DNA of 64,000 nucleotides, taken from positions 1,488,001-1,552,000 of the forward strand of contig DASYBM010000004.1 in assembly GCA_036500765.1 (NCBI GenBank), in the 5' to 3' direction. The translations under genes were made by a program, and so were the position numbers. The notes beneath the pieces were generated by a model. That model saw only the letters and a list, made by a program, of their open reading frames with translations, ran no database searches and was not told where the DNA came from. Shown here piece by piece: positions 1 through 64,000 of this stretch. Each line of letters begins with the position of its first letter. The stretch's first letter is position 1. The DNA is from Candidatus Sulfotelmatobacter sp. Its GTDB lineage: Bacteria; Acidobacteriota; Terriglobia; Terriglobales; Acidobacteriaceae.

Positions 1-2
1 CT

Positions 3-2912
3 TCCGCCAGTTCGCTCGGAAGCACGTCGATCACAATTCAGTTTGACCTGAGCCGCAATATCGATGGCGCGGCGCGCGACGTGGAGGCCGCCATCGCCGC
101 CGCCCGGACTTATTTGCCGGCCAATCTTCCGGCCAATCCGACCTATCGCAAAGTGAATCCGGCCGACGCCCCCATCATGATCATCGGGCTGACTTCTTCC
201 AAGTTCGATACCGGCAAACTTTACGACGAAGCTTCGACGATCATGGAACAGAAGTTGTCGCAGATTCAGGGCGTGGGGCAGGTAGTGGTGGGAGGCGCTT
301 CGCTGCCATCGGTTCGTGTCGATGTCGACCCCAGCCAACTGAATAGTTACGGCTTGTCTCTTTCGAATCTTCAATCCGTTCTTAGTACGCAAAATGCGGA
401 CATCGCGAAAGGTCAAGTCACATACGGCGGGGTTACCGCCGACATTATCGCCAACGATCAGATCTCGAAGGCAGAAGACTACAAGCCGATCATTGTTGGC
501 TCTCACAATGGCACGGCAGTTCGACTTGCGGATGTGGCGAAGGTTACCGACTCGGTGCAAAACGTTCGTTCGGCGGGATACCTCAACGGAATTCCTTCCG
601 TAACGGTGATCATTTTCCGCCAGCCCGGCGCGAACATCATTCAGACCGTCAATAACATCCGCAACCAGTTGCCGTTTCTGAAGGCCTCGATTCCGCAGGG
701 CATCGACACCACCATCGTTCTGGATCGCACGACGACGATTCGGGCCTCGGTGAGCGATGTCGAGCGGACGCTTGTGATCTCAGTCTGCCTGGTGGTTTTG
801 GTGGTGTTCGTTTTTCTGCGGAATGGACGCGCCACGATTATTCCAAGTATCGCCGTTCCTGTATCTCTAATCGGCACGTTTGCGGTGATGTTTCTGTTCG
901 GCTTCAGCATCGACAATCTCTCGCTGATGGCGCTGACGATTTCCACGGGATTCGTCGTTGACGATGCGATTGTGGTCATGGAGAACATTTCCCGCCATCT
1001 CGAGCAGGGCATGGAACCTTTCAAGGCCGCTTTGCTGGGAGCGCGCGAGATTGGATTCACGGTGTTTTCCATCAGCGTGTCTCTGATTGCGGTCTTCATT
1101 CCGATCCTGATGATGGGCGGGATCGTGGGACGACTGTTTCGAGAGTTCGCCATTACGCTCTCCACGGCGATCGTAGTTTCGATGGTGGTTTCGTTGACCA
1201 CGACGCCTACCATGTGCGCGCATCTGCTGAAACATGAAAATCCGGCGGATCGCGGCAGGATGTATCGCGCCAGCGAAAAGTTCTTCTCCTGGATGCTGGA
1301 AAGCTATCGCCGCACTCTGCTGTGGGCGCTGGATAATTCGGCATTGATGCTGGTGGTCTTGCTGTTCACGATCGGACTGAATGTGATTCTGATCTACAAA
1401 ATTCCGAAAGGTTTCTTTCCGCAACAGGATACCGGCGCCATTGTAGGGGGCGTGCAGGGCCCGCAGGATTCCTCATTTCCAGCGATGGATGATTCGGTCC
1501 GGCGTTTGGTGGGAGTGATCAAAAGCGATCCAGCGGTGGCAAACGTAAACGCCTATACGGGAGGCAACGGCTCCACCAATCGAGGGTTCATCTACATCGC
1601 GCTTAAACCGTTGAACGAACGAAAGGTGGGCGCGCCTGAGATCATCAATCGCTTACGGCCCAAATTAAATCACATGCCGGTTGCCTCCGCCTTCCTGCAG
1701 GCTTCGCAGGACTTGCGTATCGGCGGGCGATCGAGCAACGCGCTCTATCAGTACACGATTCAGTCGGATAACGTTCAGGACCTTTCCAAGTGGGGTCCGA
1801 TTCTTCTGGAGGAAATGAAGAAGCTTCCCGGACTTCAGGATGTGAACTCAGACCAGCAGGATGGCGGGTTGGAAGAGTTACTTACGTATGACCGGGCCAG
1901 CGCCGCGCGGCTTGGACTGACTGCGCAAGCGCTCGATTCCTCGCTGTGCGCAGCGTTTTGCCAATCGGAAGTTTCCATTATCTACACTCAGCTTAATCAA
2001 TATTACGTAGTGCTGGAAGTTGCTCCGGAATATTGGCAGACTCCACAGGGGATGAACTATATCTATTTGCGAAGCGCTGCCAGCGGCAGCTCGGCAACCA
2101 GTTCGAGCACGTCAAATAGCGGCAATGTACCGGGCAAAGCGATTGTTCCTCTCAGCGCCGTCACGGCTGCGCAGGCGGGCACAACGCCTCTGGCGGTAAA
2201 TCATACCGGCTTGTTCCCTTCGGTCACAGTATCGTTCAACCTTGCGCCGGGAGTTTCCTTGAGCGATGCCACGCAGCGCATCACGGAAATGGAGCAGAGA
2301 CTGGGAACTCCGGCTACCGTCCGGGGATTTTTCGCCGGAACGGCAGAGGCTTACCAGCAATCGCTGGGCACCGAGCCCATGCTGGTGGCAACGGCACTGC
2401 TGGCCGTTTACATTGTGCTGGGAGTTCTCTATGAAAGTCTGGTGCATCCCCTCACTATTATTTCGACGCTGCCCTCCGCAAGCGTAGGAGCCATGCTGGC
2501 CCTAATGCTGTTTAAGATCGACCTGAGCGTGATCTCCATCATCGGCATCGTATTGCTGATTGGCATCGTGAAAAAGAACGCCATCATGATGATCGATTTC
2601 GCGTTGGTGGCAGAGAGGCAGGAGGGCAAGAGCACGACCGACGCCATCTTTGAAGCCTGCATGCTGCGCTTCCGTCCGATCTTGATGACCACGATGGCGG
2701 CGCTGTTTGGCGCATTGCCACTGGCCTTCGGAACCGGCACAGGGTCGGAGCTACGAAGACCTCTTGGCATCACCATCGTGGGCGGGTTGATTGTGAGCCA
2801 GATGCTGACGCTCTACACCACGCCGGTGGTGTATCTCTTTCTGGATCGCCTGCGACTCAGGTTTCAGAAAAAAACTGAAAGCGGGCGGGCGCTTCCGGCG
2901 GCAGGCGATTGA
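3..2912 (+). CDS. RND efflux transporter permease (AcrB/MdtB-C type), 5' truncated by window edge
   Basis: Inner-membrane proton-driven pump subunit of a tripartite exporter. The reading frame is open from the first bases (in-frame codons from position 3), and the visible start resembles the early porter domain of AcrB-family pumps, so about 80 N-terminal residues including TM1 lie outside the window. About 969 residues remain. Visible family marks are the TM4 motif GFVVDDAIVVMENISRH, with the paired Asp residues of the proton relay (bases 960-965), and the TM10 motif VKKNAIMMIDF with its conserved Lys. Two periplasmic porter halves and two hydrophobic blocks occur in the usual order. The MdtB/MdtC-like wording of the TM motifs fits a multidrug pump more than a heavy-metal pump, but the substrate cannot be read. 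The outer-membrane partner follows after about 50 bases; the membrane-fusion protein is presumably upstream. Confidence 0.95.
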   Translation, partial: SASSLGSTSITIQFDLSRNIDGAARDVEAAIAAARTYLPANLPANPTYRKVNPADAPIMIIGLTSSKFDTGKLYDEASTIMEQKLSQIQGVGQVVVGGASLPSVRVDVDPSQLNSYGLSLSNLQSVLSTQNADIAKGQVTYGGVTADIIANDQISKAEDYKPIIVGSHNGTAVRLADVAKVTDSVQNVRSAGYLNGIPSVTVIIFRQPGANIIQTVNNIRNQLPFLKASIPQGIDTTIVLDRTTTIRASVSDVERTLVISVCLVVLVVFVFLRNGRATIIPSIAVPVSLIGTFAVMFLFGFSIDNLSLMALTISTGFVVDDAIVVMENISRHLEQGMEPFKAALLGAREIGFTVFSISVSLIAVFIPILMMGGIVGRLFREFAITLSTAIVVSMVVSLTTTPTMCAHLLKHENPADRGRMYRASEKFFSWMLESYRRTLLWALDNSALMLVVLLFTIGLNVILIYKIPKGFFPQQDTGAIVGGVQGPQDSSFPAMDDSVRRLVGVIKSDPAVANVNAYTGGNGSTNRGFIYIALKPLNERKVGAPEIINRLRPKLNHMPVASAFLQASQDLRIGGRSSNALYQYTIQSDNVQDLSKWGPILLEEMKKLPGLQDVNSDQQDGGLEELLTYDRASAARLGLTAQALDSSLCAAFCQSEVSIIYTQLNQYYVVLEVAPEYWQTPQGMNYIYLRSAASGSSATSSSTSNSGNVPGKAIVPLSAVTAAQAGTTPLAVNHTGLFPSVTVSFNLAPGVSLSDATQRITEMEQRLGTPATVRGFFAGTAEAYQQSLGTEPMLVATALLAVYIVLGVLYESLVHPLTIISTLPSASVGAMLALMLFKIDLSVISIIGIVLLIGIVKKNAIMMIDFALVAERQEGKSTTDAIFEACMLRFRPILMTTMAALFGALPLAFGTGTGSELRRPLGITIVGGLIVSQMLTLYTTPVVYLFLDRLRLRFQKKTESGRALPAAGD

Positions 2913-2965
2913 AGAGATGAGCGAAATCAAGACCAATTCGACGGGTGGATGAGATCGAAAAGCGT

Positions 2966-4519
2966 ATGACCTTCCGAAACAAACTCGAAGTTCGTGCAAT
3001 TGCTTCTTGTGTTGCAGTGCTTTGCCTGCTTTCGTCCGCGTGCGTGGTCGGGCCGAAGTATCATGCGCCTGCGCCGCAAGCGCCCGCGGCGTCGTTCAAG
3101 GAATCGCCGACTCAGTTTCAGGATAGTGGCGGCTGGTCGGTGGCGCAGCCCGCCGACGCGAAGTTGCATGGCAAGTGGTGGGAGTTGTTCAACGACGCCG
3201 AACTCAACGGGCTCGAAGAACAATTGGACATCGACAACCAGAACATCAAACAGTTTTTCGAAAACTTCATGGAAGCACGCGCCGTGGTCCGCGAAGCGAG
3301 GTCGCAATACTTTCCCACGCTTTCAGCCGCACCTTCCGTCAACCACTCTCAAACCTCGGCGAACCTTCACGGGCTCACAACCGTGAACACCACGGGAGGT
3401 TCTACGGGCAGCGGAACCACAACCCAATTGGGAAACACACTTTACACGCTCCCGCTGGAGGCGTCATGGGCTCCGGATCTATGGGGGAAAGTTCGGAACA
3501 CCGTGCGGCAGGCGCAGTACACGGCGCAGGTCAGCGCTGCCGATCTGGAGAATGAGAGGCTCACGGAACAGGCCGCCCTGGCTGAGTTCTTCTTCGAAAT
3601 ACGTGGCCAGGACGAACTGCAAAGGCTTTTCGACGCTACGGTCGCGGCGGATCAGAAAGAGTTGGATCTGACCCGTTCTCTTTATGAAACCGGCATGACC
3701 ACGGAGATTTCGGTGGTGCAGGCGGAAAGCGCGCTGCAAAGCGCACAGGCGGGCGCGACCAATGTGGCCATCGCGCGAGCGCAATATGAACATGCCATTG
3801 CCATGCTGGTGGGAAAGTCGGCGACCGGCTTCTCAGTTCCGGTGAAGCCGCTTACTTTTGTCCCTCCACCGATTCCGATTGGCGTGCCCTCTGAATTGCT
3901 GCAACGGAGACCCGATGTGGCGGCGGCGGAGCGTACTATGGCTGCGGCCAACGCTCAGATCGGCATCGCCCATGCCGCCTACTACCCGACGTTGAGTTTG
4001 ACCGCGGAGGGCGGCTTTGAAAGCTCGGCGATTGGCAACTGGCTTTCCTGGCCGAGCCGCTTCTGGTCGGTGGGAGCGTCCTTGTCGGAAACGATCTTCG
4101 ACGCGGGTCTGCGGCGAGCTACAGTGCAGCAATACGTCGCTGCTTACAATGCGAATCTCGCTGGTTATCGCCAGACTGTTCTCACGGCATTTCAGCAGGT
4201 AGAAGATTCTCTGGCAGAGGTGCGCATCCTTTCGAAAGAAATATCACAGCAGCAGCAAGCGGTGAATTCTGCCCAGACATACCTGAAGCTGGCAGAATCG
4301 CGATATGAAACCGGCATCGACCCTTATGTTAACGTGCTGATTGCGCAAACCACGCTGCTAGGGGACTTGCAGACTCTGAATAATCTCCACGTGCAGCAGA
4401 TGACTTCTGCGGTAGCGCTGATTCAAGCTTTGGGCGGCGGCTGGGATGCTTCGCAGTTGCCGGGGCCTTCACAGGTTTCAGAGAGGCCGCCGGCGAGCGA
4501 GACGAGGATTCAGCAGTAA
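2966..4519 (+). CDS. RND efflux outer-membrane lipoprotein, NodT/OprM family
   Basis: Outer-membrane channel that completes the tripartite pump with the permease just upstream. The N-terminus is a lipoprotein signal peptide ending in the lipobox LLSSAC followed by VVGPKYHAP, a hallmark of NodT/OprM proteins. Two homologous TolC-type halves follow, the first around residues 60-270 and the second to about 490, including the typical PSELLQRRPDVAAAER segment between them. I prefer the ATG at 2966 because it places the signal peptide correctly; an in-frame GTG at 2945 would add seven charged residues in front. At about 517 residues the length is normal. It is probably cotranscribed with the permease. 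Confidence 0.93.
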   Translation: MTFRNKLEVRAIASCVAVLCLLSSACVVGPKYHAPAPQAPAASFKESPTQFQDSGGWSVAQPADAKLHGKWWELFNDAELNGLEEQLDIDNQNIKQFFENFMEARAVVREARSQYFPTLSAAPSVNHSQTSANLHGLTTVNTTGGSTGSGTTTQLGNTLYTLPLEASWAPDLWGKVRNTVRQAQYTAQVSAADLENERLTEQAALAEFFFEIRGQDELQRLFDATVAADQKELDLTRSLYETGMTTEISVVQAESALQSAQAGATNVAIARAQYEHAIAMLVGKSATGFSVPVKPLTFVPPPIPIGVPSELLQRRPDVAAAERTMAAANAQIGIAHAAYYPTLSLTAEGGFESSAIGNWLSWPSRFWSVGASLSETIFDAGLRRATVQQYVAAYNANLAGYRQTVLTAFQQVEDSLAEVRILSKEISQQQQAVNSAQTYLKLAESRYETGIDPYVNVLIAQTTLLGDLQTLNNLHVQQMTSAVALIQALGGGWDASQLPGPSQVSERPPASETRIQQ

Positions 4520-4572
4520 CGGTTGAGGTTGTAGAGTCGCGGGTAGGGATCGGCTTACGCGCCGCGGCGGTT

Positions 4573-4622
4573 GAGCGGGAGATCCCTCTCTTCGCCTGAA
4601 AAACGGCTCCGCTCGGGATGAC
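4573..4622 (+). repeat. dispersed 50 bp REP-like repeat, copy 1
   Basis: Intergenic element beginning GAGCGGGAGATCC and ending GCTCGGGATGAC. It matches the reverse complement of 28509-28558 at 44 of 50 positions with no gap. Both copies lie between genes, which suggests a genome-wide intergenic repeat family. Its role is unknown. Confidence 0.7.
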
Positions 4623-4704
4623 CAGGGCCGTTTGGAAAGCGGCGATGCGAAAGCCGCGATCACGCGATGAGGAACAAACGAGTCGCAGAAAGATTACCGG
4701 CGGA

Positions 4705-4983
4705 ATGAATCTCTACCGAGTGTTACGGTTCGTAGTCATCATCGCCATACTGGCCGAACTGTTCTATCTCGGGGACTGGGCCGTGTTGCGGATTCGGGTT
4801 GCGCATGGGACAGGATACGGCAGCGTGCAGGTGCATCAATTCCTGGCGACATCGCTCAAGGGCAGCAAGACGGAATACGACTTGACTGGAACGGTGCAAC
4901 AGACATGCAACCATTCTATTTTTTCCCACAGCGGCAACCAGCCCTGCTGGTGGCTCCAGCGGCACAGTTCGCAGTGGCAGTAG
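4705..4983 (+). CDS. small single-pass membrane protein of unknown function
   Basis: A 92-residue protein with a basic N-terminus and one clear hydrophobic segment (about residues 7-25, VLRFVVIIAILAELFYLGD), then a polar extracytoplasmic domain with two Cys residues that could form a disulfide. I chose the ATG at 4705, preceded by GGCGGA, because it places the membrane segment at the N-terminus; the frame is open further upstream but the added residues look non-coding. The sequence style (YGSVQVHQFLATSLKGSKTEY) resembles small proteins I associate with Acidobacteria, but I know of no function. It lies between the efflux genes and the convergent receptor gene and is probably its own unit. Confidence 0.55.
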   Translation: MNLYRVLRFVVIIAILAELFYLGDWAVLRIRVAHGTGYGSVQVHQFLATSLKGSKTEYDLTGTVQQTCNHSIFSHSGNQPCWWLQRHSSQWQ

Positions 4984-5075
4984 GCGCTTCGCCGCCGAAT
5001 GGCGCAACATCCTGCTCGCGCTTACGTTCGTCAAAAGATATAGCACGCACGTCCCGACTCGTCCGTTAGGCAGCG

Positions 5076-8000
5076 CTAGAAGCTGAATCGAGCGCCTAGG
5101 GTGACGACCCGGCCGGCAAGACCTCCGCTCTGCTGGTTGTTGGCGGTCGTAATCGTGCCGAAGTTTGCGGCGCTGATGTTATTCACGATGCCGAGTGGGT
5201 TGAAGTTCAGGTTGTTGAAGACATTGAAAGCGTCCATACGAATCTCAAACCTCGCGCCTTCTCCCAGAATTCGATTGTTGGGCAGACCGAATCCTTTCGT
5301 GAGGGTTAAATCGAGATCCCTGTATCCCGGACCATTGAATGAATTGCGGCGCAGCCCGATTTGGGGAAGCGCATTTCCAAAAGCCGAGCCGCTATAGGCG
5401 GTATAGCTTGGCGAGGTAAAGTAGGCGGCCGCGCCGTTGGGAAAGTTCGAATGAGCCACCGTCTTGAAAGCATCATTGCTGGTGTTGCTTCCTGCACCGC
5501 CGAGATAGACCGCGGGCAGTGCGCCGTAACCGCACGTGCCGCAATAAAGGCTGCCGCCGTTGACACTGACGTAGGGCGTCCAGGGGAATCCTGAGTGAAT
5601 GTTGAAAATGCCGCTGAGCGACCAGCCGCCGGCGATCTTTTCGATCCAGTCATGTTCACCGTGGAAGAAGACCGGCTGCCACATGCCAAAGAGCTTGAAC
5701 GCCTTGCCGACGTTGTAATCGGATCGCCCATAGTTCAGGTCGGGGTTATAGGGAAAGAATGGCAAGTTGCCCGGCGCCACTCCGGCGTCGAAGGGCGAAG
5801 AGGCCGTGTCGAGGCTCTTAGCCCAGGTGAACTGCGCATCTGCCATGAACTGGCGCGAGAAGTTGTGTTTCAATTCGGCCAGCAGGGCATTGTAGTTGGC
5901 GTGCCCGAGAAGACTCCAGTAATCTCCGCCGCCGATCTGCGGATTGAGCGTCAGTCCCTCGGCCGCTGGTGCCGCGTTGGTATTCTCGTGGAAAAAAATG
6001 TTGTGCGAGATGCTGCCTTGATATCCCACAGAGGCAACAAAGTTGTGGCCGAGGTCATACTGCACATCCGTCGAGTAGTGGTGGACCCGCGTGGTCGGAA
6101 GAGTGCCGGGGAAGACCGTCACTCCCACGGGGCATGAAACCGGACATCCTGGCGTTCCGGGCACGGGTAGTCCGTTCGGACCGAGCGGCGAGATGGTATT
6201 TTTGTTAGGCGGATAGCTGGTGAGCGAGTGGACGTCTGTTCCCACCGCATAAATGATCCCGGGATTCGGGGACCCAGGCGTTGGGATGGTGAATGTCGGA
6301 AAAATCACCAGGCCCGGATTGTTAACGACTCCCGAAGAAATCGAAATTTCCTCCTGGTTGTAGTTCAAGCCGTAGCCGCCGCGGAGAACGAATCTGTCAT
6401 GCAGAATCCCTGGGCTCCAGGCAAAGCCAATTTGCGGCCCGAAGTTATCTTTTTGGGCATTCCACGCATTGCTCTGTCTTGTGACGTTGAGCCCGGTCAG
6501 GTAGGCCGCCCCTGCGCCCGGATGGGCCACGAAGAGATTGTTTTCCTTGGAGCGAAGCGGGCCGAAGTAGGACCAGCGAAGTCCGGCATTGATGGTCAAG
6601 TTTTTGCGCAGCTTGTAATCGTCCTGCACAAAAATTCCCCAAATACCCTCGCGATCGTCCTGGCGCTGTGTGGTAAGACTCCCTGTGGTTGGATTGAAGC
6701 TGCCAGTTTCTTTCTGCGGCGCATCGTTCAGGAAATCCCAAAGATTAAAGAAATTGTAGCTGGGCACGCCGCCGCAATACGTGCAATCTTGCAGGTAAAA
6801 GAGCCGAGTCCACTCTCCGCCAACCTTGATGGCGTGGGGACCCACGATCTTCGTCGCAATATCCTTCATGGTGTAGGTCCACTGGTCAAGGATGCTGCCA
6901 ACGCTTGGTCCAAACTGTTCGAGAGCGACGCCGGCGCCCCCGATGGTGTCGATGTTGTCCACGGGCAGACCGACTGGAGATTGCGGATTCGAGGAAATTT
7001 CGTTCCAATGCCATCCGGCGGCGTTCATACGGAACTCGTTGAGCAGAGTCGGCGAGAAAGTATGGTTCCAGATTGCGGAGTAGGCCTCGTTGATCTGGTT
7101 GTGATGGAAAATGTCATAACCGCGAGCGCCATTATTGAAAGTGGTATTTTGCGGAACCCAGTAGATGGCAAAACCGATACGATCTTTGCCGGTAACATTC
7201 CAATCGAGCCGGCCGTTGTACTGGTTCTTCGAAAAGGTGCTGGTGCTTGCCGTAATGTAATTCGCGATATCGGGAGTGGTGCCGAGATTTTCGGGTCCGC
7301 CGCTGCCATCGCCGCCGGTGCCGGGATTAGTTGCGCTGGTCCAGCCGGGGTCCATTGTGCCCAGGCCGGTTGTTAAGGGAGTTCCGAGATTCAGGCCTCC
7401 CGTGACTGTGCGGCAATTGACTCCCTCAGTCAGACCGAAATCGGCGCAAGTGGCGGCGGTATTGATTCCTCGGTTGAGAATGCCGTTTCCGGGGAAGTTC
7501 AAATACGTGGAAGCGATGCTGCCGCTCGGCGCTAAAGCGGCAAACGCGGCGGTCTCACCCCATTGATTACCGATGTTCGTTTGGGCTTGCGGACTACGAA
7601 CCGTCTCCCACGCGAAAAAAGCGAAGACCTTGTTCTTAAGAATGGGGCCGCTGATACTGCCACCGAACTGATCGAAGAAGCTGTTATCCCGCAAGGCCTT
7701 TACATCGTTGCCGGCATATGGCTGATAAGCATCCAGGCCGGGGCGGTGCACGGTAAAGAAGGCGCTGCCGTGGAAGTGGTTGGTGCCGCTTTTGGACGTG
7801 ACCTGAATCTGGGCGCCGCTGAAACGCCCATTCTCGGCGTCATAGCCGTTGGAGACGACTTTAATGTTATCGACGGAATCTTCGGTAGGCGTAATGATGG
7901 TAGTTCCGCCCCACACCGCGCTGGCCGTGCTGATTCCGTCAATGCTGATGCCGTTGTTTTCGTACTGCTGCCCGGCCGCGACCGCCGCGGGTCCGTTCTC

Positions 8001-8588
8001 AGTCTGGAAAATACCTTGCGAGCCGCCGGTAGGTCCCGGGCCTTGCATCCCCGGAATGGGTTCCGCGCCGCCTCCTGCGCCCTGCGCTCCGTCTCCAAAA
8101 ACTCCGGGTGCGAGCTGAATCAACTGGAAGACGTCGCGACCAAACGACGGCATATGCTGCACCTGATTGTCGGTGACGACGCCATTGATGGAAGCCGTCT
8201 CGGTGTCCAGTAAGGGCGTGGTCTCGGCGTTAACGGTAACAGTTTGCGTTGCCGCGCCGACTTCAAGTTGGACGTTGACGGCGTTGGGCTGCTCTGGAAT
8301 GAGTTGCAGATTGTCGATGACTTTCTTCTGGAAGCCGGTTTTGTCCGCCTCCAGGCGGAAGCGGGCCGCGGCCAGGGCATTGAAGTTGAACACGCCCGCG
8401 TTATCGCTGACCCTGACCTGCTTCTCGCCTGTTTCCGGATTGGTCAACGTGAGGTTGGCGCCGGGAACTACCGCACCCGTAGTATCGGTGACTACGCCCT
8501 GAATGGAAGTTCGATACTGGGCTTGCGCTAGTACGGCTGAAAGCATCATCGACGCAACGAGCGATAAAACCCTTACGGACCGGCTCAT
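5076..8588 (-). CDS. TonB-dependent receptor-like outer-membrane protein with carboxypeptidase-regulatory-like domain (Oar type)
   Basis: Large (1170 residue) outer-membrane beta-barrel protein of the Oar/Cna-B-like TonB receptor group that is expanded in Acidobacteria. A signal peptide (residues 1-23, cut near AVLAQA) precedes a carboxypeptidase-regulatory-like beta-sandwich (about 25-110, with GVVTDTTGAVVPGANLTL). A plug region follows, then a long barrel ending in the aromatic C-terminal strand VTLGARFSF. An AGAGGG ribosome site lies five bases before the ATG. It is divergent from the secreted glycosidase gene at 8844 across a 255 bp gap, so a joint role in oligosaccharide uptake is plausible. 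No SusD-like partner is present and no TonB box was recognised. The ligand is not predictable from sequence. Confidence 0.85.
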   Translation of the reverse strand: MSRSVRVLSLVASMMLSAVLAQAQYRTSIQGVVTDTTGAVVPGANLTLTNPETGEKQVRVSDNAGVFNFNALAAARFRLEADKTGFQKKVIDNLQLIPEQPNAVNVQLEVGAATQTVTVNAETTPLLDTETASINGVVTDNQVQHMPSFGRDVFQLIQLAPGVFGDGAQGAGGGAEPIPGMQGPGPTGGSQGIFQTENGPAAVAAGQQYENNGISIDGISTASAVWGGTTIITPTEDSVDNIKVVSNGYDAENGRFSGAQIQVTSKSGTNHFHGSAFFTVHRPGLDAYQPYAGNDVKALRDNSFFDQFGGSISGPILKNKVFAFFAWETVRSPQAQTNIGNQWGETAAFAALAPSGSIASTYLNFPGNGILNRGINTAATCADFGLTEGVNCRTVTGGLNLGTPLTTGLGTMDPGWTSATNPGTGGDGSGGPENLGTTPDIANYITASTSTFSKNQYNGRLDWNVTGKDRIGFAIYWVPQNTTFNNGARGYDIFHHNQINEAYSAIWNHTFSPTLLNEFRMNAAGWHWNEISSNPQSPVGLPVDNIDTIGGAGVALEQFGPSVGSILDQWTYTMKDIATKIVGPHAIKVGGEWTRLFYLQDCTYCGGVPSYNFFNLWDFLNDAPQKETGSFNPTTGSLTTQRQDDREGIWGIFVQDDYKLRKNLTINAGLRWSYFGPLRSKENNLFVAHPGAGAAYLTGLNVTRQSNAWNAQKDNFGPQIGFAWSPGILHDRFVLRGGYGLNYNQEEISISSGVVNNPGLVIFPTFTIPTPGSPNPGIIYAVGTDVHSLTSYPPNKNTISPLGPNGLPVPGTPGCPVSCPVGVTVFPGTLPTTRVHHYSTDVQYDLGHNFVASVGYQGSISHNIFFHENTNAAPAAEGLTLNPQIGGGDYWSLLGHANYNALLAELKHNFSRQFMADAQFTWAKSLDTASSPFDAGVAPGNLPFFPYNPDLNYGRSDYNVGKAFKLFGMWQPVFFHGEHDWIEKIAGGWSLSGIFNIHSGFPWTPYVSVNGGSLYCGTCGYGALPAVYLGGAGSNTSNDAFKTVAHSNFPNGAAAYFTSPSYTAYSGSAFGNALPQIGLRRNSFNGPGYRDLDLTLTKGFGLPNNRILGEGARFEIRMDAFNVFNNLNFNPLGIVNNISAANFGTITTANNQQSGGLAGRVVTLGARFSF

Positions 8589-8843
8589 GGGCTCCCTCTT
8601 GAATCCTGAAGACTTCTCTGTATTGAGTTTCGCGGAAAGCTTGGTTGCCCGGCGTTAGGATTTGGTTGGCTGATATCGCTGAAACCGGAAACCTGAGGCA
8701 GGCTCGGTGTGCTTGATTCTCAATAACAGAAACCTTTTTGGTAGATTCTGCCAACTAACGACATTCAATTGCAGATGGTTCAACTGTTTGGGTAACCCAC
8801 GCTGGCGGCGGCCGCCAAGACTACGCATCGGGGAGAATATCCA

Positions 8844-11138
8844 TTGAAGCGGCGCGGTTACGACTCCTCAATGACAGGAGGGAAGAGACGACGGCTCTGG
8901 CTTTTCGCCATGCTTTGTGTTTTCTGGGGCAGCGCGGGAGCGAATACTGAATATTATCGACACGTCGTTTTCGACAATAGTCTTACCCCGGACACTTACT
9001 TCTACAGTAGTGGGAAGGCAAGCGGCCCTAGTTTTCTAGAGCAGACAAATTCCCGTCTTCCGGTCGATACCAATATTTTCCTGACGCCACCCAACGCGCT
9101 CCGCCTGCAATGGCAGTCTGAGCCGGGGGGAGGGTGGGAAGCCGAAATCCGCGTGATTAATTTCCGCAACCGGCCGCCCGAATTCGCAGGACGCAATCTT
9201 TATTTCTGGTGTTTCACCACGCGAGCCATCGCGGCGGCTGATCTGCCGTCGCTGGTGCTGGCCGCCCGGTTCCCGGAATCCTTTACAGATCCTTTGCCTA
9301 TGGGCAAGTTCGCCGGCGATCTCCCGGCTGGGCGATGGGTTCAGGTGCGTATCCCGTTCAGAGAATTCCACGTAGCCGCCATACACGAGTTTCACCCACA
9401 GTATCTACAGACCATCGTGTTCCATCAGGGACGCGCCGACAGAGTTCGCCATACGCTGATCGTCGACGAACTGCGCATTGACGATGATGCAGCGGGCGAC
9501 GCGGGCGCGAAACTGCCTGCGCCAGACGGCGTGCGCGCCGTCGGCTTCGACCGGCATGTGGACGTGACCTGGAATCCGGTCAATGATTCTGCGCTCGGCC
9601 GTTATGTCATTTATCGGTCATTGGGACACAACCCGAAGCAAGGCAATACGACGGAGGAAGGCAAGAACTTCGAGCCGATCGGCATCCAGGTGCCGGGAAT
9701 CAATCGCTATACGGATTTTCTGGGCAAATCAGGAGTCACGGCTACTTATAAAGTTGCGGCGTCCGACGGACAATACCGCCAATCGGCTCTTTCGAATGGA
9801 GCGAGCGCGTCGACTCGAGAGTTCAGCGATGACGAACTTCTTTCCATGTTGCAGGAGGCCTGCTTTCACTACTATTGGGAGGGTGCCGATCCTGCTTCGG
9901 GTATGACTCTGGAAAACATTCCGGGGGATGACCGTGTGGTTGCCACTGGGGCCAGCGGCTTTGGCATCGCCGCGCTGGTGGTCGGCGTGGACCGCGGGTT
10001 CATTACTCGTGCGCAGGGGATTGAACGTTTGGCAAAAATCGTTGGCTTTCTTGAACGCGCGCCGCGCTATCACGGCGCCTGGTCGCATTTCATGGACGGC
10101 AGCACCGGGAAGACTCTGCCGGTGTTTGGCATGTTCGACAACGGCGGCGATCTGGTGGAGACTTCGTTTCTGGTGGAAGGGCTTCTGGTCGCCCGCCGGT
10201 ATTTTCACGGCAGCTCTGCTACCGAGCAGGATCTCGACCGTCGCATCACTCATCTCTGGGAGACAGTGGAATGGGATTGGTTCCGCGGCGATCCGAACCG
10301 CGATTTCATTTACTGGCACTGGTCTCCGGAATGGGCGCAGCACATTCACCATCCGTTGGTCGGCTTCAATGAAGTGATGATCACGTATCTGCTGGCGATG
10401 TCGTCGCCGACACACGGCGTGCCCGTCGAGATGTACTACTCCGGCTGGGCGGGGCAATCGCAAGAGGCGGTCGCCGACCGTGGCGGCTGGCCCAACCCTG
10501 TGCCTGGCGATCACTATTTCAATGGGCACACGTACTATGGAATCAAACTGGACGTTGGAATCGGTACGGGCGGCCCGTTGTTTTTCACCCATTATTCTTA
10601 TTTGGGTTTCGATCCGCAGCGCTTGCACGACCGCTATACGTCTTCGTACTTCGATAATTTCCGCAACATGGCCCTCATCAACCGCGCCTATTCGATTGCC
10701 AATCCAAAACATTTTTCCGGCTACGGTGCCGACGCATGGGGCCTGACGGCGAGCGACGGGCCGGACGGCTATGTCCCCCATGCGCCGGATGAGGCGGATG
10801 ATGACGGCACTCTCACTCTCACCGGCGCACTCGCATCTTTTCCCTACACGCCCGAACCATCGATGGCCGCCCTCAAGCATTACTATCGCGACTTGGGCGC
10901 TGAGCTTTGGGATATCTATGGTCCGAGAGATGCCTTCGACCCAGGGCGAAATTGGGTCTCACCGATCTATATGGGATTGAATCAAGCCCCGATCGTCGTG
11001 ATGATTGAGAACTACAGAACCGGGCTGATCTGGAAAAGCTTCATGGCGAATCCGGAGATTCCTGAGATGCTGCGCAAACTGGAAAAGCTCAGTCCGGCAG
11101 GAGAAGCGGAACACACTTTTCGACGCAATGCACATTGA
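8844..11138 (+). CDS. secreted glycoside hydrolase with GH144-like (PF10091 'glycoamylase') catalytic domain
   Basis: Exported protein of 764 residues. After a basic, hydrophobic leader (cut near SAGA) come a beta-rich N-terminal module (about 30-225, sugar-binding-like), a fibronectin type III-like segment (about 230-325) and an (alpha/alpha)6-type domain (about 330-750). The catalytic part carries [26 protein letters not shown] and an [13 protein letters not shown] segment, typical of the family formerly called glucoamylase and now GH144, whose characterised members cut beta-1,2-glucan. I keep the TTG at 8844 because GGGGAG (8830-8835) is correctly spaced before it; the ATG at 8871 is an alternative with no clear ribosome site. 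It overlaps the downstream lactonase gene by 11 bases, so the two are cotranscribed. True substrate uncertain. Confidence 0.82.
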
Positions 11139-11976
11139 CGCCCACCAGCATTTTTGGATCTACAGCCCGGCAGAGTATGCCTGGATTGACGATTCGATGT
11201 CCGCGTTGCGCAAGGATTTTCTGCCCGAAGACCTGAAGCCTGAATTAGAAAGCAATGGCTTTCAGGGATCGATTGCAGTTCAGGCGCGCCAAACGTTGGA
11301 AGAGACTCGCTGGCTTCTTGAGTTAGCGGCTCGGCATAGGCCGATTGTCGGAGTCGTGGGCTGGGCGGATCTGCGTTCGGCTGGGATACGGTCGCAGCTC
11401 AAGAGCCTGACTTCGAATCGGAAACTGGCGGGCGTCCGTCACGTCGTGCAGAGCGAACCCGACGACCGTTTTTTGTTGCAGCCGGAGTTTTTGCGGGGCG
11501 TGGCGGCACTCGAAGATTTCGGGCTTGCGTACGATATTCTGATCTACACGAAACATCTTCCGGTGGCCGCCGAGTTTGTCGGGCGCTTCCCGCGCCAGCG
11601 CTTTGTTCTCGATCACCTGGCCAAGCCGCCGATCAAGAGTGGCCAGGTGGAAGTATGGGCAGACGGAATCAAGCGCCTGGCTGAATTTCCGAATGTGTTT
11701 TGTAAATTGTCCGGGCTCGTCACTGAAGCGGACTGGAAGAGCTGGCGTCCCGAACAGATCGCGCCTTTTCTCGATGTCGCCTTTGCGTCGTTTGGTGCGG
11801 ATCGGTTGATGATTGGCTCCGACTGGCCGGTGTGCCTGGTGGCGGCAACGTACACGCAAGCGATACGGGCGGTGAATGCTTATCTTCTGGAGAAAACTCC
11901 CGCGATTCAGGAGGGTGTGCTCGGCGGCAATGCACGCCGCTTCTATCGGCTCGCCGATACTCCGATCGATGTGTGA
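11128..11976 (+). CDS. amidohydrolase-family sugar lactonase, probable L-fucono-1,5-lactonase
   Basis: Predicted to hydrolyse an aldonolactone, here most likely L-fuconolactone, to the open acid. The 282-residue protein is a TIM-barrel amidohydrolase of the COG3618 group. The N-terminal metal motif is [10 protein letters not shown], with DHLAKPP in the middle and the C-terminal IGSDWPVC Asp. It overlaps the upstream glycosidase gene by 11 bases and sits 53 bases before the UxaA-type dehydratase. Cj0487 of Campylobacter jejuni and the Xanthomonas fuconolactonase belong to this family in similar operons. L-rhamnono-lactonase activity is an alternative. Confidence 0.83.
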
Positions 11977-12029
11977 GAGGCCGAGTACTTTTCCCGCCGC
12001 ATGTTTTACAATGACCGCACGCAACCACG

Positions 12030-13676
12030 ATGCCTCGATCTCTTCTCCAACTTGACTCCAGCGATAACGTCTTGATCGCGCTAGAGGATCTGAAAGCCGG
12101 CGAACGGGTTGAGTTCGGAGAGCATACTTATGCCCTCGTCCGAAACGTTCCCGCCAAGCATAAATTTGCAATGCGACATTTCGACGAGGGAGACAGCGTC
12201 GTCATGTATGGCGTTCTGGTGGGAAAAGCCGTTAAGCCGATTCCGGCCGGAGAACTGTTAACTACGGTTAACATCCAACACCAGGCTTCGGCCTTCCACG
12301 AGCAGTCGGGCGAATACAGGTGGACGCCTCCCGATATTTCGCGGCGGAAGCAGCAAACTTTTCTGGGATATCGCCGCTCCGATGGGCAGGTGGGCACGCG
12401 AAACTATTGGCTCGTAGTTCCGCTCGTTTTTTGCGAGAACAAGAACATACAGGTTCTGAAGCAGGCTCTCGAAGAGGAGCTTGGCTTCGCTGCGCCGCAA
12501 CTTTACCGGCATCAGGTCGCAGAACTGGCACGACTGTATCGCGAAGGACGAATCAACAATGAGGGGCATGCGGCGCCGGTGGCAGCCGCTCCAGCCCAAC
12601 GCCGTCGACTCTTCGAAAACGTCGATGGCATCCGCTTTCTGGTGCACGAGGGCGGGTGCGGCGGCACACGCGAAGATTCCAACAACCTCTGCGGGCTTAT
12701 AGCCGGCTACATTCACCACCCGAATGTCGCCGGCGCGACTGTGCTGAGCTTGGGCTGTCAGCACGCGCAGATCGGCATTCTGCGCGAAGAAATTCGCAAG
12801 CGCAATCGCACATTCGATAAGCCATTGTTCATCCTCGAGCAGCAGCGCAGCGGATCCGAAGCTGCGATGGTGTCGGATGCCATCCAGCAGACGTTTCACG
12901 GGCTGGTTGAAGCCAACAAGGCGCAACGCACTCCGGCGTCGCTCGCCGATTTATGCGTGGGCTTGAAGTGTGGAGGGTCGGATGGTTTTTCCGGCATCTC
13001 GGCGAATCCTGCAATCGGCCATACCGCTGACTTGTTGACCGCTCTGGGCGGGCGAACGATTCTTTCGGAATTTCCGGAATTGTGTGGAGTGGAACAGGAA
13101 CTGATCAATCGCGCGGCGAGTAAGGAAGTTGGCAATCGTTTCATTCAACTCATGCGTGATTATGCGGCACGCGCCGCGGCCGTCGGCTCCGGTTTCGACA
13201 TGAATCCTTCGCCGGGCAATATGCGCGACGGACTTTTGACGGACGCCATGAAATCCGCCGGCGCGGCGAAGAAGGGTGGGACATCGCCGGTGACCGCAGT
13301 GCTTGACTATCCCGAATACTCGACCGAACAAGGATTGAATCTGCAATGCACTCCCGGCAACGACGTGGAGTGCGTCACCGCGCAAGTGGGCGCCGGCGCA
13401 AACGTCGTGCTGTTCACCACCGGCCTCGGTACTCCGACCGGCAACCCGGTTGCGCCGGTGATAAAGCTTTCCACTAATTCCGCTCTGGCGCAACGCATGC
13501 ACGACATCATCGACATCGACACTGGAGCCGTGGTCGCCGGCGAGAAAACGATCGCGCAGATGGGCGAGACGATTCTGGATCTCGTAATCGAGGTGGCGAG
13601 CGGTGAAGTACGGACGAAAGCCGAGCAGAAAGCTCAGGAAGATTTCATTCCCTGGAAACGAGGCGTATCGCTCTGA
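12030..13676 (+). CDS. UxaA-family sugar-acid dehydratase, probable L-fuconate dehydratase
   Basis: Altronate/galactarate dehydratase family protein of 548 residues. An N-terminal SAF domain (about 1-90, with LEDLKAGERVEFGE) is joined to the C-terminal UxaA catalytic domain, which shows LVHEGGCGGTRED, LCVGLKCGGSDGFSGISANPA and the terminal GEKTIAQMGETI segment. The conserved Cys residues fit the iron-dependent chemistry known for this family. D-altronate is the classical substrate, but the neighbours are an L-fucose-type lactonase, two SDRs and a RhaM-type mutarotase. This matches the C. jejuni fucose locus, where UxaA-like genes (Cj0482/Cj0483) occur. I therefore infer a 6-deoxy-sugar acid such as L-fuconate as substrate. 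No enolase-superfamily fuconate dehydratase is present in the window. Confidence 0.82.
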   Translation: MPRSLLQLDSSDNVLIALEDLKAGERVEFGEHTYALVRNVPAKHKFAMRHFDEGDSVVMYGVLVGKAVKPIPAGELLTTVNIQHQASAFHEQSGEYRWTPPDISRRKQQTFLGYRRSDGQVGTRNYWLVVPLVFCENKNIQVLKQALEEELGFAAPQLYRHQVAELARLYREGRINNEGHAAPVAAAPAQRRRLFENVDGIRFLVHEGGCGGTREDSNNLCGLIAGYIHHPNVAGATVLSLGCQHAQIGILREEIRKRNRTFDKPLFILEQQRSGSEAAMVSDAIQQTFHGLVEANKAQRTPASLADLCVGLKCGGSDGFSGISANPAIGHTADLLTALGGRTILSEFPELCGVEQELINRAASKEVGNRFIQLMRDYAARAAAVGSGFDMNPSPGNMRDGLLTDAMKSAGAAKKGGTSPVTAVLDYPEYSTEQGLNLQCTPGNDVECVTAQVGAGANVVLFTTGLGTPTGNPVAPVIKLSTNSALAQRMHDIIDIDTGAVVAGEKTIAQMGETILDLVIEVASGEVRTKAEQKAQEDFIPWKRGVSL

Positions 13677-13705
13677 ATCAAGGTCCGAAAAAGGCGAACA
13701 GCGGC

Positions 13706-14485
13706 GTGGGAGATTTTCGCCTCGATGGTAAGGTCGCGGTTGTAACCGGCGGCGGTAGCGGGATCGGGCGCGCGATCGCGCTGAGATTCGCCGGCAATGG
13801 TGCTGTGATTCGCATCTTGGATGTAGACGAGGCTGCCGCGGCTGCGACTTGCGATGAGATTATCGCTGCCGGCGGCATGGCTACTCCCCATCTTTGCGAT
13901 GTGACCAGTCAGGCTTTTGTGGAAGCCAGATTGGAGAAGCTGTTCAGCGTGGAGCGCGTTCACATCCTGGTCAACAATGCCGGGGTTTCGCACATCGGCA
14001 ATGTTGAGAGTACGACCAACGAAGACTTCGACCATGTTTTCCGCATAAACGTCAAAGGATTTTATAACTGCATGCACGCCATGGTCGGCCACATGAAGAA
14101 TTCGGGCGGAGGCGTGATCTTGAATATGGCGTCGATTGCCGGATCGGCGGGTCTGCCCGATCGATTCGCGTATGCCATGAGCAAAGGTGCGGTCATCGCG
14201 ATGACCTATTCCGTGGCGCGAGATTATCTGGCATATAACATTCGCTGCAATTGCATTTCGCCCGCCAGAGTTCACACGCCATTCGTCGACCATTATTTGC
14301 AGAAGGACTATCCGGGGCGCGAACAGGAAATGTTTGACCAGCTGGCCAGAGCGCAACCGATCGGAAGGATGGGAGAGCCTGAAGAGATTGCATCTCTTGC
14401 GCTGTTCTTATGTTCGGATGAAGCCGCGTTTATCACCGGCGTTGACTACCCAATCGATGGTGGATTTATGAATTTGCGCGGCTAG
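13706..14485 (+). CDS. SDR oxidoreductase, probable 2-keto-3-deoxy-L-fuconate dehydrogenase
   Basis: Classical short-chain dehydrogenase of 259 residues with the cofactor motif TGGGSGIGRAIA near residue 15, NNAG, and the catalytic Ser-Tyr-Lys set in MASIAGSAGLPDRFAYAMSK. The C-terminal region (CISPARVHTPFV and YPIDGGFMNLRG) resembles enzymes of oxidative fucose clusters that oxidise the 2-keto-3-deoxy acid with NAD. The GTG start at 13706 lies 29 bases after the dehydratase stop, so the genes are one operon. Assignment between this SDR and the next one to the two oxidation steps is by resemblance and order only. Confidence 0.75.
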   Translation: MGDFRLDGKVAVVTGGGSGIGRAIALRFAGNGAVIRILDVDEAAAAATCDEIIAAGGMATPHLCDVTSQAFVEARLEKLFSVERVHILVNNAGVSHIGNVESTTNEDFDHVFRINVKGFYNCMHAMVGHMKNSGGGVILNMASIAGSAGLPDRFAYAMSKGAVIAMTYSVARDYLAYNIRCNCISPARVHTPFVDHYLQKDYPGREQEMFDQLARAQPIGRMGEPEEIASLALFLCSDEAAFITGVDYPIDGGFMNLRG

Positions 14486-14502
14486 CGCATCGACTCATCC
14501 CT

Positions 14503-15285
14503 ATGGATTTGCAACTGAAAGACAAGGTGGCGATTGTAACCGGCGGCGCCAAAGGAATTGGCGCTGCGATTGTTCGGGCCTGTGCCGCCGAGGGCGCGAT
14601 TCCGGTAATTGTCGACCGCGATGAAGAAGCCGGCAAACAACTGCGAAGCGACCTGCAAAACAGCGGCCATTCCTGTGAAGTCATCACCGCCGAACTCGCC
14701 GCTGCCGAGAACTGCGCGAAAGCTATCGAGCAGATCGTTAAAACTTTTGGCCAGATTCATGCGCTCGTGAACAATGCCGGCCTCAACGACAAGGTCGGCC
14801 TCGAAAACGGAACCCCCGCCGAATATGCCGCTTCGCTCAACCGAAACCTGGTGCACTACTACAGCATGGCGCACTATGCACTGCCTTACCTGAAACTTTC
14901 GCGCGGAGCCATCGTGAATATCGGCTCCAAGACCGCCGTCACCGGGCAGGGCGGCACGTCAGGTTATGCGTCGTCGAAAGGAGCGGTCATGGCGCTAACC
15001 CGCGAGTGGGCAGTCGAACTTTTGTCCTACGGCATTCGGGTTAACACCGTGATGCCAGCAGAGGTGATGACGCCGCTTTATCGCAGTTGGCTCGACACGT
15101 TTTCAAATCCCGAAGAGAAGTTGAAGATCATCCTCTCCAAGATTCCTCTGGATCGGCGAATGACCACTGCGGAAGAGATTGCCTCAACCGTCATTTTTCT
15201 GATCTCCGCCAAGTCCAGTCACACCACCGGCCAGCATTTATTCGTCGATGGCGGATACGTTCACCTGGATCGCGCCCTCACATGA
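14503..15285 (+). CDS. SDR oxidoreductase, probable L-fucose dehydrogenase
   Basis: Second classical SDR of the operon (260 residues), starting 17 bases after the previous gene. It has TGGAKGIGAAI for the nucleotide, NNAG, and a Ser-Tyr-Lys active site in NIGSKTAVTGQGGTSGYASSK. The opening MDLQLKDKVAIVTGGAKGIG resembles FucX/Cj0485 and the Xanthomonas L-fucose dehydrogenase, which oxidise the free sugar to the lactone consumed by the amidohydrolase encoded at 11128. The RhaM-type mutarotase gene follows after 37 bases and would supply the right anomer. An alternative is a dehydrogenase for L-rhamnose or D-arabinose. Confidence 0.75.
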   Translation: MDLQLKDKVAIVTGGAKGIGAAIVRACAAEGAIPVIVDRDEEAGKQLRSDLQNSGHSCEVITAELAAAENCAKAIEQIVKTFGQIHALVNNAGLNDKVGLENGTPAEYAASLNRNLVHYYSMAHYALPYLKLSRGAIVNIGSKTAVTGQGGTSGYASSKGAVMALTREWAVELLSYGIRVNTVMPAEVMTPLYRSWLDTFSNPEEKLKIILSKIPLDRRMTTAEEIASTVIFLISAKSSHTTGQHLFVDGGYVHLDRALT

Positions 15286-15322
15286 AGGGGACCGCACGTT
15301 TCGCCGCTGTCACCGAGGCCCC

Positions 15323-15661
15323 ATGAAACGACGCTTTTGCCTGACTCTGGACCTGAAAGGCGATCCCAAGTTGATTGCCGAGTACAAACGCTATCACGAA
15401 AAGATATGGCCCGAAATTACGGGGAGTATCAAAGACTCCGGCATCGAAGACATGGAAATCTATCTGCTGGGAACGCGCATGTTTATGATCATGGAAGTGA
15501 ATGAATCGTTTTCGTTCGAGGCCAAGGCGCAGGCCGATCGACTCGACCCCAAGGTGCAAGAGTGGGAGACGCTGATGTCGACATTTCAGAAGTTGTTGCC
15601 GCAAGCGCAACCAGGCGAAAAATGGCTATTGATGGAAAGAGTGTTCAAATTGGAAGAATAA
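15323..15661 (+). CDS. RhaM/DUF718-family L-fucose (or L-rhamnose) mutarotase
   Basis: A 112-residue ferredoxin-like-fold protein of the L-rhamnose mutarotase family. It should interconvert alpha and beta anomers of a 6-deoxyhexose before dehydrogenation. Visible family features are YKRYHEKIWPEI, carrying the conserved His, the GIEDMEIYLLGTRMFMIMEV strand pair and the C-terminal segment around WETLMSTFQKLL. I chose the ATG at 15323 with GAGG just upstream; the frame is open further 5' but would overlap the SDR. The same family member (Cj0488 type) occurs in bacterial non-phosphorylating fucose operons, which this five-gene set mirrors. Confidence 0.85.
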   Translation: MKRRFCLTLDLKGDPKLIAEYKRYHEKIWPEITGSIKDSGIEDMEIYLLGTRMFMIMEVNESFSFEAKAQADRLDPKVQEWETLMSTFQKLLPQAQPGEKWLLMERVFKLEE

Positions 15662-15742
15662 ACGCGTTGCATTACTGCGGCCGAGCGTGGTCTGGATAAT
15701 GGGTGCTTTACTTTTTCCGCGGTACTTCTTACTTTAGTCGTG

Positions 15743-16408
15743 ATGCCGGCTTATTTCACCGCTGAGCTGTTTCAGTTTCTTACTCGTCTCAAGCGCAACA
15801 ACAAGCGCGAATGGTTCCAGGCCCATCAGGAAGAATGGGAAAGCCATGTGCGGCAGCCGGCCCTGCGTTTTATTACCGACTTCGCAGCACCCTTGGCAGA
15901 AATCTCTCCCCACCTTATCGCCGATCCTCGCCCGTCGCGCGGCTCCCTGTTTCGCATTTACCGCGACACACGCTTCTCGCACGACAAGAAGCCCTACAAG
16001 ACGCATATTGCCATGCGCTTTTCTCATGTGGGCAAAGATGTGCACTCTCCCGGTTTCTACCTGCATCTCCAACCTGGAGGCTGTTTCGCAGCGTCGGGCT
16101 TGTGGCATCCTGAGGCGCCGATTCTCTTGAAGGTACGAAACGCCATGGTTTCGCGGCCCGAGGAGTGGCGACCGGTCCGCAAACTTCTTAACTGGGACGA
16201 CGCCAGCAGACTGAGTCGGCCGCCCCGCGGCTTCCCTGGCGATCACGAATTCGTGGACGACCTGAAGCTGCGCGATCTGGGCAGCGCGTTGAACTTCACC
16301 GATTGGCAGGTATGCAGCCCGCGGTTCATGACGATCTTCGTTACGGCGTGCCGCAAAATGTCGCCTGTTGCCGCGTTCTTGAGCAGCGCTGTCGGACTAA
16401 AGTTCTAA
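15743..16408 (+). CDS. DUF2461 (TIGR02453) family protein
   Basis: Cytoplasmic 221-residue protein of the DUF2461 family, whose biochemical function is not established. Characteristic parts are FLTRLKRNNKREWFQAH near the start, LFRIYRDTRFSHDKKPYKTH in the middle and the PGFYLHLQPGGCFAASGLWHP core. The start is the ATG at 15743; a GTG directly before it would add one residue. It stands 81 bases after the mutarotase stop and its link to sugar metabolism is doubtful. The next gene is convergent. Confidence 0.85.
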   Translation: MPAYFTAELFQFLTRLKRNNKREWFQAHQEEWESHVRQPALRFITDFAAPLAEISPHLIADPRPSRGSLFRIYRDTRFSHDKKPYKTHIAMRFSHVGKDVHSPGFYLHLQPGGCFAASGLWHPEAPILLKVRNAMVSRPEEWRPVRKLLNWDDASRLSRPPRGFPGDHEFVDDLKLRDLGSALNFTDWQVCSPRFMTIFVTACRKMSPVAAFLSSAVGLKF

Positions 16409-16517
16409 GAGGAATCTCTTGCGCAAAGGTAGGCAGCCTCTTCGCACACCTTGAGTCGTTTTGCAACTTCGCATCAAAGTCGTTTTTCGATGCCTGCAAT
16501 TCCGTTTCGGACGATAC

Positions 16518-17249
16518 CTATGGTCCCGGTTTAACCTCTGTCGCTTTGCCATTCTGGTAGACGACGACGACCGGCTTGCCGCCGTTGGGATAGCGCAAGG
16601 TCTTGTCCGAAGAACTGCTTCCGCCGTCGGGTATGCCGATGCCGATCGCAAAGTCTGCCTGCATTTCGTTCATCCCGGGCCTCACCTCGTGTTGGGCCAC
16701 GGCCTGCCACACATCTGGCGACCAATGTTTGTACAGGTCGTGCGGATCCTCCACGAAAAACATTTCGTCAGAATAGATTTTGTATTGTTCATCCGCTTCG
16801 TACCCGATCGGCACGGCGTAGGTCTTCCCATCTTTTTCGAACACAGCCATCACTTGGCTGCGCTCGCCCTTGCCCACGGGCATGGCAGTTACTACGTCTT
16901 TTATCTGCAATTTTTCGATGGGAAGAAGCAGCCCGGCGCTGTGCGCGAAATCGACTTTACGGCTGACAGGGTCATAGCTGTTGTAGGTGTAGCGATAGCC
17001 TTCCTTTACCCACACGGGTTGCTGAGTCAATTGCTTCGCACTCTTCAGATCGTAAGGATGAAGCTTTTTCGGATTCACGTAGTAATCAGGATTGGAATAA
17101 CCGACGTTGAGCGCCTGTTTCTGCCTTTCATCCGCGACCTGATCTTCATGGCGTTGATAGAGAACGTAGCCCGCCCGCAATCCCGCGACCACCATTGCCA
17201 GCAGCAGAGCCAGTTGTAGTTTTTGCCTCGCCTCGGGAGTCATGGGCAA
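16518..17249 (-). CDS. membrane-anchored protein of unknown function with BamE/SmpA-like C-terminus
   Basis: A 243-residue protein with one N-terminal hydrophobic segment (about residues 11-28, LQLALLLAMVVAGLRAGYVL), so anchored to the inner membrane or exported. The region 45-165 has no family I recognise. The C-terminal 70 residues (PGMNEMQADFAIGIGIPDGG ... TLRYPNGGKPVVVVYQNGK) have the rhythm of SmpA/BamE-like domains, with 'PGM..Q' followed by a final strand carrying an 'NGK' turn. That is a resemblance only. The gene is divergent from the SufT-like gene, 77 bases away. Confidence 0.7.
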   Translation of the reverse strand: MPMTPEARQKLQLALLLAMVVAGLRAGYVLYQRHEDQVADERQKQALNVGYSNPDYYVNPKKLHPYDLKSAKQLTQQPVWVKEGYRYTYNSYDPVSRKVDFAHSAGLLLPIEKLQIKDVVTAMPVGKGERSQVMAVFEKDGKTYAVPIGYEADEQYKIYSDEMFFVEDPHDLYKHWSPDVWQAVAQHEVRPGMNEMQADFAIGIGIPDGGSSSSDKTLRYPNGGKPVVVVYQNGKATEVKPGP

Positions 17250-17326
17250 ACTTTACCAGATCGGCCGCTCTCGAGGCAGACACGCCGGGATCTGTGACGT
17301 TGTAAACTGGAAGAAGAGGTTCAACT

Positions 17327-17662
17327 ATGCCGACGATCACGGAGCAAGACGTTTTGAGCGCGCTGAGGAGTTGCTACGATCCCGAGATTCCGGTCAACAT
17401 CGTCGACCTCGGTCTGATCTACAAGGTGGATTTTGCGCCCGTGCCCGCCGAGAGTTCCGCAGACCCTAGCCAGGATGTCACTGTCGAGATGACCCTGACC
17501 GCGCAAGGCTGCCCAGAACATGTCAACATCAGCGCGCAGGTCAAATCGCGCATCGAACAGTTAGCCGGGGTGAGCAACTGCACCGTGAATGTTGTCTGGA
17601 CTCCGCCGTGGACTCCGGAGCGCCTTAGTCCGGACGCGAGAAAACAACTCGGCATCGAGTAA
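17327..17662 (+). CDS. SufT/MIP18-family iron-sulfur cluster maturation protein (DUF59)
   Basis: Small cytoplasmic protein (111 residues) of the DUF59 family, which helps Fe-S cluster assembly or transfer. The motif SCYDPEIPVNIVDLGLIYKV lies near the N-terminus and TLTAQGCPEHVNIS carries the conserved Cys. The C-terminal VVWTPPWTPERLSPDARKQLGI closely follows SufT/PaaD-like members. No suf or isc genes are adjacent here, so it is an isolated copy; a housekeeping Fe-S role is the most likely reading. The ATG at 17327 follows an AGAAGAGG ribosome site. Confidence 0.85.
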   Translation: MPTITEQDVLSALRSCYDPEIPVNIVDLGLIYKVDFAPVPAESSADPSQDVTVEMTLTAQGCPEHVNISAQVKSRIEQLAGVSNCTVNVVWTPPWTPERLSPDARKQLGIE

Positions 17663-17711
17663 GGCGGGCGGGCCTCCGACTTGAAGAGCCATGACGTCCG
17701 AGGTCCGCTTT

Positions 17712-17990
17712 TCATCCACCAATTTCTTCCCACGCTTCCATTGCGCTCCGGCCGGCAACCTCGCTGATCCGCTTGCCAGCTTGGCCAGCCATCTCCAGCA
17801 CGCGCATGCCGCGCTCAAAATAATCGGGCAGCGCGCGGCGCACTTCGTCGAACTTCTCGGGATACTCCGATGCCAGCACCGCGAGACCGACCCCGGTAGC
17901 CAACACTCCCGCGGGAAATCGCTTCTTGACAAAGAGAATGCCTGCGGTGCCCATTGCAGCGAGAACGACTGCTTTCTTCCAGCTATCCAT
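17712..17990 (-). CDS. small hypothetical membrane-associated protein
   Basis: A 92-residue protein, convergent with the SufT-like gene. Residues 6-45 are hydrophobic (KKAVVLAAMGTAGILFVKKR, then AGVLATGVGLAVLA), which may give one or two short membrane segments. The rest is an amphipathic helical tail (FDEVRRALPDYFERGMRVLE). Codon use and the defined N-terminus look genuine, and I associate similar small proteins with Acidobacteria, but no function is known to me. Confidence 0.6.
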   Translation of the reverse strand: MDSWKKAVVLAAMGTAGILFVKKRFPAGVLATGVGLAVLASEYPEKFDEVRRALPDYFERGMRVLEMAGQAGKRISEVAGRSAMEAWEEIGG

Positions 17991-18119
17991 AACTCTCCTC
18001 TAAAGCACGAAACTTAGTTGGGGATAGTACGCCGCCGCTGAACCCTCTCAAGAAGCGTACCAGACATGGCATCCCGCATCGCTTGGATGCACTTTATACT
18101 TCGTCGTGTTGGAGGGCCC

Positions 18120-19277
18120 ATGTTCATTTCGCGATTCCGTTGGACCGCAGTCATGGTGACGATCATTCTAGCCGCTAACGCCGCCGCGCAGTCCAAGCCG
18201 CGAGCCCGCGACCTTGGCGTCCCTTTCGATGGCACGCCGGGGCCAAATAACGCAATCACGGATGTGCGGGGGGTTGAGGTTGGCAATACGACGCTCATCT
18301 CCGGCGAAGGCAAGCTTGAAGTCGGCAAGGGACCGGTTCGCACCGGCGTCACCGCCATTCATCCCCGAGGCAAAGGCAGCAACGATGCCGTTTTCGCCGC
18401 CTGGTTCACCTTAAACGGCAACGGCGAAATGACTGGCACCACGTGGGTCGAGGATTCCGGGTTTCTCAACGGGCCGGTGATGATCACGAACACGCACAGC
18501 GTCGGAGTCGTGCGCGACGCCGTCATCGCCTGGAAAGTCAGGCACGGCACACCGGACATGGAGGGTTACTGGTGGTCGCTACCGGTAGTCGCCGAAACCT
18601 GGGATGGCGATCTCAATGACATCAACGGATTTCATGTTAAGCCTGAAGATGCGTTTCATGCGCTCGACACCGCCCACTCCGGCCCTGTTGAGGAAGGCAA
18701 CGTCGGCGGCGGGACAGGCATGATCTGCAATGAGTTCAAAGGCGGCATCGGCACTTCCTCTCGCATTCTCGATGGCAAATCGGGTGGTTACACTGTTGGC
18801 GTACTGGTGCAGTGCAACTACGGAGCGCGCGAGCAGCTTCGGATCGCGGGAGTGAACGTGGGCCGCGAGATTCCCGAGCATGCCGGCCGACAGCAGGATA
18901 TTGGTTCCATCATTGTGGTCGTCGCCACCGATGCGCCGCTCATCCCGACTCAACTGAAGCGGATAGCAAGGAAAGTCTCGCTCGGCCTCGGCCGCGACGG
19001 CAGTTACTCGGGCGACGGATCGGGGGACATCTTCATTGCTTTCTCTACTGCGAATCCTGGCGCGGTCGGCACCAAGGGACTCAGGCAGCTCACGATGCTT
19101 CCCAACGATTCGCTTAACCCGATTTTCCTGGCGACAGTGCAGGCCACTGAAGAAGCGGTCGTCAACGCGATGGTGGCCGCCGAAACTATGACCGGCATCA
19201 ATAATCACACGGTAGTCGCACTGCCCCACGATCGGCTTCGCGAGGTGTTGAAAAAATACAACCGCCTAAGCAAGTAG
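18120..19277 (+). CDS. exported P1-family peptidase (DmpA/BapA-type aminopeptidase)
   Basis: N-terminal nucleophile hydrolase of the DmpA family (peptidase family P1), which removes N-terminal residues from small peptides or beta-peptides after self-cleavage. A signal peptide (MFISRFRWTAVMVTIILAA, cut near NAAAQ) predicts export. The self-cleavage site is recognised in DIGSIIVVVATDAPL, where Ser263 (codon at 18906) would become the nucleophile of the beta chain. EGNVGGGTGM and GDGSYSGDGSGDIFIAFST are further family blocks. I chose the ATG at 18120, preceded by GGAGGG (18111-18116), over the ATG at 18066, because it puts the signal peptide at the N-terminus. The specificity is not readable. 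Confidence 0.88.
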   Translation: MFISRFRWTAVMVTIILAANAAAQSKPRARDLGVPFDGTPGPNNAITDVRGVEVGNTTLISGEGKLEVGKGPVRTGVTAIHPRGKGSNDAVFAAWFTLNGNGEMTGTTWVEDSGFLNGPVMITNTHSVGVVRDAVIAWKVRHGTPDMEGYWWSLPVVAETWDGDLNDINGFHVKPEDAFHALDTAHSGPVEEGNVGGGTGMICNEFKGGIGTSSRILDGKSGGYTVGVLVQCNYGAREQLRIAGVNVGREIPEHAGRQQDIGSIIVVVATDAPLIPTQLKRIARKVSLGLGRDGSYSGDGSGDIFIAFSTANPGAVGTKGLRQLTMLPNDSLNPIFLATVQATEEAVVNAMVAAETMTGINNHTVVALPHDRLREVLKKYNRLSK

Positions 19278-19366
19278 AGCGAACGCGCTGTGCCTGCGCC
19301 AGCAGACAGCAGATTCCTCGGGTTTGCGCGGAATGACAAATTACGAACTAAACTGCGAGCAAAGTT

Positions 19367-22363
19367 CTAGGAAGGCCCAAACGTACCCGCGCCATTGCGG
19401 TAGTCCTGCACTTCGATTCCGAAGCGCTTGATCATCGATTGCAGGGTCGTGCGTTTAATGCCAAGCCGGCGGGCTGCGCCTTCGGTTCCCGATAGCACGC
19501 CGTTGGTCTGCCGTAAAATTCGAATAATGTGCTCACGTTCCATTTCCGTGAGATTGTCGTCGTTGAATTCCGACGGAATTTCCAATTCCACGGGCGGCGC
19601 AGCCAGCACCCGCCCTTTGCTTAAGATCACCATGCGTTCGATCATGTTTTCGAGTTCACGGATATTACCCGGCCAGTTCCACTTCTGGAGGATTGCCATG
19701 GTCTCGTCAGGAATTTCCTCAATATGCTTTCCCATGCGCATGGAATGTTTACTGACAAAGTGATTCACCAGGATGGGAATATCGCCGCGGCGATCGCGCA
19801 AAGCGGGTAATTGAATTGGGAAAACATTGAGCCGATAAAACAGGTCCTCGCGAAAACCCCGGTCGGCGACGTCCTGATGTAAATCGCGGTTCGTGGCGGA
19901 AATGATGCGGACATCAACGTGTAAAGTGCGCACGCCACCGAGCCTCTCGAACTCGCGATCTTGCAACACCCGTAATAGCTTGGGCTGTAATTCGAGTGGC
20001 AGTTCGCCGATCTCATCCAGGAACAGCGTCCCTTTATCCGCCAGTTCAATGCGTCCGACCTTCTGACTGACGGCTCCGGTAAAGGCTCCGCGCTCATGGC
20101 CGAAAAGTTCGCTCTCCAACAATCCCGAAGGCACAGCCGCGCAGTTGAGTTTGACGAAGGTCTGGTCGTGCCGGGCACTCAACGCATGCACCGAGCGGGC
20201 AACTAATTCCTTCCCAGTGCCGGTTTCACCGAGCAACAGCACGGTTGAGTCGGTGGGCGCCACTACGCGAACGTTTTTCAATACCTGGCGCAATGCAGGA
20301 CTCTGTCCGATGATCTGTTCAAAACCAAGTTCGGTTTGAATCTCGCTTTCTAAGTACGATTTTTCCTGCGCCAACTTATCCCGCGCATCTTGCAGTCGAT
20401 CGGCCATCTCCCGGAATCTTGCGATGTCCATGCAAGCGCCGGTAATCCCGGTCACACCGCCGTCAGCTCCGATCAGCGGCTCGATTGTGACATCCAGAGC
20501 ATATTTCCTGCCTTCATGCGAAATCACGACGTCCTCTCGCGCGGCTACTCCGGTTTCCAAGACGCGGCGCTTCAGCTCCATCAGATTCGCCGCTTTCTTC
20601 GTCCCGATAATGTCCGCATCGGTCTTGCCCATGGCATCGTGCTGCCAGTAGAGCTGCGGGTTGTAAATCCAGGTGTAGCGCAGCTCGCAGTCCTGGTTGA
20701 AAACTGTGATCGGAGAATCCTTCAGCGCTACGCGGAAGCGCTCTTCACTGGCCGCCAGCGATCGTTCCGCCTTCTGCCGTCCTTCTTCCGCTTTCACCCG
20801 TTCTGTGACATCGCGCTGGATGCCCCAGGTGCGCACTAACTTCCCTTCCTCCACAACTCCAATCATGCTGTTGAGAAACACTTTGGGATTGCCGTGGCGA
20901 TCGATTTCATGGGATTGGCGCTCCACAACGCGAAAGCCAGAGCGGACGTACTCCCGCATGAGATCCCGATTTCCCGGATCATCCGGCACCAGCATGTCGG
21001 CCAGCCGTTTCCCGATCATTTCGTGCGAGGATGCAAATCCGTACATCTTCACTAAAGCGTCGTTGCACTCCGACACGTAAGAGTCGCGTCGAATGCGTGC
21101 CACCAGCTTGTCTTCGGGCAGATCAATGGGGACGGGGACGGTCAGATCCTCGCGAAAGATTCCTTCCGAACTTTGCGCCACGAAGCTCCGGTAATCTTCT
21201 TCGCGGCTTTGCAGGGCCAGTTCGGCACGTCTTCGTTCCGTAATGTCATGCGCCATCCCCCGTACCACAGGGAAGTCAACGCCCTCGGTGCGAAGAGTGT
21301 TGTTGTATTCCCAGGTCCGGCGTTCTCCGGTGCGGGACAGGACAATCATGAGCCCTCGGTCCGCGCCATGTGCCCTTAACCGGCCCAGGTACCCATCGAA
21401 CAATTCACGATATTCGGGCGCAATAAGATCGCGCATCGGAATGGCCAGCATTTCATCGACCTCATATCCCAGAAGTCGCGCCGGGGCCGGATTCACCGAG
21501 AGCAGGTTCCCGTTCAAATCGTGGGTACAAACGAGATCCTCGCTGTGTTCGACCAGATCGCGGCATCGGTCTTCACTCTCGCGAAGTTTATTTTCCGCGT
21601 GCTTTCGATCGCTGATGTCCCGGGAAACCGCGACGACATAATTGCTCTCCAGTTGGACCAACCTCATGCTGGTCTCTACCGGAAAGGTCGATCCATCCTT
21701 TCGCCGGTGAATCCCCTCGATCACCACAAAACCAGATTCACGGAGCTTTTTCAGCATTATCGTCCGCGTCGATTCGTCCAGGTTAGGATTGACATCGAAA
21801 ATCGTCATCGCCAGCAGTTCTTCCCGGCTGTAGCCCAGGTCCTGGCAGGCCTTCTCATTGACATCCAGGAAGCAAAACGTTTCCGGATCAACCACCTTGA
21901 CAGCATCGTTGGACTGATCGATTAGAGTGCGGAACAGGCGCAGCGAGCGCTCGGCTCGCGTGCGTTCACTTTCGATTGCGTGAACGCTATCCCGGCGCCG
22001 CCGGTACAGATTGGTAAGAACGCTGAGAGCTAATCCGACGACCAGAAACAACATTACGCCATTTCCATTGATGGGAAGACCGAACCTTGATGGGACGGCC
22101 ATTCCGGAGAACAAAAAGCTTGCTGACGCCGCCGACAAAATGACGGCGAAGACTCCGGGGCCGAGCCCCGCAGTCCATGCCACTAGCCAAATCAGCGGGT
22201 AGAACAGCACGAAAGGCGCGTTTGCGCCCAATATTTTATTTAAGGCGTAACGTGACAGGGTTGCGACGAATACAGAAATCAGGGCGAGGCCATATCGTCG
22301 CGGCCAGGTGTCAAGCGTGTATACAGAACTGGCGATGGTTCCCTTTCGATCGGCAAAACTCAT
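19367..22363 (-). CDS. membrane-tethered PAS-domain sigma-54-dependent transcriptional activator
   Basis: About 998 residues. An N-terminal DUF4118-like membrane region (roughly residues 20-125, four hydrophobic helices as in KdpD) is followed by four PAS/PAC modules (about 150-650), an AAA+ sigma-54 interaction domain (about 680-920) and a Fis-type helix-turn-helix. The AAA+ part has Walker [14 protein letters not shown], the sigma-54 contact loop ERGAFTGAV, Walker [13 protein letters not shown] and the sensor ISATNRDL, so it should be an active ATPase. It probably senses a membrane or redox signal and activates RpoN promoters. The ATG at 22363 has GAAAGG six bases upstream; an upstream start at 22465 lacks this. 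Target genes are unknown; no convincing -24/-12 promoter was recognised nearby. Confidence 0.9.
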
Positions 22364-22668
22364 AGCCAACCTTTCATACTGGGATTTCCCTGGGTCAAGA
22401 ACCGTGCTCGTGCACCATTCCCTTTCAGGGAAATGGCAATAAAGCGCAACAACAGCGTCTGGCAACGCTTCTTCCGCACGGAAGCGCTCTTATCGCGCCA
22501 CGGTTCGTCTCGTGGCATGGCTTTCGTCGGCCTTGGGGAAGACCGCGAAACAGTTGTTCGGGATCATAACAGGAGAATTCGGGGAAGTGACAAAAAATGA
22601 CAAATCAAGGAGATTCCCAAAACGGGAATCCTTGCGCTCGTTCCACATTTAGCAGGAATTGGTGAGGA
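22364..22668. other. 305 bp intergenic region between the PilZ gene and the sigma-54 activator
   Basis: No gene is seen. It holds the upstream region of the sigma-54 activator and, at 22591-22634, a terminator for the PilZ operon reading leftward. No sigma-54 or sigma-70 promoter could be placed with confidence. Confidence 0.5.
22591..22634 (-). terminator. rho-independent terminator downstream of the PilZ gene
   Basis: Inverted repeat with arms 22606-22618 and 22624-22634 (core GATTCCC/GGGAATC, loop AAAAC, a two-base bulge in one arm). On the minus strand it is followed by a U-rich stretch (complement of 22591-22605). It sits 35-78 bases past the PilZ stop and should end the response regulator/zinc-ribbon/PilZ transcript. 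Confidence 0.7.
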
Positions 22669-23094
22669 CTAGAGCGGCTCCAACTTGAATCGGCTCGGGA
22701 CCGGGCCTGAGGGCAGCCCGGCGATCGATCGCGCCATAGTTTGTTTCAACAGTTGCGTGATTTCGAGGTCCAACATGTGGCGCTCTTCCGCCCAGAGTCG
22801 AGTGAACCGGAAGGGTTGCAAATAACCGTGAGCTCCGCACATCTTCACACACATCGGAAAAAGCATTTGGGCCTGCGGCCGCACAATACTCAAACCCACC
22901 GCAATCGTCAGGTCAACCTTACATCTTTCGTCCAGGTAGGCAGGGAGTTCCAGCAATCCTCCGGTGACCGAGAGTTGATGAAGCTTGGCCTGCACTTGCC
23001 GGCCATTTTCGAGCTGAATGATTGCGGAAATGCGCCCCCGAAGATTTACGCGGGGAGCGCGTGTGGAGAGCTGCGGTTGAGGGAAGTGGGGCAT
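22669..23094 (-). CDS. PilZ-like domain protein
   Basis: About 141 residues from the ATG at 23094; a GTG at 23181 would give a 170-residue form that overlaps the zinc-ribbon gene. The N-terminal half has the PilZ pattern, with RAPRVNLRGRISAII (an R...R element) and LHQLSVTGGLLELP in place of the usual (D/N)xSxxG loop. The first position of that loop is not Asp or Asn, so c-di-GMP binding is uncertain. A second region (MLFPMCVKMCGAHGYLQPFRF) is Cys-rich and unassigned. It is the last gene of a short minus-strand operon after a response regulator and a zinc-ribbon protein and is followed by a terminator. Confidence 0.65.
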   Translation of the reverse strand: MPHFPQPQLSTRAPRVNLRGRISAIIQLENGRQVQAKLHQLSVTGGLLELPAYLDERCKVDLTIAVGLSIVRPQAQMLFPMCVKMCGAHGYLQPFRFTRLWAEERHMLDLEITQLLKQTMARSIAGLPSGPVPSRFKLEPL

Positions 23095-23122
23095 TCTATA
23101 TTCAATTATTTCGCCGACGAAC

Positions 23123-23344
23123 TCACGAATGGTGGGCTCCGAACACGGGAACGGATATTGCGTTGCGATCCAGTGGAACACTAGTAGCCAACAACCGACT
23201 CGTCCGCTGCATCCTGGCCCAGTCGTACTCGTAGGCTATCCCGCAGGCGAGACATCGCTGATAGTGGCGTCCCTGCTGGTCAATGCGCGGCCACGCGAAA
23301 CGATGGGTACAGCCACGTCCCAGAATCTGCTTCAGAAAATTCAA
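23123..23344 (-). CDS. small zinc-ribbon-like protein
   Basis: 73 residues with a probable zinc site made of CTHRFAWPR and RCLACGIAYEYDW (a Cys-x-His pair and a Cys-x2-Cys pair). It starts with TTG whose last bases overlap the TGA stop of the response regulator (TTGA), with GGGTGA upstream, so translation is probably coupled. Similar short 'WPR...CxxCG...YDW' proteins seem common in Acidobacteria, but I know no function. It may be a partner of the response regulator or the PilZ protein. Confidence 0.6.
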   Translation of the reverse strand: MNFLKQILGRGCTHRFAWPRIDQQGRHYQRCLACGIAYEYDWARMQRTSRLLATSVPLDRNAISVPVFGAHHS

Positions 23345-23769
23345 TGGCTCACCCTTGGGTTTCGGCTCTTCCAGTGATCGAGCCAGCGGGAGAAGAAGGG
23401 CTTGCGATGGTCACCCAATAAATCCTGCAAGCTCGAGAGCAGAATGTTGGGTGGCTGCGATTTGGACACAAACGAATCTACCGAATTCAGTTTGTGGGCG
23501 GGCAAAGGGCCATAGGCCGATAGAAGCATGATTGGGACGTGGGCATTGATCCGTTTTATCTTCGCGGCCACAACATCTCCGTTCATCCCCGGCATTTGGT
23601 AGTCCACAACCACCGCATCTACGGCATGGGTGCGGAACAGCTTCAATCCTTCATCGCCGCCGGTCGCCTCCAAGACTTCGTAACCGCTCTCTTCCAGCAG
23701 CATTTTTCGTCCAATGAGCCCATTCCAATGGTCGTCAATGCAGAGAATTCTTGCCTTTGCGCGAGACAC
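23341..23769 (-). CDS. single-domain response regulator (CheY-like receiver)
   Basis: 142-residue receiver domain with the acidic pair in ILCIDDHWNG, the phosphoacceptor Asp in AVVVDYQMPGMNG, a Ser in the switch position (IMLLSAYGP) and the conserved Lys in DSFVSKSQPP. There is no output domain; the last 30 residues are a basic tail. It therefore acts by protein interaction or as a phosphate relay. GTG start. It is the first gene of the operon with the zinc-ribbon and PilZ proteins; no histidine kinase is adjacent, so its kinase is elsewhere. Confidence 0.88.
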   Translation of the reverse strand: MSRAKARILCIDDHWNGLIGRKMLLEESGYEVLEATGGDEGLKLFRTHAVDAVVVDYQMPGMNGDVVAAKIKRINAHVPIMLLSAYGPLPAHKLNSVDSFVSKSQPPNILLSSLQDLLGDHRKPFFSRWLDHWKSRNPRVSH

Positions 23770-23981
23770 GACTCACGTTCCGATCCGGCCAGGAGTTGGT
23801 TGGGTTGAGCGCCGCCGTTCTCATTCGTCCCTATACAAGAACAAGACGTGAGCCGGCCAGCTATGAACTGCGTGGCAACTTAATTCTGCTGGCTGCACCG
23901 CTGTTCCGCAAATTACGAATGGACAATCCATCGGTAGTTACTCCCCCCGGACCTTTGCCGCCACCCTGAGCGTGGACCAAG

Positions 23982-24008
23982 AAAAAAGGCGAGTCGTCTG
24001 GACTCGCC
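23982..24008 (-). terminator. rho-independent terminator of the OmpA-like gene
   Basis: Perfect 8 bp stem (23988-23995 with 24001-24008, GGCGAGTC/GACTCGCC) with a five-base loop. On the minus strand it is followed at once by a run of six T. It lies 24 bases past the stop of the OmpA-like gene and is the clearest terminator in the window. Confidence 0.9.
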
Positions 24009-24031
24009 CTCTCGTTGCGGCTCAACAGCTT

Positions 24032-24928
24032 TCAGTGTTGCGTCGAACCCATAAGATCGTTTCTCATCAGGCTGACTTCGACTCGCCCTCCGCTGCTACG
24101 CTTCGCCGTATCGCTGCCGCCGGCCGGCGCGTTGCCCATGCTCAACACATAAATGCGGTACACCGGAATCTGGTGACTGAGAACCAGATAACGCACTACC
24201 GAATCCGCCATCTTCTGGGAACTCGCAATGGCCGCCTGCCCCCTGCCGGGAGCATATCCGCTCACTTCGATGATGTAGCTGCGTTGGTCCTTGAGCGGAG
24301 TTGCCATTGCGTCCAGTGCATCTTTAGCGGCCTTGCTCAACATGGTCTGACCCGTGCGAAAGCGAATTTCGGTTTGGCCGGTTCCCTTGTACTGATCGAG
24401 GTTGCCCACCATCTGCTCGGTCGATGCAACGCGTGCAGATGCCTGGGTTGCAGCCGTCTGCGCAAGTTGCGCCTTGTTGCCGGCATCGTTCGCATGTTGA
24501 TCCGCCAAACTGGATTTTTCCGACGCCAGCTGAATACCCTGCTGAGCGCGCATATCCACATCCTTGATTGCCTTGCCATTTTCCGAGGTCAGCTCATCCA
24601 GTTCATTGATCCGGTCCCGGATGGGAGCCACATGCCGCTGCACATATTTTTTGCTGGCAAATGGATGCGTCACCAGATTCACCACATTCGGATCGTCGCC
24701 ATCCCAGAAATTCTGCGGAGTATCGGCCTTGATTGGCTCTCGGTCATCGGAACTCGCGGTCTGAGAGGAGGTCGCAGCAGCGCCCTGAGCGGGAGCTGTG
24801 GAAGAAGATTGCTGTGCGAACGCCGGATGTGGCAACGTGACGGACATTACCGTGCATACGAGCAACCAAGGCAGCATGGACTTCAGCGCGGAGATCGACA
24901 TCTTTGTTTCCATTTTCTTTGTTTTCAT
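24032..24928 (-). CDS. exported OmpA-like C-terminal domain protein with coiled-coil linker
   Basis: 298 residues. A signal peptide (cut near PHPAFAQ, residue 39) is followed by a low-complexity Ser/Ala/Gln stretch (40-60), an Ala/Gln-rich helical region likely to be a coiled coil (95-175), and an OmpA-type domain (about 183-290, IRFRTGQTMLSKAAKDALDA to GGRVEVSLMR). OmpA domains anchor envelopes to peptidoglycan through a conserved Asp and Arg. Here the Asp position falls in GYAPGRGQ (224-231) without an Asp, and the Arg is Lys239, so binding may be altered. Monocistronic, with a strong terminator just downstream. Confidence 0.8.
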   Translation of the reverse strand: MKTKKMETKMSISALKSMLPWLLVCTVMSVTLPHPAFAQQSSSTAPAQGAAATSSQTASSDDREPIKADTPQNFWDGDDPNVVNLVTHPFASKKYVQRHVAPIRDRINELDELTSENGKAIKDVDMRAQQGIQLASEKSSLADQHANDAGNKAQLAQTAATQASARVASTEQMVGNLDQYKGTGQTEIRFRTGQTMLSKAAKDALDAMATPLKDQRSYIIEVSGYAPGRGQAAIASSQKMADSVVRYLVLSHQIPVYRIYVLSMGNAPAGGSDTAKRSSGGRVEVSLMRNDLMGSTQH

Positions 24929-25119
24929 TTTCGGACCTTCGTTTTCCGAGTGGTAGATCGGGAGACTCCACCCTGGGCAGATAGAAGTCTTACATTGTGC
25001 TCTTGGCGGGCCAAACGTGCAAGCTCTTCCTTTTGGCGATTTTGTTGGGCTGGCGGCTCAAATCCAGCGCCCTGCAAGGACTTTCGCCAACGTTAACGGT
25101 CGATTTTGGAAGAGAAAAG

Positions 25120-25350
25120 TCAGAAGGCCTGCGGCGGATAATGCGTGTTCTTGCGCTCCGTCTTCAACATCTTATTTTGCGCCTTCCGTTGCGCCTTGGC
25201 GTACTTCTTCGTCGCCTTCTGCTGCTTTTTCTCCGCCTTGCGGGAGGCGCGACTGTGCGACCAGGCGCTGCTCTGTGTCTGCGCAAAGCCCTGCATCGGG
25301 CACGCCACGCACAAGACACCGAACAGAATAAGAGCCGCAAGTACTTTCAC
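25120..25350 (-). CDS. small exported lysine/alanine-rich protein
   Basis: 76 residues: a signal peptide (MKVLAALILFGVLCVACPM, cut near QGFAQ) and a short, strongly basic mature region with repeated K/Q/A units (KAEKKQQKATKKYAKAQRK). A Cys at residue 17 sits in VLCVACP, so a lipoprotein is possible but the lipobox is poor. The mature region would be a helical polycation in the periplasm. Function unknown; it stands alone between the OmpA-like gene and the aminotransferase gene. Confidence 0.55.
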   Translation of the reverse strand: MKVLAALILFGVLCVACPMQGFAQTQSSAWSHSRASRKAEKKQQKATKKYAKAQRKAQNKMLKTERKNTHYPPQAF

Positions 25351-25477
25351 TAAACCCTCGCGCGCTACCGTTGGCGCGTTCCACCAAGAACAATTCTACA
25401 TCAGAGCTGTAGATCATTCCGCGGGGGATGGAAGTCCAAGGTCCCGGGTCTGACGCCCAGCGCCCTGATGCCCAACT

Positions 25478-26815
25478 TTAATCCTTTACTGCTCTATCGG
25501 TAATCTCCAGCCCCTTATCGATAATGGCGAATGCCTCTCGGAGTTGCGCTTCATTGATGCAGAGCGGAGGGTTGGTGTAGAACGAGTTCCAGCGCACGAT
25601 CGTGTACAGTCCCTGCTCCCGGAAGAAACGGCCCAGCGCTCCCATCTCCTCCGAAGTTCCGTTGAACGGAGCCATCGGCTGCCGCGTCTTCCGGCTGCGC
25701 ACCAGCTCTACGATCCCAAACAAGCCAATTGAGCGCACCGCGCCAACCGAAGGATGCTTGGCCTGCAACTCGGCTCCGAGGTCTTTCATAATCGCGCCCA
25801 TCTTCCGCGAATTTTCGATGAGCTTATCCTCCTCGTACACGCGAATCGTCGCCAGCGCCGCCGCGCATCCCATAGGATGCGAGTTGTAAGTCAGCCCGCC
25901 GTAGAACACCTTGTCCTGAAAATGTTGCGCGATGTGGTGCCGCATGCCCACGGCTCCCAATGGGAGATAACTCGCAGTCAGTCCTTTCGCCATGCAGATC
26001 AGGTCCGGAACCACCTTCCAGTGATCGATGGCGAACCATTCGCCTGTGCGCCCAAACCCAGCCATAACTTCATCGGCAATCATCAGGATGCCATATTTGT
26101 CGCAAAGCGTGCGCACGCCTTGCATGTAGCCGTCGGGCGGAATGAGTATGCCGTTCGTGCCGACGACTGTTTCGAGTATGAAAGCCGCAATCGTCTGCGG
26201 GCCTTCGAGTTGCATGGTCTCCTCAATCATCGTGAGCGAAGTTTCAGCCGACTCCCAGCCGCGCTCGATGCCGTGATAAGGATCCAGCACGCGCACCACT
26301 CCCGGAATCCCCGGTTCAGCGGGCCATCGACGCGGATCGCCGGTGAGCGAAATGGCTCCCGCCGTTGCCCCATGATAAGAACGATAGCGGGCCATAATCT
26401 TGTGCCGGCCGGTGAAAAAGCGCGCGAGCTTGATGGCATTCTCGTTGGCCTCAGCGCCGCCATTCGTGAAGAAAAAAGTGTCGATGTCGCCCGGAGTGAT
26501 TTCCGCGAGCTTCGCACCCAGGCGCGCCCGCGGCTCGGTCGCCATAAACGGATTCGCGTAAGCGAGCGTTTGTGCCTGCTCATGAATCGCCGCGATCACA
26601 CGTTCATCGCCGTGTCCAATGTTCACCGACATCAACTGACTGTTGAAGTCGATGAAGCGCTTGCCTTCGGGCGTCCAGAAATAAATGCCCTTCGCCTTGG
26701 CCACAGGAATGGGATCGACCTTCGATTGCGCCGACCACTCAAACAGCGTGTGCTTCTTGGTGAGATCAATGATTTCCTGGCCGGACATGGCGGGATTCAC
26801 GGTTGCTGTAGTCAT
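25478..26815 (-). CDS. class III aminotransferase, probable beta-alanine/omega-amino acid:pyruvate type
   Basis: PLP enzyme of 445 residues in the class III (omega-aminotransferase) group. The PLP Lys is in CMAKGLTASYLPLGAVGM; other family blocks are TNGGAEANENAIKLAR, SYHGATAGAISLTGDPRRWP and the Asp of IADEVMAGFGRTGEWF. It moves an amino group from an omega-amino acid or diamine to a keto acid. It is the promoter-distal gene of the minus-strand cluster, next to a methylmalonate-semialdehyde dehydrogenase gene. That pairing suggests beta-alanine to malonate semialdehyde to acetyl-CoA, the end of spermidine or propanediamine breakdown. Taurine:pyruvate transaminase is a possible alternative. 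Confidence 0.85.
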   Translation of the reverse strand: MTTATVNPAMSGQEIIDLTKKHTLFEWSAQSKVDPIPVAKAKGIYFWTPEGKRFIDFNSQLMSVNIGHGDERVIAAIHEQAQTLAYANPFMATEPRARLGAKLAEITPGDIDTFFFTNGGAEANENAIKLARFFTGRHKIMARYRSYHGATAGAISLTGDPRRWPAEPGIPGVVRVLDPYHGIERGWESAETSLTMIEETMQLEGPQTIAAFILETVVGTNGILIPPDGYMQGVRTLCDKYGILMIADEVMAGFGRTGEWFAIDHWKVVPDLICMAKGLTASYLPLGAVGMRHHIAQHFQDKVFYGGLTYNSHPMGCAAALATIRVYEEDKLIENSRKMGAIMKDLGAELQAKHPSVGAVRSIGLFGIVELVRSRKTRQPMAPFNGTSEEMGALGRFFREQGLYTIVRWNSFYTNPPLCINEAQLREAFAIIDKGLEITDRAVKD

Positions 26816-26830
26816 TTTTTCTCATTTCAC

Positions 26831-26923
26831 GAATTGAGTAATTGGGAAATTTTGTAATTGAATAATTGTCGGCCGCAGGCGTTTTCAATTACCCAATTTC
26901 TCAATTTCGCAATTACTCAATTC
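26831..26923. repeat. long AT-rich inverted repeat between two genes
   Basis: A perfect 14 bp outer pair (26831-26844 with 26910-26923, GAATTGAGTAATTG and its complement) continues inward as an imperfect stem through repeated AATTG/CAATT units to about 26872 and 26885. It fills the 109 bp gap between the mmsA-like gene and the aminotransferase gene. In RNA it would form a long hairpin. It is far more AT-rich than its surroundings. Confidence 0.75.
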
Positions 26924-26924
26924 C

Positions 26925-28415
26925 CTAGAATTTCCTCGAATGCTCTTTCGCCCAACGCTCCACCACAACTTTCTTGTCGGTGTAGAACTCGATAGCGTCG
27001 CGCCCCTGCCCATGCAGATCGCCGAAGAAACTATTCTTCCATCCGCTGAATGGGAAGTAGGCCATGGGCGCGGCGACTCCAATGTTGATGCCGATATTTC
27101 CCGCCGGCGCCTCGTAACGAAAACGCCGCGCCGCCGATCCGCTCGACGTAAACAGCGATGCCTGATTCCCATAAGCGCTTCGTTCGAGAAATGCCAGAGC
27201 TTCGTCCATGTTATCGGCGTGGACCAGGCTCAACACCGGACCAAAGATTTCCGTGTCCGCGAGATCGCTCGTCGCCGGGACGTCATCGAGAATCGTCGGC
27301 TTCACAAAATTTCCGGATTCGTATTTCGGAATTTTCGAGCCGCGCCCGTCGATCAGAACCTTCGCGCCCTGTTTTTCCCCGACACCGATCAGCGACTCCA
27401 CGCGCTCTTTGCTCTGCGGCGTAATTACCGGACCCATCTGCACGCCCTCTTCAAGACCATTGCCCACGCGCAGTTTCGAAGCAGCATCCGCAATCGAGTC
27501 GCGAAAAGTCTTCTGCGCTTCGCCAATCGTGACCGCTACCGACACCGCGAGACAACGCTGCCCGGCGCAGCCGAAAGCGCTGTCGCTGATGATCTGCGTC
27601 GCCATCGGCATGTCGGCATCCGGAAGCACGACCACGTGATTCTTCGCGCCGCCTTGGCATTGACAGCGTTTCCCTTGCTCGCCCGATCGCGCATAAATGT
27701 AGCGCGCTACCGGGGTTGATCCGACGAAACTGATCGCTCGTACCTTGGGATGATCAATCAGTGCATCCACGACCGCTTTGCCGCCATTCACCAGGCTGAC
27801 CACGCCCTTCGGCAGGCCAGTCTTCGCCAGCAACTCGTACACATAACGCATCGTGAGCGGGACGCGCTCGCTCGGCTTGAGAATGAATGTATTCCCTGTG
27901 GCGATGGCGTAAGGCAAGTACCAGAACGCGATCATGCCTGGAAAATTGAATGGCACAATCGCAGCGGTCACGCCGATCGGTTGCCGGATCATCATCTCGT
28001 CGATGCCGCGAGCCACATCTTCCAGGTTGTAGCCCTGCATCATCATCGGAATGCCGCAGGCCACTTCGACATTCTCGATGGCGCGCCGCATCTCAGCTTT
28101 CGCCTCAGTGAAAGTCTTGCCATTCTCCGTCGTGATAATGCGCGCGATGTCGTCGATGTGCTCTTCCAGCAGCATCTTCAGCTTGAACAGCGGTTGAATG
28201 CGGTCTTCCGGTGGCGTGCGCCGCCATTCGGGAAACGCTGCCGCCGCGGCTTCGACCGCAATGTTCACCTCTGCCGCCTCCGCCATGGGGACGGTGGCCA
28301 GTATCTCGCCCGTTGCCGGATTCACGACGTCGCGCCATTCCGATGCGCGCGACTCGGTCCATTGGCCGTTGATGTAGTTGGTGAGCCTGGTGGTGGGGGG
28401 TGCGGCTACGCTCAT
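26925..28415 (-). CDS. mmsA: CoA-acylating methylmalonate/malonate-semialdehyde dehydrogenase
   Basis: 496-residue aldehyde dehydrogenase of the MmsA group, which turns methylmalonate semialdehyde or malonate semialdehyde plus CoA into propionyl-CoA or acetyl-CoA. Marks of this subgroup are [12 protein letters not shown] at the start, [16 protein letters not shown], the catalytic Cys in [13 protein letters not shown] and the MmsA-specific end ([31 protein letters not shown]). It lies between two aminotransferase genes on the same strand (gaps 234 and 109 bp). In this setting the likely substrate is malonate semialdehyde from beta-alanine; valine breakdown is the other known role. Confidence 0.92.
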
Positions 28416-28508
28416 GGGATACCTCTGCTATCGCGAAGAATGAGTTGCCGAGTGCCGTGGAACCGCGCCGGCAATTTTGGTGGTGGTTTGGCCTTCTTAT
28501 CTAGCGTT

Positions 28509-28558
28509 GTCATCCTGAGCGTAGCCGTTTTTCAGGCGTAGCGAAGGATCTCCCGCTT
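28509..28558 (-). repeat. dispersed 50 bp REP-like repeat, copy 2
   Basis: Reverse-complement copy of the element at 4573-4622 (44 of 50 identical, no gap). It lies in the 234 bp gap between the mmsA-like gene and gabT. It has ATCC...GGAT ends and an internal repeated GCGTAGC, so partial folding is possible. Confidence 0.7.
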
Positions 28559-28649
28559 AACCAAGTCGGCGCGTCAGCCAAACTTCGTCACCGGCACTCT
28601 TTTCAGTATATAGCGGCAAACTCCGCCGCCCAAGAGACTGAGAACTGTT

Positions 28650-30011
28650 TTACACCAACTGTGCAGCCGCGCCTTTGCGGTCGAGCACGCTCGCGATGGC
28701 GGCTTCGAGCACGGCGAGCCCTTCGTCCATTTGTTCGTCGGTTACCACCAGCGGCACCAGCACCCGAATCACGTTGGAGTACGAGCCGGCGGTGATTGTG
28801 ATCAGACCATGCTCGTAGCAGTACTGCGCGATCTTTTTTGTCTCCTCGGCTGCTGGCGCTTTAGTCTTTTCCGATTGCACGAGTTCGATCGCCTGCATTG
28901 CGCCCAGGCCGCGCACGTCGCCAATCATCGGCCACTGGCTCTGCCATTCGCGGGCGCGCCTCTGGAAGCGATCGCCGAGGTCGTTCGCGCGCTCCAGTAA
29001 ATCCTCCCGCTCGAACAAATCGAGCACCGCCAGCGCGGCCGCGCACGAGAGCGGATTGCCGGCGAACGTGCCGCCCAGCCCCCCGGGGCCGGGAGCATCC
29101 ATGATTTCCGCGCGTCCGGTGACCGCGGCCAACGGCAATCCCCCGCCCAGAGATTTCGCGGTCACGAGAAGATCCGGTTCGATGCCGTAACGCTCGCTGG
29201 CAAAAAGCGCGCCCGTGCGTCCGAAGCCTGACTGGACTTCGTCGGCAATAAAAAGAATGCCGTACTTGTGACAGAGTTCAATTAGTACCTGAAAATAGTC
29301 CGGCGGTGGCGCGATGAATCCGCCTTCTCCCAGCACCGGCTCGGCGATCACCGCCGCGACTTCCTCATTCGCAACTACGCGCTTGAATGTGTCTTCCAGA
29401 TGCCGCGCGCAGTAAAGATCGCACGACGGATACTTCAGGTTGTAAGAACAGCGGTAGCAATAGGCAAATGGCACACGGTAAACATCACTCGGAAACGGCG
29501 CGAAACCTGCCTTATAGGGATGAGTTTTGCTGGTCAGCGCCAGCGTCATCATGGTGCGCCCATGAAAGGCGTCTTCGAAGGCGATGATGCCGGGCCGCTT
29601 GGTGTAAGCCCGCGCAATCTTCACCGCATTCTCGACCGCCTCGGCGCCGCTGTTCACGAAAATCGTTTTCTTCGGAAACTTTCCCGGCGTCACCTCGTTC
29701 ATGCGCTCCGCGAGCCGCACGTAGCTCTCGTAGGGCGTCACCTGCACGCAGGTATGCAGGAAGCGATCAAGTTGATCCTTGACGGCAGCGACGACTGCTG
29801 GCTGGCGATGTCCTACATTTAAACAGCCGATGCCGCCGGCAAAATCCAGATAGCGGTTGCCGTCGACGTCTTCGAGCCAGGCGCCCTCGGCCTTGGCCAC
29901 GTAGATCGGCGTACCGTGAGAAAGTCCGCGCGGTACAGCTTTTGCTCGCCGCTCGGAAAGAGCCTTGGACTTCGGCCCCGGAATGGAAGTACGGAGTTGA
30001 ATAGTGGACAT
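28650..30011 (-). CDS. gabT: 4-aminobutyrate (GABA) aminotransferase
   Basis: 453-residue class III aminotransferase close to GabT. It has GLSHGTPIYVAKAEGAWLED near the start, FVNSGAEAVENAVKIARAYT, FEDAFHGRTMMTLALTSK, the Asp of FIADEVQSGFGRTG and the PLP Lys in VTAKSLGGGLPLAAVTGR. A Cys-rich insert (FAYCYRCSYNLKYPSCDLYC) is typical of one GabT subgroup. It converts GABA to succinate semialdehyde with 2-oxoglutarate as acceptor. Upstream in the cluster is an aldehyde dehydrogenase that could make GABA from gamma-aminobutyraldehyde, so the pair fits putrescine breakdown. 5-aminovalerate is also used by this family. Confidence 0.88.
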   Translation of the reverse strand: MSTIQLRTSIPGPKSKALSERRAKAVPRGLSHGTPIYVAKAEGAWLEDVDGNRYLDFAGGIGCLNVGHRQPAVVAAVKDQLDRFLHTCVQVTPYESYVRLAERMNEVTPGKFPKKTIFVNSGAEAVENAVKIARAYTKRPGIIAFEDAFHGRTMMTLALTSKTHPYKAGFAPFPSDVYRVPFAYCYRCSYNLKYPSCDLYCARHLEDTFKRVVANEEVAAVIAEPVLGEGGFIAPPPDYFQVLIELCHKYGILFIADEVQSGFGRTGALFASERYGIEPDLLVTAKSLGGGLPLAAVTGRAEIMDAPGPGGLGGTFAGNPLSCAAALAVLDLFEREDLLERANDLGDRFQRRAREWQSQWPMIGDVRGLGAMQAIELVQSEKTKAPAAEETKKIAQYCYEHGLITITAGSYSNVIRVLVPLVVTDEQMDEGLAVLEAAIASVLDRKGAAAQLV

Positions 30012-30020
30012 CGGTTCTCG

Positions 30021-30048
30021 CCGTTAGTCGTTAGCCGTTAGTCGTTAA
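30021..30048. repeat. 14 bp tandem repeat, two units
   Basis: Two adjacent copies of CCGTTAGTCGTTAG, the second ending in A, in the 98 bp gap between gabT and the aldehyde dehydrogenase gene. Each unit is itself nearly a doubled heptamer (CGTTAGT/CGTTAG). Confidence 0.7.
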
Positions 30049-30109
30049 TCGCGCGTCATTAGGAAGACTTCCTTCGCTCGGTACTCGATACTCGCAAGTC
30101 GGTGCTTGT

Positions 30110-31591
30110 TCAGTACCAGCCAATCGGCGCTTCGTTCAAATTAATATGTACCTGTTTGGTCTCGAGATACTCTTCGATCCCGCCAGGGCCTAACTCGCGG
30201 CCGAACCCGGATTGTTTGTAGCCGCCCCACGGCGCTTCCACGTAGGTGGGCTGCATGTGGTTGACCCATACAATCCCCGTACGCAGCGCTTTCACGGCGC
30301 GCATGGCCTTGAAAATATCGCGCGTCCAGACCGCGGCAGCGAGGCCATAGGGAGAATCGTTGGCAATTTTCATCGCGTCCTTTTCGTCTTCGAACGAAAT
30401 CACGGTCGCGACCGGACCAAAGATTTCCTCGCGGGCGATGCGGGCACTGTTGGTTACATCGTAGAAAATCGTCGGCTGTATGTAGTAGCCTTTGGCAAAC
30501 TTTTCGGGGCGTCCGCCGCCCGAGGCAAGCTTGGCTTCTTTCTTGCCGATTTCGAGATAGGAATTCACGCGGTCGTATTGCTCTTTGCTGACCAGCGGCC
30601 CCATCTTGGTTTCGCGCTCCAGCGGCGGACCAAGCTTGATCTTCTTCGCCTTCTCGGTCATGGCTTCGACGAAATTCTTGTAAATGGATTTCTGCACAAG
30701 GATTCGGCTGCCCGCCGAGCAAACTTCTCCTTGATTGATAAAGACACCGAAAAGCGCGCCGTCGATCGCAGCTTCAAAATCGGCATCGGCAAAAAATATG
30801 TTCGGCGACTTGCCGCCAAGTTCCAGAGTTACGCGCTTCACAGTATCCGCAGCCTGCTTCACAATAATTTTTCCCACAGCCGCGCTGCCAGTGAATGCGA
30901 TCTTATTGACGTCGGGATGCTGAACCAGCGGCGCGCCGCAAGTCTCACCAAATCCCGTAACAATATTGACCACGCCCGGCGGCAGCCCGCAGTCCGCGAA
31001 GTGTTTTGCGAATTCCAGAGCAGTCAGTGGAGTCTGCTCCGCCGGCTTCAGTACGCACGTACAGCCAGCCGCCAATGCCGGCGCCAGCTTCCACGCCGCC
31101 ATTAGCATGGGATAATTCCACGGAATAATTTGTCCGCAGACGCCAACCGGCTCTTTGAGCGTCAGGCTCATGGCGTTGTCGGGCACGGGATTCACCGAGC
31201 CGACCACTTTAGTGGCGAGCCCACCGTAGTACTCGAAGCAGGTTGCGACATCGGCAAGATCGTATTCAGCTTCGACGATGGGCTTGCCCGTGTTTCGGCA
31301 CTCCAACTCGGCAAGCGCTGAAAGATTCTGACGCACTTTGTCGGCGAGCCGGAATAAAACGCGCCCTCGCTCCTGGGCCGTCGTCGAAGCCCACGGACCG
31401 TCTTCGAAAGCGGCCTTGGCTGCGGCGACCGCGCGGTTCACATCGTCAGCCCCAGCCTCCGGCACTTGCGCAATGATCTCTTCGGTCGACGGATCGTAAA
31501 CGGGGAAGGTCTTCGCGGACTTGCTCGACATCCATTCCCCGTTGATGAACATCTGATACGTTTTCACTTCGGTCTGAACTCCGCTGGGCAT
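30110..31591 (-). CDS. NAD-dependent aldehyde dehydrogenase, betaine/gamma-aminobutyraldehyde dehydrogenase-like
   Basis: About 493 residues. Classical ALDH fold with IIPWNYPMLMAAWKLAPALA, the catalytic Glu in LELGGKSPN, the catalytic Cys in NQGEVCSAGSR and the terminal PWGGYKQSGFGRELG. It resembles betaine-aldehyde and aminoaldehyde dehydrogenases. With GabT downstream and polyamine transport genes nearby, gamma-aminobutyraldehyde to GABA is the best guess. I use the ATG at 31591, which has GGAGG eight bases before it; the TTG at 31606 would place that ribosome site inside the gene. It starts 16 bases after the permease stop, so both are in one operon. Confidence 0.88.
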   Translation of the reverse strand: MPSGVQTEVKTYQMFINGEWMSSKSAKTFPVYDPSTEEIIAQVPEAGADDVNRAVAAAKAAFEDGPWASTTAQERGRVLFRLADKVRQNLSALAELECRNTGKPIVEAEYDLADVATCFEYYGGLATKVVGSVNPVPDNAMSLTLKEPVGVCGQIIPWNYPMLMAAWKLAPALAAGCTCVLKPAEQTPLTALEFAKHFADCGLPPGVVNIVTGFGETCGAPLVQHPDVNKIAFTGSAAVGKIIVKQAADTVKRVTLELGGKSPNIFFADADFEAAIDGALFGVFINQGEVCSAGSRILVQKSIYKNFVEAMTEKAKKIKLGPPLERETKMGPLVSKEQYDRVNSYLEIGKKEAKLASGGGRPEKFAKGYYIQPTIFYDVTNSARIAREEIFGPVATVISFEDEKDAMKIANDSPYGLAAAVWTRDIFKAMRAVKALRTGIVWVNHMQPTYVEAPWGGYKQSGFGRELGPGGIEEYLETKQVHINLNEAPIGWY

Positions 31592-31607
31592 AAGACTGGC
31601 CTCCAAT

Positions 31608-33116
31608 TTACTGGTGAGCTTCGCTCACCACCGCCGGGGCGGGCGCTATGATGATTTTCGATCCCCTGCGCCGGCCATAGACAAAAAAGAAAAACGCGGC
31701 CAAGCCGACAAAAAACAGAGTTCCCCCGACCATCCAAATCTCGTAGGGCCACAACGAAGTAATCTGCTGGGCGGGGAAAAATACCAAGGCAATGCCGAGA
31801 ATGGTGGTTAGCAATCCACTCGTACCGGCGAGAAACAATGTGATCCGGCTGTACTGGCCTTTCGGTCGCGATTCCGTAAACGCAAATCGCACCAGCGCAC
31901 CGAACATATACACGAACGGCACCAATTGCAGAACGACGGCGAGCGAAAGAAGCTTTTGAAATACTTCGCCCGCGCCTGCCGGACTCAAATATAAACCGCG
32001 AGACAAGCCGAACAATCCGGCGAGATGGTTCCAAATCCACCAGCCATAGAAATTTCCCAACACGAGAAGGGCCGACACGATTACCTGCACGATCAGCGCT
32101 GCATAGGGCGTGGCATAGCGCGGATGTACCCGGCCCAGCCAGGAGGGCATGTAGGAATCAAGTCCGGCGACGAACGGGATGCGCGCGCAGCCACCCATCC
32201 ACGCGGAGCCAATGCCGGCGATGGAGAGGCTGAGCATAAGAGCAAAGGGGACTGTGATCCATCCCAAGCCAATGTCGCCGGCCATATGGCTGACCGCTTG
32301 CACGATGCCCTGAAGCACGTTGACGTTTTTGCCGACGGCAATCAGCAGGGTCAGAGTCGCTCCCACATAGAGCGCTCCGGAGAGCAAGCCGCCCCAGGCG
32401 ACAGCTCCGGGTAGCGTGCGGCGCGGATCCTGAATCTCATCGCCCATAACTGAGGCGAGTTCGAGACCGACCAGACCGAAGCAGATGACGCCGAAAGAAT
32501 TCAGGACGAAGCGAGGATCGGCGGGAATCTTAAAGTCAGCAGCCGTAATCGTGGTGCCGAAGCGCGACCAGACGATTACGCCCAGACCAATCAGCACCGC
32601 GGCTGCGATGAACGTTCCGATGGCGCCAAAGTTGTTGATCCACTTGCCGACACCGAGGCCGAGAATGTTGAGCCAGGTCAGCACCCCGAGCAGCGATAGA
32701 GAGGCAACGCAGGCAAATATTCGATTGTCGGCCAATCCCAAGTGACCCGGGCCAAGCGCGTACACCGACACGCCGACAAAATAAAGCATGACCGTCGGCA
32801 CGTAGAGCATGTTGTTGGTCCAGTAGCACCAGCCGGAGAGGAATCCATGAAAATCGCCGAATACTTCCTTGGCCCACAGATACACGCCGCCTTCGCCGGG
32901 ATAGCGATGGGCGAGTTCAATGACCGCGATCCCCTGCGGCCAGAAGAAAAGAAGCAGCGAGATGATCCACAGCCAGATGGTGACGCCACCGTTAGCGGCG
33001 ATCGAAGGAACCACATTCAGATTGAATACCGCAACCACGAAGAGCAGCACGAGATCGCGCCGCCCGAGGGCGCGGATCAGGTTTGGAGCATCGGCGGATT
33101 GGGCGGTGGTGGACAA
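31608..33116 (-). CDS. APC-family amino acid/polyamine permease
   Basis: Integral membrane transporter of 502 residues with about 12 hydrophobic segments. The APC start is seen in ALGRRDLVLLFVVAVFNLN, with the discontinuous TM1 region IAANGG, and AHRYPGEGGVYLWAKEVFGDFHGFLSGW contains the EGG-type motif of amino acid/polyamine permeases. It would bring in an amino acid, GABA or a diamine by proton symport or exchange. It lies directly upstream of the aldehyde dehydrogenase and downstream of an aminotransferase gene on the same strand. Substrate assignment rests on neighbours only. Confidence 0.88.
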   Translation of the reverse strand: MSTTAQSADAPNLIRALGRRDLVLLFVVAVFNLNVVPSIAANGGVTIWLWIISLLLFFWPQGIAVIELAHRYPGEGGVYLWAKEVFGDFHGFLSGWCYWTNNMLYVPTVMLYFVGVSVYALGPGHLGLADNRIFACVASLSLLGVLTWLNILGLGVGKWINNFGAIGTFIAAAVLIGLGVIVWSRFGTTITAADFKIPADPRFVLNSFGVICFGLVGLELASVMGDEIQDPRRTLPGAVAWGGLLSGALYVGATLTLLIAVGKNVNVLQGIVQAVSHMAGDIGLGWITVPFALMLSLSIAGIGSAWMGGCARIPFVAGLDSYMPSWLGRVHPRYATPYAALIVQVIVSALLVLGNFYGWWIWNHLAGLFGLSRGLYLSPAGAGEVFQKLLSLAVVLQLVPFVYMFGALVRFAFTESRPKGQYSRITLFLAGTSGLLTTILGIALVFFPAQQITSLWPYEIWMVGGTLFFVGLAAFFFFVYGRRRGSKIIIAPAPAVVSEAHQ

Positions 33117-33137
33117 GTTGTCAATTGTCGATTTTCA

Positions 33138-33158
33138 GTCGTCGGTCGTCGGTCGTCG
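33138..33158. repeat. three perfect tandem heptamers GTCGTCG
   Basis: Three head-to-tail copies of GTCGTCG in the 91 bp gap between the permease gene and the upstream aminotransferase gene, followed by partly complementary ACGACC/ACGACG sequence at about 33182-33200. Confidence 0.75.
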
Positions 33159-33207
33159 GCTTACACGGTTCTGCGATGGCGGACGACCGAAGACCAACGA
33201 CGGTTTC

Positions 33208-34584
33208 TTAATGCGCGACCGCGACCGGCGCAGCGCGCTCCTGCTGCGCCTTCGCCAGCGAACCCGCAATGTCATCGAACGCCGCCAGATGCTTGTCGAT
33301 GTCCGCCTCAGTGTGCTGCACCGAAATCGTCCATTGCTCGTCCCACCAGTAAGGCTGCGCCATGACGCCGCGATTGACCATGCCGAACCAATAGTGACGC
33401 CACAGGTCGATGTCGATCGCTTCCCAGTCGCGATAATTCACAATCTCCTTCGGATACAGCATAAGCGCGCCATTCGCTCCAGCTTGCGCGATGTAGGCCT
33501 GCAATCCTACTTTCGCGATCGTTGCGCGATAGCCATCCGCCAGTTTCTTGCCGAGTTTGTCGACCTTGGCGTAGTTCTCGCGAGTCAGCACTTCGCGAAA
33601 CGTTGCCAAGCCCGCGGCCATCGATACCGGGTTTGTGTTGTAGGTGCCGCCGTGAAAAACTTTGTGCTGCGAGATCAGGTCCATCACCGACTTGCTCGCG
33701 CCGAATGCGGCCAGGGGCAAGCCGCCGCCGATCGATTTCGCCAGACAGATCATGTCAGGACGAACGCCGAAATATTCGCTCGCGCCGCCCCAGCCCAGTT
33801 TCGCGCCGGTCTTCACTTCGTCGAAAATCAGCAGCGCGCTGTTTTTGTCGCAAATCTCGCGCAGGCCTTTCAGAAAGCCGGGCCGCGGAATGCACAGGCC
33901 GACATTCATCAGAATGGGCTCGAGAATGATCGCCGCAATCTCGCCCGGATTCTCCTTGAACCTCCGCTCGACAGTTGCCAGATCGTTAAAGGTTGCGATG
34001 AGCACGTTGGCGAGCGCCGACTTTGGAACGCCAAGACCACCGGAAACTTGCGTAGGATTGTGGATGTCGCCGTAGTCGGGAGCATGGGGCTTCACGCTGA
34101 CCAGCGCGCTGTCGTGCAGGCCATGATAGGCGCCTTCAAATTTCACAATCTTGTCGCGGCCCGTGGCTGCGCGGGCCAGCCGAATCGCGTGCATGGTGGC
34201 TTCGGTCCCACTATTGCCGAAGCGACACATTTCGACCGGAAACCGGTTGCAGATCTCTTCCGCCAGTTCCCACTCCATATCGTGCGGCATGCCGAACATG
34301 GTGCCGGTGGTCAGGCGCTTCTCCACCGCCTTCATCACCGCAGGATGGCAATGTCCAGCCATGAGCGCGCCAAAGGTCAGGTTGTGATCGATATATTCGT
34401 TGCCGTCAAGATCGCGGAACTTGCTGCCGCTGGCCTCTTTCACAAAAATCGGCCAGGGATCATATGCGCGATAGTTGCTGGCGACGCCCAGTGGAATTCG
34501 TTTGAGATTCTTTTTGTGGGCTTCGGCGGACTTGGGCGTTCGCCGCTCGAAGGTGGCGAGTTCTTTCTGTAGATCGGGATACAT
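33208..34584 (-). CDS. class III aminotransferase, glutamate-1-semialdehyde aminomutase-like
   Basis: 458-residue PLP enzyme. Its layout is that of glutamate-1-semialdehyde 2,1-aminomutase and related aminotransferases: RIPLGVASNYRAYDPWPIFV, FGNSGTEATMHAIRLARAAT, FEGAYHGLHDSALVS, Asp in LIFDEVKTGAKLGWGG and the PLP Lys in CLAKSIGGGLPLAAFG. HemL itself is unlikely given the catabolic setting and length. It starts the run of catabolic genes that continues through permease, aldehyde dehydrogenase, GabT, MmsA and a third aminotransferase. The exact amino donor is unknown; a diamine or omega-amino acid is the reasonable guess. Confidence 0.83.
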   Translation of the reverse strand: MYPDLQKELATFERRTPKSAEAHKKNLKRIPLGVASNYRAYDPWPIFVKEASGSKFRDLDGNEYIDHNLTFGALMAGHCHPAVMKAVEKRLTTGTMFGMPHDMEWELAEEICNRFPVEMCRFGNSGTEATMHAIRLARAATGRDKIVKFEGAYHGLHDSALVSVKPHAPDYGDIHNPTQVSGGLGVPKSALANVLIATFNDLATVERRFKENPGEIAAIILEPILMNVGLCIPRPGFLKGLREICDKNSALLIFDEVKTGAKLGWGGASEYFGVRPDMICLAKSIGGGLPLAAFGASKSVMDLISQHKVFHGGTYNTNPVSMAAGLATFREVLTRENYAKVDKLGKKLADGYRATIAKVGLQAYIAQAGANGALMLYPKEIVNYRDWEAIDIDLWRHYWFGMVNRGVMAQPYWWDEQWTISVQHTEADIDKHLAAFDDIAGSLAKAQQERAAPVAVAH

Positions 34585-34713
34585 CGAATTGCTCCGGGAT
34601 AGACTCAGGCCAGCCGCGTTCCGGCAGGAATATTCCGGAAGACGAGCGGGCCATTAGATTGCCCAGACGGTTAGAGCCGCCCGGGATGCGACTGTTCTAC
34701 TCTACTCTCTTTG

Positions 34714-37700
34714 CTAGAAGTAATACTTCAGCGCAAACTGCACGTCGCGGGCCTCACGCGCCGATTGTATTTGTCCGAACGTCGTGTCGCTGAAATTGCC
34801 GTCCGGATTCACGAATTGCGTTTTGTTAAACAAGTTGAAGATGTCGGCGCGGAACTGGAAATACTTCGTTTCGCTGACGGCGATGCGCTTGGAGAAAGTC
34901 ATATCCCACTGATTTTCGCCCGGGCCGCAGCAGATGGAGCGGGGAGTGGTTGAGAACGTCCCCAGCGTCGGTTCGCTAAATTGACCCGCGTTCAGATAAG
35001 CGTTGTTAGGAGCTGTCTTTGGATTCAGAATTTGGAGCGGCCCGGTCAATTGCGGCGCCCCCGTACCCAGGAAGAACAGGCTGCTGATCAGTTCGTAGTC
35101 GTCGGGATCGGAGAGACGGATGGGGAAACCGCTCTGCAACTGCACAATGCCCGACACAGCCCAGTCGTTTAGCGCCTTGCCGGCAAATCCATTGTACTTT
35201 CGAACCGGAAGCTCCCAGTAGAAGTTCACTACGAACCGCTGCTTCGAGTTAAACAGCGAGAGCGCGCGGCTCGCTTTGTAGTTAAAGGGATTCACCGTTT
35301 CTTCGAAACTGGAAGCCCAGTCGAGCGATTTGCTGAACGTATAGGACGCCTGCAGTTGGAGGCCGTGCGAGAACCGTTTCTCCAGCATCGTCTGGAGCGA
35401 GTTATAGGCCGAAGCTGCGATGGTGTCCTCGGCGAATATATTGGTGAAGATCGGCACGCCGTCCAGCGGGCAGCCTTGTCCTATATTCGCGCCGGTGGCA
35501 ACGCAGTTTGGCGAAGAGAAGGGCCGGAGCCCAACCAACTGTACCGGAGTCCCGCCGGTAGCCCCGGTGACGGTCGATCCGTTGGGGAGGTGGAAATTGA
35601 AACCTTGCGGAACCGTAAGGCTGTACGGGCTATCTTCCGCGAATGGTCCGCACGCTCCCGGTCCCTGGATGGTGATGATGTCCAGACAAGTCTGCGGGTT
35701 CGATGCATTGATGTCATGCGACGCCAGCAGGCGGTGCCCTTGCGAACCAACATAGTTGATCTGCCACAGCAGGCCATTGGCAATCTCGCGCTGAACGCTG
35801 AAGTTGTACTGCGCAGTGTATTGCGTCCGCATGTGCGGCTGAAAGTCCCCGTACAGCAGAATCGGACGAAAACTAGCCCAATCCTGAGGTTGGCCCGGCG
35901 TTGGACTCAGAATCCCCTTGAAGGGATTCGGGTTGACCAGGCCGTTTTGCTGGACGAAGGGCGTATTGAAGAACGTGCCCGGCAAGTACGTGCTGCCCCC
36001 AAACGGCGGTTCGGCGCCGAACTGCTCAAGAACGAGCTGTTCCATGGGGTTGTAGAAGAGTCCCCAGCCGGTGCGAATGCTGGTCTTACCGTTGCTGCCA
36101 AACAGCTTGCCTAGAAAGCCGTCGTTAAAGTTAGGACTGTAGGCCAAGCCGACGCGGGGAGCGAAAGCCTTGTAGTACGTCTGAGTCAGACCGTTGGGGA
36201 CGCCGGGATCACCCGGGAACACCAGGCCAGTAGGTTGTACGCCTGCCTCGGCGCAGGTGGAAACTCCGAAATTCGTCTGTTCGGCAGCCGTCAACGTGCA
36301 CGGATACACGGTTGAGTTCTGTCCTGGTCGGTACGTCTGTACATGGTGCAGCGCATCGGTCAGTGGCGTATCCAGCTCCCAGCGAAGTCCGTAATTCAAC
36401 GTCACATTCGGTTTGATCTTCCAACTATCCTGAGCAAACAGATACACGCCAGTGTTGCGCACGTCTTCTCGCTGCGCCGAACCTTGGGAGTAGCTGTCAG
36501 CCAGTCCCAGTAGATAGTTAGGATAGGAGTCGGTGCTGCCATTTGGTAGCGTGTACTGCACCGAATCCGTGGTGGTGCTGTTAAAGGTAAAGTTTCCGCT
36601 GACATTGTAGTAGAGCGTTTGATCAAAGCGGGAGCGGCGAACGTCCGCGCCAAACTTCATCGCATGTGTGCCTTTTACCCAAGTCAAACTGTCGGCCCAC
36701 TGAAACGTGTTGCCGACTTGAGGAAGCTCGCCCTCCCATCCATTTCCGATCGCGAAACCACCGGCTACGCCCACGAAAGGAACTCCCGTACGGTTGCTGG
36801 GCAGGCCCGTGGTAATTCCAGCCTGCGACGCAGGGTAACCAGAATTGGCGATGATCGTATTAATGGCGCTGGAATCCGACGTCCCCGTGAAACAGTAGTT
36901 TGCGACTGCCGAAGTGCAGGAGTCCGTCACCGGGTTGGTGGTTTGCGGATGCTGAAAGGTGAGCTGGCCTTCCCGCATATAGGTGAAGCGGGCCTCATTG
37001 ATCAGTGAATTGGAGATCGTCCACGTGTGGCTTGGATTGAACTGCTGATAGCGGGAGCCTACGTTGGCGCCAAAGCCGGGAATATTCGCGCCCGAGGCCT
37101 GGAAATTATAGAACGGCTGAAAATTGCTGTCGTTCGTGAAGTAGTAATAAAAGCTGAAATTCTGATGATCGTTGATGTGGTGATCCAAGCGCAAAGTGAA
37201 CTGATTCTGGGTGTCGGCGCTGACCGGCACCGCCTGGTAATAGCCGCCGTTGGCATTCGAGCGATTGGCCGCCGGAACGAAACGCAGCAGATCCGTCGCC
37301 ACTGGGTCCATACACGCGATCGGAATCTGGTTCTCTAGCCCGGTCGCGGTGGTGAACACTCCGGGATGCGATACATTGGAACTATCCATATATGTCGAGT
37401 AACCGACTCCCGCTTCCGGCACGCTCCCCCCTTGATTCTGAATGGCCTGGGTGCAGCCGGGTCGTCCGTTGAGAGCGTCCGCTACAGTCTGATCTGAGAT
37501 GACATTTCCGAACGGCATTCCGGCCGAGAAGTCGCCAGACCTCTCTGCGGGAGTGGGCACGATGACCGTTTGTCCCGAGATGCCCTGACGAACCCGTCGT
37601 CCTTCATACGAGACAAAGAAAAATGTGCGATCTTTCACAATCGGCCCACCGAATGTCCCGCCAAACTGATTTTGATTCTCCTGCGGCTTGACCGTATTGA

Positions 37701-38553
37701 AATAACCTTGCGCATTCAAAATCGTATTGCGGAAATATTCGTACAGGTCACCATGCCATTGATTGGTCCCGGACTTGGTGACAACGTTCACCACTGCACC
37801 AGAGTTGCGTCCGTATTCCGCGTCGAAAGTGTTGCTGATCACGCGAAACTCTTCGATAGCGTCCGGAGTCGGCTGGATGGTCGGCAAGTTGACGAACTGG
37901 TCGTTGGCGTCGCCGCCGTTGACGCTGAAATTGTTGGCGCGGCTGCGGCCCCCGTTCACCGAAACTGCTCCCGCGTCGTCGCTGCCATAGAAGGTTCCGC
38001 CACTCGACCCTAGCTGGGACTGCACCCCAGGCTGCAACTGTAGAAATTGATAGGTGTCGCGGGCGTTCAGCGGCAGTTCGTTTACCGAACGATTGTTCAC
38101 GACCGCACCCAACTGTGTGCTGGTGGTGTCGACCAGCGGAGCTTCCGAGGTCACATCGACTACTTCTTTATTCTCTCCCAACTGCAAAGTCATGTTCAGC
38201 GTGATGACCTGGTTCACGTCGAGCGAGATGCCGTGGCGCACCGCCTTCTTGAAGCCGGTCAGATCGAAGCTGACGGTGTAGTTCCCAACCGCGAGATTGG
38301 GAAACACGAAATCGCCGCTGTCGTTGCTGACGGTATCGGAGCCGATGCCGGTCGCATCATTCGTGGCCGCAACTTTCACTCCGCTCAACACCGCTCCGCT
38401 AGGGTCGGAAACCCGTCCCAGGACCCGGCCTCCAGTACCCTGGGCGAGGACCAACGTAGGCATCAGCAGGCAAACAGCAGCCGCCACGCAAACCATTTTC
38501 AGAGACGTCAACGAGAGGCACAACTCACACCAGCGGGCTCGCAGCGACGGCAT
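34714..38553 (-). CDS. TonB-dependent receptor-like outer-membrane protein with carboxypeptidase-regulatory-like domain (Oar type)
   Basis: About 1279 residues from the ATG at 38553, chosen because TTGGAGG precedes it by a few bases and a signal peptide follows (MVCVAAAVCLLMPTLVLAQ); an open frame to 38715 is probably untranslated. A carboxypeptidase-regulatory-like domain comes next (GGRVLGRVSDPSGAVLSGVK), then a plug with ELPLNARDTYQFLQLQPGVQ and a long barrel ending FALKYYF. It is the first gene leftward from the control region shared with the MerR-XRE-cupin regulator and lies upstream of the aminotransferase cluster. It may carry a polyamine-related or complexed ligand across the outer membrane; this is inference from position. 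Confidence 0.87.
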   Translation of the reverse strand: MPSLRARWCELCLSLTSLKMVCVAAAVCLLMPTLVLAQGTGGRVLGRVSDPSGAVLSGVKVAATNDATGIGSDTVSNDSGDFVFPNLAVGNYTVSFDLTGFKKAVRHGISLDVNQVITLNMTLQLGENKEVVDVTSEAPLVDTTSTQLGAVVNNRSVNELPLNARDTYQFLQLQPGVQSQLGSSGGTFYGSDDAGAVSVNGGRSRANNFSVNGGDANDQFVNLPTIQPTPDAIEEFRVISNTFDAEYGRNSGAVVNVVTKSGTNQWHGDLYEYFRNTILNAQGYFNTVKPQENQNQFGGTFGGPIVKDRTFFFVSYEGRRVRQGISGQTVIVPTPAERSGDFSAGMPFGNVISDQTVADALNGRPGCTQAIQNQGGSVPEAGVGYSTYMDSSNVSHPGVFTTATGLENQIPIACMDPVATDLLRFVPAANRSNANGGYYQAVPVSADTQNQFTLRLDHHINDHQNFSFYYYFTNDSNFQPFYNFQASGANIPGFGANVGSRYQQFNPSHTWTISNSLINEARFTYMREGQLTFQHPQTTNPVTDSCTSAVANYCFTGTSDSSAINTIIANSGYPASQAGITTGLPSNRTGVPFVGVAGGFAIGNGWEGELPQVGNTFQWADSLTWVKGTHAMKFGADVRRSRFDQTLYYNVSGNFTFNSTTTDSVQYTLPNGSTDSYPNYLLGLADSYSQGSAQREDVRNTGVYLFAQDSWKIKPNVTLNYGLRWELDTPLTDALHHVQTYRPGQNSTVYPCTLTAAEQTNFGVSTCAEAGVQPTGLVFPGDPGVPNGLTQTYYKAFAPRVGLAYSPNFNDGFLGKLFGSNGKTSIRTGWGLFYNPMEQLVLEQFGAEPPFGGSTYLPGTFFNTPFVQQNGLVNPNPFKGILSPTPGQPQDWASFRPILLYGDFQPHMRTQYTAQYNFSVQREIANGLLWQINYVGSQGHRLLASHDINASNPQTCLDIITIQGPGACGPFAEDSPYSLTVPQGFNFHLPNGSTVTGATGGTPVQLVGLRPFSSPNCVATGANIGQGCPLDGVPIFTNIFAEDTIAASAYNSLQTMLEKRFSHGLQLQASYTFSKSLDWASSFEETVNPFNYKASRALSLFNSKQRFVVNFYWELPVRKYNGFAGKALNDWAVSGIVQLQSGFPIRLSDPDDYELISSLFFLGTGAPQLTGPLQILNPKTAPNNAYLNAGQFSEPTLGTFSTTPRSICCGPGENQWDMTFSKRIAVSETKYFQFRADIFNLFNKTQFVNPDGNFSDTTFGQIQSAREARDVQFALKYYF

Positions 38554-38602
38554 GGAACCTCCAAGACATCTTCGGGAAAGTTTTTTGCTCTGGAACGACA
38601 GC

Positions 38603-38639
38603 TTGTGCCCAGCCACAACCTTGCTATAATCCCGCAAGG
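38603..38639 (+). promoter_or_regulatory. sigma-70-type promoter with centred inverted repeat upstream of the MerR-XRE-cupin regulator
   Basis: TTGTGC (38603-38608), 16 bases, then TATAAT (38625-38630), with TG one base upstream as in extended -10 promoters. A 6 bp inverted repeat CCTTGC-N9-GCAAGG (38619-38639) brackets the -10 box, a good place for a repressor or MerR-type activator. It lies in the 188 bp between the divergent receptor and regulator genes. Confidence 0.65.
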
Positions 38640-38741
38640 TTAGAGAACAGGTGCGCAAACTGTCAAGGACAAAAAAACGCGTGCTCCCCATAAGAAATTT
38701 CAATGAGAACTTCACGCCCGCCGGCGCACGACAGGAACGGC

Positions 38742-39530
38742 ATGGCTGAAACTTATTTGAAGATCGGCGATGTGGCGAAAAAAGTCGGCGTTTCGCCCTC
38801 GGTGATCCGCTCCTGGGAGAGCCTTGGCCTGACGCGTCCGCGGCGCACCGAGAGTAAGTATCGGCTCTATTCTTCCGATGATGTGAAGCTGCTGAAGCGT
38901 GCGCGCTTCCTGCGCAAAGTTCGCGGACTTAACGCTGCCGCTATCATGCAACTGCTCAAACGCGAAGGCAAAGCGCGTCCGGCAGCAGATGGGAACGCCG
39001 GAGCGATCGGCTCTCACTTGCGCCAGCTGCGGGCACAACGGAAGCTTTCCCTGGCGCAGGTGGCGCAGGCCGTCGGCATTTCGGTCGGATTTCTCAGCGC
39101 GCTCGAACGTTCGCAAACGAGCGGCTCGGTTGGAACCCTGCGGAAACTCGCCCGCTATTACAAAACCAACATCCTCGATTTCTTCGACGCCAACGGCGCA
39201 GCCAGTCGCCAGGTCAAGCCCCGAGAACGCAAAGTACTCGAAGCGGGCGTGGGGGTTCGCATGGAGTTGCTGGCATGGGGCGACACGGTCATGGAGCCGC
39301 ATTTGTTTCGCATCGCACCGGAAGCCGGCAGTGGCGATCCTTACACGCACGAGGGCGAGGAATTCATTTACGTGTTACGTGGAGATCTTGAGATCGCGGT
39401 GAACGGCAAAGAGTATCGACTGAAACCCGGCGACAGCTTCTATTTTGAGAGCGCGACTCCGCACCGGTGGAAGAATCCCGGCCGCAAGGAAACTTGCGTT
39501 CTGTGGATCAATACGCCGCCAACATTTTAG
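38742..39530 (+). CDS. fused MerR-HTH / XRE-HTH / cupin transcriptional regulator
   Basis: 262-residue cytoplasmic regulator with three modules. The first is a MerR-type winged helix (about 6-75, YLKIGDVAKKVGVSPSVIRS). The second is an XRE helix-turn-helix (about 91-146, LSLAQVAQAVGISVGFLSAL), followed by a linker. The third is a C-terminal cupin (about 185-258, YTHEGEEFIYVLRGDLEIAV and KPGDSFYFESATPHRW). XRE-cupin proteins such as PuuR control polyamine catabolism, and this gene heads the polyamine transport operon 9 bases before the PotD gene. I use the ATG at 38742 with AGGA before it; an ATG at 38703 lacks a ribosome site. The cupin probably binds the inducing amine. Two DNA-binding modules in one chain is the unusual part. 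Confidence 0.9.
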   Translation: MAETYLKIGDVAKKVGVSPSVIRSWESLGLTRPRRTESKYRLYSSDDVKLLKRARFLRKVRGLNAAAIMQLLKREGKARPAADGNAGAIGSHLRQLRAQRKLSLAQVAQAVGISVGFLSALERSQTSGSVGTLRKLARYYKTNILDFFDANGAASRQVKPRERKVLEAGVGVRMELLAWGDTVMEPHLFRIAPEAGSGDPYTHEGEEFIYVLRGDLEIAVNGKEYRLKPGDSFYFESATPHRWKNPGRKETCVLWINTPPTF

Positions 39531-39539
39531 GAGGCCAGA

Positions 39540-40637
39540 ATGAATTGGCATCGCCCCCGCAGGTCGAACCCGCATTGGCCGAAAATATCGCATTTGCTGG
39601 CGATGGTGGCGGCGATTTTGTGCGTGGGCTCGTGCTCGAAACCAGCCCCGACGCTCAATCTTCTGGTTTGGGAAGGTTATGCCGATCCCTCGTTCATCAA
39701 GACGTTCGAAAAGCAAAATCATTGCAAAGTTACGGCGTCGTACATGGGATCGAGCGACGAATTGATGGCCAAACTTCATGGCGGCAGCTCGGGCAATTAC
39801 GACGTGATTTCGCCCTCGAGCGACGTGGCGGCATCTGTCGTAAGTGCAGGATTGGCCGCTCCGCTCGATCTCACAAAAATTCCCAGCTACAGCCAGCTCT
39901 CTCCGCAGTTGACTTTGCTGCCCCTGGTTCGCGGCAAGGGTCAGGTTTACGGCGTGCCCTTCATGTGGGGGCCCGATCCCATCATCTACGACACCACCGC
40001 TTTTGCGCAGCCTCCGGATTCCTGGAATGTCTTTTGGGATCCGAAATACAAAGGCAAGGTTTCGGTGTGGGACGATCTTTCCACGGTGTATATGGCAGCG
40101 CAGGTTCTCGGCTATGACAGGCCCGATCCGTCGCGTCTCTATAACTTGAGCGACCAGCAACTCGAAGCCGTTAAGAAAAAATTGCTGGAGCTGAAACCGA
40201 ATGTGCGCAAAATGTGGTCGACTGGCGGAGAGCTGACGAACCTGTTCGAGAGCCACGAAATTGTGATCGCCATGGGCTGGCCGCTCAATACCGCCGATCT
40301 GAAGAAAGCGGGTTTCCCTGTCGGCGAAACCATTCCCAAGGAAAACACCACCGGGTGGATCGACCATCTGATGATCACGGCGGGCAGCGAGAATAAGGAA
40401 CTTGCGCACAAGTTTCTCGAATACATGATTCAGGCGCAGACGCAGAAACTCGTGACCGACAAAACGCATTATGTTCCGGCCAATCCGCAGGCAGGTCGTC
40501 TGATGACGCCGGACGAAGTGAAGACGCTGCACCTCGACGATGTGGAGAATTATCAGAAACGCCTTTACTTTTGGCAGAGCGTCCCGCGCCGCGCGAAGTA
40601 TACGGAAATTTGGAACGACGTAAAGGCCGCGCAATAG
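39540..40637 (+). CDS. potD: PotD-like polyamine-binding lipoprotein of an ABC transporter
   Basis: 365-residue solute-binding protein (family 1, spermidine/putrescine type). The lipobox AILCVGSC (Cys about residue 32) anchors it to the membrane. The mature part starts LNLLVWEGYADPSFIKTF, the usual opening of PotD/PotF proteins, with SSDVAASVVSAGL and PFMWGPDPIIYDTTAF as later family blocks. A strong AGGAGG lies five bases before the ATG. It is followed by ATPase and two permease genes in order. Spermidine versus putrescine preference cannot be told from the sequence. Confidence 0.9.
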   Translation: MNWHRPRRSNPHWPKISHLLAMVAAILCVGSCSKPAPTLNLLVWEGYADPSFIKTFEKQNHCKVTASYMGSSDELMAKLHGGSSGNYDVISPSSDVAASVVSAGLAAPLDLTKIPSYSQLSPQLTLLPLVRGKGQVYGVPFMWGPDPIIYDTTAFAQPPDSWNVFWDPKYKGKVSVWDDLSTVYMAAQVLGYDRPDPSRLYNLSDQQLEAVKKKLLELKPNVRKMWSTGGELTNLFESHEIVIAMGWPLNTADLKKAGFPVGETIPKENTTGWIDHLMITAGSENKELAHKFLEYMIQAQTQKLVTDKTHYVPANPQAGRLMTPDEVKTLHLDDVENYQKRLYFWQSVPRRAKYTEIWNDVKAAQ

Positions 40638-40646
40638 TCAGGATTC

Positions 40647-41756
40647 ATGCCCTCTTCCACAACGACCGGCAGCGGGGCGACAACGGCCGGGCAATCCACG
40701 GCCAAGCCCACTCTTCTGAGCATCCGCGATGTGGCCAAGATCTTCGGCCGCAACGTGGTGCTGCGCAATGTTTCACTCGAGATCGCTGAGGGAGAATTTC
40801 TTACCATCCTCGGCGAGAGCGGTTCGGGAAAGACCACGCTTTTGCGGATCATTGCCGGCTTCGAAGCCGCAACCTCCGGCGAGATCTGGATGGGCTGCGA
40901 GCGACTCGATCACCAACCGCCCTACCGTCGCCGCGTAAACACAGTGTTTCAGAGCTACGCCCTCTTCCCGCATCTCACGGTTGAGGAAAACGTTGGCTAC
41001 GGTTTGAGCGTCGCCAGGCTTCCCGCCGCAGAAATAAAGCAACGCGTCGCCGAAGCTCTCGACAAAGTGAGGATGACGGCTCATGCCAAATCGAAACCCT
41101 CAAAGATCAGCGGCGGCCAGCAGCAGCGGGTTGCGCTCGCACGCGCCCTGGTGAACCGTCCACGCCTGCTATTACTCGATGAGCCGCTGTCAGCCCTGGA
41201 CGCCAACCTCCGCCGCCAGATGCAGGTCGAACTGAAATCGTTGCAGCGCGAAGTCGGCATCGCGTTCGTCTTCGTCACACACGATCAAGAAGAAGCGATG
41301 GTCATGTCCGACCGTATTGCCCTGCTGCGTTCCGGCGAACTGGAGCAGGTGGCGACGCCGCGCGAAATTTACACGCGTCCCGCCACGGCGTATGTGGCGC
41401 AGTTTATTGGCCATACGAATCTGCTGAGAAGCGAAGTGCGGGGAGGCGTGGCACACTGCGCATCACTGTCGTGGACCACCTCCCTTCCCGACGGACCGGC
41501 GATTTTTTCTTTACGTCCCGAGCATATTCGGCTGTCTCAAAAAAAAGCAGATCCAACCCGTGATGCAGTGCACACCGGTGGCCGAGTCCTGCATCAGGCA
41601 TTTCATGGCGCAACCGAACTGATTCGCGTGGAGTGCGCCGGCGGACTTGTGCTGACAATCCGCACTGCCAGCGGGATTGGCGCGCAGAATGAAATCGACC
41701 TTGAATTTTCGCCCGGCGATGCGGTCTTGGTGAAAGACTCTCCGGAAAGAAATTGA
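40647..41756 (+). CDS. potA: polyamine ABC transporter ATP-binding protein
   Basis: 369-residue ABC ATPase of the PotA/MalK type. It has Walker A GESGSGKTTLLRIIAG, the Q-loop FQSYALFPHLTVEENVGYG, signature SGGQQQRVALARAL, Walker B LLLLDEPLSALD and the switch His in VTHDQEEAM. A C-terminal TOBE-like domain (about 280-365) follows, with FSLRPEHIRLS. It energises uptake through the two permeases encoded just downstream. The first 20 residues (Ser/Thr/Gly-rich) are an unusual extension; the domain proper starts at LLSIRDVAKIFG. Confidence 0.93.
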   Translation: MPSSTTTGSGATTAGQSTAKPTLLSIRDVAKIFGRNVVLRNVSLEIAEGEFLTILGESGSGKTTLLRIIAGFEAATSGEIWMGCERLDHQPPYRRRVNTVFQSYALFPHLTVEENVGYGLSVARLPAAEIKQRVAEALDKVRMTAHAKSKPSKISGGQQQRVALARALVNRPRLLLLDEPLSALDANLRRQMQVELKSLQREVGIAFVFVTHDQEEAMVMSDRIALLRSGELEQVATPREIYTRPATAYVAQFIGHTNLLRSEVRGGVAHCASLSWTTSLPDGPAIFSLRPEHIRLSQKKADPTRDAVHTGGRVLHQAFHGATELIRVECAGGLVLTIRTASGIGAQNEIDLEFSPGDAVLVKDSPERN

Positions 41757-41776
41757 CGAAAGGATTTTGGAGAAAC

Positions 41777-42625
41777 ATGTTCTCCCGAGCCTATAAGACG
41801 GCCGTAACCGTCCCGCCGCTGTTGTGGGTGACGGCATTTCTGCTCCTGCCCTACGCGTTGATGTTCTGCTACAGCTTCTGGTCGGTTTCGCCCGAGCAGG
41901 CCATCGTGCACTCCTGGAATTTTCAAAACTATAAGGAGCTCTTCCAGAAAGCGGTCTATTGGCAAACTCTGCTGCGCTCCATGTGGATTGCCGCCCGCGT
42001 GATGTTATTTTCTCTGCTGCTGGGATACCCGCTCGCCTATTTTCTTTCCTTCTACGCGGGCAAGCGCAAAGATCTTTTCTATCAGTTGGTCATCATTCCT
42101 CTTTGGGTTAGCTACCTGGTCCGCGCGTATGCATGGAAGACAATCCTCGGATCCGGCGGCGTGCTCAATACGCTGCTTCAGTATGCCCACCTGACCACCC
42201 ATCCCCTCGATTTTTTGCTCTATAGCCCTTTCGCTGTGGTGCTGACACTCACGCACATCTACACGCCGTTCGCGATTCTGCCGATTTATGCTGCCCTGGA
42301 GCATATCCCGCGCAATCTGGTCGAAGCCTCGCATGACCTGGGTGCGACACCCGCGCAAACGTTTTGGAAAGTAATCTTCCCGCTGTCGATTCCCGGCGTC
42401 GTTGCCGGCGCAACTTTCGCCTTCGTTCTAAGCCTTGGCGATTTCCTCGCTCCACTTTTGCTGGGCGGGCCTAGCGGCATCATGATTTCGAATATTGTCG
42501 TCAGCCTGTTCGGAGCGGCTTACAACTGGCCACTTGGTGCAGCCATCTCACTCGCCATGCTCGTGATCGTGGCCAGCCTGCTTTTCTTTTCTGAGCGCCT
42601 CGAAAAGAAATGGAGCTTTTCGTGA
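41777..42625 (+). CDS. potB: polyamine ABC transporter permease, PotB type
   Basis: Inner-membrane permease of about 282 residues with six hydrophobic segments. The ABC permease EAA loop is seen as LEHIPRNLVEASHDLGATPAQT. The TTG at 41753 would overlap the ATPase stop, but the ATG at 41777 has TTGGAG five bases upstream and is the better start. It pairs with the next permease to form the channel for the PotD-bound amine. Confidence 0.9.
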   Translation: MFSRAYKTAVTVPPLLWVTAFLLLPYALMFCYSFWSVSPEQAIVHSWNFQNYKELFQKAVYWQTLLRSMWIAARVMLFSLLLGYPLAYFLSFYAGKRKDLFYQLVIIPLWVSYLVRAYAWKTILGSGGVLNTLLQYAHLTTHPLDFLLYSPFAVVLTLTHIYTPFAILPIYAALEHIPRNLVEASHDLGATPAQTFWKVIFPLSIPGVVAGATFAFVLSLGDFLAPLLLGGPSGIMISNIVVSLFGAAYNWPLGAAISLAMLVIVASLLFFSERLEKKWSFS

Positions 42626-43476
42626 CCGGGCAGCCGAGCAGCGAAACCAACATCCCTCGCTCAGGCTGGCTGCAAGTCCACGCAGCCGCGGTCTTTGCAT
42701 TTCTCTATCTGCCGATCGCAGTGCTGATCCTTTATTCGTTCAACGGCCAAGGCGTCGGCGGATTTCCTCCACATCACCTCACACTCGATTGGTATCGAAT
42801 TCTCTTCGCCGACAGCGCCATCTGGGATTCGGTGCTCAACAGCCTGCAAGTGGCAATCGCGGCGATCGCCATCTCGCTCACCTTCGGCATACCGGCAGCC
42901 TTGGCTCTGGACCGCGCCCAATTTCCCGGCAAGGCGCTGTTTCGTCGTCTGGTGCTGCTCCCGCTGATCTTGCCCGGCATCATCACCGGCCTTTCACTGC
43001 TCATGCTCTTCAACGTGGCGGGAGCAAAGCTGAGCCTGATGACGATCATCCTGGGCCACGGCACCGCGTTGATTTCGGTCGCGACCACCGAAGTTTTCGC
43101 CGGCCTGCAAAAGCTCGACCGCGCCCAGGAAGAAGCTTCCCTCGACCTGGGTGCAAACTATTGGCAGACCTTTTGGCGGATCACGGTGCCGAATCTGAAG
43201 CTGCCGATCATCGGCGCAGCGCTTTTGATTTTCACGCTGTCGATGGACGAGATCGCCGTCAGCTTTTTCCTCATCGGCCGCGACAACACGCTTCCGCTCG
43301 AAATCTGGGGCCGACTTCGCCGCGGAATCACCCCGGAGATCAACGCCATCTCGACCATCATTTTTGTGTTTTCGCTGCTGACGATTGTGGTCTGGTACCG
43401 CCTGAGAATCCGGAGCGAAGGCCCCGCCGAAGTAGGCATGGAATTACTGGAACCCGCTGAGGTCAAGGCCAAGTGA
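42610..43476 (+). CDS. potC: polyamine ABC transporter permease, PotC type
   Basis: 288-residue inner-membrane permease, overlapping the PotB gene by 16 bases. Six hydrophobic segments and the EAA loop LQKLDRAQEEASLDLGANYW are visible, along with DEIAVSFFLIGRDNTLPLEIW, typical of PotC/PotI. It completes the PotABCD-type importer. Its stop overlaps the following glycosyltransferase start (GTGA), so the operon continues. Confidence 0.9.
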   Translation: MELFVTGQPSSETNIPRSGWLQVHAAAVFAFLYLPIAVLILYSFNGQGVGGFPPHHLTLDWYRILFADSAIWDSVLNSLQVAIAAIAISLTFGIPAALALDRAQFPGKALFRRLVLLPLILPGIITGLSLLMLFNVAGAKLSLMTIILGHGTALISVATTEVFAGLQKLDRAQEEASLDLGANYWQTFWRITVPNLKLPIIGAALLIFTLSMDEIAVSFFLIGRDNTLPLEIWGRLRRGITPEINAISTIIFVFSLLTIVVWYRLRIRSEGPAEVGMELLEPAEVKAK

Positions 43477-44294
43477 AAGCGTCAGTCTTGATCGCGGTCT
43501 ATAACGGGGTGCGTGAACTGGAACTCGTGCTAACCGGCTTCTCCCGTCAATCCTGTAAGGACTTCGAGGTCGTCATCGCCGACGACGGCTCCGGACCGGA
43601 GATGCGGGCTTTCGTCGAATCTTTTTCGCAGCGCTCGCCCTTCCCAATCAAATATGTCAGCCAAGCCGACGAAGGATTTCGCAAGTGCAAAATTCTGAAT
43701 CAGGCGATTCTAGCCTCCTCCGCGCCCTATCTCATCTTCATTGACGCCGATTGCATTCCTCATCCCCGTTTCGTTCAGGCACACCTTGATCATCAGGAGC
43801 ATGACCACCAGAAGGCTTGTACCGTGCTCTGTGGACGCCGGGTAAACCTGAGCCCAGAGATGTCGCGGAGGCTGACGCCGCAACAGATTCTTGCGGGCGA
43901 ACTCGATCACCCGACGCCCAGGTTAACCCTTGATGCCCTGTTGGGACGAGCCAGCCATTTGGAGGAAAGCCTCGAAATTCGAAATCGAATTCTACGCAAA
44001 TGGCTTCATCGGGCCGAACCCGTGCTATTCGGCTGCAACTTTTCCCTCAGCCGCTCTCTGCTCGAAGAAGTCAACGGTTTCAACGAAGACTTCGTCGACT
44101 ATTGGGGCGAGGACACCGAACTCGGCTATCGCCTGCGCGCCGCCGGTGCGCATCTGGAGTGGGTACGCCACCGCGCCATTCAATACCATCTCCATCACCC
44201 GCAACGTTCGAAAGCTGAAAACAGCTGCGCCCTTCTGGAGAGCGCCCGCGTTGAGCGCAGTCCCGTATGCAGCAACGGATTGCGAAAGCTGTGA
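43473..44294 (+). CDS. family 2 glycosyltransferase
   Basis: 273-residue GT-A enzyme: SVLIAVYNGVRELELVLTGF at the start, VVIADDGSG, the metal-binding FIDADC (DxD-type) and the C-terminal acceptor block FGCNFSLSRSLLEEVNGF with DYWGEDTELGYRL. No membrane segment is seen, so it acts at the cytoplasmic face, adding a sugar to an unknown acceptor. It begins with GTG overlapping the PotC stop (GTGA), which implies translational coupling. That is odd company for a polyamine transporter. It may only share the transcript. Confidence 0.88.
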   Translation: MKASVLIAVYNGVRELELVLTGFSRQSCKDFEVVIADDGSGPEMRAFVESFSQRSPFPIKYVSQADEGFRKCKILNQAILASSAPYLIFIDADCIPHPRFVQAHLDHQEHDHQKACTVLCGRRVNLSPEMSRRLTPQQILAGELDHPTPRLTLDALLGRASHLEESLEIRNRILRKWLHRAEPVLFGCNFSLSRSLLEEVNGFNEDFVDYWGEDTELGYRLRAAGAHLEWVRHRAIQYHLHHPQRSKAENSCALLESARVERSPVCSNGLRKL

Positions 44295-44470
44295 GTCCAA
44301 GAAATCTAATTTAGCAACGTCGTCGCGTGACCTCAGTTCCGCCGGAATCCAGGCATCTTTGCACTTCTCCATCCATAAATTCACCGTCGCATAGTAAAGT
44401 AGTAATACGCCGACAATCGGGGCAGGCCGTCCGTTCATATACTCAGGGCAAAGATCAGGAAGGATCCTTT

Positions 44471-46290
<1,820 letters not shown>

Positions 46291-46294
<4 letters not shown>

Positions 46295-46557
46295 CGCCGC
46301 AACGCAAATCCGGGACGAGCGGCAAGTCCGAAAAGAAGTCTTCTGAAGAGAGGAAGAGCACTCTGCCGCTGCGCATGTTCCTCATTCCTTGCAGTTGCGG
46401 GCGGACATTTGCCGTGGCGGAAAATTACGATCGTCAGGGCACAGCGTGGGGCCGCTATCTGGTCTGTCCCGGCTGCGGCAAGCGCCACGATCCCAAGAAC
46501 CGCCTGCTGCAAATGGGTTTTCACGCCGAAGGATACTGGAAGGTCGACGAGTGTTAA
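46291..46557 (+). CDS. small zinc-ribbon protein coupled to typA
   Basis: 88 residues if read from the GTG at 46291, which overlaps the typA stop (GTGA); 60 residues if read from the ATG at 46375. A Lys/Ser-rich N-terminal tail precedes a probable zinc ribbon made of [15 protein letters not shown] and [14 protein letters not shown] (two Cys pairs). The overlap suggests coupled translation, so a link to ribosomes or RNA is possible, but no function is known to me. The Cys pattern supports a real gene; the start is uncertain. Confidence 0.65.
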
Positions 46558-46743
46558 CTCTGTGCTCTGACGAACATATTGTCTTCACAGTGATTTAACA
46601 AGCCCGTCGGGGAAAACCTGCTATACTGCTCGGCGCATTCGACTGTTCGCCAGCTCCGGTATCGATTTTCAGGAAAGGCCCTCCCGACCTGCCAAGTCCG
46701 CCGAATTGCTCGCACTTCCGACAGCTCAATGCAGAGGCAAGAC

Positions 46744-47091
46744 GTGAAGAATATTTTCGTAGGAAATTTGAGCTTCAATACCAACGAGGACGAACTGCGT
46801 CAGCTGTTTGAGCCCTTCGGGCAAGTGGACCGCGTAAGCATCATGACCGACCGTGACACGGGACGATCTCGTGGTTTCGGATTCGTAGAAATGACCAGTA
46901 ACGATGACGGCGAGAAGGCCATCACGGCGTTGAATGGCTCCTCAGTCGGCGGTCGCACCGTGAACGTAAACGAAGCGCGGCCCAAGACCGAGCGCAGCGG
47001 CGGAGGCGGCGGTGGTGGCGGCCGCGACCGCGGAGATCGCGGCGGTGGCGGCCGGCGTGACGGCGGCGGCGGCCGGCGCGACCGCTATTAG
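46744..47091 (+). CDS. glycine-rich RRM RNA-binding protein
   Basis: About 115 residues. A single RNA-recognition motif has RNP2 NIFVGNLSF and RNP1 RSRGFGFVEM, followed by an RGG-like tail of Gly, Arg and Asp (about residues 85-115). Such proteins bind single-stranded RNA and often rise on cold shock. I choose the GTG at 46744, with AGAGG six bases upstream; the ATG at 46729 adds five residues and would contain that ribosome site. It is monocistronic, 170 bases after the zinc-ribbon gene. Confidence 0.9.
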   Translation: MKNIFVGNLSFNTNEDELRQLFEPFGQVDRVSIMTDRDTGRSRGFGFVEMTSNDDGEKAITALNGSSVGGRTVNVNEARPKTERSGGGGGGGGRDRGDRGGGGRRDGGGGRRDRY

Positions 47092-47309
47092 AAAACAAGA
47101 GGACACTTTCCCTGGAAAATCAGACTCAACCGCAGCCGCACGGCTACGATTGATGTGACGCCCGCGGCATCGAAAGCGGGTGATTACGGTCGCCGCGTGT
47201 TTGCGAGAGGACCACCGCACAAGCTTAGAGATTTTGGCGATTCGATAGTCGGGGCCCGTCGCCATTGATGCACTTTCATCTATCCATGTAGACTGTATTA
47301 GGTCCGTGC

Positions 47310-47386
47310 GCGCCCGTAGCTCAGCTGGATAGAGCGGTTGCCTCCGGAGCAACAGGTCGGGAGTTCGAATCTCTCCGGGCGCACCA
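47310..47386 (+). tRNA. tRNA-Arg (anticodon CCG)
   Basis: Full cloverleaf of 77 bases including an encoded CCA. The acceptor stem GCGCCCG pairs with CGGGCGC, the D-arm is GCTC...GAGC, the anticodon stem GTTGC/GCAAC encloses loop CTCCGGA with anticodon CCG (reads CGG), and the T-arm is GGGAG-TTCGAAT-CTCTC. Confidence 0.97.
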
Positions 47387-47492
47387 TCCCCCAAGTAAAC
47401 AGCACGCCGCAAAGCCCCAATAAGCCGGCACCACTCTCACTAGTCGGCTGTGCGAAAGCCCCGGAGCCCAGGAGCAAATGCCCAGGAGCAAA

Positions 47493-48776
47493 ATGTCGAA
47501 GCCCAATCAATGGCTGAAGCGCGCAGTCCGAGTTCTGCTTACACTCGCATTCGCCGCTTTTCCGATATTCTGCTCGGCTGCCGATGATCCCGCAGCGAGC
47601 CTGCATGGGCCCGCTGCGGGCCTCTACCTGAAAGTGCAGCTCGCCTCTCCCTTAAAAATGTCGAGGCTGAAGCCCGGCGACGTGGTGGAAGGCGGTCTAT
47701 CCAGAGATGTCTATGCGGCTGATCGTAAACTGTTCGCCGCCGGAAGCCGCGTGGGGCTGACGGTCGACCACATGGAAAAGAGAAAGCGCATTCCCAATGA
47801 CCACTGGCCGTGGGTGGTCAACGCTTTCACGCCTCGCCACGAAAACTATCCCATCTTTCATACCGCTAGCGTGCTCGACGGCGGTCATGAGAGTCCGCTG
47901 CAAGTCTCGCTGATTGCGGTGAGTCGCCTGCGTGAAGTTCACGCCAAAACGAAGAAAAATTCAGGCGCCGAAAATGGCGCAGTCGATCTGCTCCCGCCGA
48001 CCCAGAAGAAATCGCCCGCGCCCACTCTGGTGCTGGAAGCTTTCGGCGTCGAGAACTCTACCGCTTCGGCAAACTTCTCGGCAAGCGCTTCGGAAACCGC
48101 GACGGCTGAAGAATCATCTCGACAAGAAGAGTCAAAGATCGCCACTCTCCCCGCCGGCACTCGTTGCAAGATTCTTCTTTTAGGCAGCATTAGCGCCTCG
48201 AAGAGCTTGCCCGGAGACGTCGTGCAAGGTCGCCTGCTTGAGCCCGTCCTTCTGAATCAGAAGCTCGTTCTACCGGCCGATAGCCTGTTTGAAGGCAAAG
48301 TCATCAAGAAAACCAAGCCCCGCATGTTGAGCCGCGCCGGCTCGCTCTACCTGATCTTCACCCAACTCACTCTGCCCGGCGGAAATCGAATTCCCATCGC
48401 GGCGTCCCTCGCCGGAGCAGAATTGGATCGGCGCTCCCACACCCGCATCGACGCGGAAGGTGGCCTGCACGGCGAACGCCCCGGCAACCCGTGGATGGCC
48501 ATCAACCTCGGCATGAGCGCCGGCCTCGCCAAAGAAGTCGACGACGGGGTTCAAATCGCTATTGAAGCCCTCGTCTCGACCGCCACCGACGCTTCCACCG
48601 CAGGCTCTGCGCGCATCGTGTCGACCTGCGTTTCCGGCATCTACCTGGCGACGCGTCATGGCCGCGACGTAGTTCTTCCGCGCTTCACCGAAATGGAAAT
48701 TTCCCTCGACCGCCCACTCTCGCTGAACCCCACCGCCCCGATCGAAACCCCCACAGCAGTCCTAGGCGCAAAATAG
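47493..48776 (+). CDS. exported protein of unknown function with two related beta domains
   Basis: About 427 residues. A signal peptide (VRVLLTLAFAAFPIFCSA) precedes two similar stretches. The first is around residues 40-85 (LASPLKMSRLKPGDVVEGGL ... LFAAGSRVGLTVD) and the second around 220-270 (LLGSISASKSLPGDVVQGRL ... LVLPADSLFEGKV), joined by a Ser/Thr/Glu-rich linker. The end (LPRFTEMEISLDRPLSL) recalls the TrbI/VirB10-like pattern for bacterial surface beta-barrels, but only weakly. Two near-identical ribosome-site/ATG units precede it, giving alternative starts at 47478 and 47493 in the same frame. Function unknown. Confidence 0.75.
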   Translation: MSKPNQWLKRAVRVLLTLAFAAFPIFCSAADDPAASLHGPAAGLYLKVQLASPLKMSRLKPGDVVEGGLSRDVYAADRKLFAAGSRVGLTVDHMEKRKRIPNDHWPWVVNAFTPRHENYPIFHTASVLDGGHESPLQVSLIAVSRLREVHAKTKKNSGAENGAVDLLPPTQKKSPAPTLVLEAFGVENSTASANFSASASETATAEESSRQEESKIATLPAGTRCKILLLGSISASKSLPGDVVQGRLLEPVLLNQKLVLPADSLFEGKVIKKTKPRMLSRAGSLYLIFTQLTLPGGNRIPIAASLAGAELDRRSHTRIDAEGGLHGERPGNPWMAINLGMSAGLAKEVDDGVQIAIEALVSTATDASTAGSARIVSTCVSGIYLATRHGRDVVLPRFTEMEISLDRPLSLNPTAPIETPTAVLGAK

Positions 48777-48948
48777 CACACCGATCCCCCTACCTAAGCT
48801 GCCGCCGCCGACCTTCGAACTTCCATGAGCCAACGGGTAGCTCGGAATAACGAGAGGGGCGTGTGGACGCGGGCAACACCCGCAAATGACCACGAAAAAC
48901 CGTTCAAATTGAGTTATTTGGGAACATTCTTGAGACGAGAGCTACGAT

Positions 48949-48977
48949 TTGTATTGCTATAAGATACATCGTACGAT
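48949..48977 (+). promoter_or_regulatory. possible promoter with overlapping palindrome upstream of the PadR regulator
   Basis: TTGTAT (48949-48954), 17 bases, then TACGAT (48972-48977). The perfect 10 bp palindrome ATCGTACGAT (48968-48977) covers the -10 element, 12 bases before the ATG. This is a natural site for self-repression by the PadR product. The promoter match is moderate. Confidence 0.45.
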
Positions 48978-48989
48978 ATATTGTGAAAC

Positions 48990-49712
48990 ATGATTAAACA
49001 CAACCATTTCAAAGACTCTTCAACATCAGCACGTTTCGATTGCGGCTACAGCCGCGAACACGGTCCCGAACGCGACCAAGAACATGACCGAGGACACGGA
49101 CGAGAACACGACCGCGAACGCAGCCGAGAACACGCCCGAGGGCACGGCCGTCATCACGGACGCCGCGGATTCCGTCGTGGAGGCCCTGGATTTGTGAGCG
49201 ACTTCGCCGGCGGCGATTTTCCCGGCGGTCGCAAGCTCGACGCGATCGACATTCAATTGGTGATTCTGGCGTTGCTCGCCGAACAACCAGCGCACGGCTA
49301 TGAACTGATCAAGACCCTCGAAGAGCGTTCGGGCGGATTCTATACGCCCAGCCCGGGCGTGATTTATCCCGCGCTGACTTACCTGCATGAGATCGGTTAC
49401 ACCAGCGTGGAACAGCAGGGTACGCGGAAGCTTTACAGCATTACACCTGAGGGCAAGGCCCATCTGGAAGCAAATCGCGCGAACGCCGAAGCGATTCTCG
49501 AAGCTCTGGCGCGAATTGGTGGACGAATGGAGCAGGTACGCGAAGCGTTCGCTGGCGTGGGCGATTCTGACGGAGGCGCTTCCGACGAAGTGCATCGCGC
49601 GCGCCACGCTCTGAAGCACGCGCTGCGCCGTAAACACGGGTGCGATCCCGAGGAAGCGAAGCGGATCGCCAATATTCTCGATCGAGCTGCGACGGAAATA
49701 CTGGGAAAGTAG
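48990..49712 (+). CDS. PadR-family regulator with His-rich N-terminal tail (YqjI-like)
   Basis: 240 residues. Residues 21-60 are a low-complexity His/Arg/Glu/Asp/Gly tail with eight His (REHGPERDQEHDRGHGREHD is part of it). A Gly-rich linker and a PadR winged helix (about 85-165, ALLAEQPAHGYELIKTLEER then YTPSPGVIYPALTYL) follow, with a helical dimerisation tail. This layout matches E. coli YqjI, a metal-responsive repressor whose His/Cys-rich N-terminus binds nickel and iron; here Cys is scarce in the tail. I infer metal-controlled repression, possibly of its own promoter, where a palindrome covers the -10 box. The tail is encoded by imperfect short DNA repeats. Confidence 0.87.
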   Translation: MIKHNHFKDSSTSARFDCGYSREHGPERDQEHDRGHGREHDRERSREHARGHGRHHGRRGFRRGGPGFVSDFAGGDFPGGRKLDAIDIQLVILALLAEQPAHGYELIKTLEERSGGFYTPSPGVIYPALTYLHEIGYTSVEQQGTRKLYSITPEGKAHLEANRANAEAILEALARIGGRMEQVREAFAGVGDSDGGASDEVHRARHALKHALRRKHGCDPEEAKRIANILDRAATEILGK

Positions 49713-49768
49713 GGGGGCCGCAGGCGCTACATCAACACTGAAAGACAGACCAACAGAAAGAGCGATTC

Positions 49769-50428
49769 ATGCCAAATACTTTGCTAAATGAAACCTTCAA
49801 GAGCGTAATTCAGGATGAACGCGTCCGCGCGGTAATCGAGCGACTGGAGGCAGAACGTCGCGGCGCGCGGGCCGGCAGTCCGAACGATGACGGTCAAAGC
49901 CGGGATCCGTATGACTATGCGGACCGGGGATTCTCAATTCGCCCCGACCAGGGCGACCTGATCTATCTTTTATGCCGCGGAATGCGTGCTACGCGCGTGG
50001 TCGAGTTCGCGACTTCGGTCGGAATGTCGACCCTTTATTTCGCGGCAGCTATGCGCGACAACGGCGGCGGTCGCGTGATCGGCTCAGAACTCGTCCCGGC
50101 GAAAGTCGCGACCGCGAGGCGTAATCTCAGCGAGGCAAGCCTCGCCGACTATGCAGAAATACGCGAGGGCGATGCGCGGCAAACACTTCGCGATCTGGGA
50201 GGTTTGGTGGATTTTGCTTTGATCGACGGCTGGCCGCGCGATGCAGAGCCCTCGCTGGCGCGTGAGGTGATTGAGATCGTCTCTCCACAACTTCGCCTTG
50301 GCGGGTACGTGATGAACGACAATGCAGAGCCGGATTTTCTGGAGTTTATTCGCGATCCGGGCAATGGGTTTATTTCGGTGACGCTGCCGCTCAAGAAAGG
50401 AACCGAGCTTTCGGTGAAGGTGGCGTAA
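49769..50428 (+). CDS. class I SAM-dependent methyltransferase (O-methyltransferase family 3-like)
   Basis: 219 residues with the Rossmann methyltransferase layout. The SAM motif VVEFATSVGMSTLYFAAAMR lies in the first third, the acidic loop at VIGSELVPAKVATARRNL, then EIREGDARQTLRDL and DFALIDGW (motif for metal or substrate). It resembles caffeoyl-CoA-type O-methyltransferases acting on small catechol-like compounds. It follows the PadR gene by 56 bases; PadR proteins often control phenolic-acid genes, so a link is possible. The substrate is unknown. Confidence 0.85.
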   Translation: MPNTLLNETFKSVIQDERVRAVIERLEAERRGARAGSPNDDGQSRDPYDYADRGFSIRPDQGDLIYLLCRGMRATRVVEFATSVGMSTLYFAAAMRDNGGGRVIGSELVPAKVATARRNLSEASLADYAEIREGDARQTLRDLGGLVDFALIDGWPRDAEPSLAREVIEIVSPQLRLGGYVMNDNAEPDFLEFIRDPGNGFISVTLPLKKGTELSVKVA

Positions 50429-50972
50429 TTCACCGAAGGGCTCCTACCGACGCTTGACGCAGAAGGTAAACCCAATCCCGAAACAACTGTTCATCCAAAA
50501 ACGGCGTTAGGGAAATTGGCAGCCCCTCGGCCCACAGCCAGAGTCAGGCCATGGTGGCCTGATGGCCCTCCTTGCGGCGCTCTTCGCGCAAGGGTGGGGG
50601 GTGGCGGGCAGTTCGACGACCGAGGTTCTCTACAGCCCCTCGGGTGTCAAGCAAAATCGATTCCTTCCTCGCTAACTCATTCTCCCGAAAGCCATTACAC
50701 TTCCACCTCGCCGCAACAATCCCCTCCGATCCTGTTAAGATAGAAGGAGTCGTGTTCAGCCGCAGCGAGTGTCAATCCCTCAATCCGGACGCACCTTCCA
50801 GTATAGCTGCTAACCCCTTATTCCGGAATATTTTGCGTGTAAGTGCTTACCGCTCAATACTTTGCGGACGCGATATCCATATCAAATCGACGCAACTCAT
50901 TCAGAATCAGTATTTTAACGAAAAATCTTTTCTTTTTTTTTCGGGATATGAATCCGCCCTCGAGCCAACTGA
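50429..50972. other. 544 bp gene-free region upstream of ferrochelatase
   Basis: No credible gene. It holds a 7 bp inverted repeat CCTTGCG/CGCAAGG near 50570-50594, a TTAAGAT (-10-like) stretch near 50735, and an AT-rich tract with long T runs (about 50919-50942) just before the ferrochelatase gene. The base content falls sharply from GC-rich to AT-rich across it. It may be the ferrochelatase promoter and leader; no known riboswitch was recognised. Confidence 0.5.
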
Positions 50973-52025
50973 ATGAACTACGACGCAATTTTGGTTGTCG
51001 CGTTCGGCGGACCGGAATCCACCGAAGACGTGATTCCGTTTCTCGAAAATGTGCTGCGCGGCAGAAATGTTCCGCGCGAGCGCATGCTCTCAGTCGCCGA
51101 GCACTATTATCGCTTCGGCGGAAAAAGTCCTATCAACCAGCAGACCCGCGAACTGATTGCCGCGCTTGAGAACGAACTAGCGCAGCACGGCCCGAAATTG
51201 CGCGTCTATTGGGGAAACCGCAACTGGCATCCTATGCTGGCGGAAACTCTGCGGCAGATGAAGCAAGATGGCATTCGCCGCGCCCTCGCCTTCGTGACTT
51301 CAGCATACAGCTCGTATTCCGGATGCCGACAGTATCGCGAAAATATCATACGGGCCCAAGATGAAGTCGGCGCGCCAGCGCCTGAGATCGAAAAGTTACG
51401 CGTGTTCTTCAATCATCCTGGATTCCTCGAGGCCACGGAGGATCGTGTGCGCGATGCGTTCAGGGAAGTACCCGCAGATGCCAGCCAGAACGCTCAGATC
51501 GTTTACGTCGCGCACAGCATACCAATGTCGATGGCCAACACTTGTGACTATGTCCGCCAGTTGGAAGAGGTACGCAAGCTGGTCTCCGCGCGGCTGGGCA
51601 TCGCGAATGACGCTCTTATCTATCAAAGCCGCAGCGGCGCACCCGGCCAGCCATGGCTTGAGCCCGACATTCTCGATTACTTGCGCGAAGTCAAAGCTCG
51701 CAACCTGGCGAGCGCCGTCGTCATCGCGCCGATCGGTTTTATTTCCGATCACATGGAGGTGGTGTATGACCTCGACATTGAAGCACGCCAACTGGGCGAT
51801 TCGCTCGCGCTGCCGATGGCACGCGCAAGAACGGTAGGATTGCATCCCAAGTTCATCGCCATGATTCGTGAACTGATTCTGGAGCGCACCAACCCGGAAA
51901 CGGAGCGGAGGGCTCTCGGCTCGCTGGGCCCGCGAGCAGACGTTTGCCCGCAGAACTGCTGTCCCGCGCCAGAACGATCGGCGCGTTCGCAAGTCGAGCA
52001 AGTAAGATCTGAAAGCGCGACGTAG
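50973..52025 (+). CDS. hemH: ferrochelatase (probably coproporphyrin ferrochelatase) with Cys cluster motif
   Basis: 350-residue chelatase that inserts ferrous iron into a porphyrin. Key residues are the His of VYVAHSIPMSMANT (H181) and the Glu of GFISDHMEVVYDLD (E262). Cys118 in SYSGCRQY and Cys325/329/330 in DVCPQNCCP match the pattern of [2Fe-2S]-carrying actinobacterial ferrochelatases, so a cluster is likely here too. Those enzymes act on coproporphyrin III, so the product may be coproheme (CpfC). The gene stands alone; no other heme gene is in the window. Start is ATG at 50973. Confidence 0.92.
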   Translation: MNYDAILVVAFGGPESTEDVIPFLENVLRGRNVPRERMLSVAEHYYRFGGKSPINQQTRELIAALENELAQHGPKLRVYWGNRNWHPMLAETLRQMKQDGIRRALAFVTSAYSSYSGCRQYRENIIRAQDEVGAPAPEIEKLRVFFNHPGFLEATEDRVRDAFREVPADASQNAQIVYVAHSIPMSMANTCDYVRQLEEVRKLVSARLGIANDALIYQSRSGAPGQPWLEPDILDYLREVKARNLASAVVIAPIGFISDHMEVVYDLDIEARQLGDSLALPMARARTVGLHPKFIAMIRELILERTNPETERRALGSLGPRADVCPQNCCPAPERSARSQVEQVRSESAT

Positions 52026-52059
52026 CGGAGATGCCGTGAATACGTGGATGAGAGAAGTC

Positions 52060-52728
52060 TTACTTCGACGTCGCCGGAACGGCGGGATGCTCGTAATCGG
52101 TCGCTTTCGGACGGCCCTCAACCAGATGCATGGTATCGAGAATAGTCCGGACCACAGGTTCATTCCCTACCGCCGTATTGAGCATGACGTGATAAAGCGA
52201 GCGCGTAGGCCAGTCCGCATTGAAATAGTGTTTCACATAGGCGATGCGTTCGCGGTCGACGGAATCAACCAGATCCACAGCCTCTTCTTCGCTGTGCCCC
52301 TCCGCCATGATGCGCCGCAGTTTCTCGGCGCGTGGAGCGTAGAGAAAAACGTGGAAGGCGTCGGGATTCTCACGCAGCAGATAGGGCGCGCCCCGGCCTA
52401 CGATAATCGAATTGCCTTCCCGCGCGATCTTATTCATGACTTCTGACATCATCGACATCATGCGATCAGTATCGAAAACCTGACTCCCCAGGGCCGCGGA
52501 ATTGCGCTCATAACTGCCGCGCCAGAAGGATTTCGCGAGGCGGTGCAAGCGGCTGTCCCGGCGCTCGTCGCACCGCATCACCGCAGAGGGATCCACATTG
52601 GCAACGCGGGCAATTTCTTCGGTCAAACACTGGTCCCACAGCTTCCATCCCAGCTGTTCGGCGAGTTGGGTGGAGATCGCCGCGGCCCCGCAACCAAACT
52701 CGCGCTCGATGGTAACGATGCGAAACAT
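52060..52728 (-). CDS. cytidylate kinase-like family protein
   Basis: 222-residue protein of the cytidylate-kinase-like family (PF13189). It starts IVTIEREFGCGAAAISTQLA in place of a normal P-loop, as family members typically have 'SREFGSGG' there, then LGWKLWDQCLTEEIARVA, SIIVGRGAPYLL and VFLYAPRAEKLRRIM. No Lys of a classical GKS/T loop is present, so its nucleotide chemistry is uncertain. It is convergent with ferrochelatase and lies 34 bases after the EmrB stop, so it may be the last gene of the exporter operon. Confidence 0.8.
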   Translation of the reverse strand: MFRIVTIEREFGCGAAAISTQLAEQLGWKLWDQCLTEEIARVANVDPSAVMRCDERRDSRLHRLAKSFWRGSYERNSAALGSQVFDTDRMMSMMSEVMNKIAREGNSIIVGRGAPYLLRENPDAFHVFLYAPRAEKLRRIMAEGHSEEEAVDLVDSVDRERIAYVKHYFNADWPTRSLYHVMLNTAVGNEPVVRTILDTMHLVEGRPKATDYEHPAVPATSK

Positions 52729-52762
52729 GGCCGGTATGGTACGTACTTCCGGTAGTACGTAC

Positions 52763-54361
52763 TTAGTGTACTGCGATTCCGCCGCCGGGCCTCGATTTTT
52801 TCATCAGGAACACCATGGGGATCATAGCTGCAATGGCCACGGCGAGAAACATGAAGCAGTCGAGATAGGACAGCATGGAAGCCTGACGGGCAACGGCATT
52901 CTGAATAATCGCGTAGGGCACGGAGGAAGATCCAGGAGGCCCACCCCCACGGGACTGGAGCATGATACCGAGCGCGTTCAGTCGTGCTCGAAGCTGCGCA
53001 TTGCTCGAACTTAAGTGGCTCGACAAGTAAGTGAGATGCGCCTGCGAACGCCGGTCGAGCATGGTGGTAACGATGGAAATGCCCACGCTGCCGCCGATGT
53101 TGCGCGCCAGATTCATCAAGCCGGACGCAGCGTTATTCTTGTCGCGTGGCAGGAAGGCGTAGGCCGCCGTGTTGATCGGAACAAAGAGGAACGCCATTCC
53201 CGCAGCCTGAATTACACGGGCCATCGCCACTGTCTTAAAGTCAATATCGAGATCGAATCCGGTCATGTGAAACAGTGAGAACGACAACATGACGAGCCCG
53301 AACAAGAGCAGCCAGCGCGGGCTATAGCGCGAGAGCAGAAATCCCACCAACGGCAGCAAAATAATGATGGTGAATCCGCCGGGCATAAGAGAAAGACCGG
53401 CCTCTTCCGCGGTGTACCCAAGCAGCGTCTGCGAAAACAGGGGCAGCAACAAAGTACTGCCAAGCAGGGCAAAGCCCAGCATGAACATCAACAGATTCGA
53501 GACTCCAAAGGTTCGATCCCGGAACAGGTGCAAGTCGATGATGGGATCTTTGTGCCTCCATTCCCAGATGGCGACGAAGATCAACGCGGAGACCGCGATG
53601 ATCGTAAGCGTAAGAATGAAGTGGGACTCGAACCAGTCATCGCGCTGGCCCTTGTCGAGGACGATCTGCAAAGCGCCCAGGCCTAGAGCAACGAAGCCCA
53701 GGCCGACGTAGTCAATCTTGGTCTCGCTGATCTTGCGGCGCCTGAAGTAGGGAGGATCTTGAATCAACCTGGAGGTCAGGAGGATGGAAATGATTCCTAC
53801 CGGAATGTTGATGAAGAAAATCCAGCGCCAGGTGAAGTTGTCGGTAATCCAGCCGCCGAGAGTGGGACCAATCGCAGGCGCGGTGACGACCGCCATGCCA
53901 TAGACCGCGAAAGCCATGCCGCGCTTGGCGGGCGGGAAGGTGTCGGCCAGAATCGCCTGTTCGCTGGGCTGGAGACCGCCGCCACCGGCGCCTTGCAGAA
54001 CGCGGCAAATAATCAGCGTCGCCAGGTTCGGCGCGAGACCACACATAAACGAACTCACGGTAAACAGCGCGACACAGCCCATGTAGAAATTCTTGCGGCC
54101 CATGATGGATGACAGCCATCCGCTCAGTGGAAGCACGATCGCGTTCGAAACGAGGTAGGAGGTGAGGACCCAGGTGCTCTCATCCTGTCCGGCGGAGAGA
54201 CTGCCTGCGATGTGGGGCAGGGCGACGTTAGCGATGGAAGTGTCAAGCACTTCCATGAATGTAGCCAGCGTAACCGTGATGGCGATAATCCACGGATTGA
54301 CCGCCGGACGCCAGGCGTCGGCCGCCTGATCCGTGCTGACGGTACCCGCCGCTGCACTCAT
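52763..54361 (-). CDS. emrB: MFS drug:proton antiporter, DHA2/EmrB family
   Basis: 532-residue transporter with 14 hydrophobic segments, the DHA2 count. Motif A-like LSSIMGRKNFYMG follows TM2, VLDTSIANVALPHIAGSL covers TM1, and GPTLGGWITDNFTWRWIFFINIP gives the family motif C region. It exports hydrophobic drugs or toxic acids with the EmrA and TolC subunits encoded just upstream. Its ATG overlaps the EmrA stop (ATGA). No MarR-type regulator is adjacent. Confidence 0.92.
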   Translation of the reverse strand: MSAAAGTVSTDQAADAWRPAVNPWIIAITVTLATFMEVLDTSIANVALPHIAGSLSAGQDESTWVLTSYLVSNAIVLPLSGWLSSIMGRKNFYMGCVALFTVSSFMCGLAPNLATLIICRVLQGAGGGGLQPSEQAILADTFPPAKRGMAFAVYGMAVVTAPAIGPTLGGWITDNFTWRWIFFINIPVGIISILLTSRLIQDPPYFRRRKISETKIDYVGLGFVALGLGALQIVLDKGQRDDWFESHFILTLTIIAVSALIFVAIWEWRHKDPIIDLHLFRDRTFGVSNLLMFMLGFALLGSTLLLPLFSQTLLGYTAEEAGLSLMPGGFTIIILLPLVGFLLSRYSPRWLLLFGLVMLSFSLFHMTGFDLDIDFKTVAMARVIQAAGMAFLFVPINTAAYAFLPRDKNNAASGLMNLARNIGGSVGISIVTTMLDRRSQAHLTYLSSHLSSSNAQLRARLNALGIMLQSRGGGPPGSSSVPYAIIQNAVARQASMLSYLDCFMFLAVAIAAMIPMVFLMKKSRPGGGIAVH

Positions 54362-55659
54362 TGGCGAATCCAGACCTTGGGCGTCACCGACATGCCGGGA
54401 CGCAATTGGTGATCGTTGTTGGCTCCGGGATCAAGCACAATCTTGACCGGAATGCGCTGCACTACTTTCACGTAGTTTCCGGTAGCGTTTTCGGGCGGCA
54501 GCAGACTGAAGCGCGCGCCGCTGGCTCCGGCAATGCTATCGACTTTACCGCTGTAGGATCGTCCGTTTGCGTCGACCTCGATAGTCACGCGCTGACCGAC
54601 TTTCATGTTGCGCAGCTGGGTTTCTTTGAGGTTGGCGGTGATCCAGATGTCGTCGAGATTGATGATCTTCATCAATTCCTGTCCGGGAGCGACGTTCTGC
54701 CCGACTTCCACGGTGCGGTCACTCACAACCCCATTCACGGGCGCGGCAATCTTGGTGTACTCCAGATTCAATCGGGCCTGTTCGAGATCGGCTTTTTTGC
54801 GCTGCGCTTCGGCTAGGGCGGAGGCGGCTTTGGCCCGCGTTACTTCCATCTGCCGGGGTGCGGTATTGGCGGTACTCCAGTTCGCCTGGGCCTGCACGAG
54901 CTTGCCCTGAGCCTGCGTGACCTGCTGTTGGGCCGCGTCGGCACTGGCGCGCGCGGCTTCTACGGTTGCCGCACTGGCCGTGGCCGCGGCGGTGGCCTGA
55001 TCGTACTGCTGCTGGGAAATCTCCTGTTTCTCGACTAACTGTTTGTAGCGGCCAAGGTCGTTTTGCGCTTTCACATTATTGGCTTCGGCTTCCTGCAATT
55101 GCGCTTTGGCGGCTTCGAACTGCTGTTTTGCGACTTGAATCCCAGCGCGGGCGCTATTCACGTCGGCTTCCGTCGCTGAGACCTGGCTCGTTGTGTTGAC
55201 GGAAGTAATTGGAATGGTCACACCGGCCGCCACGGCAGCGGCCTGAGCATCCTCAAAATCCGCTTTGGCGCGGTCATAGGCAACCTGATAGTCCGCCGGG
55301 TCGATCTCTACGAGCACGGTCCCCGCCGCGACGTATTGATTGTCCTGCACGTTAAGCTTGATCACGTGGCCCGAGATGCGAGCGCTTACGGAGTTGACAT
55401 GGCCGTCGATCTGGGCATCGTCGGTGGATTCGTAGCTGGAAAAATAACGATAGGCAAAGAATCCGGCGACCACGAGAACAATGAGGGCGATCAAGACAGC
55501 GATACGAAAACCGGAACTTTGCGTGCGCGAAGGCCTACGGTAATCCTGCTCGCTGGAGGGCAATGGTTTGGTCGTGCTCGCCGGCTGGGCCGTGCTTGCC
55601 GGGGCGGACCCAGGGGTTTCGCCTTTATTTCCGACGTCGGGAGTTTGTGTGGTTCCCAT
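54358..55659 (-). CDS. emrA: membrane fusion protein, HlyD/EmrA family
   Basis: 433 residues. A Pro/Ser/Thr-rich cytoplasmic tail (1-45), one membrane segment (about 50-70, FRIAVLIALIVLVVAGFFAYR) and a lipoyl half (VNSVSARISGHVIKLNVQDNQYV) come first. A long Ala/Gln-rich coiled coil (about 125-285) and the second lipoyl half (IAAPVNGVVSDRTVEVGQNV) with a beta-barrel ending LRPGMSVTPKVWIRQ follow. It links the inner-membrane EmrB pump to the TolC channel. It starts three bases after the TolC-family gene stop. Confidence 0.92.
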   Translation of the reverse strand: MGTTQTPDVGNKGETPGSAPASTAQPASTTKPLPSSEQDYRRPSRTQSSGFRIAVLIALIVLVVAGFFAYRYFSSYESTDDAQIDGHVNSVSARISGHVIKLNVQDNQYVAAGTVLVEIDPADYQVAYDRAKADFEDAQAAAVAAGVTIPITSVNTTSQVSATEADVNSARAGIQVAKQQFEAAKAQLQEAEANNVKAQNDLGRYKQLVEKQEISQQQYDQATAAATASAATVEAARASADAAQQQVTQAQGKLVQAQANWSTANTAPRQMEVTRAKAASALAEAQRKKADLEQARLNLEYTKIAAPVNGVVSDRTVEVGQNVAPGQELMKIINLDDIWITANLKETQLRNMKVGQRVTIEVDANGRSYSGKVDSIAGASGARFSLLPPENATGNYVKVVQRIPVKIVLDPGANNDHQLRPGMSVTPKVWIRQ

Positions 55660-55662
55660 AGG

Positions 55663-57147
55663 CTAATGATTGCCTTTCAAAAATCGTTTGACGCCCTCTT
55701 CTGCATCGCCGATGGCATGCGCCAGTTCGACTTTTGAGAGATTGTGGGCATAGAGGCTCTCAATATAACTCTCATGAGCGCTGGCCACCGACTCCTGGGC
55801 CTGCACGACCTCCAGATTATCAGCCACTCCGGCGGTAAAGCGGTCTTGCGATTGGGCGAGCGCCTGCTCGGCGAGGTCGACCGAGCTTCGCGCGACTTCG
55901 ACTTGCTCGGCGGCGGCGTTCAGATCGAGCAGCGCGGTGCGGACTTCGTAGTCGATGCGGCCGCGGAGATCGCCGAGTTGAGCCCGCGCCTGTTTGAGTT
56001 GCGCGTCGGCCTGAAGCACATCGGCGTGAGCCCGATTGCCTTCAAAGATCGGAATCGTGATGCCTCCAGCAACCTGCCAGGTGCCGTTCGACTGGCTGGG
56101 ATTCACCCCAATATCGCCGTAATTGGCGTTGACGTCGAGGCTGGGATATCGTCCCGCCGCAGCCGCGCGCCGCGACAACTCGGCGGCACGCACCTGAGCC
56201 AATTGTGCCTGGTAGTCCGCGCGCGCTGCATAAGCCTTCTGAAGATAAGTCTCGAGCGTAAGCGCGGTTAATGCTTGATACGGCGCTTTCTCGGTAAGAA
56301 CAAACTGCTGCCCCGGCGGCAGTCCAATGATGCGGGCGATGCTCAATTTCTGTTTGGCCAGATCGTTACGAGCGACGATCAGCTGCTGCTGCCGGGTTTG
56401 CAGTTCGACCTGCGAGCGCAAGGCATCGATCGCGGGGGTGAGACCGGCTTTCAATTGATCGGAGGCCTTGTCGTTCAGAGCCTGAGCGCTCTTGACCTGG
56501 GCCTCGGACGTTTCCACACGGGCAGCGCCTGCGATGGCTTGCAGATAAGCGTTGCCTACGGCGAGCACCACCATTTCACGAGCGTCTTTGTAACTGAACT
56601 GCGCCGCCTTAACGCTCTCCGAGGCGGATCGTTCGCTCTCCAGTTGCTTGAAATTAAAAACGGACTGGCTCAGCGAGGCCCGCGCATCAAAATAATTAAA
56701 AGCGGGCGTCACGCGCGGGAGAGCAGCCGGACTGGAACCGGGAGGACTGAGTAATGGAAAGAGTTTGTTAAAGCCCAGGGCCGCCAGACTCAAATTCTGG
56801 GCATTCTCCATGACACGGCCGCTGAGGTTGGGAAGCAGGTCGCTCAGTTCTTTCCAGCGTTCGCCGCGAGCTATTTGAGTCTGGTCGCTGGCCAGCAATA
56901 AGCCCAGATTGTTGCGCAGGCCGCGGTCGATGGCGTCGCTGTAGTCGATCTGTAGAACTTCGGCGGTTGCTTCTCCTTCGGGAGCGCTCCCAAGAAATGG
57001 ATTTTGCGGGCCGGGTAGCGAGACACTCGGGGCAGACGAGGAAGGCTCACTCGCGGACTGAGACACCAAACTCGGGCTGGAAACCATACCAACAATGAGA
57101 CTGAAAAATGCGAATCGGGAAGCTGTGACTATGGATGGATAGCGCAT
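55663..57147 (-). CDS. TolC-family outer-membrane efflux protein
   Basis: About 494 residues. A signal peptide (FAFFSLIVGMVSSPSLVS) is followed by two TolC repeats with long helical stretches. Recognisable parts are NLGLLLASDQTQIARGERW, LPNLSGRVMENAQNLSL, the second-half VAGGITIPIFEGNRAHADV and the terminal DLEVVQAQESVASAHESY. It forms the outer-membrane channel for EmrAB. I use the ATG at 57147; an open frame to 57351 would put 68 basic residues before the signal peptide. First gene of the exporter operon. Confidence 0.9.
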   Translation of the reverse strand: MRYPSIVTASRFAFFSLIVGMVSSPSLVSQSASEPSSSAPSVSLPGPQNPFLGSAPEGEATAEVLQIDYSDAIDRGLRNNLGLLLASDQTQIARGERWKELSDLLPNLSGRVMENAQNLSLAALGFNKLFPLLSPPGSSPAALPRVTPAFNYFDARASLSQSVFNFKQLESERSASESVKAAQFSYKDAREMVVLAVGNAYLQAIAGAARVETSEAQVKSAQALNDKASDQLKAGLTPAIDALRSQVELQTRQQQLIVARNDLAKQKLSIARIIGLPPGQQFVLTEKAPYQALTALTLETYLQKAYAARADYQAQLAQVRAAELSRRAAAAGRYPSLDVNANYGDIGVNPSQSNGTWQVAGGITIPIFEGNRAHADVLQADAQLKQARAQLGDLRGRIDYEVRTALLDLNAAAEQVEVARSSVDLAEQALAQSQDRFTAGVADNLEVVQAQESVASAHESYIESLYAHNLSKVELAHAIGDAEEGVKRFLKGNH

Positions 57148-57441
57148 TCTTGATTTTGGAAGCGTTCGGCGCTCGATGACACGACCGTAACGCCCTTCCT
57201 CGTGTCCAGAATAACTCGCACCATAACTAGCACGCTTTGATTCGTTTGCGGACCCTGAAGATGCAAACGATTCCGCTGTCGCGTGGAAATGCCCTTGCGT
57301 CCTTCGGTCAGGACTGGGACGCGGACGGCGCGGAATGGCAACGTCGGCCACAACTTTCCCTTCAGGCCACTAACTTTGGTACTTTGCGCCAGCGCACTCC
57401 TCTAAATTAATCTGGGTGGCATACAGGAATCTATGTAGATC

Positions 57442-57786
57442 ATGAAGATAAGGACTTCACTGACATCGCTTGTGCTCATCGGACTGACGGCGAGCATCGT
57501 GATCGCCCAGAATAACGTCGAGTCCAAGACCGAAAGTAAGACCGAAAGAAGGATCGCTTCGCGGGTTGCGCCAAATTATCCCGAATTGGCCAAGAAGATG
57601 CATATCCACGGCACAGTTCGAGTGGAAGCCGTAGTGCGCCCGAATGGGTCGGTTAAGTCCACGCGAGTGCTAGGGGGGAATCCGGTGCTGGTGGAAGCCG
57701 CTATGGATGCGGTCGCTAAGTGGAAGTTTGAACCGGGACAAAGTGAGAGCACGGAAGTGGTTCAATTGGCTTTCGAGGGCCAGTGA
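57442..57786 (+). CDS. secreted TonB C-terminal domain protein
   Basis: 114 residues: a cleavable-looking signal peptide (LTSLVLIGLTASIVIAQ) and then a TonB C-terminal domain (about 38-112, ASRVAPNYPELAKKMHIHGT ... AMDAVAKWKFEPG). Normal TonB has an uncleaved anchor and a long Pro-rich linker to span the periplasm; neither is present. It may therefore be a free periplasmic protein, or weakly anchored if the leader is not cut. It may bind receptors or peptidoglycan instead of energising transport. It is divergent from the TolC-family gene. Confidence 0.82.
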   Translation: MKIRTSLTSLVLIGLTASIVIAQNNVESKTESKTERRIASRVAPNYPELAKKMHIHGTVRVEAVVRPNGSVKSTRVLGGNPVLVEAAMDAVAKWKFEPGQSESTEVVQLAFEGQ

Positions 57787-58005
57787 TTATCCGCCGATTT
57801 TTCGGGCGTATCTCCTCTCGATCGCGTCGCCCTTTCTACGGCCCGACGAATAATCAGCAAGCGGTACTGGTCATTTTCCAAGGCGCATTTTGCGATTTGA
57901 GTATCGGAGAAACGCCACGGAGTGACTAAGGTCATCTTGAACGGCGGTGACTGCGGGTTCAATCTGGTGGAGCGACAAATTGTTAAAGAAAGATGTGTGT
58001 CATCG

Positions 58006-58644
58006 ATGAGTGCAGCGACGGGAACAGACTGGACACAAATATTGGCCGACCCGGACCTTGTCCGGCATGTCGGGAAGCTGCTGCAAGCCTATCGGGAAGC
58101 CCCGGTTGACCGGCGTGAGGAAGCGTTGTTGTCGGCGATGCGTGAGATCAAGGCGAGCGCCGCTCCTGCCGGAAAAGCTCGTGGCACTTCGGCGGCACAG
58201 CCGCAGGCCGTCCCCACTCCGGCTTCGGCGACGCCTCCGTTTGAACCCGATCTGTTCAGCACGAGTTGGGCAAGCGATCGGCGACGGCATCCCCGAATCA
58301 AATGCTTCGTCGCGGTTGAGTTGCGGGTCGACGAATTTCCCGTTCCCATCTGGGGCAATCTTTCGAATACTGGCGCGGGCGGATGTCTGGTGGAAACGGC
58401 AACGCCCGTTAAGCCCGGATCGAAGGTGGAAATCGGCTTGTGGGTGCCCAACGGAAAGATCTGGGTTAAAGGCTTTGCGCTGAGTGGCGTGGTATCCCGC
58501 AGTGGCCCCGCAAACGGCGTTCGCGTCCATTTCGAAGGGCTGGCGGCGGCGGAACGCGACAATCTGAAGCAGTTTCTGAAGTTCGTCCAGGAAACAACCC
58601 GCGGATCGAAACTTGAGAACGGCTACTTCGACCTTCTGAAATAA
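58006..58644 (+). CDS. PilZ-domain protein, probable c-di-GMP effector
   Basis: About 212 residues. The N-terminal half is helical with a Pro/Ala linker (about 60-85), and the C-terminal PilZ domain (about 95-195) carries both binding motifs: RRRHPR (RxxxR) and NLSNTGAGG ((N/D)xSxxG). It should therefore bind cyclic di-GMP. No catalytic domain is present, so it works by binding a partner. I use the ATG at 58006; a GTG at 57922 adds 28 residues with no clear function. It is alone between the TonB-like and transketolase genes. Confidence 0.85.
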   Translation: MSAATGTDWTQILADPDLVRHVGKLLQAYREAPVDRREEALLSAMREIKASAAPAGKARGTSAAQPQAVPTPASATPPFEPDLFSTSWASDRRRHPRIKCFVAVELRVDEFPVPIWGNLSNTGAGGCLVETATPVKPGSKVEIGLWVPNGKIWVKGFALSGVVSRSGPANGVRVHFEGLAAAERDNLKQFLKFVQETTRGSKLENGYFDLLK

Positions 58645-58757
58645 GTAATCCCTCATTTCTTGTGTTTTTTCACCCTAGGTCAATCCACGTCTACGCGGAA
58701 ATTGATACACTTTCTGCGTATTGAACCCTTTCTGTAATCGGGACGCTCTAATTTAGT

Positions 58758-58787
58758 AGGACCGGTAACGTTTAGTTAAGGACCGGT
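58758..58787 (+). promoter_or_regulatory. phased direct repeat upstream of transketolase
   Basis: AGGACCGGT occurs at 58758-58766 and 58779-58787, 21 bp apart start to start (two helical turns). Both copies are preceded by TTTAGT. This spacing would let two regulator subunits bind the same DNA face, 55 bases before the chosen transketolase start. No regulator is known for it here. Confidence 0.5.
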
Positions 58788-58841
58788 CACCCCACGGTGA
58801 AAATCCCGGCTGGAGTTCGGAGTGAAGAGGAGTGGAATCGC

Positions 58842-60923
58842 ATGGTAGCCAGTGAACAGGTGTTAGCAACAGGTCAGCAACTGGAGACGCTGAGCATCAA
58901 CACGATTCGAACTCTAGCCATCGATGCGGTGCAGCAGGCGAACTCCGGCCATCCGGGCGCGCCCATGGGTCTGGCGCCGGTCACGTATTGCCTGTGGCAG
59001 CAGTTTCTGCGCTACGATCCCGCCGATCCGACATGGCTGAACCGCGACCGATTCGTGCTGTCAAACGGTCACGCCTCGATGTTGCTGTACGCGATGTTGC
59101 ATCTGGCGGAAGTGCGTCAAGTCGACGAGCATGGGCGCGTCACGAAAGAGCTCGCGATGCCGATAGAGCAGATCAAGCGCTTTCGGCAACTGGGAAGCAA
59201 AACACCGGGACATCCGGAGTCGCACATCACTTCTGGAGTGGAAACGACGACGGGGCCCCTGGGTCAGGGCGTGGGAAATAGTGTTGGCATGGCCATTGCC
59301 GGCAAGTGGCAGGCGGCGAACTTCAATCGCCCGGGATTGGAAATTTTCGAGTACAACATCTACGCGATGTGCTCGGATGGCGATCTGATGGAGGGCATTG
59401 GGGGCGAAGCCGCATCGCTCGCCGGACACTTGAAGCTCTCGAATCTCTGCTGGATCTATGACCACAATTCGGTCACGCTCGACGGTCCCGCTAACTGGTC
59501 ATTCAGTGAAGATGTGGCGACTCGCTTTATCGGCTACGAATGGAACGTGACCCGAGTGGCCGACGCCAACGACCTGGAAATGCTGGCGCGGGCATTTGAG
59601 ACTTTCCACAAGACCACCGACCGGCCAACCCTGATTATTGTCGATAGCCATATTGGTTACGGGTCTCCGCACAAGCAGGATACGAACGCGGCTCACGGCG
59701 AGCCGCTCGGCGAAGACGAAGTAAAGCTGGTCAAGAAGTTTTATGGCTGGCCTGAAGATGCGAAATTCCTGGTGCCAGAGGAAGTGCGGGAGAATTTTCG
59801 CGAGGGTATCGGCAGGCGCGGGCGTGACTTGCACACGCAGTGGGCTAAGACATTCGCGGAATATTCCCAGAAGTTCCCCGATATGGCGGAGCGGTTGCGC
59901 TGTATGCAACACGACGAACTGCCTGCAGGATGGGATAAGAATCTGCCGACGTTTCCCCCTGACGCCAAAGGCGTGGCGACGCGCGAAAGCTCAGGCAAAG
60001 TGCTCAATGTAGTAGCGCAGAATATTCCATGGCTGATTGGCGGATCCGCGGACCTCGCGACATCGAACAAGACCACGCTCAAATTTGAGGGTGCGGGAGA
60101 TTTCAAGGCGGGAAATTATGCGGGGCGCAATTTGCACTTCGGCGTGCGCGAGCATGTGATGGGCGCGAGCGTGAACGGGCTGACAAAGTCGGGAGTGCGC
60201 GCGTTCGGCGCGACATTTTTTAATTTCAGCGACTATATGCGGGCCAGCATCCGGCTGGCGGCGCTGATGGAGTGCCCGTCAATTTTCATCTTCACGCACG
60301 ATTCGATCGGCGTGGGCGAGGATGGGCCGACGCATCAGCCGATCGAGCAACTGGCATCGCTGCGCGCCATGCCGAATCTGATCGTGCTGCGTCCGGGCGA
60401 TGCGAATGAGGTCACCGAAGCGTGGAAGATTATTGCGCAATTACGCCATTCGCCCGTGGCACTGGTGTTGACGCGACAGAATCTGCCGACGCTGGATCGG
60501 ACGAAGTATGCTGCTGCATCCGGAGTGGCCAAGGGAGCTTACGTGCTGGCCGACGCGCCGGCGGGAAAGCCCGAAGTGATTCTGTTGGGTACGGGCAGCG
60601 AATTGTCGCTGTGCGTGGACGCGTACGAAAAATTGAAGGCCGAAGGAGTGAAGGCGCGCGTGGTCAGCATGCCTTCGTGGGAAATTTTTGAACAGCAGAA
60701 TGCGGCGTACAAAGAGAGCGTGCTGCCAATGGTCGTGACGGCGCGGGTTTCGGTAGAGATGGCGGCGACATTCGGCTGGGCTCGCTATACCGGCCTCAAG
60801 GGGCGGAATATTGGGATGCATCGTTTTGGCGCGTCGGCGCCGTTGAAAGATCTGTTGAAGTTCTTTGGGTTTACGGTCGACAAAGTAGTGGAGGAAGCGC
60901 GCGCAGCGATGTCGGAGAAATGA
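58842..60923 (+). CDS. tkt: transketolase
   Basis: 693-residue thiamine-diphosphate enzyme that moves two-carbon units between pentose- and triose/hexose-phosphates. It has the N-terminal INTIRTLAIDAVQQANSGHP and GHASMLLYAML, the ThDP motif CSDGDLMEGIGGEAASLAGH, the second-domain GGSADLATSNKT, and HDSIGVGEDGPTHQPIEQL. I start at the ATG 58842, which has GAGGAG nine bases upstream; the GTG at 58797 would add 15 residues with no ribosome site. It heads an operon of transaldolase, glucose-6-phosphate isomerase and 6-phosphogluconate dehydrogenase genes, that is, most of the pentose-phosphate pathway. Confidence 0.96.
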   Translation: MVASEQVLATGQQLETLSINTIRTLAIDAVQQANSGHPGAPMGLAPVTYCLWQQFLRYDPADPTWLNRDRFVLSNGHASMLLYAMLHLAEVRQVDEHGRVTKELAMPIEQIKRFRQLGSKTPGHPESHITSGVETTTGPLGQGVGNSVGMAIAGKWQAANFNRPGLEIFEYNIYAMCSDGDLMEGIGGEAASLAGHLKLSNLCWIYDHNSVTLDGPANWSFSEDVATRFIGYEWNVTRVADANDLEMLARAFETFHKTTDRPTLIIVDSHIGYGSPHKQDTNAAHGEPLGEDEVKLVKKFYGWPEDAKFLVPEEVRENFREGIGRRGRDLHTQWAKTFAEYSQKFPDMAERLRCMQHDELPAGWDKNLPTFPPDAKGVATRESSGKVLNVVAQNIPWLIGGSADLATSNKTTLKFEGAGDFKAGNYAGRNLHFGVREHVMGASVNGLTKSGVRAFGATFFNFSDYMRASIRLAALMECPSIFIFTHDSIGVGEDGPTHQPIEQLASLRAMPNLIVLRPGDANEVTEAWKIIAQLRHSPVALVLTRQNLPTLDRTKYAAASGVAKGAYVLADAPAGKPEVILLGTGSELSLCVDAYEKLKAEGVKARVVSMPSWEIFEQQNAAYKESVLPMVVTARVSVEMAATFGWARYTGLKGRNIGMHRFGASAPLKDLLKFFGFTVDKVVEEARAAMSEK

Positions 60924-60959
60924 CATCGGTAAAATGAATTCGTAGACGTGGAGGTTACT

Positions 60960-62123
60960 ATGCAACCAACTGGAGTTCTGGACTCGAAAGCGACTAAGAA
61001 TCCGCTGAAGGAATTGCTCGACTACGGCCAGTCGATGTGGCTCGATTACATTCGGCGCGATCTGTTCACCAGTGGCAAACTCAAGCAGATGATTGCCGAC
61101 GATGGGCTGCGAGGCATGACCTCGAATCCCGCGATCTTCGAGAAAGCAATCGCCGACAGTTCGCTCTATGACGATGTGTTGAAGTCGCTGGCCTCGCGTA
61201 AGGATCTCGATGCCACGGGCCGCTTTGAGCAGATCGCCATTCGCGACATTCAGGATGCAGCCGACGCGCTGCGGCCGGTGTACGACGAATCGAAAGCTCG
61301 CGACGGCTACGTCAGCCTGGAAGTTTCTCCGTACCTGGCGCGCAAAACGACAGAAACGATCGACGAGGCCCGCCGCCTGTGGAAAGCGGTGCAGCGCGAG
61401 AATGTCATGATCAAAGTGCCGGGAACAACCGAGGGAATTCCGGCGTTCCAGCAGTTGATCGGCGAAGGCATCAATATCAACGTCACTTTGCTGTTCGCGC
61501 AGGATGTGTACGAAAAAGTTGCCGAGGCTTATATCTTAGGACTCGAAGAGCTGGCGGGCCGCGGGGGCAACTTGAAAAAAATGGCCAGCGTGGCCAGTTT
61601 CTTCATCAGCCGCATCGACACGCTGATCGATTCCATAATCGATGAAAAGCTGAAGACAACGACCGATGCGAGCCGGCAAGCTCTGCTGAAAAGTCTGCTG
61701 GGCAAAGTGGCGATCGCCAACGGCAAGCTCACCTACCAGAGTTATGAGCGTATCTTCAGCGGACCTCGCTGGCAGGCGCTGGCATCCAAGGGGGCGCAGA
61801 CACAGCGCGTGCTGTGGGCGAGCACCAGCACGAAGAATCCGCATTATCGCGACGTGATTTATGTTGAGGAGTTGATCGGGAAAGATACGGTCAATACCAT
61901 GCCGCCGGCAACGATCGACGCCTTCCGCGATCATGGACGGCTGCGCAACAGCTTGACCGAGGATGTAGCGAGCGCGGCCAAGACCATGCAGGATCTCGCG
62001 CGCGCCGGTATTTCCATGAAGGAAGTCACTGACAAGCTGACCGATGATGGCGTAAAGCTGTTCGCCGACGCGTTCGACAAGTTGCTGGCCGCGGTGGAGA
62101 AGAGCACGCAAGCAAAAGGATAG
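60960..62123 (+). CDS. tal: transaldolase
   Basis: 387-residue aldolase of the longer (actinobacterial/cyanobacterial-type) transaldolase group. It transfers a dihydroxyacetone unit between sugar phosphates. The Schiff-base Lys is in NVMIKVPGTTEGIPA; GLRGMTSNPAIFEKAI near the start and SVASFFISRIDTLID later are typical. Start is ATG at 60960 with GGAGG a few bases upstream. It lies 36 bases after transketolase and 38 before the isomerase. In some bacteria this domain is fused to the isomerase that follows; here they are separate genes. Confidence 0.95.
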   Translation: MQPTGVLDSKATKNPLKELLDYGQSMWLDYIRRDLFTSGKLKQMIADDGLRGMTSNPAIFEKAIADSSLYDDVLKSLASRKDLDATGRFEQIAIRDIQDAADALRPVYDESKARDGYVSLEVSPYLARKTTETIDEARRLWKAVQRENVMIKVPGTTEGIPAFQQLIGEGININVTLLFAQDVYEKVAEAYILGLEELAGRGGNLKKMASVASFFISRIDTLIDSIIDEKLKTTTDASRQALLKSLLGKVAIANGKLTYQSYERIFSGPRWQALASKGAQTQRVLWASTSTKNPHYRDVIYVEELIGKDTVNTMPPATIDAFRDHGRLRNSLTEDVASAAKTMQDLARAGISMKEVTDKLTDDGVKLFADAFDKLLAAVEKSTQAKG

Positions 62124-62161
62124 ATTAGAACCAGAAGATAGATCAGAAAAAGGAAAGACCG

Positions 62162-63880
62162 GTGAGCCGACTGAAGACCTCCCTGCCCGATTCGCTGGCT
62201 ACGGCCGTAAAGACGACGATCGCCGACTGGCAAGCACGCGGAAGCATGCAGCGCCTGTGGAACCGTGATGCGGGCCTCTGGACCGGAAGCGACGAGGGCA
62301 ACTGGCTGGGCTGGCTCGACATTGTCGAGGAGCAGGTCGCGCAGCACGACCAACTGGTGAAGGTTGCTAAAGAAGTTCAGGTGCGAGGCTTTCAGCATGT
62401 GCTGCTGCTGGGCATGGGCGGATCGAGTCTCTGCCCGGAAGTCCTGCGCATGACTTTTGGCCGCATCACGCACTTCCCTACCCTTCATGTGCTCGACTCC
62501 ACCGATCCTTCGCAGGTGAAAGCGTGCGAGAAATCGATCGACATTCCGAAGACACTATTCATCGTTTCGAGCAAGTCTGGAAGCACGCTCGAGCCTAATA
62601 TTTTCAAACAATATTTCTTCGAACGCACGAAGCAGGCGGTGGGAGCGGCGAAAGTTGGCAGCCAGTTCGTCGCGATCACCGATCCGGGGTCGAAGATGCA
62701 GCAGGTGGCGGAAGCCGATCACTTTCTGCATGTGTTCTTTGGGCGCCCTTCGATCGGCGGACGGTATTCCGCTTTGTCGAACTTTGGAATGGTCCCGGCC
62801 GCAGCAATGGGGATTGATACCAGGAAATTTCTCGATCGCGCGGCTGAGATGGTTCATGCCTGTCGGTCGGGTGTTGCCGCCGAACAAAATCCCGGCGCGG
62901 TGTTAGGGATCATTCTCGGAACCGCCGCCAATGCGGGCCGCGATAAGGTCACGATGATTACCTCTCCGGGAATCTCGGATCTGGGGGCGTGGCTCGAGCA
63001 ACTGCTCGCCGAATCGACGGGTAAAGTGGGTAAAGGCATCATCCCAGTAGACCGCGAGAGCTTGGGCTCTCCGGAGGTCTACGGCAGCGACCGGGTGTTT
63101 GTTTATGTGCGGCTGGAATCGGCCCCGGACGCGACTCAGGACGAGCACGTGGCTGCCATCGAAAAGGCTGGGCATCCTGTAGTTCGCATTTCCATGCCCG
63201 ACATCTACGACCTGGGCGCAGAATTTTTCCGCTGGGAGATTGCTACGGCCGTGGCCGGATCGATCATCGGGATCAATGCTTTCAACCAGCCCGATGTTGA
63301 AGCCAGCAAAGTTGCGACGCGTTCTTTGACGACTGAGTACGAGAAGAATGGTTCCCTGCCCGCGGAAAGTCCGGTCGTTGAAGATGCCGGAATTAAATTG
63401 TTCACCGACGAAAAAAACGCGGCGGAACTTGCGAAAGCGGCGCGCGGCGATAATTCGCTGGCGGGATATCTCAAGGCGCACCTGGCTCGCATCCAAGCGG
63501 GCGATTACTTCGCGGTGCTGGGATATATCCAGATGAATGCGGAGCACGAAACTGCCCTGCAAGCGATCCGGCATCTGGTGCGGGATAAGAAACGTGTTGC
63601 GACAGTTCTTGGCTTTGGGCCCCGATTCCTGCATTCGACCGGGCAGGCGTATAAAGGCGGGCCGAACTCGGGAGTGTTTCTGCAAATCACTTGCGATGAT
63701 TCCGTGGAGCTACCCGTGCCGGGCCAGAAATATACGTTTGGAGTGGTGAAGGCGGCGCAGGCGCGTGGAGATTTCCAGGTGCTGGCGGATCGCGGAAGGC
63801 GCGCGATGCGGGTGCATTTGGGCAGCAATTTGAAGGCGGGGCTGGCCGCGCTGCAGGCTGCGGTGGCAAAAGCACTCTAG
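62162..63880 (+). CDS. pgi: glucose-6-phosphate isomerase (type fused to transaldolase in other bacteria)
   Basis: 572-residue SIS-fold isomerase interconverting glucose-6-phosphate and fructose-6-phosphate. Recognised by VLLLGMGGSSLCPEVLRMTF, SSKSGSTLEPNIFKQYFFE (phosphate loop) and GGRYSALSNFGMVPAAAMGI. The length and wording match the C-terminal half of bifunctional transaldolase/glucose-6-phosphate isomerase proteins, not the E. coli type Pgi. It starts with GTG at 62162, with AGGAAAG upstream. Together with tkt, tal and gnd it would cycle carbon through the oxidative pentose-phosphate route. Confidence 0.93.
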   Translation: MSRLKTSLPDSLATAVKTTIADWQARGSMQRLWNRDAGLWTGSDEGNWLGWLDIVEEQVAQHDQLVKVAKEVQVRGFQHVLLLGMGGSSLCPEVLRMTFGRITHFPTLHVLDSTDPSQVKACEKSIDIPKTLFIVSSKSGSTLEPNIFKQYFFERTKQAVGAAKVGSQFVAITDPGSKMQQVAEADHFLHVFFGRPSIGGRYSALSNFGMVPAAAMGIDTRKFLDRAAEMVHACRSGVAAEQNPGAVLGIILGTAANAGRDKVTMITSPGISDLGAWLEQLLAESTGKVGKGIIPVDRESLGSPEVYGSDRVFVYVRLESAPDATQDEHVAAIEKAGHPVVRISMPDIYDLGAEFFRWEIATAVAGSIIGINAFNQPDVEASKVATRSLTTEYEKNGSLPAESPVVEDAGIKLFTDEKNAAELAKAARGDNSLAGYLKAHLARIQAGDYFAVLGYIQMNAEHETALQAIRHLVRDKKRVATVLGFGPRFLHSTGQAYKGGPNSGVFLQITCDDSVELPVPGQKYTFGVVKAAQARGDFQVLADRGRRAMRVHLGSNLKAGLAALQAAVAKAL

Positions 63881-63899
63881 AGTTTTGTGATGCATGAGT

Positions 63900-63941
63900 G
63901 CGAGCGCAGGATGCGCTCGCGACAGCCGGCGGGACGCCGGC
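63900..63941. repeat. two tandem perfect hairpins between pgi and gnd
   Basis: First hairpin: 8 bp stem 63900-63907 with 63913-63920 (GCGAGCGC/GCGCTCGC, loop AGGAT). Second: 7 bp stem 63925-63931 with 63935-63941 (GCCGGCG/CGCCGGC, loop GGA). No T-run follows, so it is more like a REP element or RNA-stability element than a terminator. It lies between two genes of one operon. Confidence 0.75.
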
Positions 63942-63972
63942 GCTACTAGGCGTTACGGTTAGGAGTTTCAGC

Positions 63973-64000
63973 ATGCAGATGGGGATGGTGGGTCTCGGGC
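63973..64000 (+). CDS. gnd: 6-phosphogluconate dehydrogenase, N-terminal fragment (cut by window end)
   Basis: Only nine codons are visible: MQMGMVGLG, the start of the Rossmann nucleotide motif seen at the beginning of 6-phosphogluconate dehydrogenases. AGGAG lies seven bases before the ATG. The setting (tkt, tal, pgi) fits the oxidative pentose-phosphate step from 6-phosphogluconate to ribulose-5-phosphate with NAD(P). Other short Rossmann proteins start in a similar way, so the call leans on context. Confidence 0.65.

Follow-up and report, generated by a model that had tools for sequence, protein, structure and literature searches.

A probable oxidative L-fucose operon with a UxaA-family dehydratase in an acidobacterial genome

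Which sugar is served by five adjacent genes of Candidatus Sulfotelmatobacter sp., and how does their pathway end? The genes lie in the window, a stretch of 64,000 nucleotides located on the contig referred to here as C4. An earlier note had read them as a non-phosphorylating L-fucose operon in which a UxaA-family dehydratase replaces the enolase-type one, leaving the role of a second short-chain dehydrogenase (SDR) open. With good confidence, the set is assigned here to oxidative, non-phosphorylating L-fucose breakdown by 'route 3', which would yield pyruvate and L-lactate. The pathway is already known and the operon is an additional case of it, placing all of the enzymes but the last in Acidobacteriota. 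As far as the accessible portion of the open-access full-text literature extends, nothing linking fucose or fuconate with Acidobacteria or Bacteroidetes was found beyond a groundwater metabolite study.

Gene layout

Five intact open reading frames lie head to tail, all on the + strand and at the positions given earlier, with intergenic gaps of 53, 29, 17 and 37 bases, and are presumably co-transcribed. The features are:

8871-11138, +, PF10091 (GH144-like glycoside hydrolase) gene, operon membership uncertain (Pfam Glycoamylase, 222.5 bits)
11128-11976, +, probable L-fucono-1,5-lactonase (FucB), an amidohydrolase (NF052480, 287.5 bits; PDB 4dlf, 201.8 bits)
12030-13676, +, UxaA/GarD-family sugar-acid dehydratase, putative L-fuconate dehydratase FucC (GD_AH_C, GD_AH_second, SAF)
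13706-14485, +, SDR1, putative L-2-keto-3-deoxyfuconate (KDF) 4-dehydrogenase (FucF), type-4-like (residue pattern R-R-Y-A)
14503-15285, +, SDR2, predicted L-fucose 1-dehydrogenase (FucA) (NF052481, 413.2 bits)
15286-15322, +, 37-base gap, site of fucP (about 1.3 kb) in five congeners (congener comparison)
15323-15661, +, RhaM-family mutarotase, putative L-fucose mutarotase FucM (PF05336, 114.5 bits; PDB 7byu)

All Pfam matches of the five genes (Amidohydro_2; SAF, GD_AH_second and GD_AH_C; adh_short twice; rhaM) are above the gathering cut-off. The mutarotase start was set at the ATG at 15323, which is conserved among congeners, while the mechanical reading frame opens at 15248. Congeners have the genes in the same order, and comparison with them gives dN/dS values of 0.02-0.11 for all five (rough, as dS exceeds 1), so the gene set is more than a chance neighborhood. 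Reading frames, Pfam matches and congener order thus agree with the arrangement first described. A promoter and terminator scan was discarded, as it gave fewer sites than shuffled sequences.

The last 11 bases of the PF10091 gene overlap the lactonase start, an overlap absent from the earlier note. Besides this gene, which has an alternative start (TTG) at 8844, the genome has two more PF10091 matches; the PDB matches of the gene are 5z06 (BDI_3064, 675.6 bits) and 5gzh (endo-beta-1,2-glucanase, 437.4 bits), and a homologue of 30-32% identity lies within the stretch at two Parapedobacter loci. A link of GH144 with fucose was considered and not adopted; the gene has no known fucose tie and no hit in 14 congener stretches.

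Predicted route and entry of the sugar

The sequence itself shows the protein families, the order of genes, the residue patterns and the lack of fucP in the operon; from these the substrates, the hydrolase, transport and co-transcription are inferred. In the proposed pathway, the mutarotase would provide the right L-fucose anomer; its best PDB match is the L-fucose mutarotase 7byu (44.8 bits), above rhamnose mutarotases. SDR2 would then oxidize L-fucose to L-fucono-1,5-lactone, a role suggested by its passing the NCBI L-fucose dehydrogenase model (the FucosDh equivalog NF052481, cut-off 300 bits), with 4gkb (315 bits) and then 6drr (254.4 bits) as best PDB matches. Hydrolysis of the lactone to L-fuconate is attributed to the lactonase, whose sole NCBIfam match, NF052480, is below the cut-off of 400 bits and whose best PDB match is 4dlf. 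The UxaA-family iron enzyme would dehydrate L-fuconate to KDF. It has the traits of the UxaA/GarD superfamily, namely SAF, the second and C-terminal GD_AH domains (GD_AH_C, 319.8 bits) and four conserved cysteines (Cys135, 210, 243 and 314, present in 72/72 aligned rows), and is the only GD_AH_C match in its genome. Among the genome's MR_MLE_C proteins above the cut-off, two of three matches, no enolase-superfamily FucD-type dehydratase was found, as they pass the MenC and ManD models, which agrees with the proposed replacement. As for a phosphorylating route, judged by its isomerase step, it was set aside, the one Fucose_iso_C protein having as sole NCBIfam match a sulfoquinovose isomerase model (86.3 bits versus a cut-off of 700).

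The second SDR gains a likely function in this comparison. SDR1 would oxidize KDF at C4 to 2,4-diketo-3-deoxyfuconate. At the 8XWK positions Arg148/Thr183/Arg192/Arg214 it reads R-R-Y-A, and it shares 59.8% identity with the Rufibacter orthologue (R-R-F-T). Among 35 aligned orthologues (named ones and those with at least 50% identity across an alignment of more than 200 residues), Arg is found in all at 148 and 183, position 192 is Phe or Tyr throughout, Arg is never found at 214, and 34 have Phe at 252; the patterns are RRFS (15), RRYS (7), RRYA (5), RRFT (4), RRYT (2) and RRFA (2). In the available part of PMC11199699, type 4 L-KDF dehydrogenases (L-KDFDH) are defined by R-R-F-T and the Sphingobacterium enzyme is reported to have L-KDF dehydrogenase activity. 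Based on residues and gene context, SDR1 is likely a KDF 4-dehydrogenase resembling this 'type 4' class. Counting against this, it shares 39% identity with a type 1 enzyme, and its closest solved structures are 7djs (160 bits) and 4dqx (158.8 bits), with 8xwk in twelfth place (144.4 bits).

Because SDR1 resembles the type 4 class, an ending by oxidation and hydrolysis is the most likely one, in which a hydrolase encoded outside the operon would split 2,4-diketo-3-deoxyfuconate, an acylpyruvate, into pyruvate and L-lactate. The suspicion that the pathway ends differently from the aldolase route is thereby supported, the second SDR pointing to route 3. No dedicated hydrolase for this step was found in the operon or the genome, both PF01557 matches lying outside the FucG branch, which is no strict test, as the FAH proteins encoded in the fucose clusters of L092, L093 and Granulicella are not in it either. 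A housekeeping FAH-family protein on contig C9 is the best candidate.

The absence of a permease from the cluster, like that of a terminal cleavage enzyme, was described correctly. Five congeners carry fucP in the interval from SDR2 to the mutarotase, a site not remarked on in the earlier note and occupied by 37 bases in the window, and the bases preceding the mutarotase resemble the fucP 3' end of two congener loci (L024 and L026), so the operon's own fucP seems to have been lost. For this reason, entry is probably through a FucP paralogue encoded elsewhere in the genome, on contig C2, which at 411.6 bits clears the TIGR00885 cut-off (280.4) and is below the stricter cut-off of NF007524 (389 versus 427). 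It is 76-77% identical to FucPs whose genes have a GH29 match 262 bases away in three genomes (G020, G022 and G031); a fucosidase-type FucP thus persists while the operon's copy is gone. Of the two genome searches proposed earlier, the one for a FucP-like permease was successful, and the one for a hydrolase returned no FAH protein of the FucG branch. A GH29 alpha-L-fucosidase, also encoded elsewhere in the genome, probably frees the fucose. Within the genus, GH29 is found in 14/16 genomes with the dehydratase (one by a fragment only) versus 6/21 without it (Fisher p 0.00065, kinship ignored); in 15 congeners, own genome included, with completeness of 90% or more and contamination of 5% or less, the counts are 6/6 and 2/9.

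Gene context and competing readings

The proposed likeness to the Campylobacter locus as best match was not supported, since the close matches found are Bacteroidota and Acidobacteriota clusters. Sphingobacterium mizutaii route 3, in the available part of PMC11199699, and orthologous Bacteroidota clusters have the same SDR1 class, SDR2, lactonase and mutarotase, and the sister clusters fetched for comparison share the UxaA-family dehydratase. In contrast to these, the window operon is without fucP and the FAH hydrolase, its SDR1 reads R-R-Y-A instead of R-R-F-T, and the GH144-like gene overlaps its start. The Campylobacter jejuni locus, compared by description only from the accessible text of PMC6946681, likewise has a dehydrogenase (FucX, Cj0485), a hydrolase, a mutarotase and a dehydratase (Cj0483); unlike the window, it has two MFS transporters, a second dehydrogenase (Cj0489), a regulator and a DapA-type protein (Cj0481), on which the pathway model of its authors is centred. 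A Burkholderia multivorans stretch (L047) shares the lactonase, L-fucose dehydrogenase and KDF dehydrogenase and also has the FAH hydrolase, but in place of UxaA it carries an enolase-family gene (56.6% identical to the Granulicella one), and its KDFDH is of type 1 (R-T-R-R). The Xanthomonas route 3 cluster is grouped with B. multivorans (PMC11199699).

For the survey of gene context, stretches around 80 loci carrying this dehydratase were fetched. An SDR1 orthologue is present at 21 of them, 19 of which have an FAH-family hydrolase, versus 0/59 loci without the orthologue in the same test; SDR1, SDR2, lactonase, mutarotase, FAH and FucP are all together at nine. UxaC, counted on either strand and at any distance inside the stretch, is found at 26/80 (in L094, L095 and L097, 3-5 kb off on the opposite strand), never together with the SDR1 orthologue (0/80). 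UxaC replaced a tagaturonate-reductase reference as the galacturonate label, because the latter picked up marine clusters containing fucose genes as well. Counting against the fucose reading, two congener stretches are without SDR1 and SDR2, with no adjacent contig end: L032 (G027) has the dehydratase, lactonase and mutarotase, and L035 (G019) the dehydratase alone. In the full tree, moreover, five rows without SDR1 (L014, L090, L106, L138 and L139) fall within the branch of Acidobacteriota. An apparent polygalacturonase (by eye) before the G027 dehydratase had no Pfam match and was dropped.

Could the dehydratase also, or mainly, be the genome's altronate dehydratase in D-galacturonate breakdown, the fucose role being secondary? 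The frequency of UxaC in the lineage would fit, and so would the genome's single UxaC match, on contig C2, together with its one GD_AH_C protein, which might serve altronate too. This UxaC, however, is not beside the window dehydratase but next to ManD, a PfkB kinase and a KDPG/KHG aldolase, fitting D-glucuronate, and the tagaturonate-reductase reference has no match inside the 20-kb stretch around it. Considering also the mutual exclusion of UxaC and SDR1, and that the window dehydratase is inside the starred branch of 13 fucose-context rows, we regard this as very unlikely. Equally small is the probability we give to an aldol cleavage into pyruvate and L-lactaldehyde by a DHDPS-family aldolase, with SDR1 in another role. 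Matches to this family are found on C16, C2 and C4 (at 308 kb, about 1.19 Mb from the operon), and on an E. coli plasmid a 44-46% identical dehydratase is paired with a DHDPS-family gene and an MFS transporter, yet the neighbors of the C2 protein resemble hydroxyproline breakdown (by eye), no DHDPS/DapA-family aldolase is among the eight proteins scanned at 8844-19274, and SDR1 groups with KDF 4-dehydrogenases.

Improbable as well, if slightly less so, is that the same enzymes carry D-arabinose to alpha-ketoglutarate by way of the other FAH protein of the genome, encoded on contig C16, and of an aldehyde dehydrogenase. D-arabinonate and L-fuconate have a common C2-C4 configuration, and in Runella a 54% identical dehydratase occurs with an aldehyde dehydrogenase and an FAH protein that shares 58% identity with that of C16, these two FAH proteins being putative 2-keto-3-deoxyarabinonate dehydratases. 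According to the available part of PMC6336799, a UxaA-family D-arabinonate dehydratase also takes L-fuconate (5.6% relative activity), and according to that of PMC11199699, L-KDFDH binds D-KDP too. Against this, such a route would make SDR1 needless, the C16 gene is apart from the operon, and the fucosidase and FucP links favour fucose.

Substrate switching in the dehydratase lineage

Pathways for L-fucose, L-galactose and D-arabinose reportedly employ D-altronate dehydratase family proteins (Watanabe 2019, Mol. Microbiol.); likened by description only, these enzymes resemble the window dehydratase in its predicted use of L-fuconate-like substrates. UxaA-family enzymes named in the accessible text of PMC6336799 are from Herbaspirillum, Paraburkholderia and Acidovorax.

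A single clade of fucose-context dehydratases was rejected (AU p 2.4e-8), suggesting that the substrate changed repeatedly in this lineage of about 548 residues. Tentatively, and at somewhat less than even confidence, three or more switches between altronate and L-fuconate dehydration may have taken place in the lineage, all of them through recruitment into a fucose or galacturonate operon and accompanied by a few parallel residue changes near the iron site. If so, the lineage would be a natural replicate experiment in the substrate change of a sugar-acid dehydratase, and this family-level pattern offers residues to test. Candidates, in window numbering, are His/Asn 245, two past the ligand-like Cys243, and Ala380, both chosen post hoc from all columns, with p values that ignore relatedness and column number. 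His245 was rejected as a strict fuconate marker: it is found in 27/30 fucose-context rows and also in 4/26 UxaC rows, which are three Chitinophaga and L150.

Operon genes and the predicted route

The five genes between 11128 and 15661 are all intact and run head to tail with gaps of 53, 29, 17 and 37 bases, as the earlier note had described (a five-gene set with gaps of 17-53 bases). Their Pfam/NCBIfam assignments are as follows:

11128-11976, +, lactonase (LAC): amidohydrolase close to L-fucono-1,5-lactonase, 287.5 bits, i.e., below the equivalog cut-off of 400
12030-13676, +, dehydratase (UXA): UxaA/GarD family
13706-14485, +, SDR1: SDR without clear subfamily
14503-15285, +, SDR2: over the L-fucose dehydrogenase model cut-off (413.2 versus 300)
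15323-15661, +, mutarotase (MUT): RhaM family

The closest solved structures are 4dlf for the lactonase, 4gkb followed by 6drr for SDR2, and 7byu, an L-fucose mutarotase, for the fifth gene; 4gkb and 4dlf are Burkholderia multivorans proteins and 6drr is a Campylobacter one. Since dN/dS of the operon genes against congeners is only 0.02-0.11 (dS above 1), the low ratios fit an operon kept in use. Judged by the closest named relatives of its dehydratase, the host is probably an acidobacterium. The pathway type is already known and this operon is an additional example. Published work (PMC6336799, PMC11199699; reportedly also Watanabe 2019, Mol. Microbiol., and Watanabe 2020, J. Biol. Chem.) already describes oxidative breakdown of L-fucose, UxaA-family members that use L-fuconate, and KDF dehydrogenases of type 4.

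In PMC11199699, the residues of Herbaspirillum 8XWK binding L-KDF (L-2-keto-3-deoxyfuconate) are Arg148, Thr183, Arg192, Arg214 and Trp252, type 4 KDF dehydrogenases are defined as R-R-F-T, and the type 4 enzyme of Sphingobacterium mizutaii oxidises L-KDF in an NAD-dependent manner. When these positions were transferred via a type 1 homologue, SDR1 was found to carry R, R, Y, A and F at 148/183/192/214/252. The alignment covered 35 orthologues, that of the window included, chosen by at least 50% identity across more than 200 residues or added by name; the short L036 and L091 pieces and the type 1 row are outside this count. Arg at 148 and 183, with Phe or Tyr at 192, is shared by all 35; Arg at 214 occurs in none of them, and 34 have Phe at 252. 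The Rufibacter orthologue (R-R-F-T) is 59.8% identical to SDR1. With residues near the type 4 pattern, SDR1 is read as a putative KDF 4-dehydrogenase, which would place the operon in route 3, where a FAH-family hydrolase would then yield pyruvate and L-lactate; this agrees with the earlier suggestion that the second SDR may mean an ending unlike the Campylobacter aldolase route. Counting against the type 4 reading, 7djs and 4dqx are the solved structures nearest to SDR1 in sequence and 8xwk ranks twelfth; PMC11199699 places 4DQX near its type 2.

An aldolase ending of the pathway is possible in part, and the operon or its enzymes might in part serve D-arabinose. Likewise, the dehydratase might in part act on altronate, as the own genome holds UxaC, a galacturonate-context marker; however, this gene adjoins ManD, a PfkB kinase and a KDPG/KHG aldolase, which fits D-glucuronate.

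Gene order and the permease in the genus

A near full-length dehydratase (at least 69% identity) is present in 15 of 37 genus genomes, own included, and a fragment in one more. Among the 14 congener stretches, L024, L025, L026 and L030 share the order LAC-UXA-SDR1-SDR2-FucP-MUT, L031 has the same six genes with LAC placed after SDR1, and L033 (genome G030) has the operon genes without fucP, as in the window. Partial operons run to the contig end in L027, L029, L034 and L036, and the L028 and L037 stretches break off at the dehydratase itself. Neither SDR1 nor SDR2 is present in L032, which has the dehydratase, lactonase and mutarotase, or in L035, where the dehydratase stands by itself, so the full set is not universal for dehydratase copies in the genus.

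In L024, fucP overlaps the SDR2 stop and the mutarotase start. The window has 37 bases in its place, whose end resembles the fucP 3' end of L024 and L026. The operon permease seems to have been lost, and its claimed absence from the cluster holds. The proposed genome search recovered an intact FucP elsewhere, at 411.6 bits (TIGR00885 cut-off 280.4) and under the stricter NF007524 cut-off (389 versus 427). In G020, G022 and G031, FucPs sharing 76-77% identity with it have their matches 262 bases from a match to GH29, the alpha-L-fucosidase family; identity is 81% to one in G030, 315 bases from GH29. The neighbour of the own gene encodes a PepX/S15-type peptidase rather than a fucosidase, and one GH29 match lies on another contig of the genome.

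As for the flanks, a PF10091 (GH144-like) gene at 8871-11138 (Pfam 222.5 bits; best PDB 5z06) reaches 11 bases into the lactonase with its 3' end, and no match to it was found beside the operon in the 14 congener stretches. Distant homologues lie within the fucose stretches of the Parapedobacter loci L127 and L133. Divergent from the PF10091 gene of the window, a large protein (5076-8588, -) resembles a TonB-dependent/Oar-like receptor by eye. L024-L026 carry a helicase gene (HrpB_C in L024) between the mutarotase and a DUF2461 gene; this HrpB-type gene is absent from the corresponding 15661-15740 of the window.

Candidates for the terminal hydrolase

The genome scan for the dehydratase gave at least 585 confirmed stretches, of which the best 80 (54-77% identical) were analysed. 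Among these 80, an SDR1 orthologue is present at 21 loci; a FAH protein accompanies it in 19 (exceptions L088, L091) and was found by the same BLAST test in 0 of the 59 loci without SDR1. SDR1, SDR2, lactonase, mutarotase, FAH and FucP occur together at nine of the 80. On a Hymenobacter tibetensis plasmid, a divergent AraC gene is followed by co-oriented UxaA-type dehydratase, SDR1, FAH hydrolase, SDR2 and fucP, with the mutarotase on the opposite strand and no lactonase listed in the stretch. The Rufibacter tibetensis plasmid cluster comprises fucP, SDR1, FAH, lactonase, SDR2, mutarotase and alpha-L-fucosidase; its dehydratase match, between fucP and SDR1 (L044, 9865-10224), covers only 120 residues and is probably a truncated gene.

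The search for a 2,4-diketo-3-deoxyfuconate hydrolase, also proposed earlier, gave two PF01557 proteins in the own genome, on contigs C9 and C16, but the former groups outside the FucG branch of terminal hydrolases and the latter with a Runella protein. The C9 protein is marked as housekeeping, because relatives occur in 59 of 61 genomes searched (E <= 0.001) and, with at least 69% identity, in 35 of the 37 genus genomes. In G003, G004, G006, G022, G027, G030 and G034, FucG-branch proteins are encoded outside the fetched operon stretches. L092, L093 and Granulicella likewise have, in their fucose stretches, FAH proteins that fall outside this branch, so more than one FAH kind may serve the last step. 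G012 (98% complete, full operon) has FAH proteins of the C9 and C16 kinds only. For this step the C9 protein is the best candidate, with about even chances of being the enzyme. FAHD1 hydrolyses acylpyruvates and was once proposed as the mammalian enzyme, but a 2026 review (PMC13406643) considers this implausible, given its mitochondrial location, and finds no direct evidence for it. In L091, a LdhH/LutB-like lactate-oxidation protein (1-2148; LUD domain 135.6 bits, under both NCBIfam cut-offs) shares a 20-kb stretch with an acidobacterial fucose cluster, and would fit L-lactate as product there.

Gene contexts of the dehydratase family

Within the best 80 of at least 585 stretches, 21 contain the SDR1 orthologue, 26 UxaC, none both and 33 neither (UxaC counted on either strand, many stretches being cut by contig ends). 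A tree was built from 26 UxaC rows and 30 rows of fucose context, the latter made up of these 21 loci, the window, seven congeners and Hymenobacter. In it, a single fucose clade is rejected (AU p 2.39e-8); five context changes are needed, and starred branches force at least three. Thirteen fucose-context rows from Acidobacteriota, the window among them, make up one starred branch, which in a 97-row tree also includes L014, L090, L106, L138 and L139, without SDR1 in the stretch. Since the two contexts never coincide and the fucose rows are not one clade, this suggests repeated substrate switching in the ~548-aa UxaA lineage, with gene context standing in for substrate. No open-access paper on such switching was found by title or abstract.

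In an exploratory column scan, with positions picked after seeing the data and context as proxy for substrate, His245 occurs in 27/30 fucose versus 4/26 UxaC rows and Ala380 in 26/30 versus 1/26. Four Cys, Cys243 among them, are conserved in 72/72 rows and presumably correspond to the four conserved Cys that PMC6336799 names as likely iron ligands of the UxaA family.

In four loci (L151, L154, L156, L161) the dehydratase is accompanied by matches to L-fucose dehydrogenase and FucP, and by a zinc alcohol dehydrogenase together with a tagaturonate-reductase-like protein, with no SDR1 or FAH match in the stretches; the pathway ending is possibly different there. On an E. coli megaplasmid (L083, NZ_CP128951.1, 365789-383378), a 44-46% identical dehydratase adjoins a DHDPS-family gene, an MFS transporter and an IclR regulator, in what may be an aldolase-route sugar-acid cluster, and an IS4-like transposase follows.
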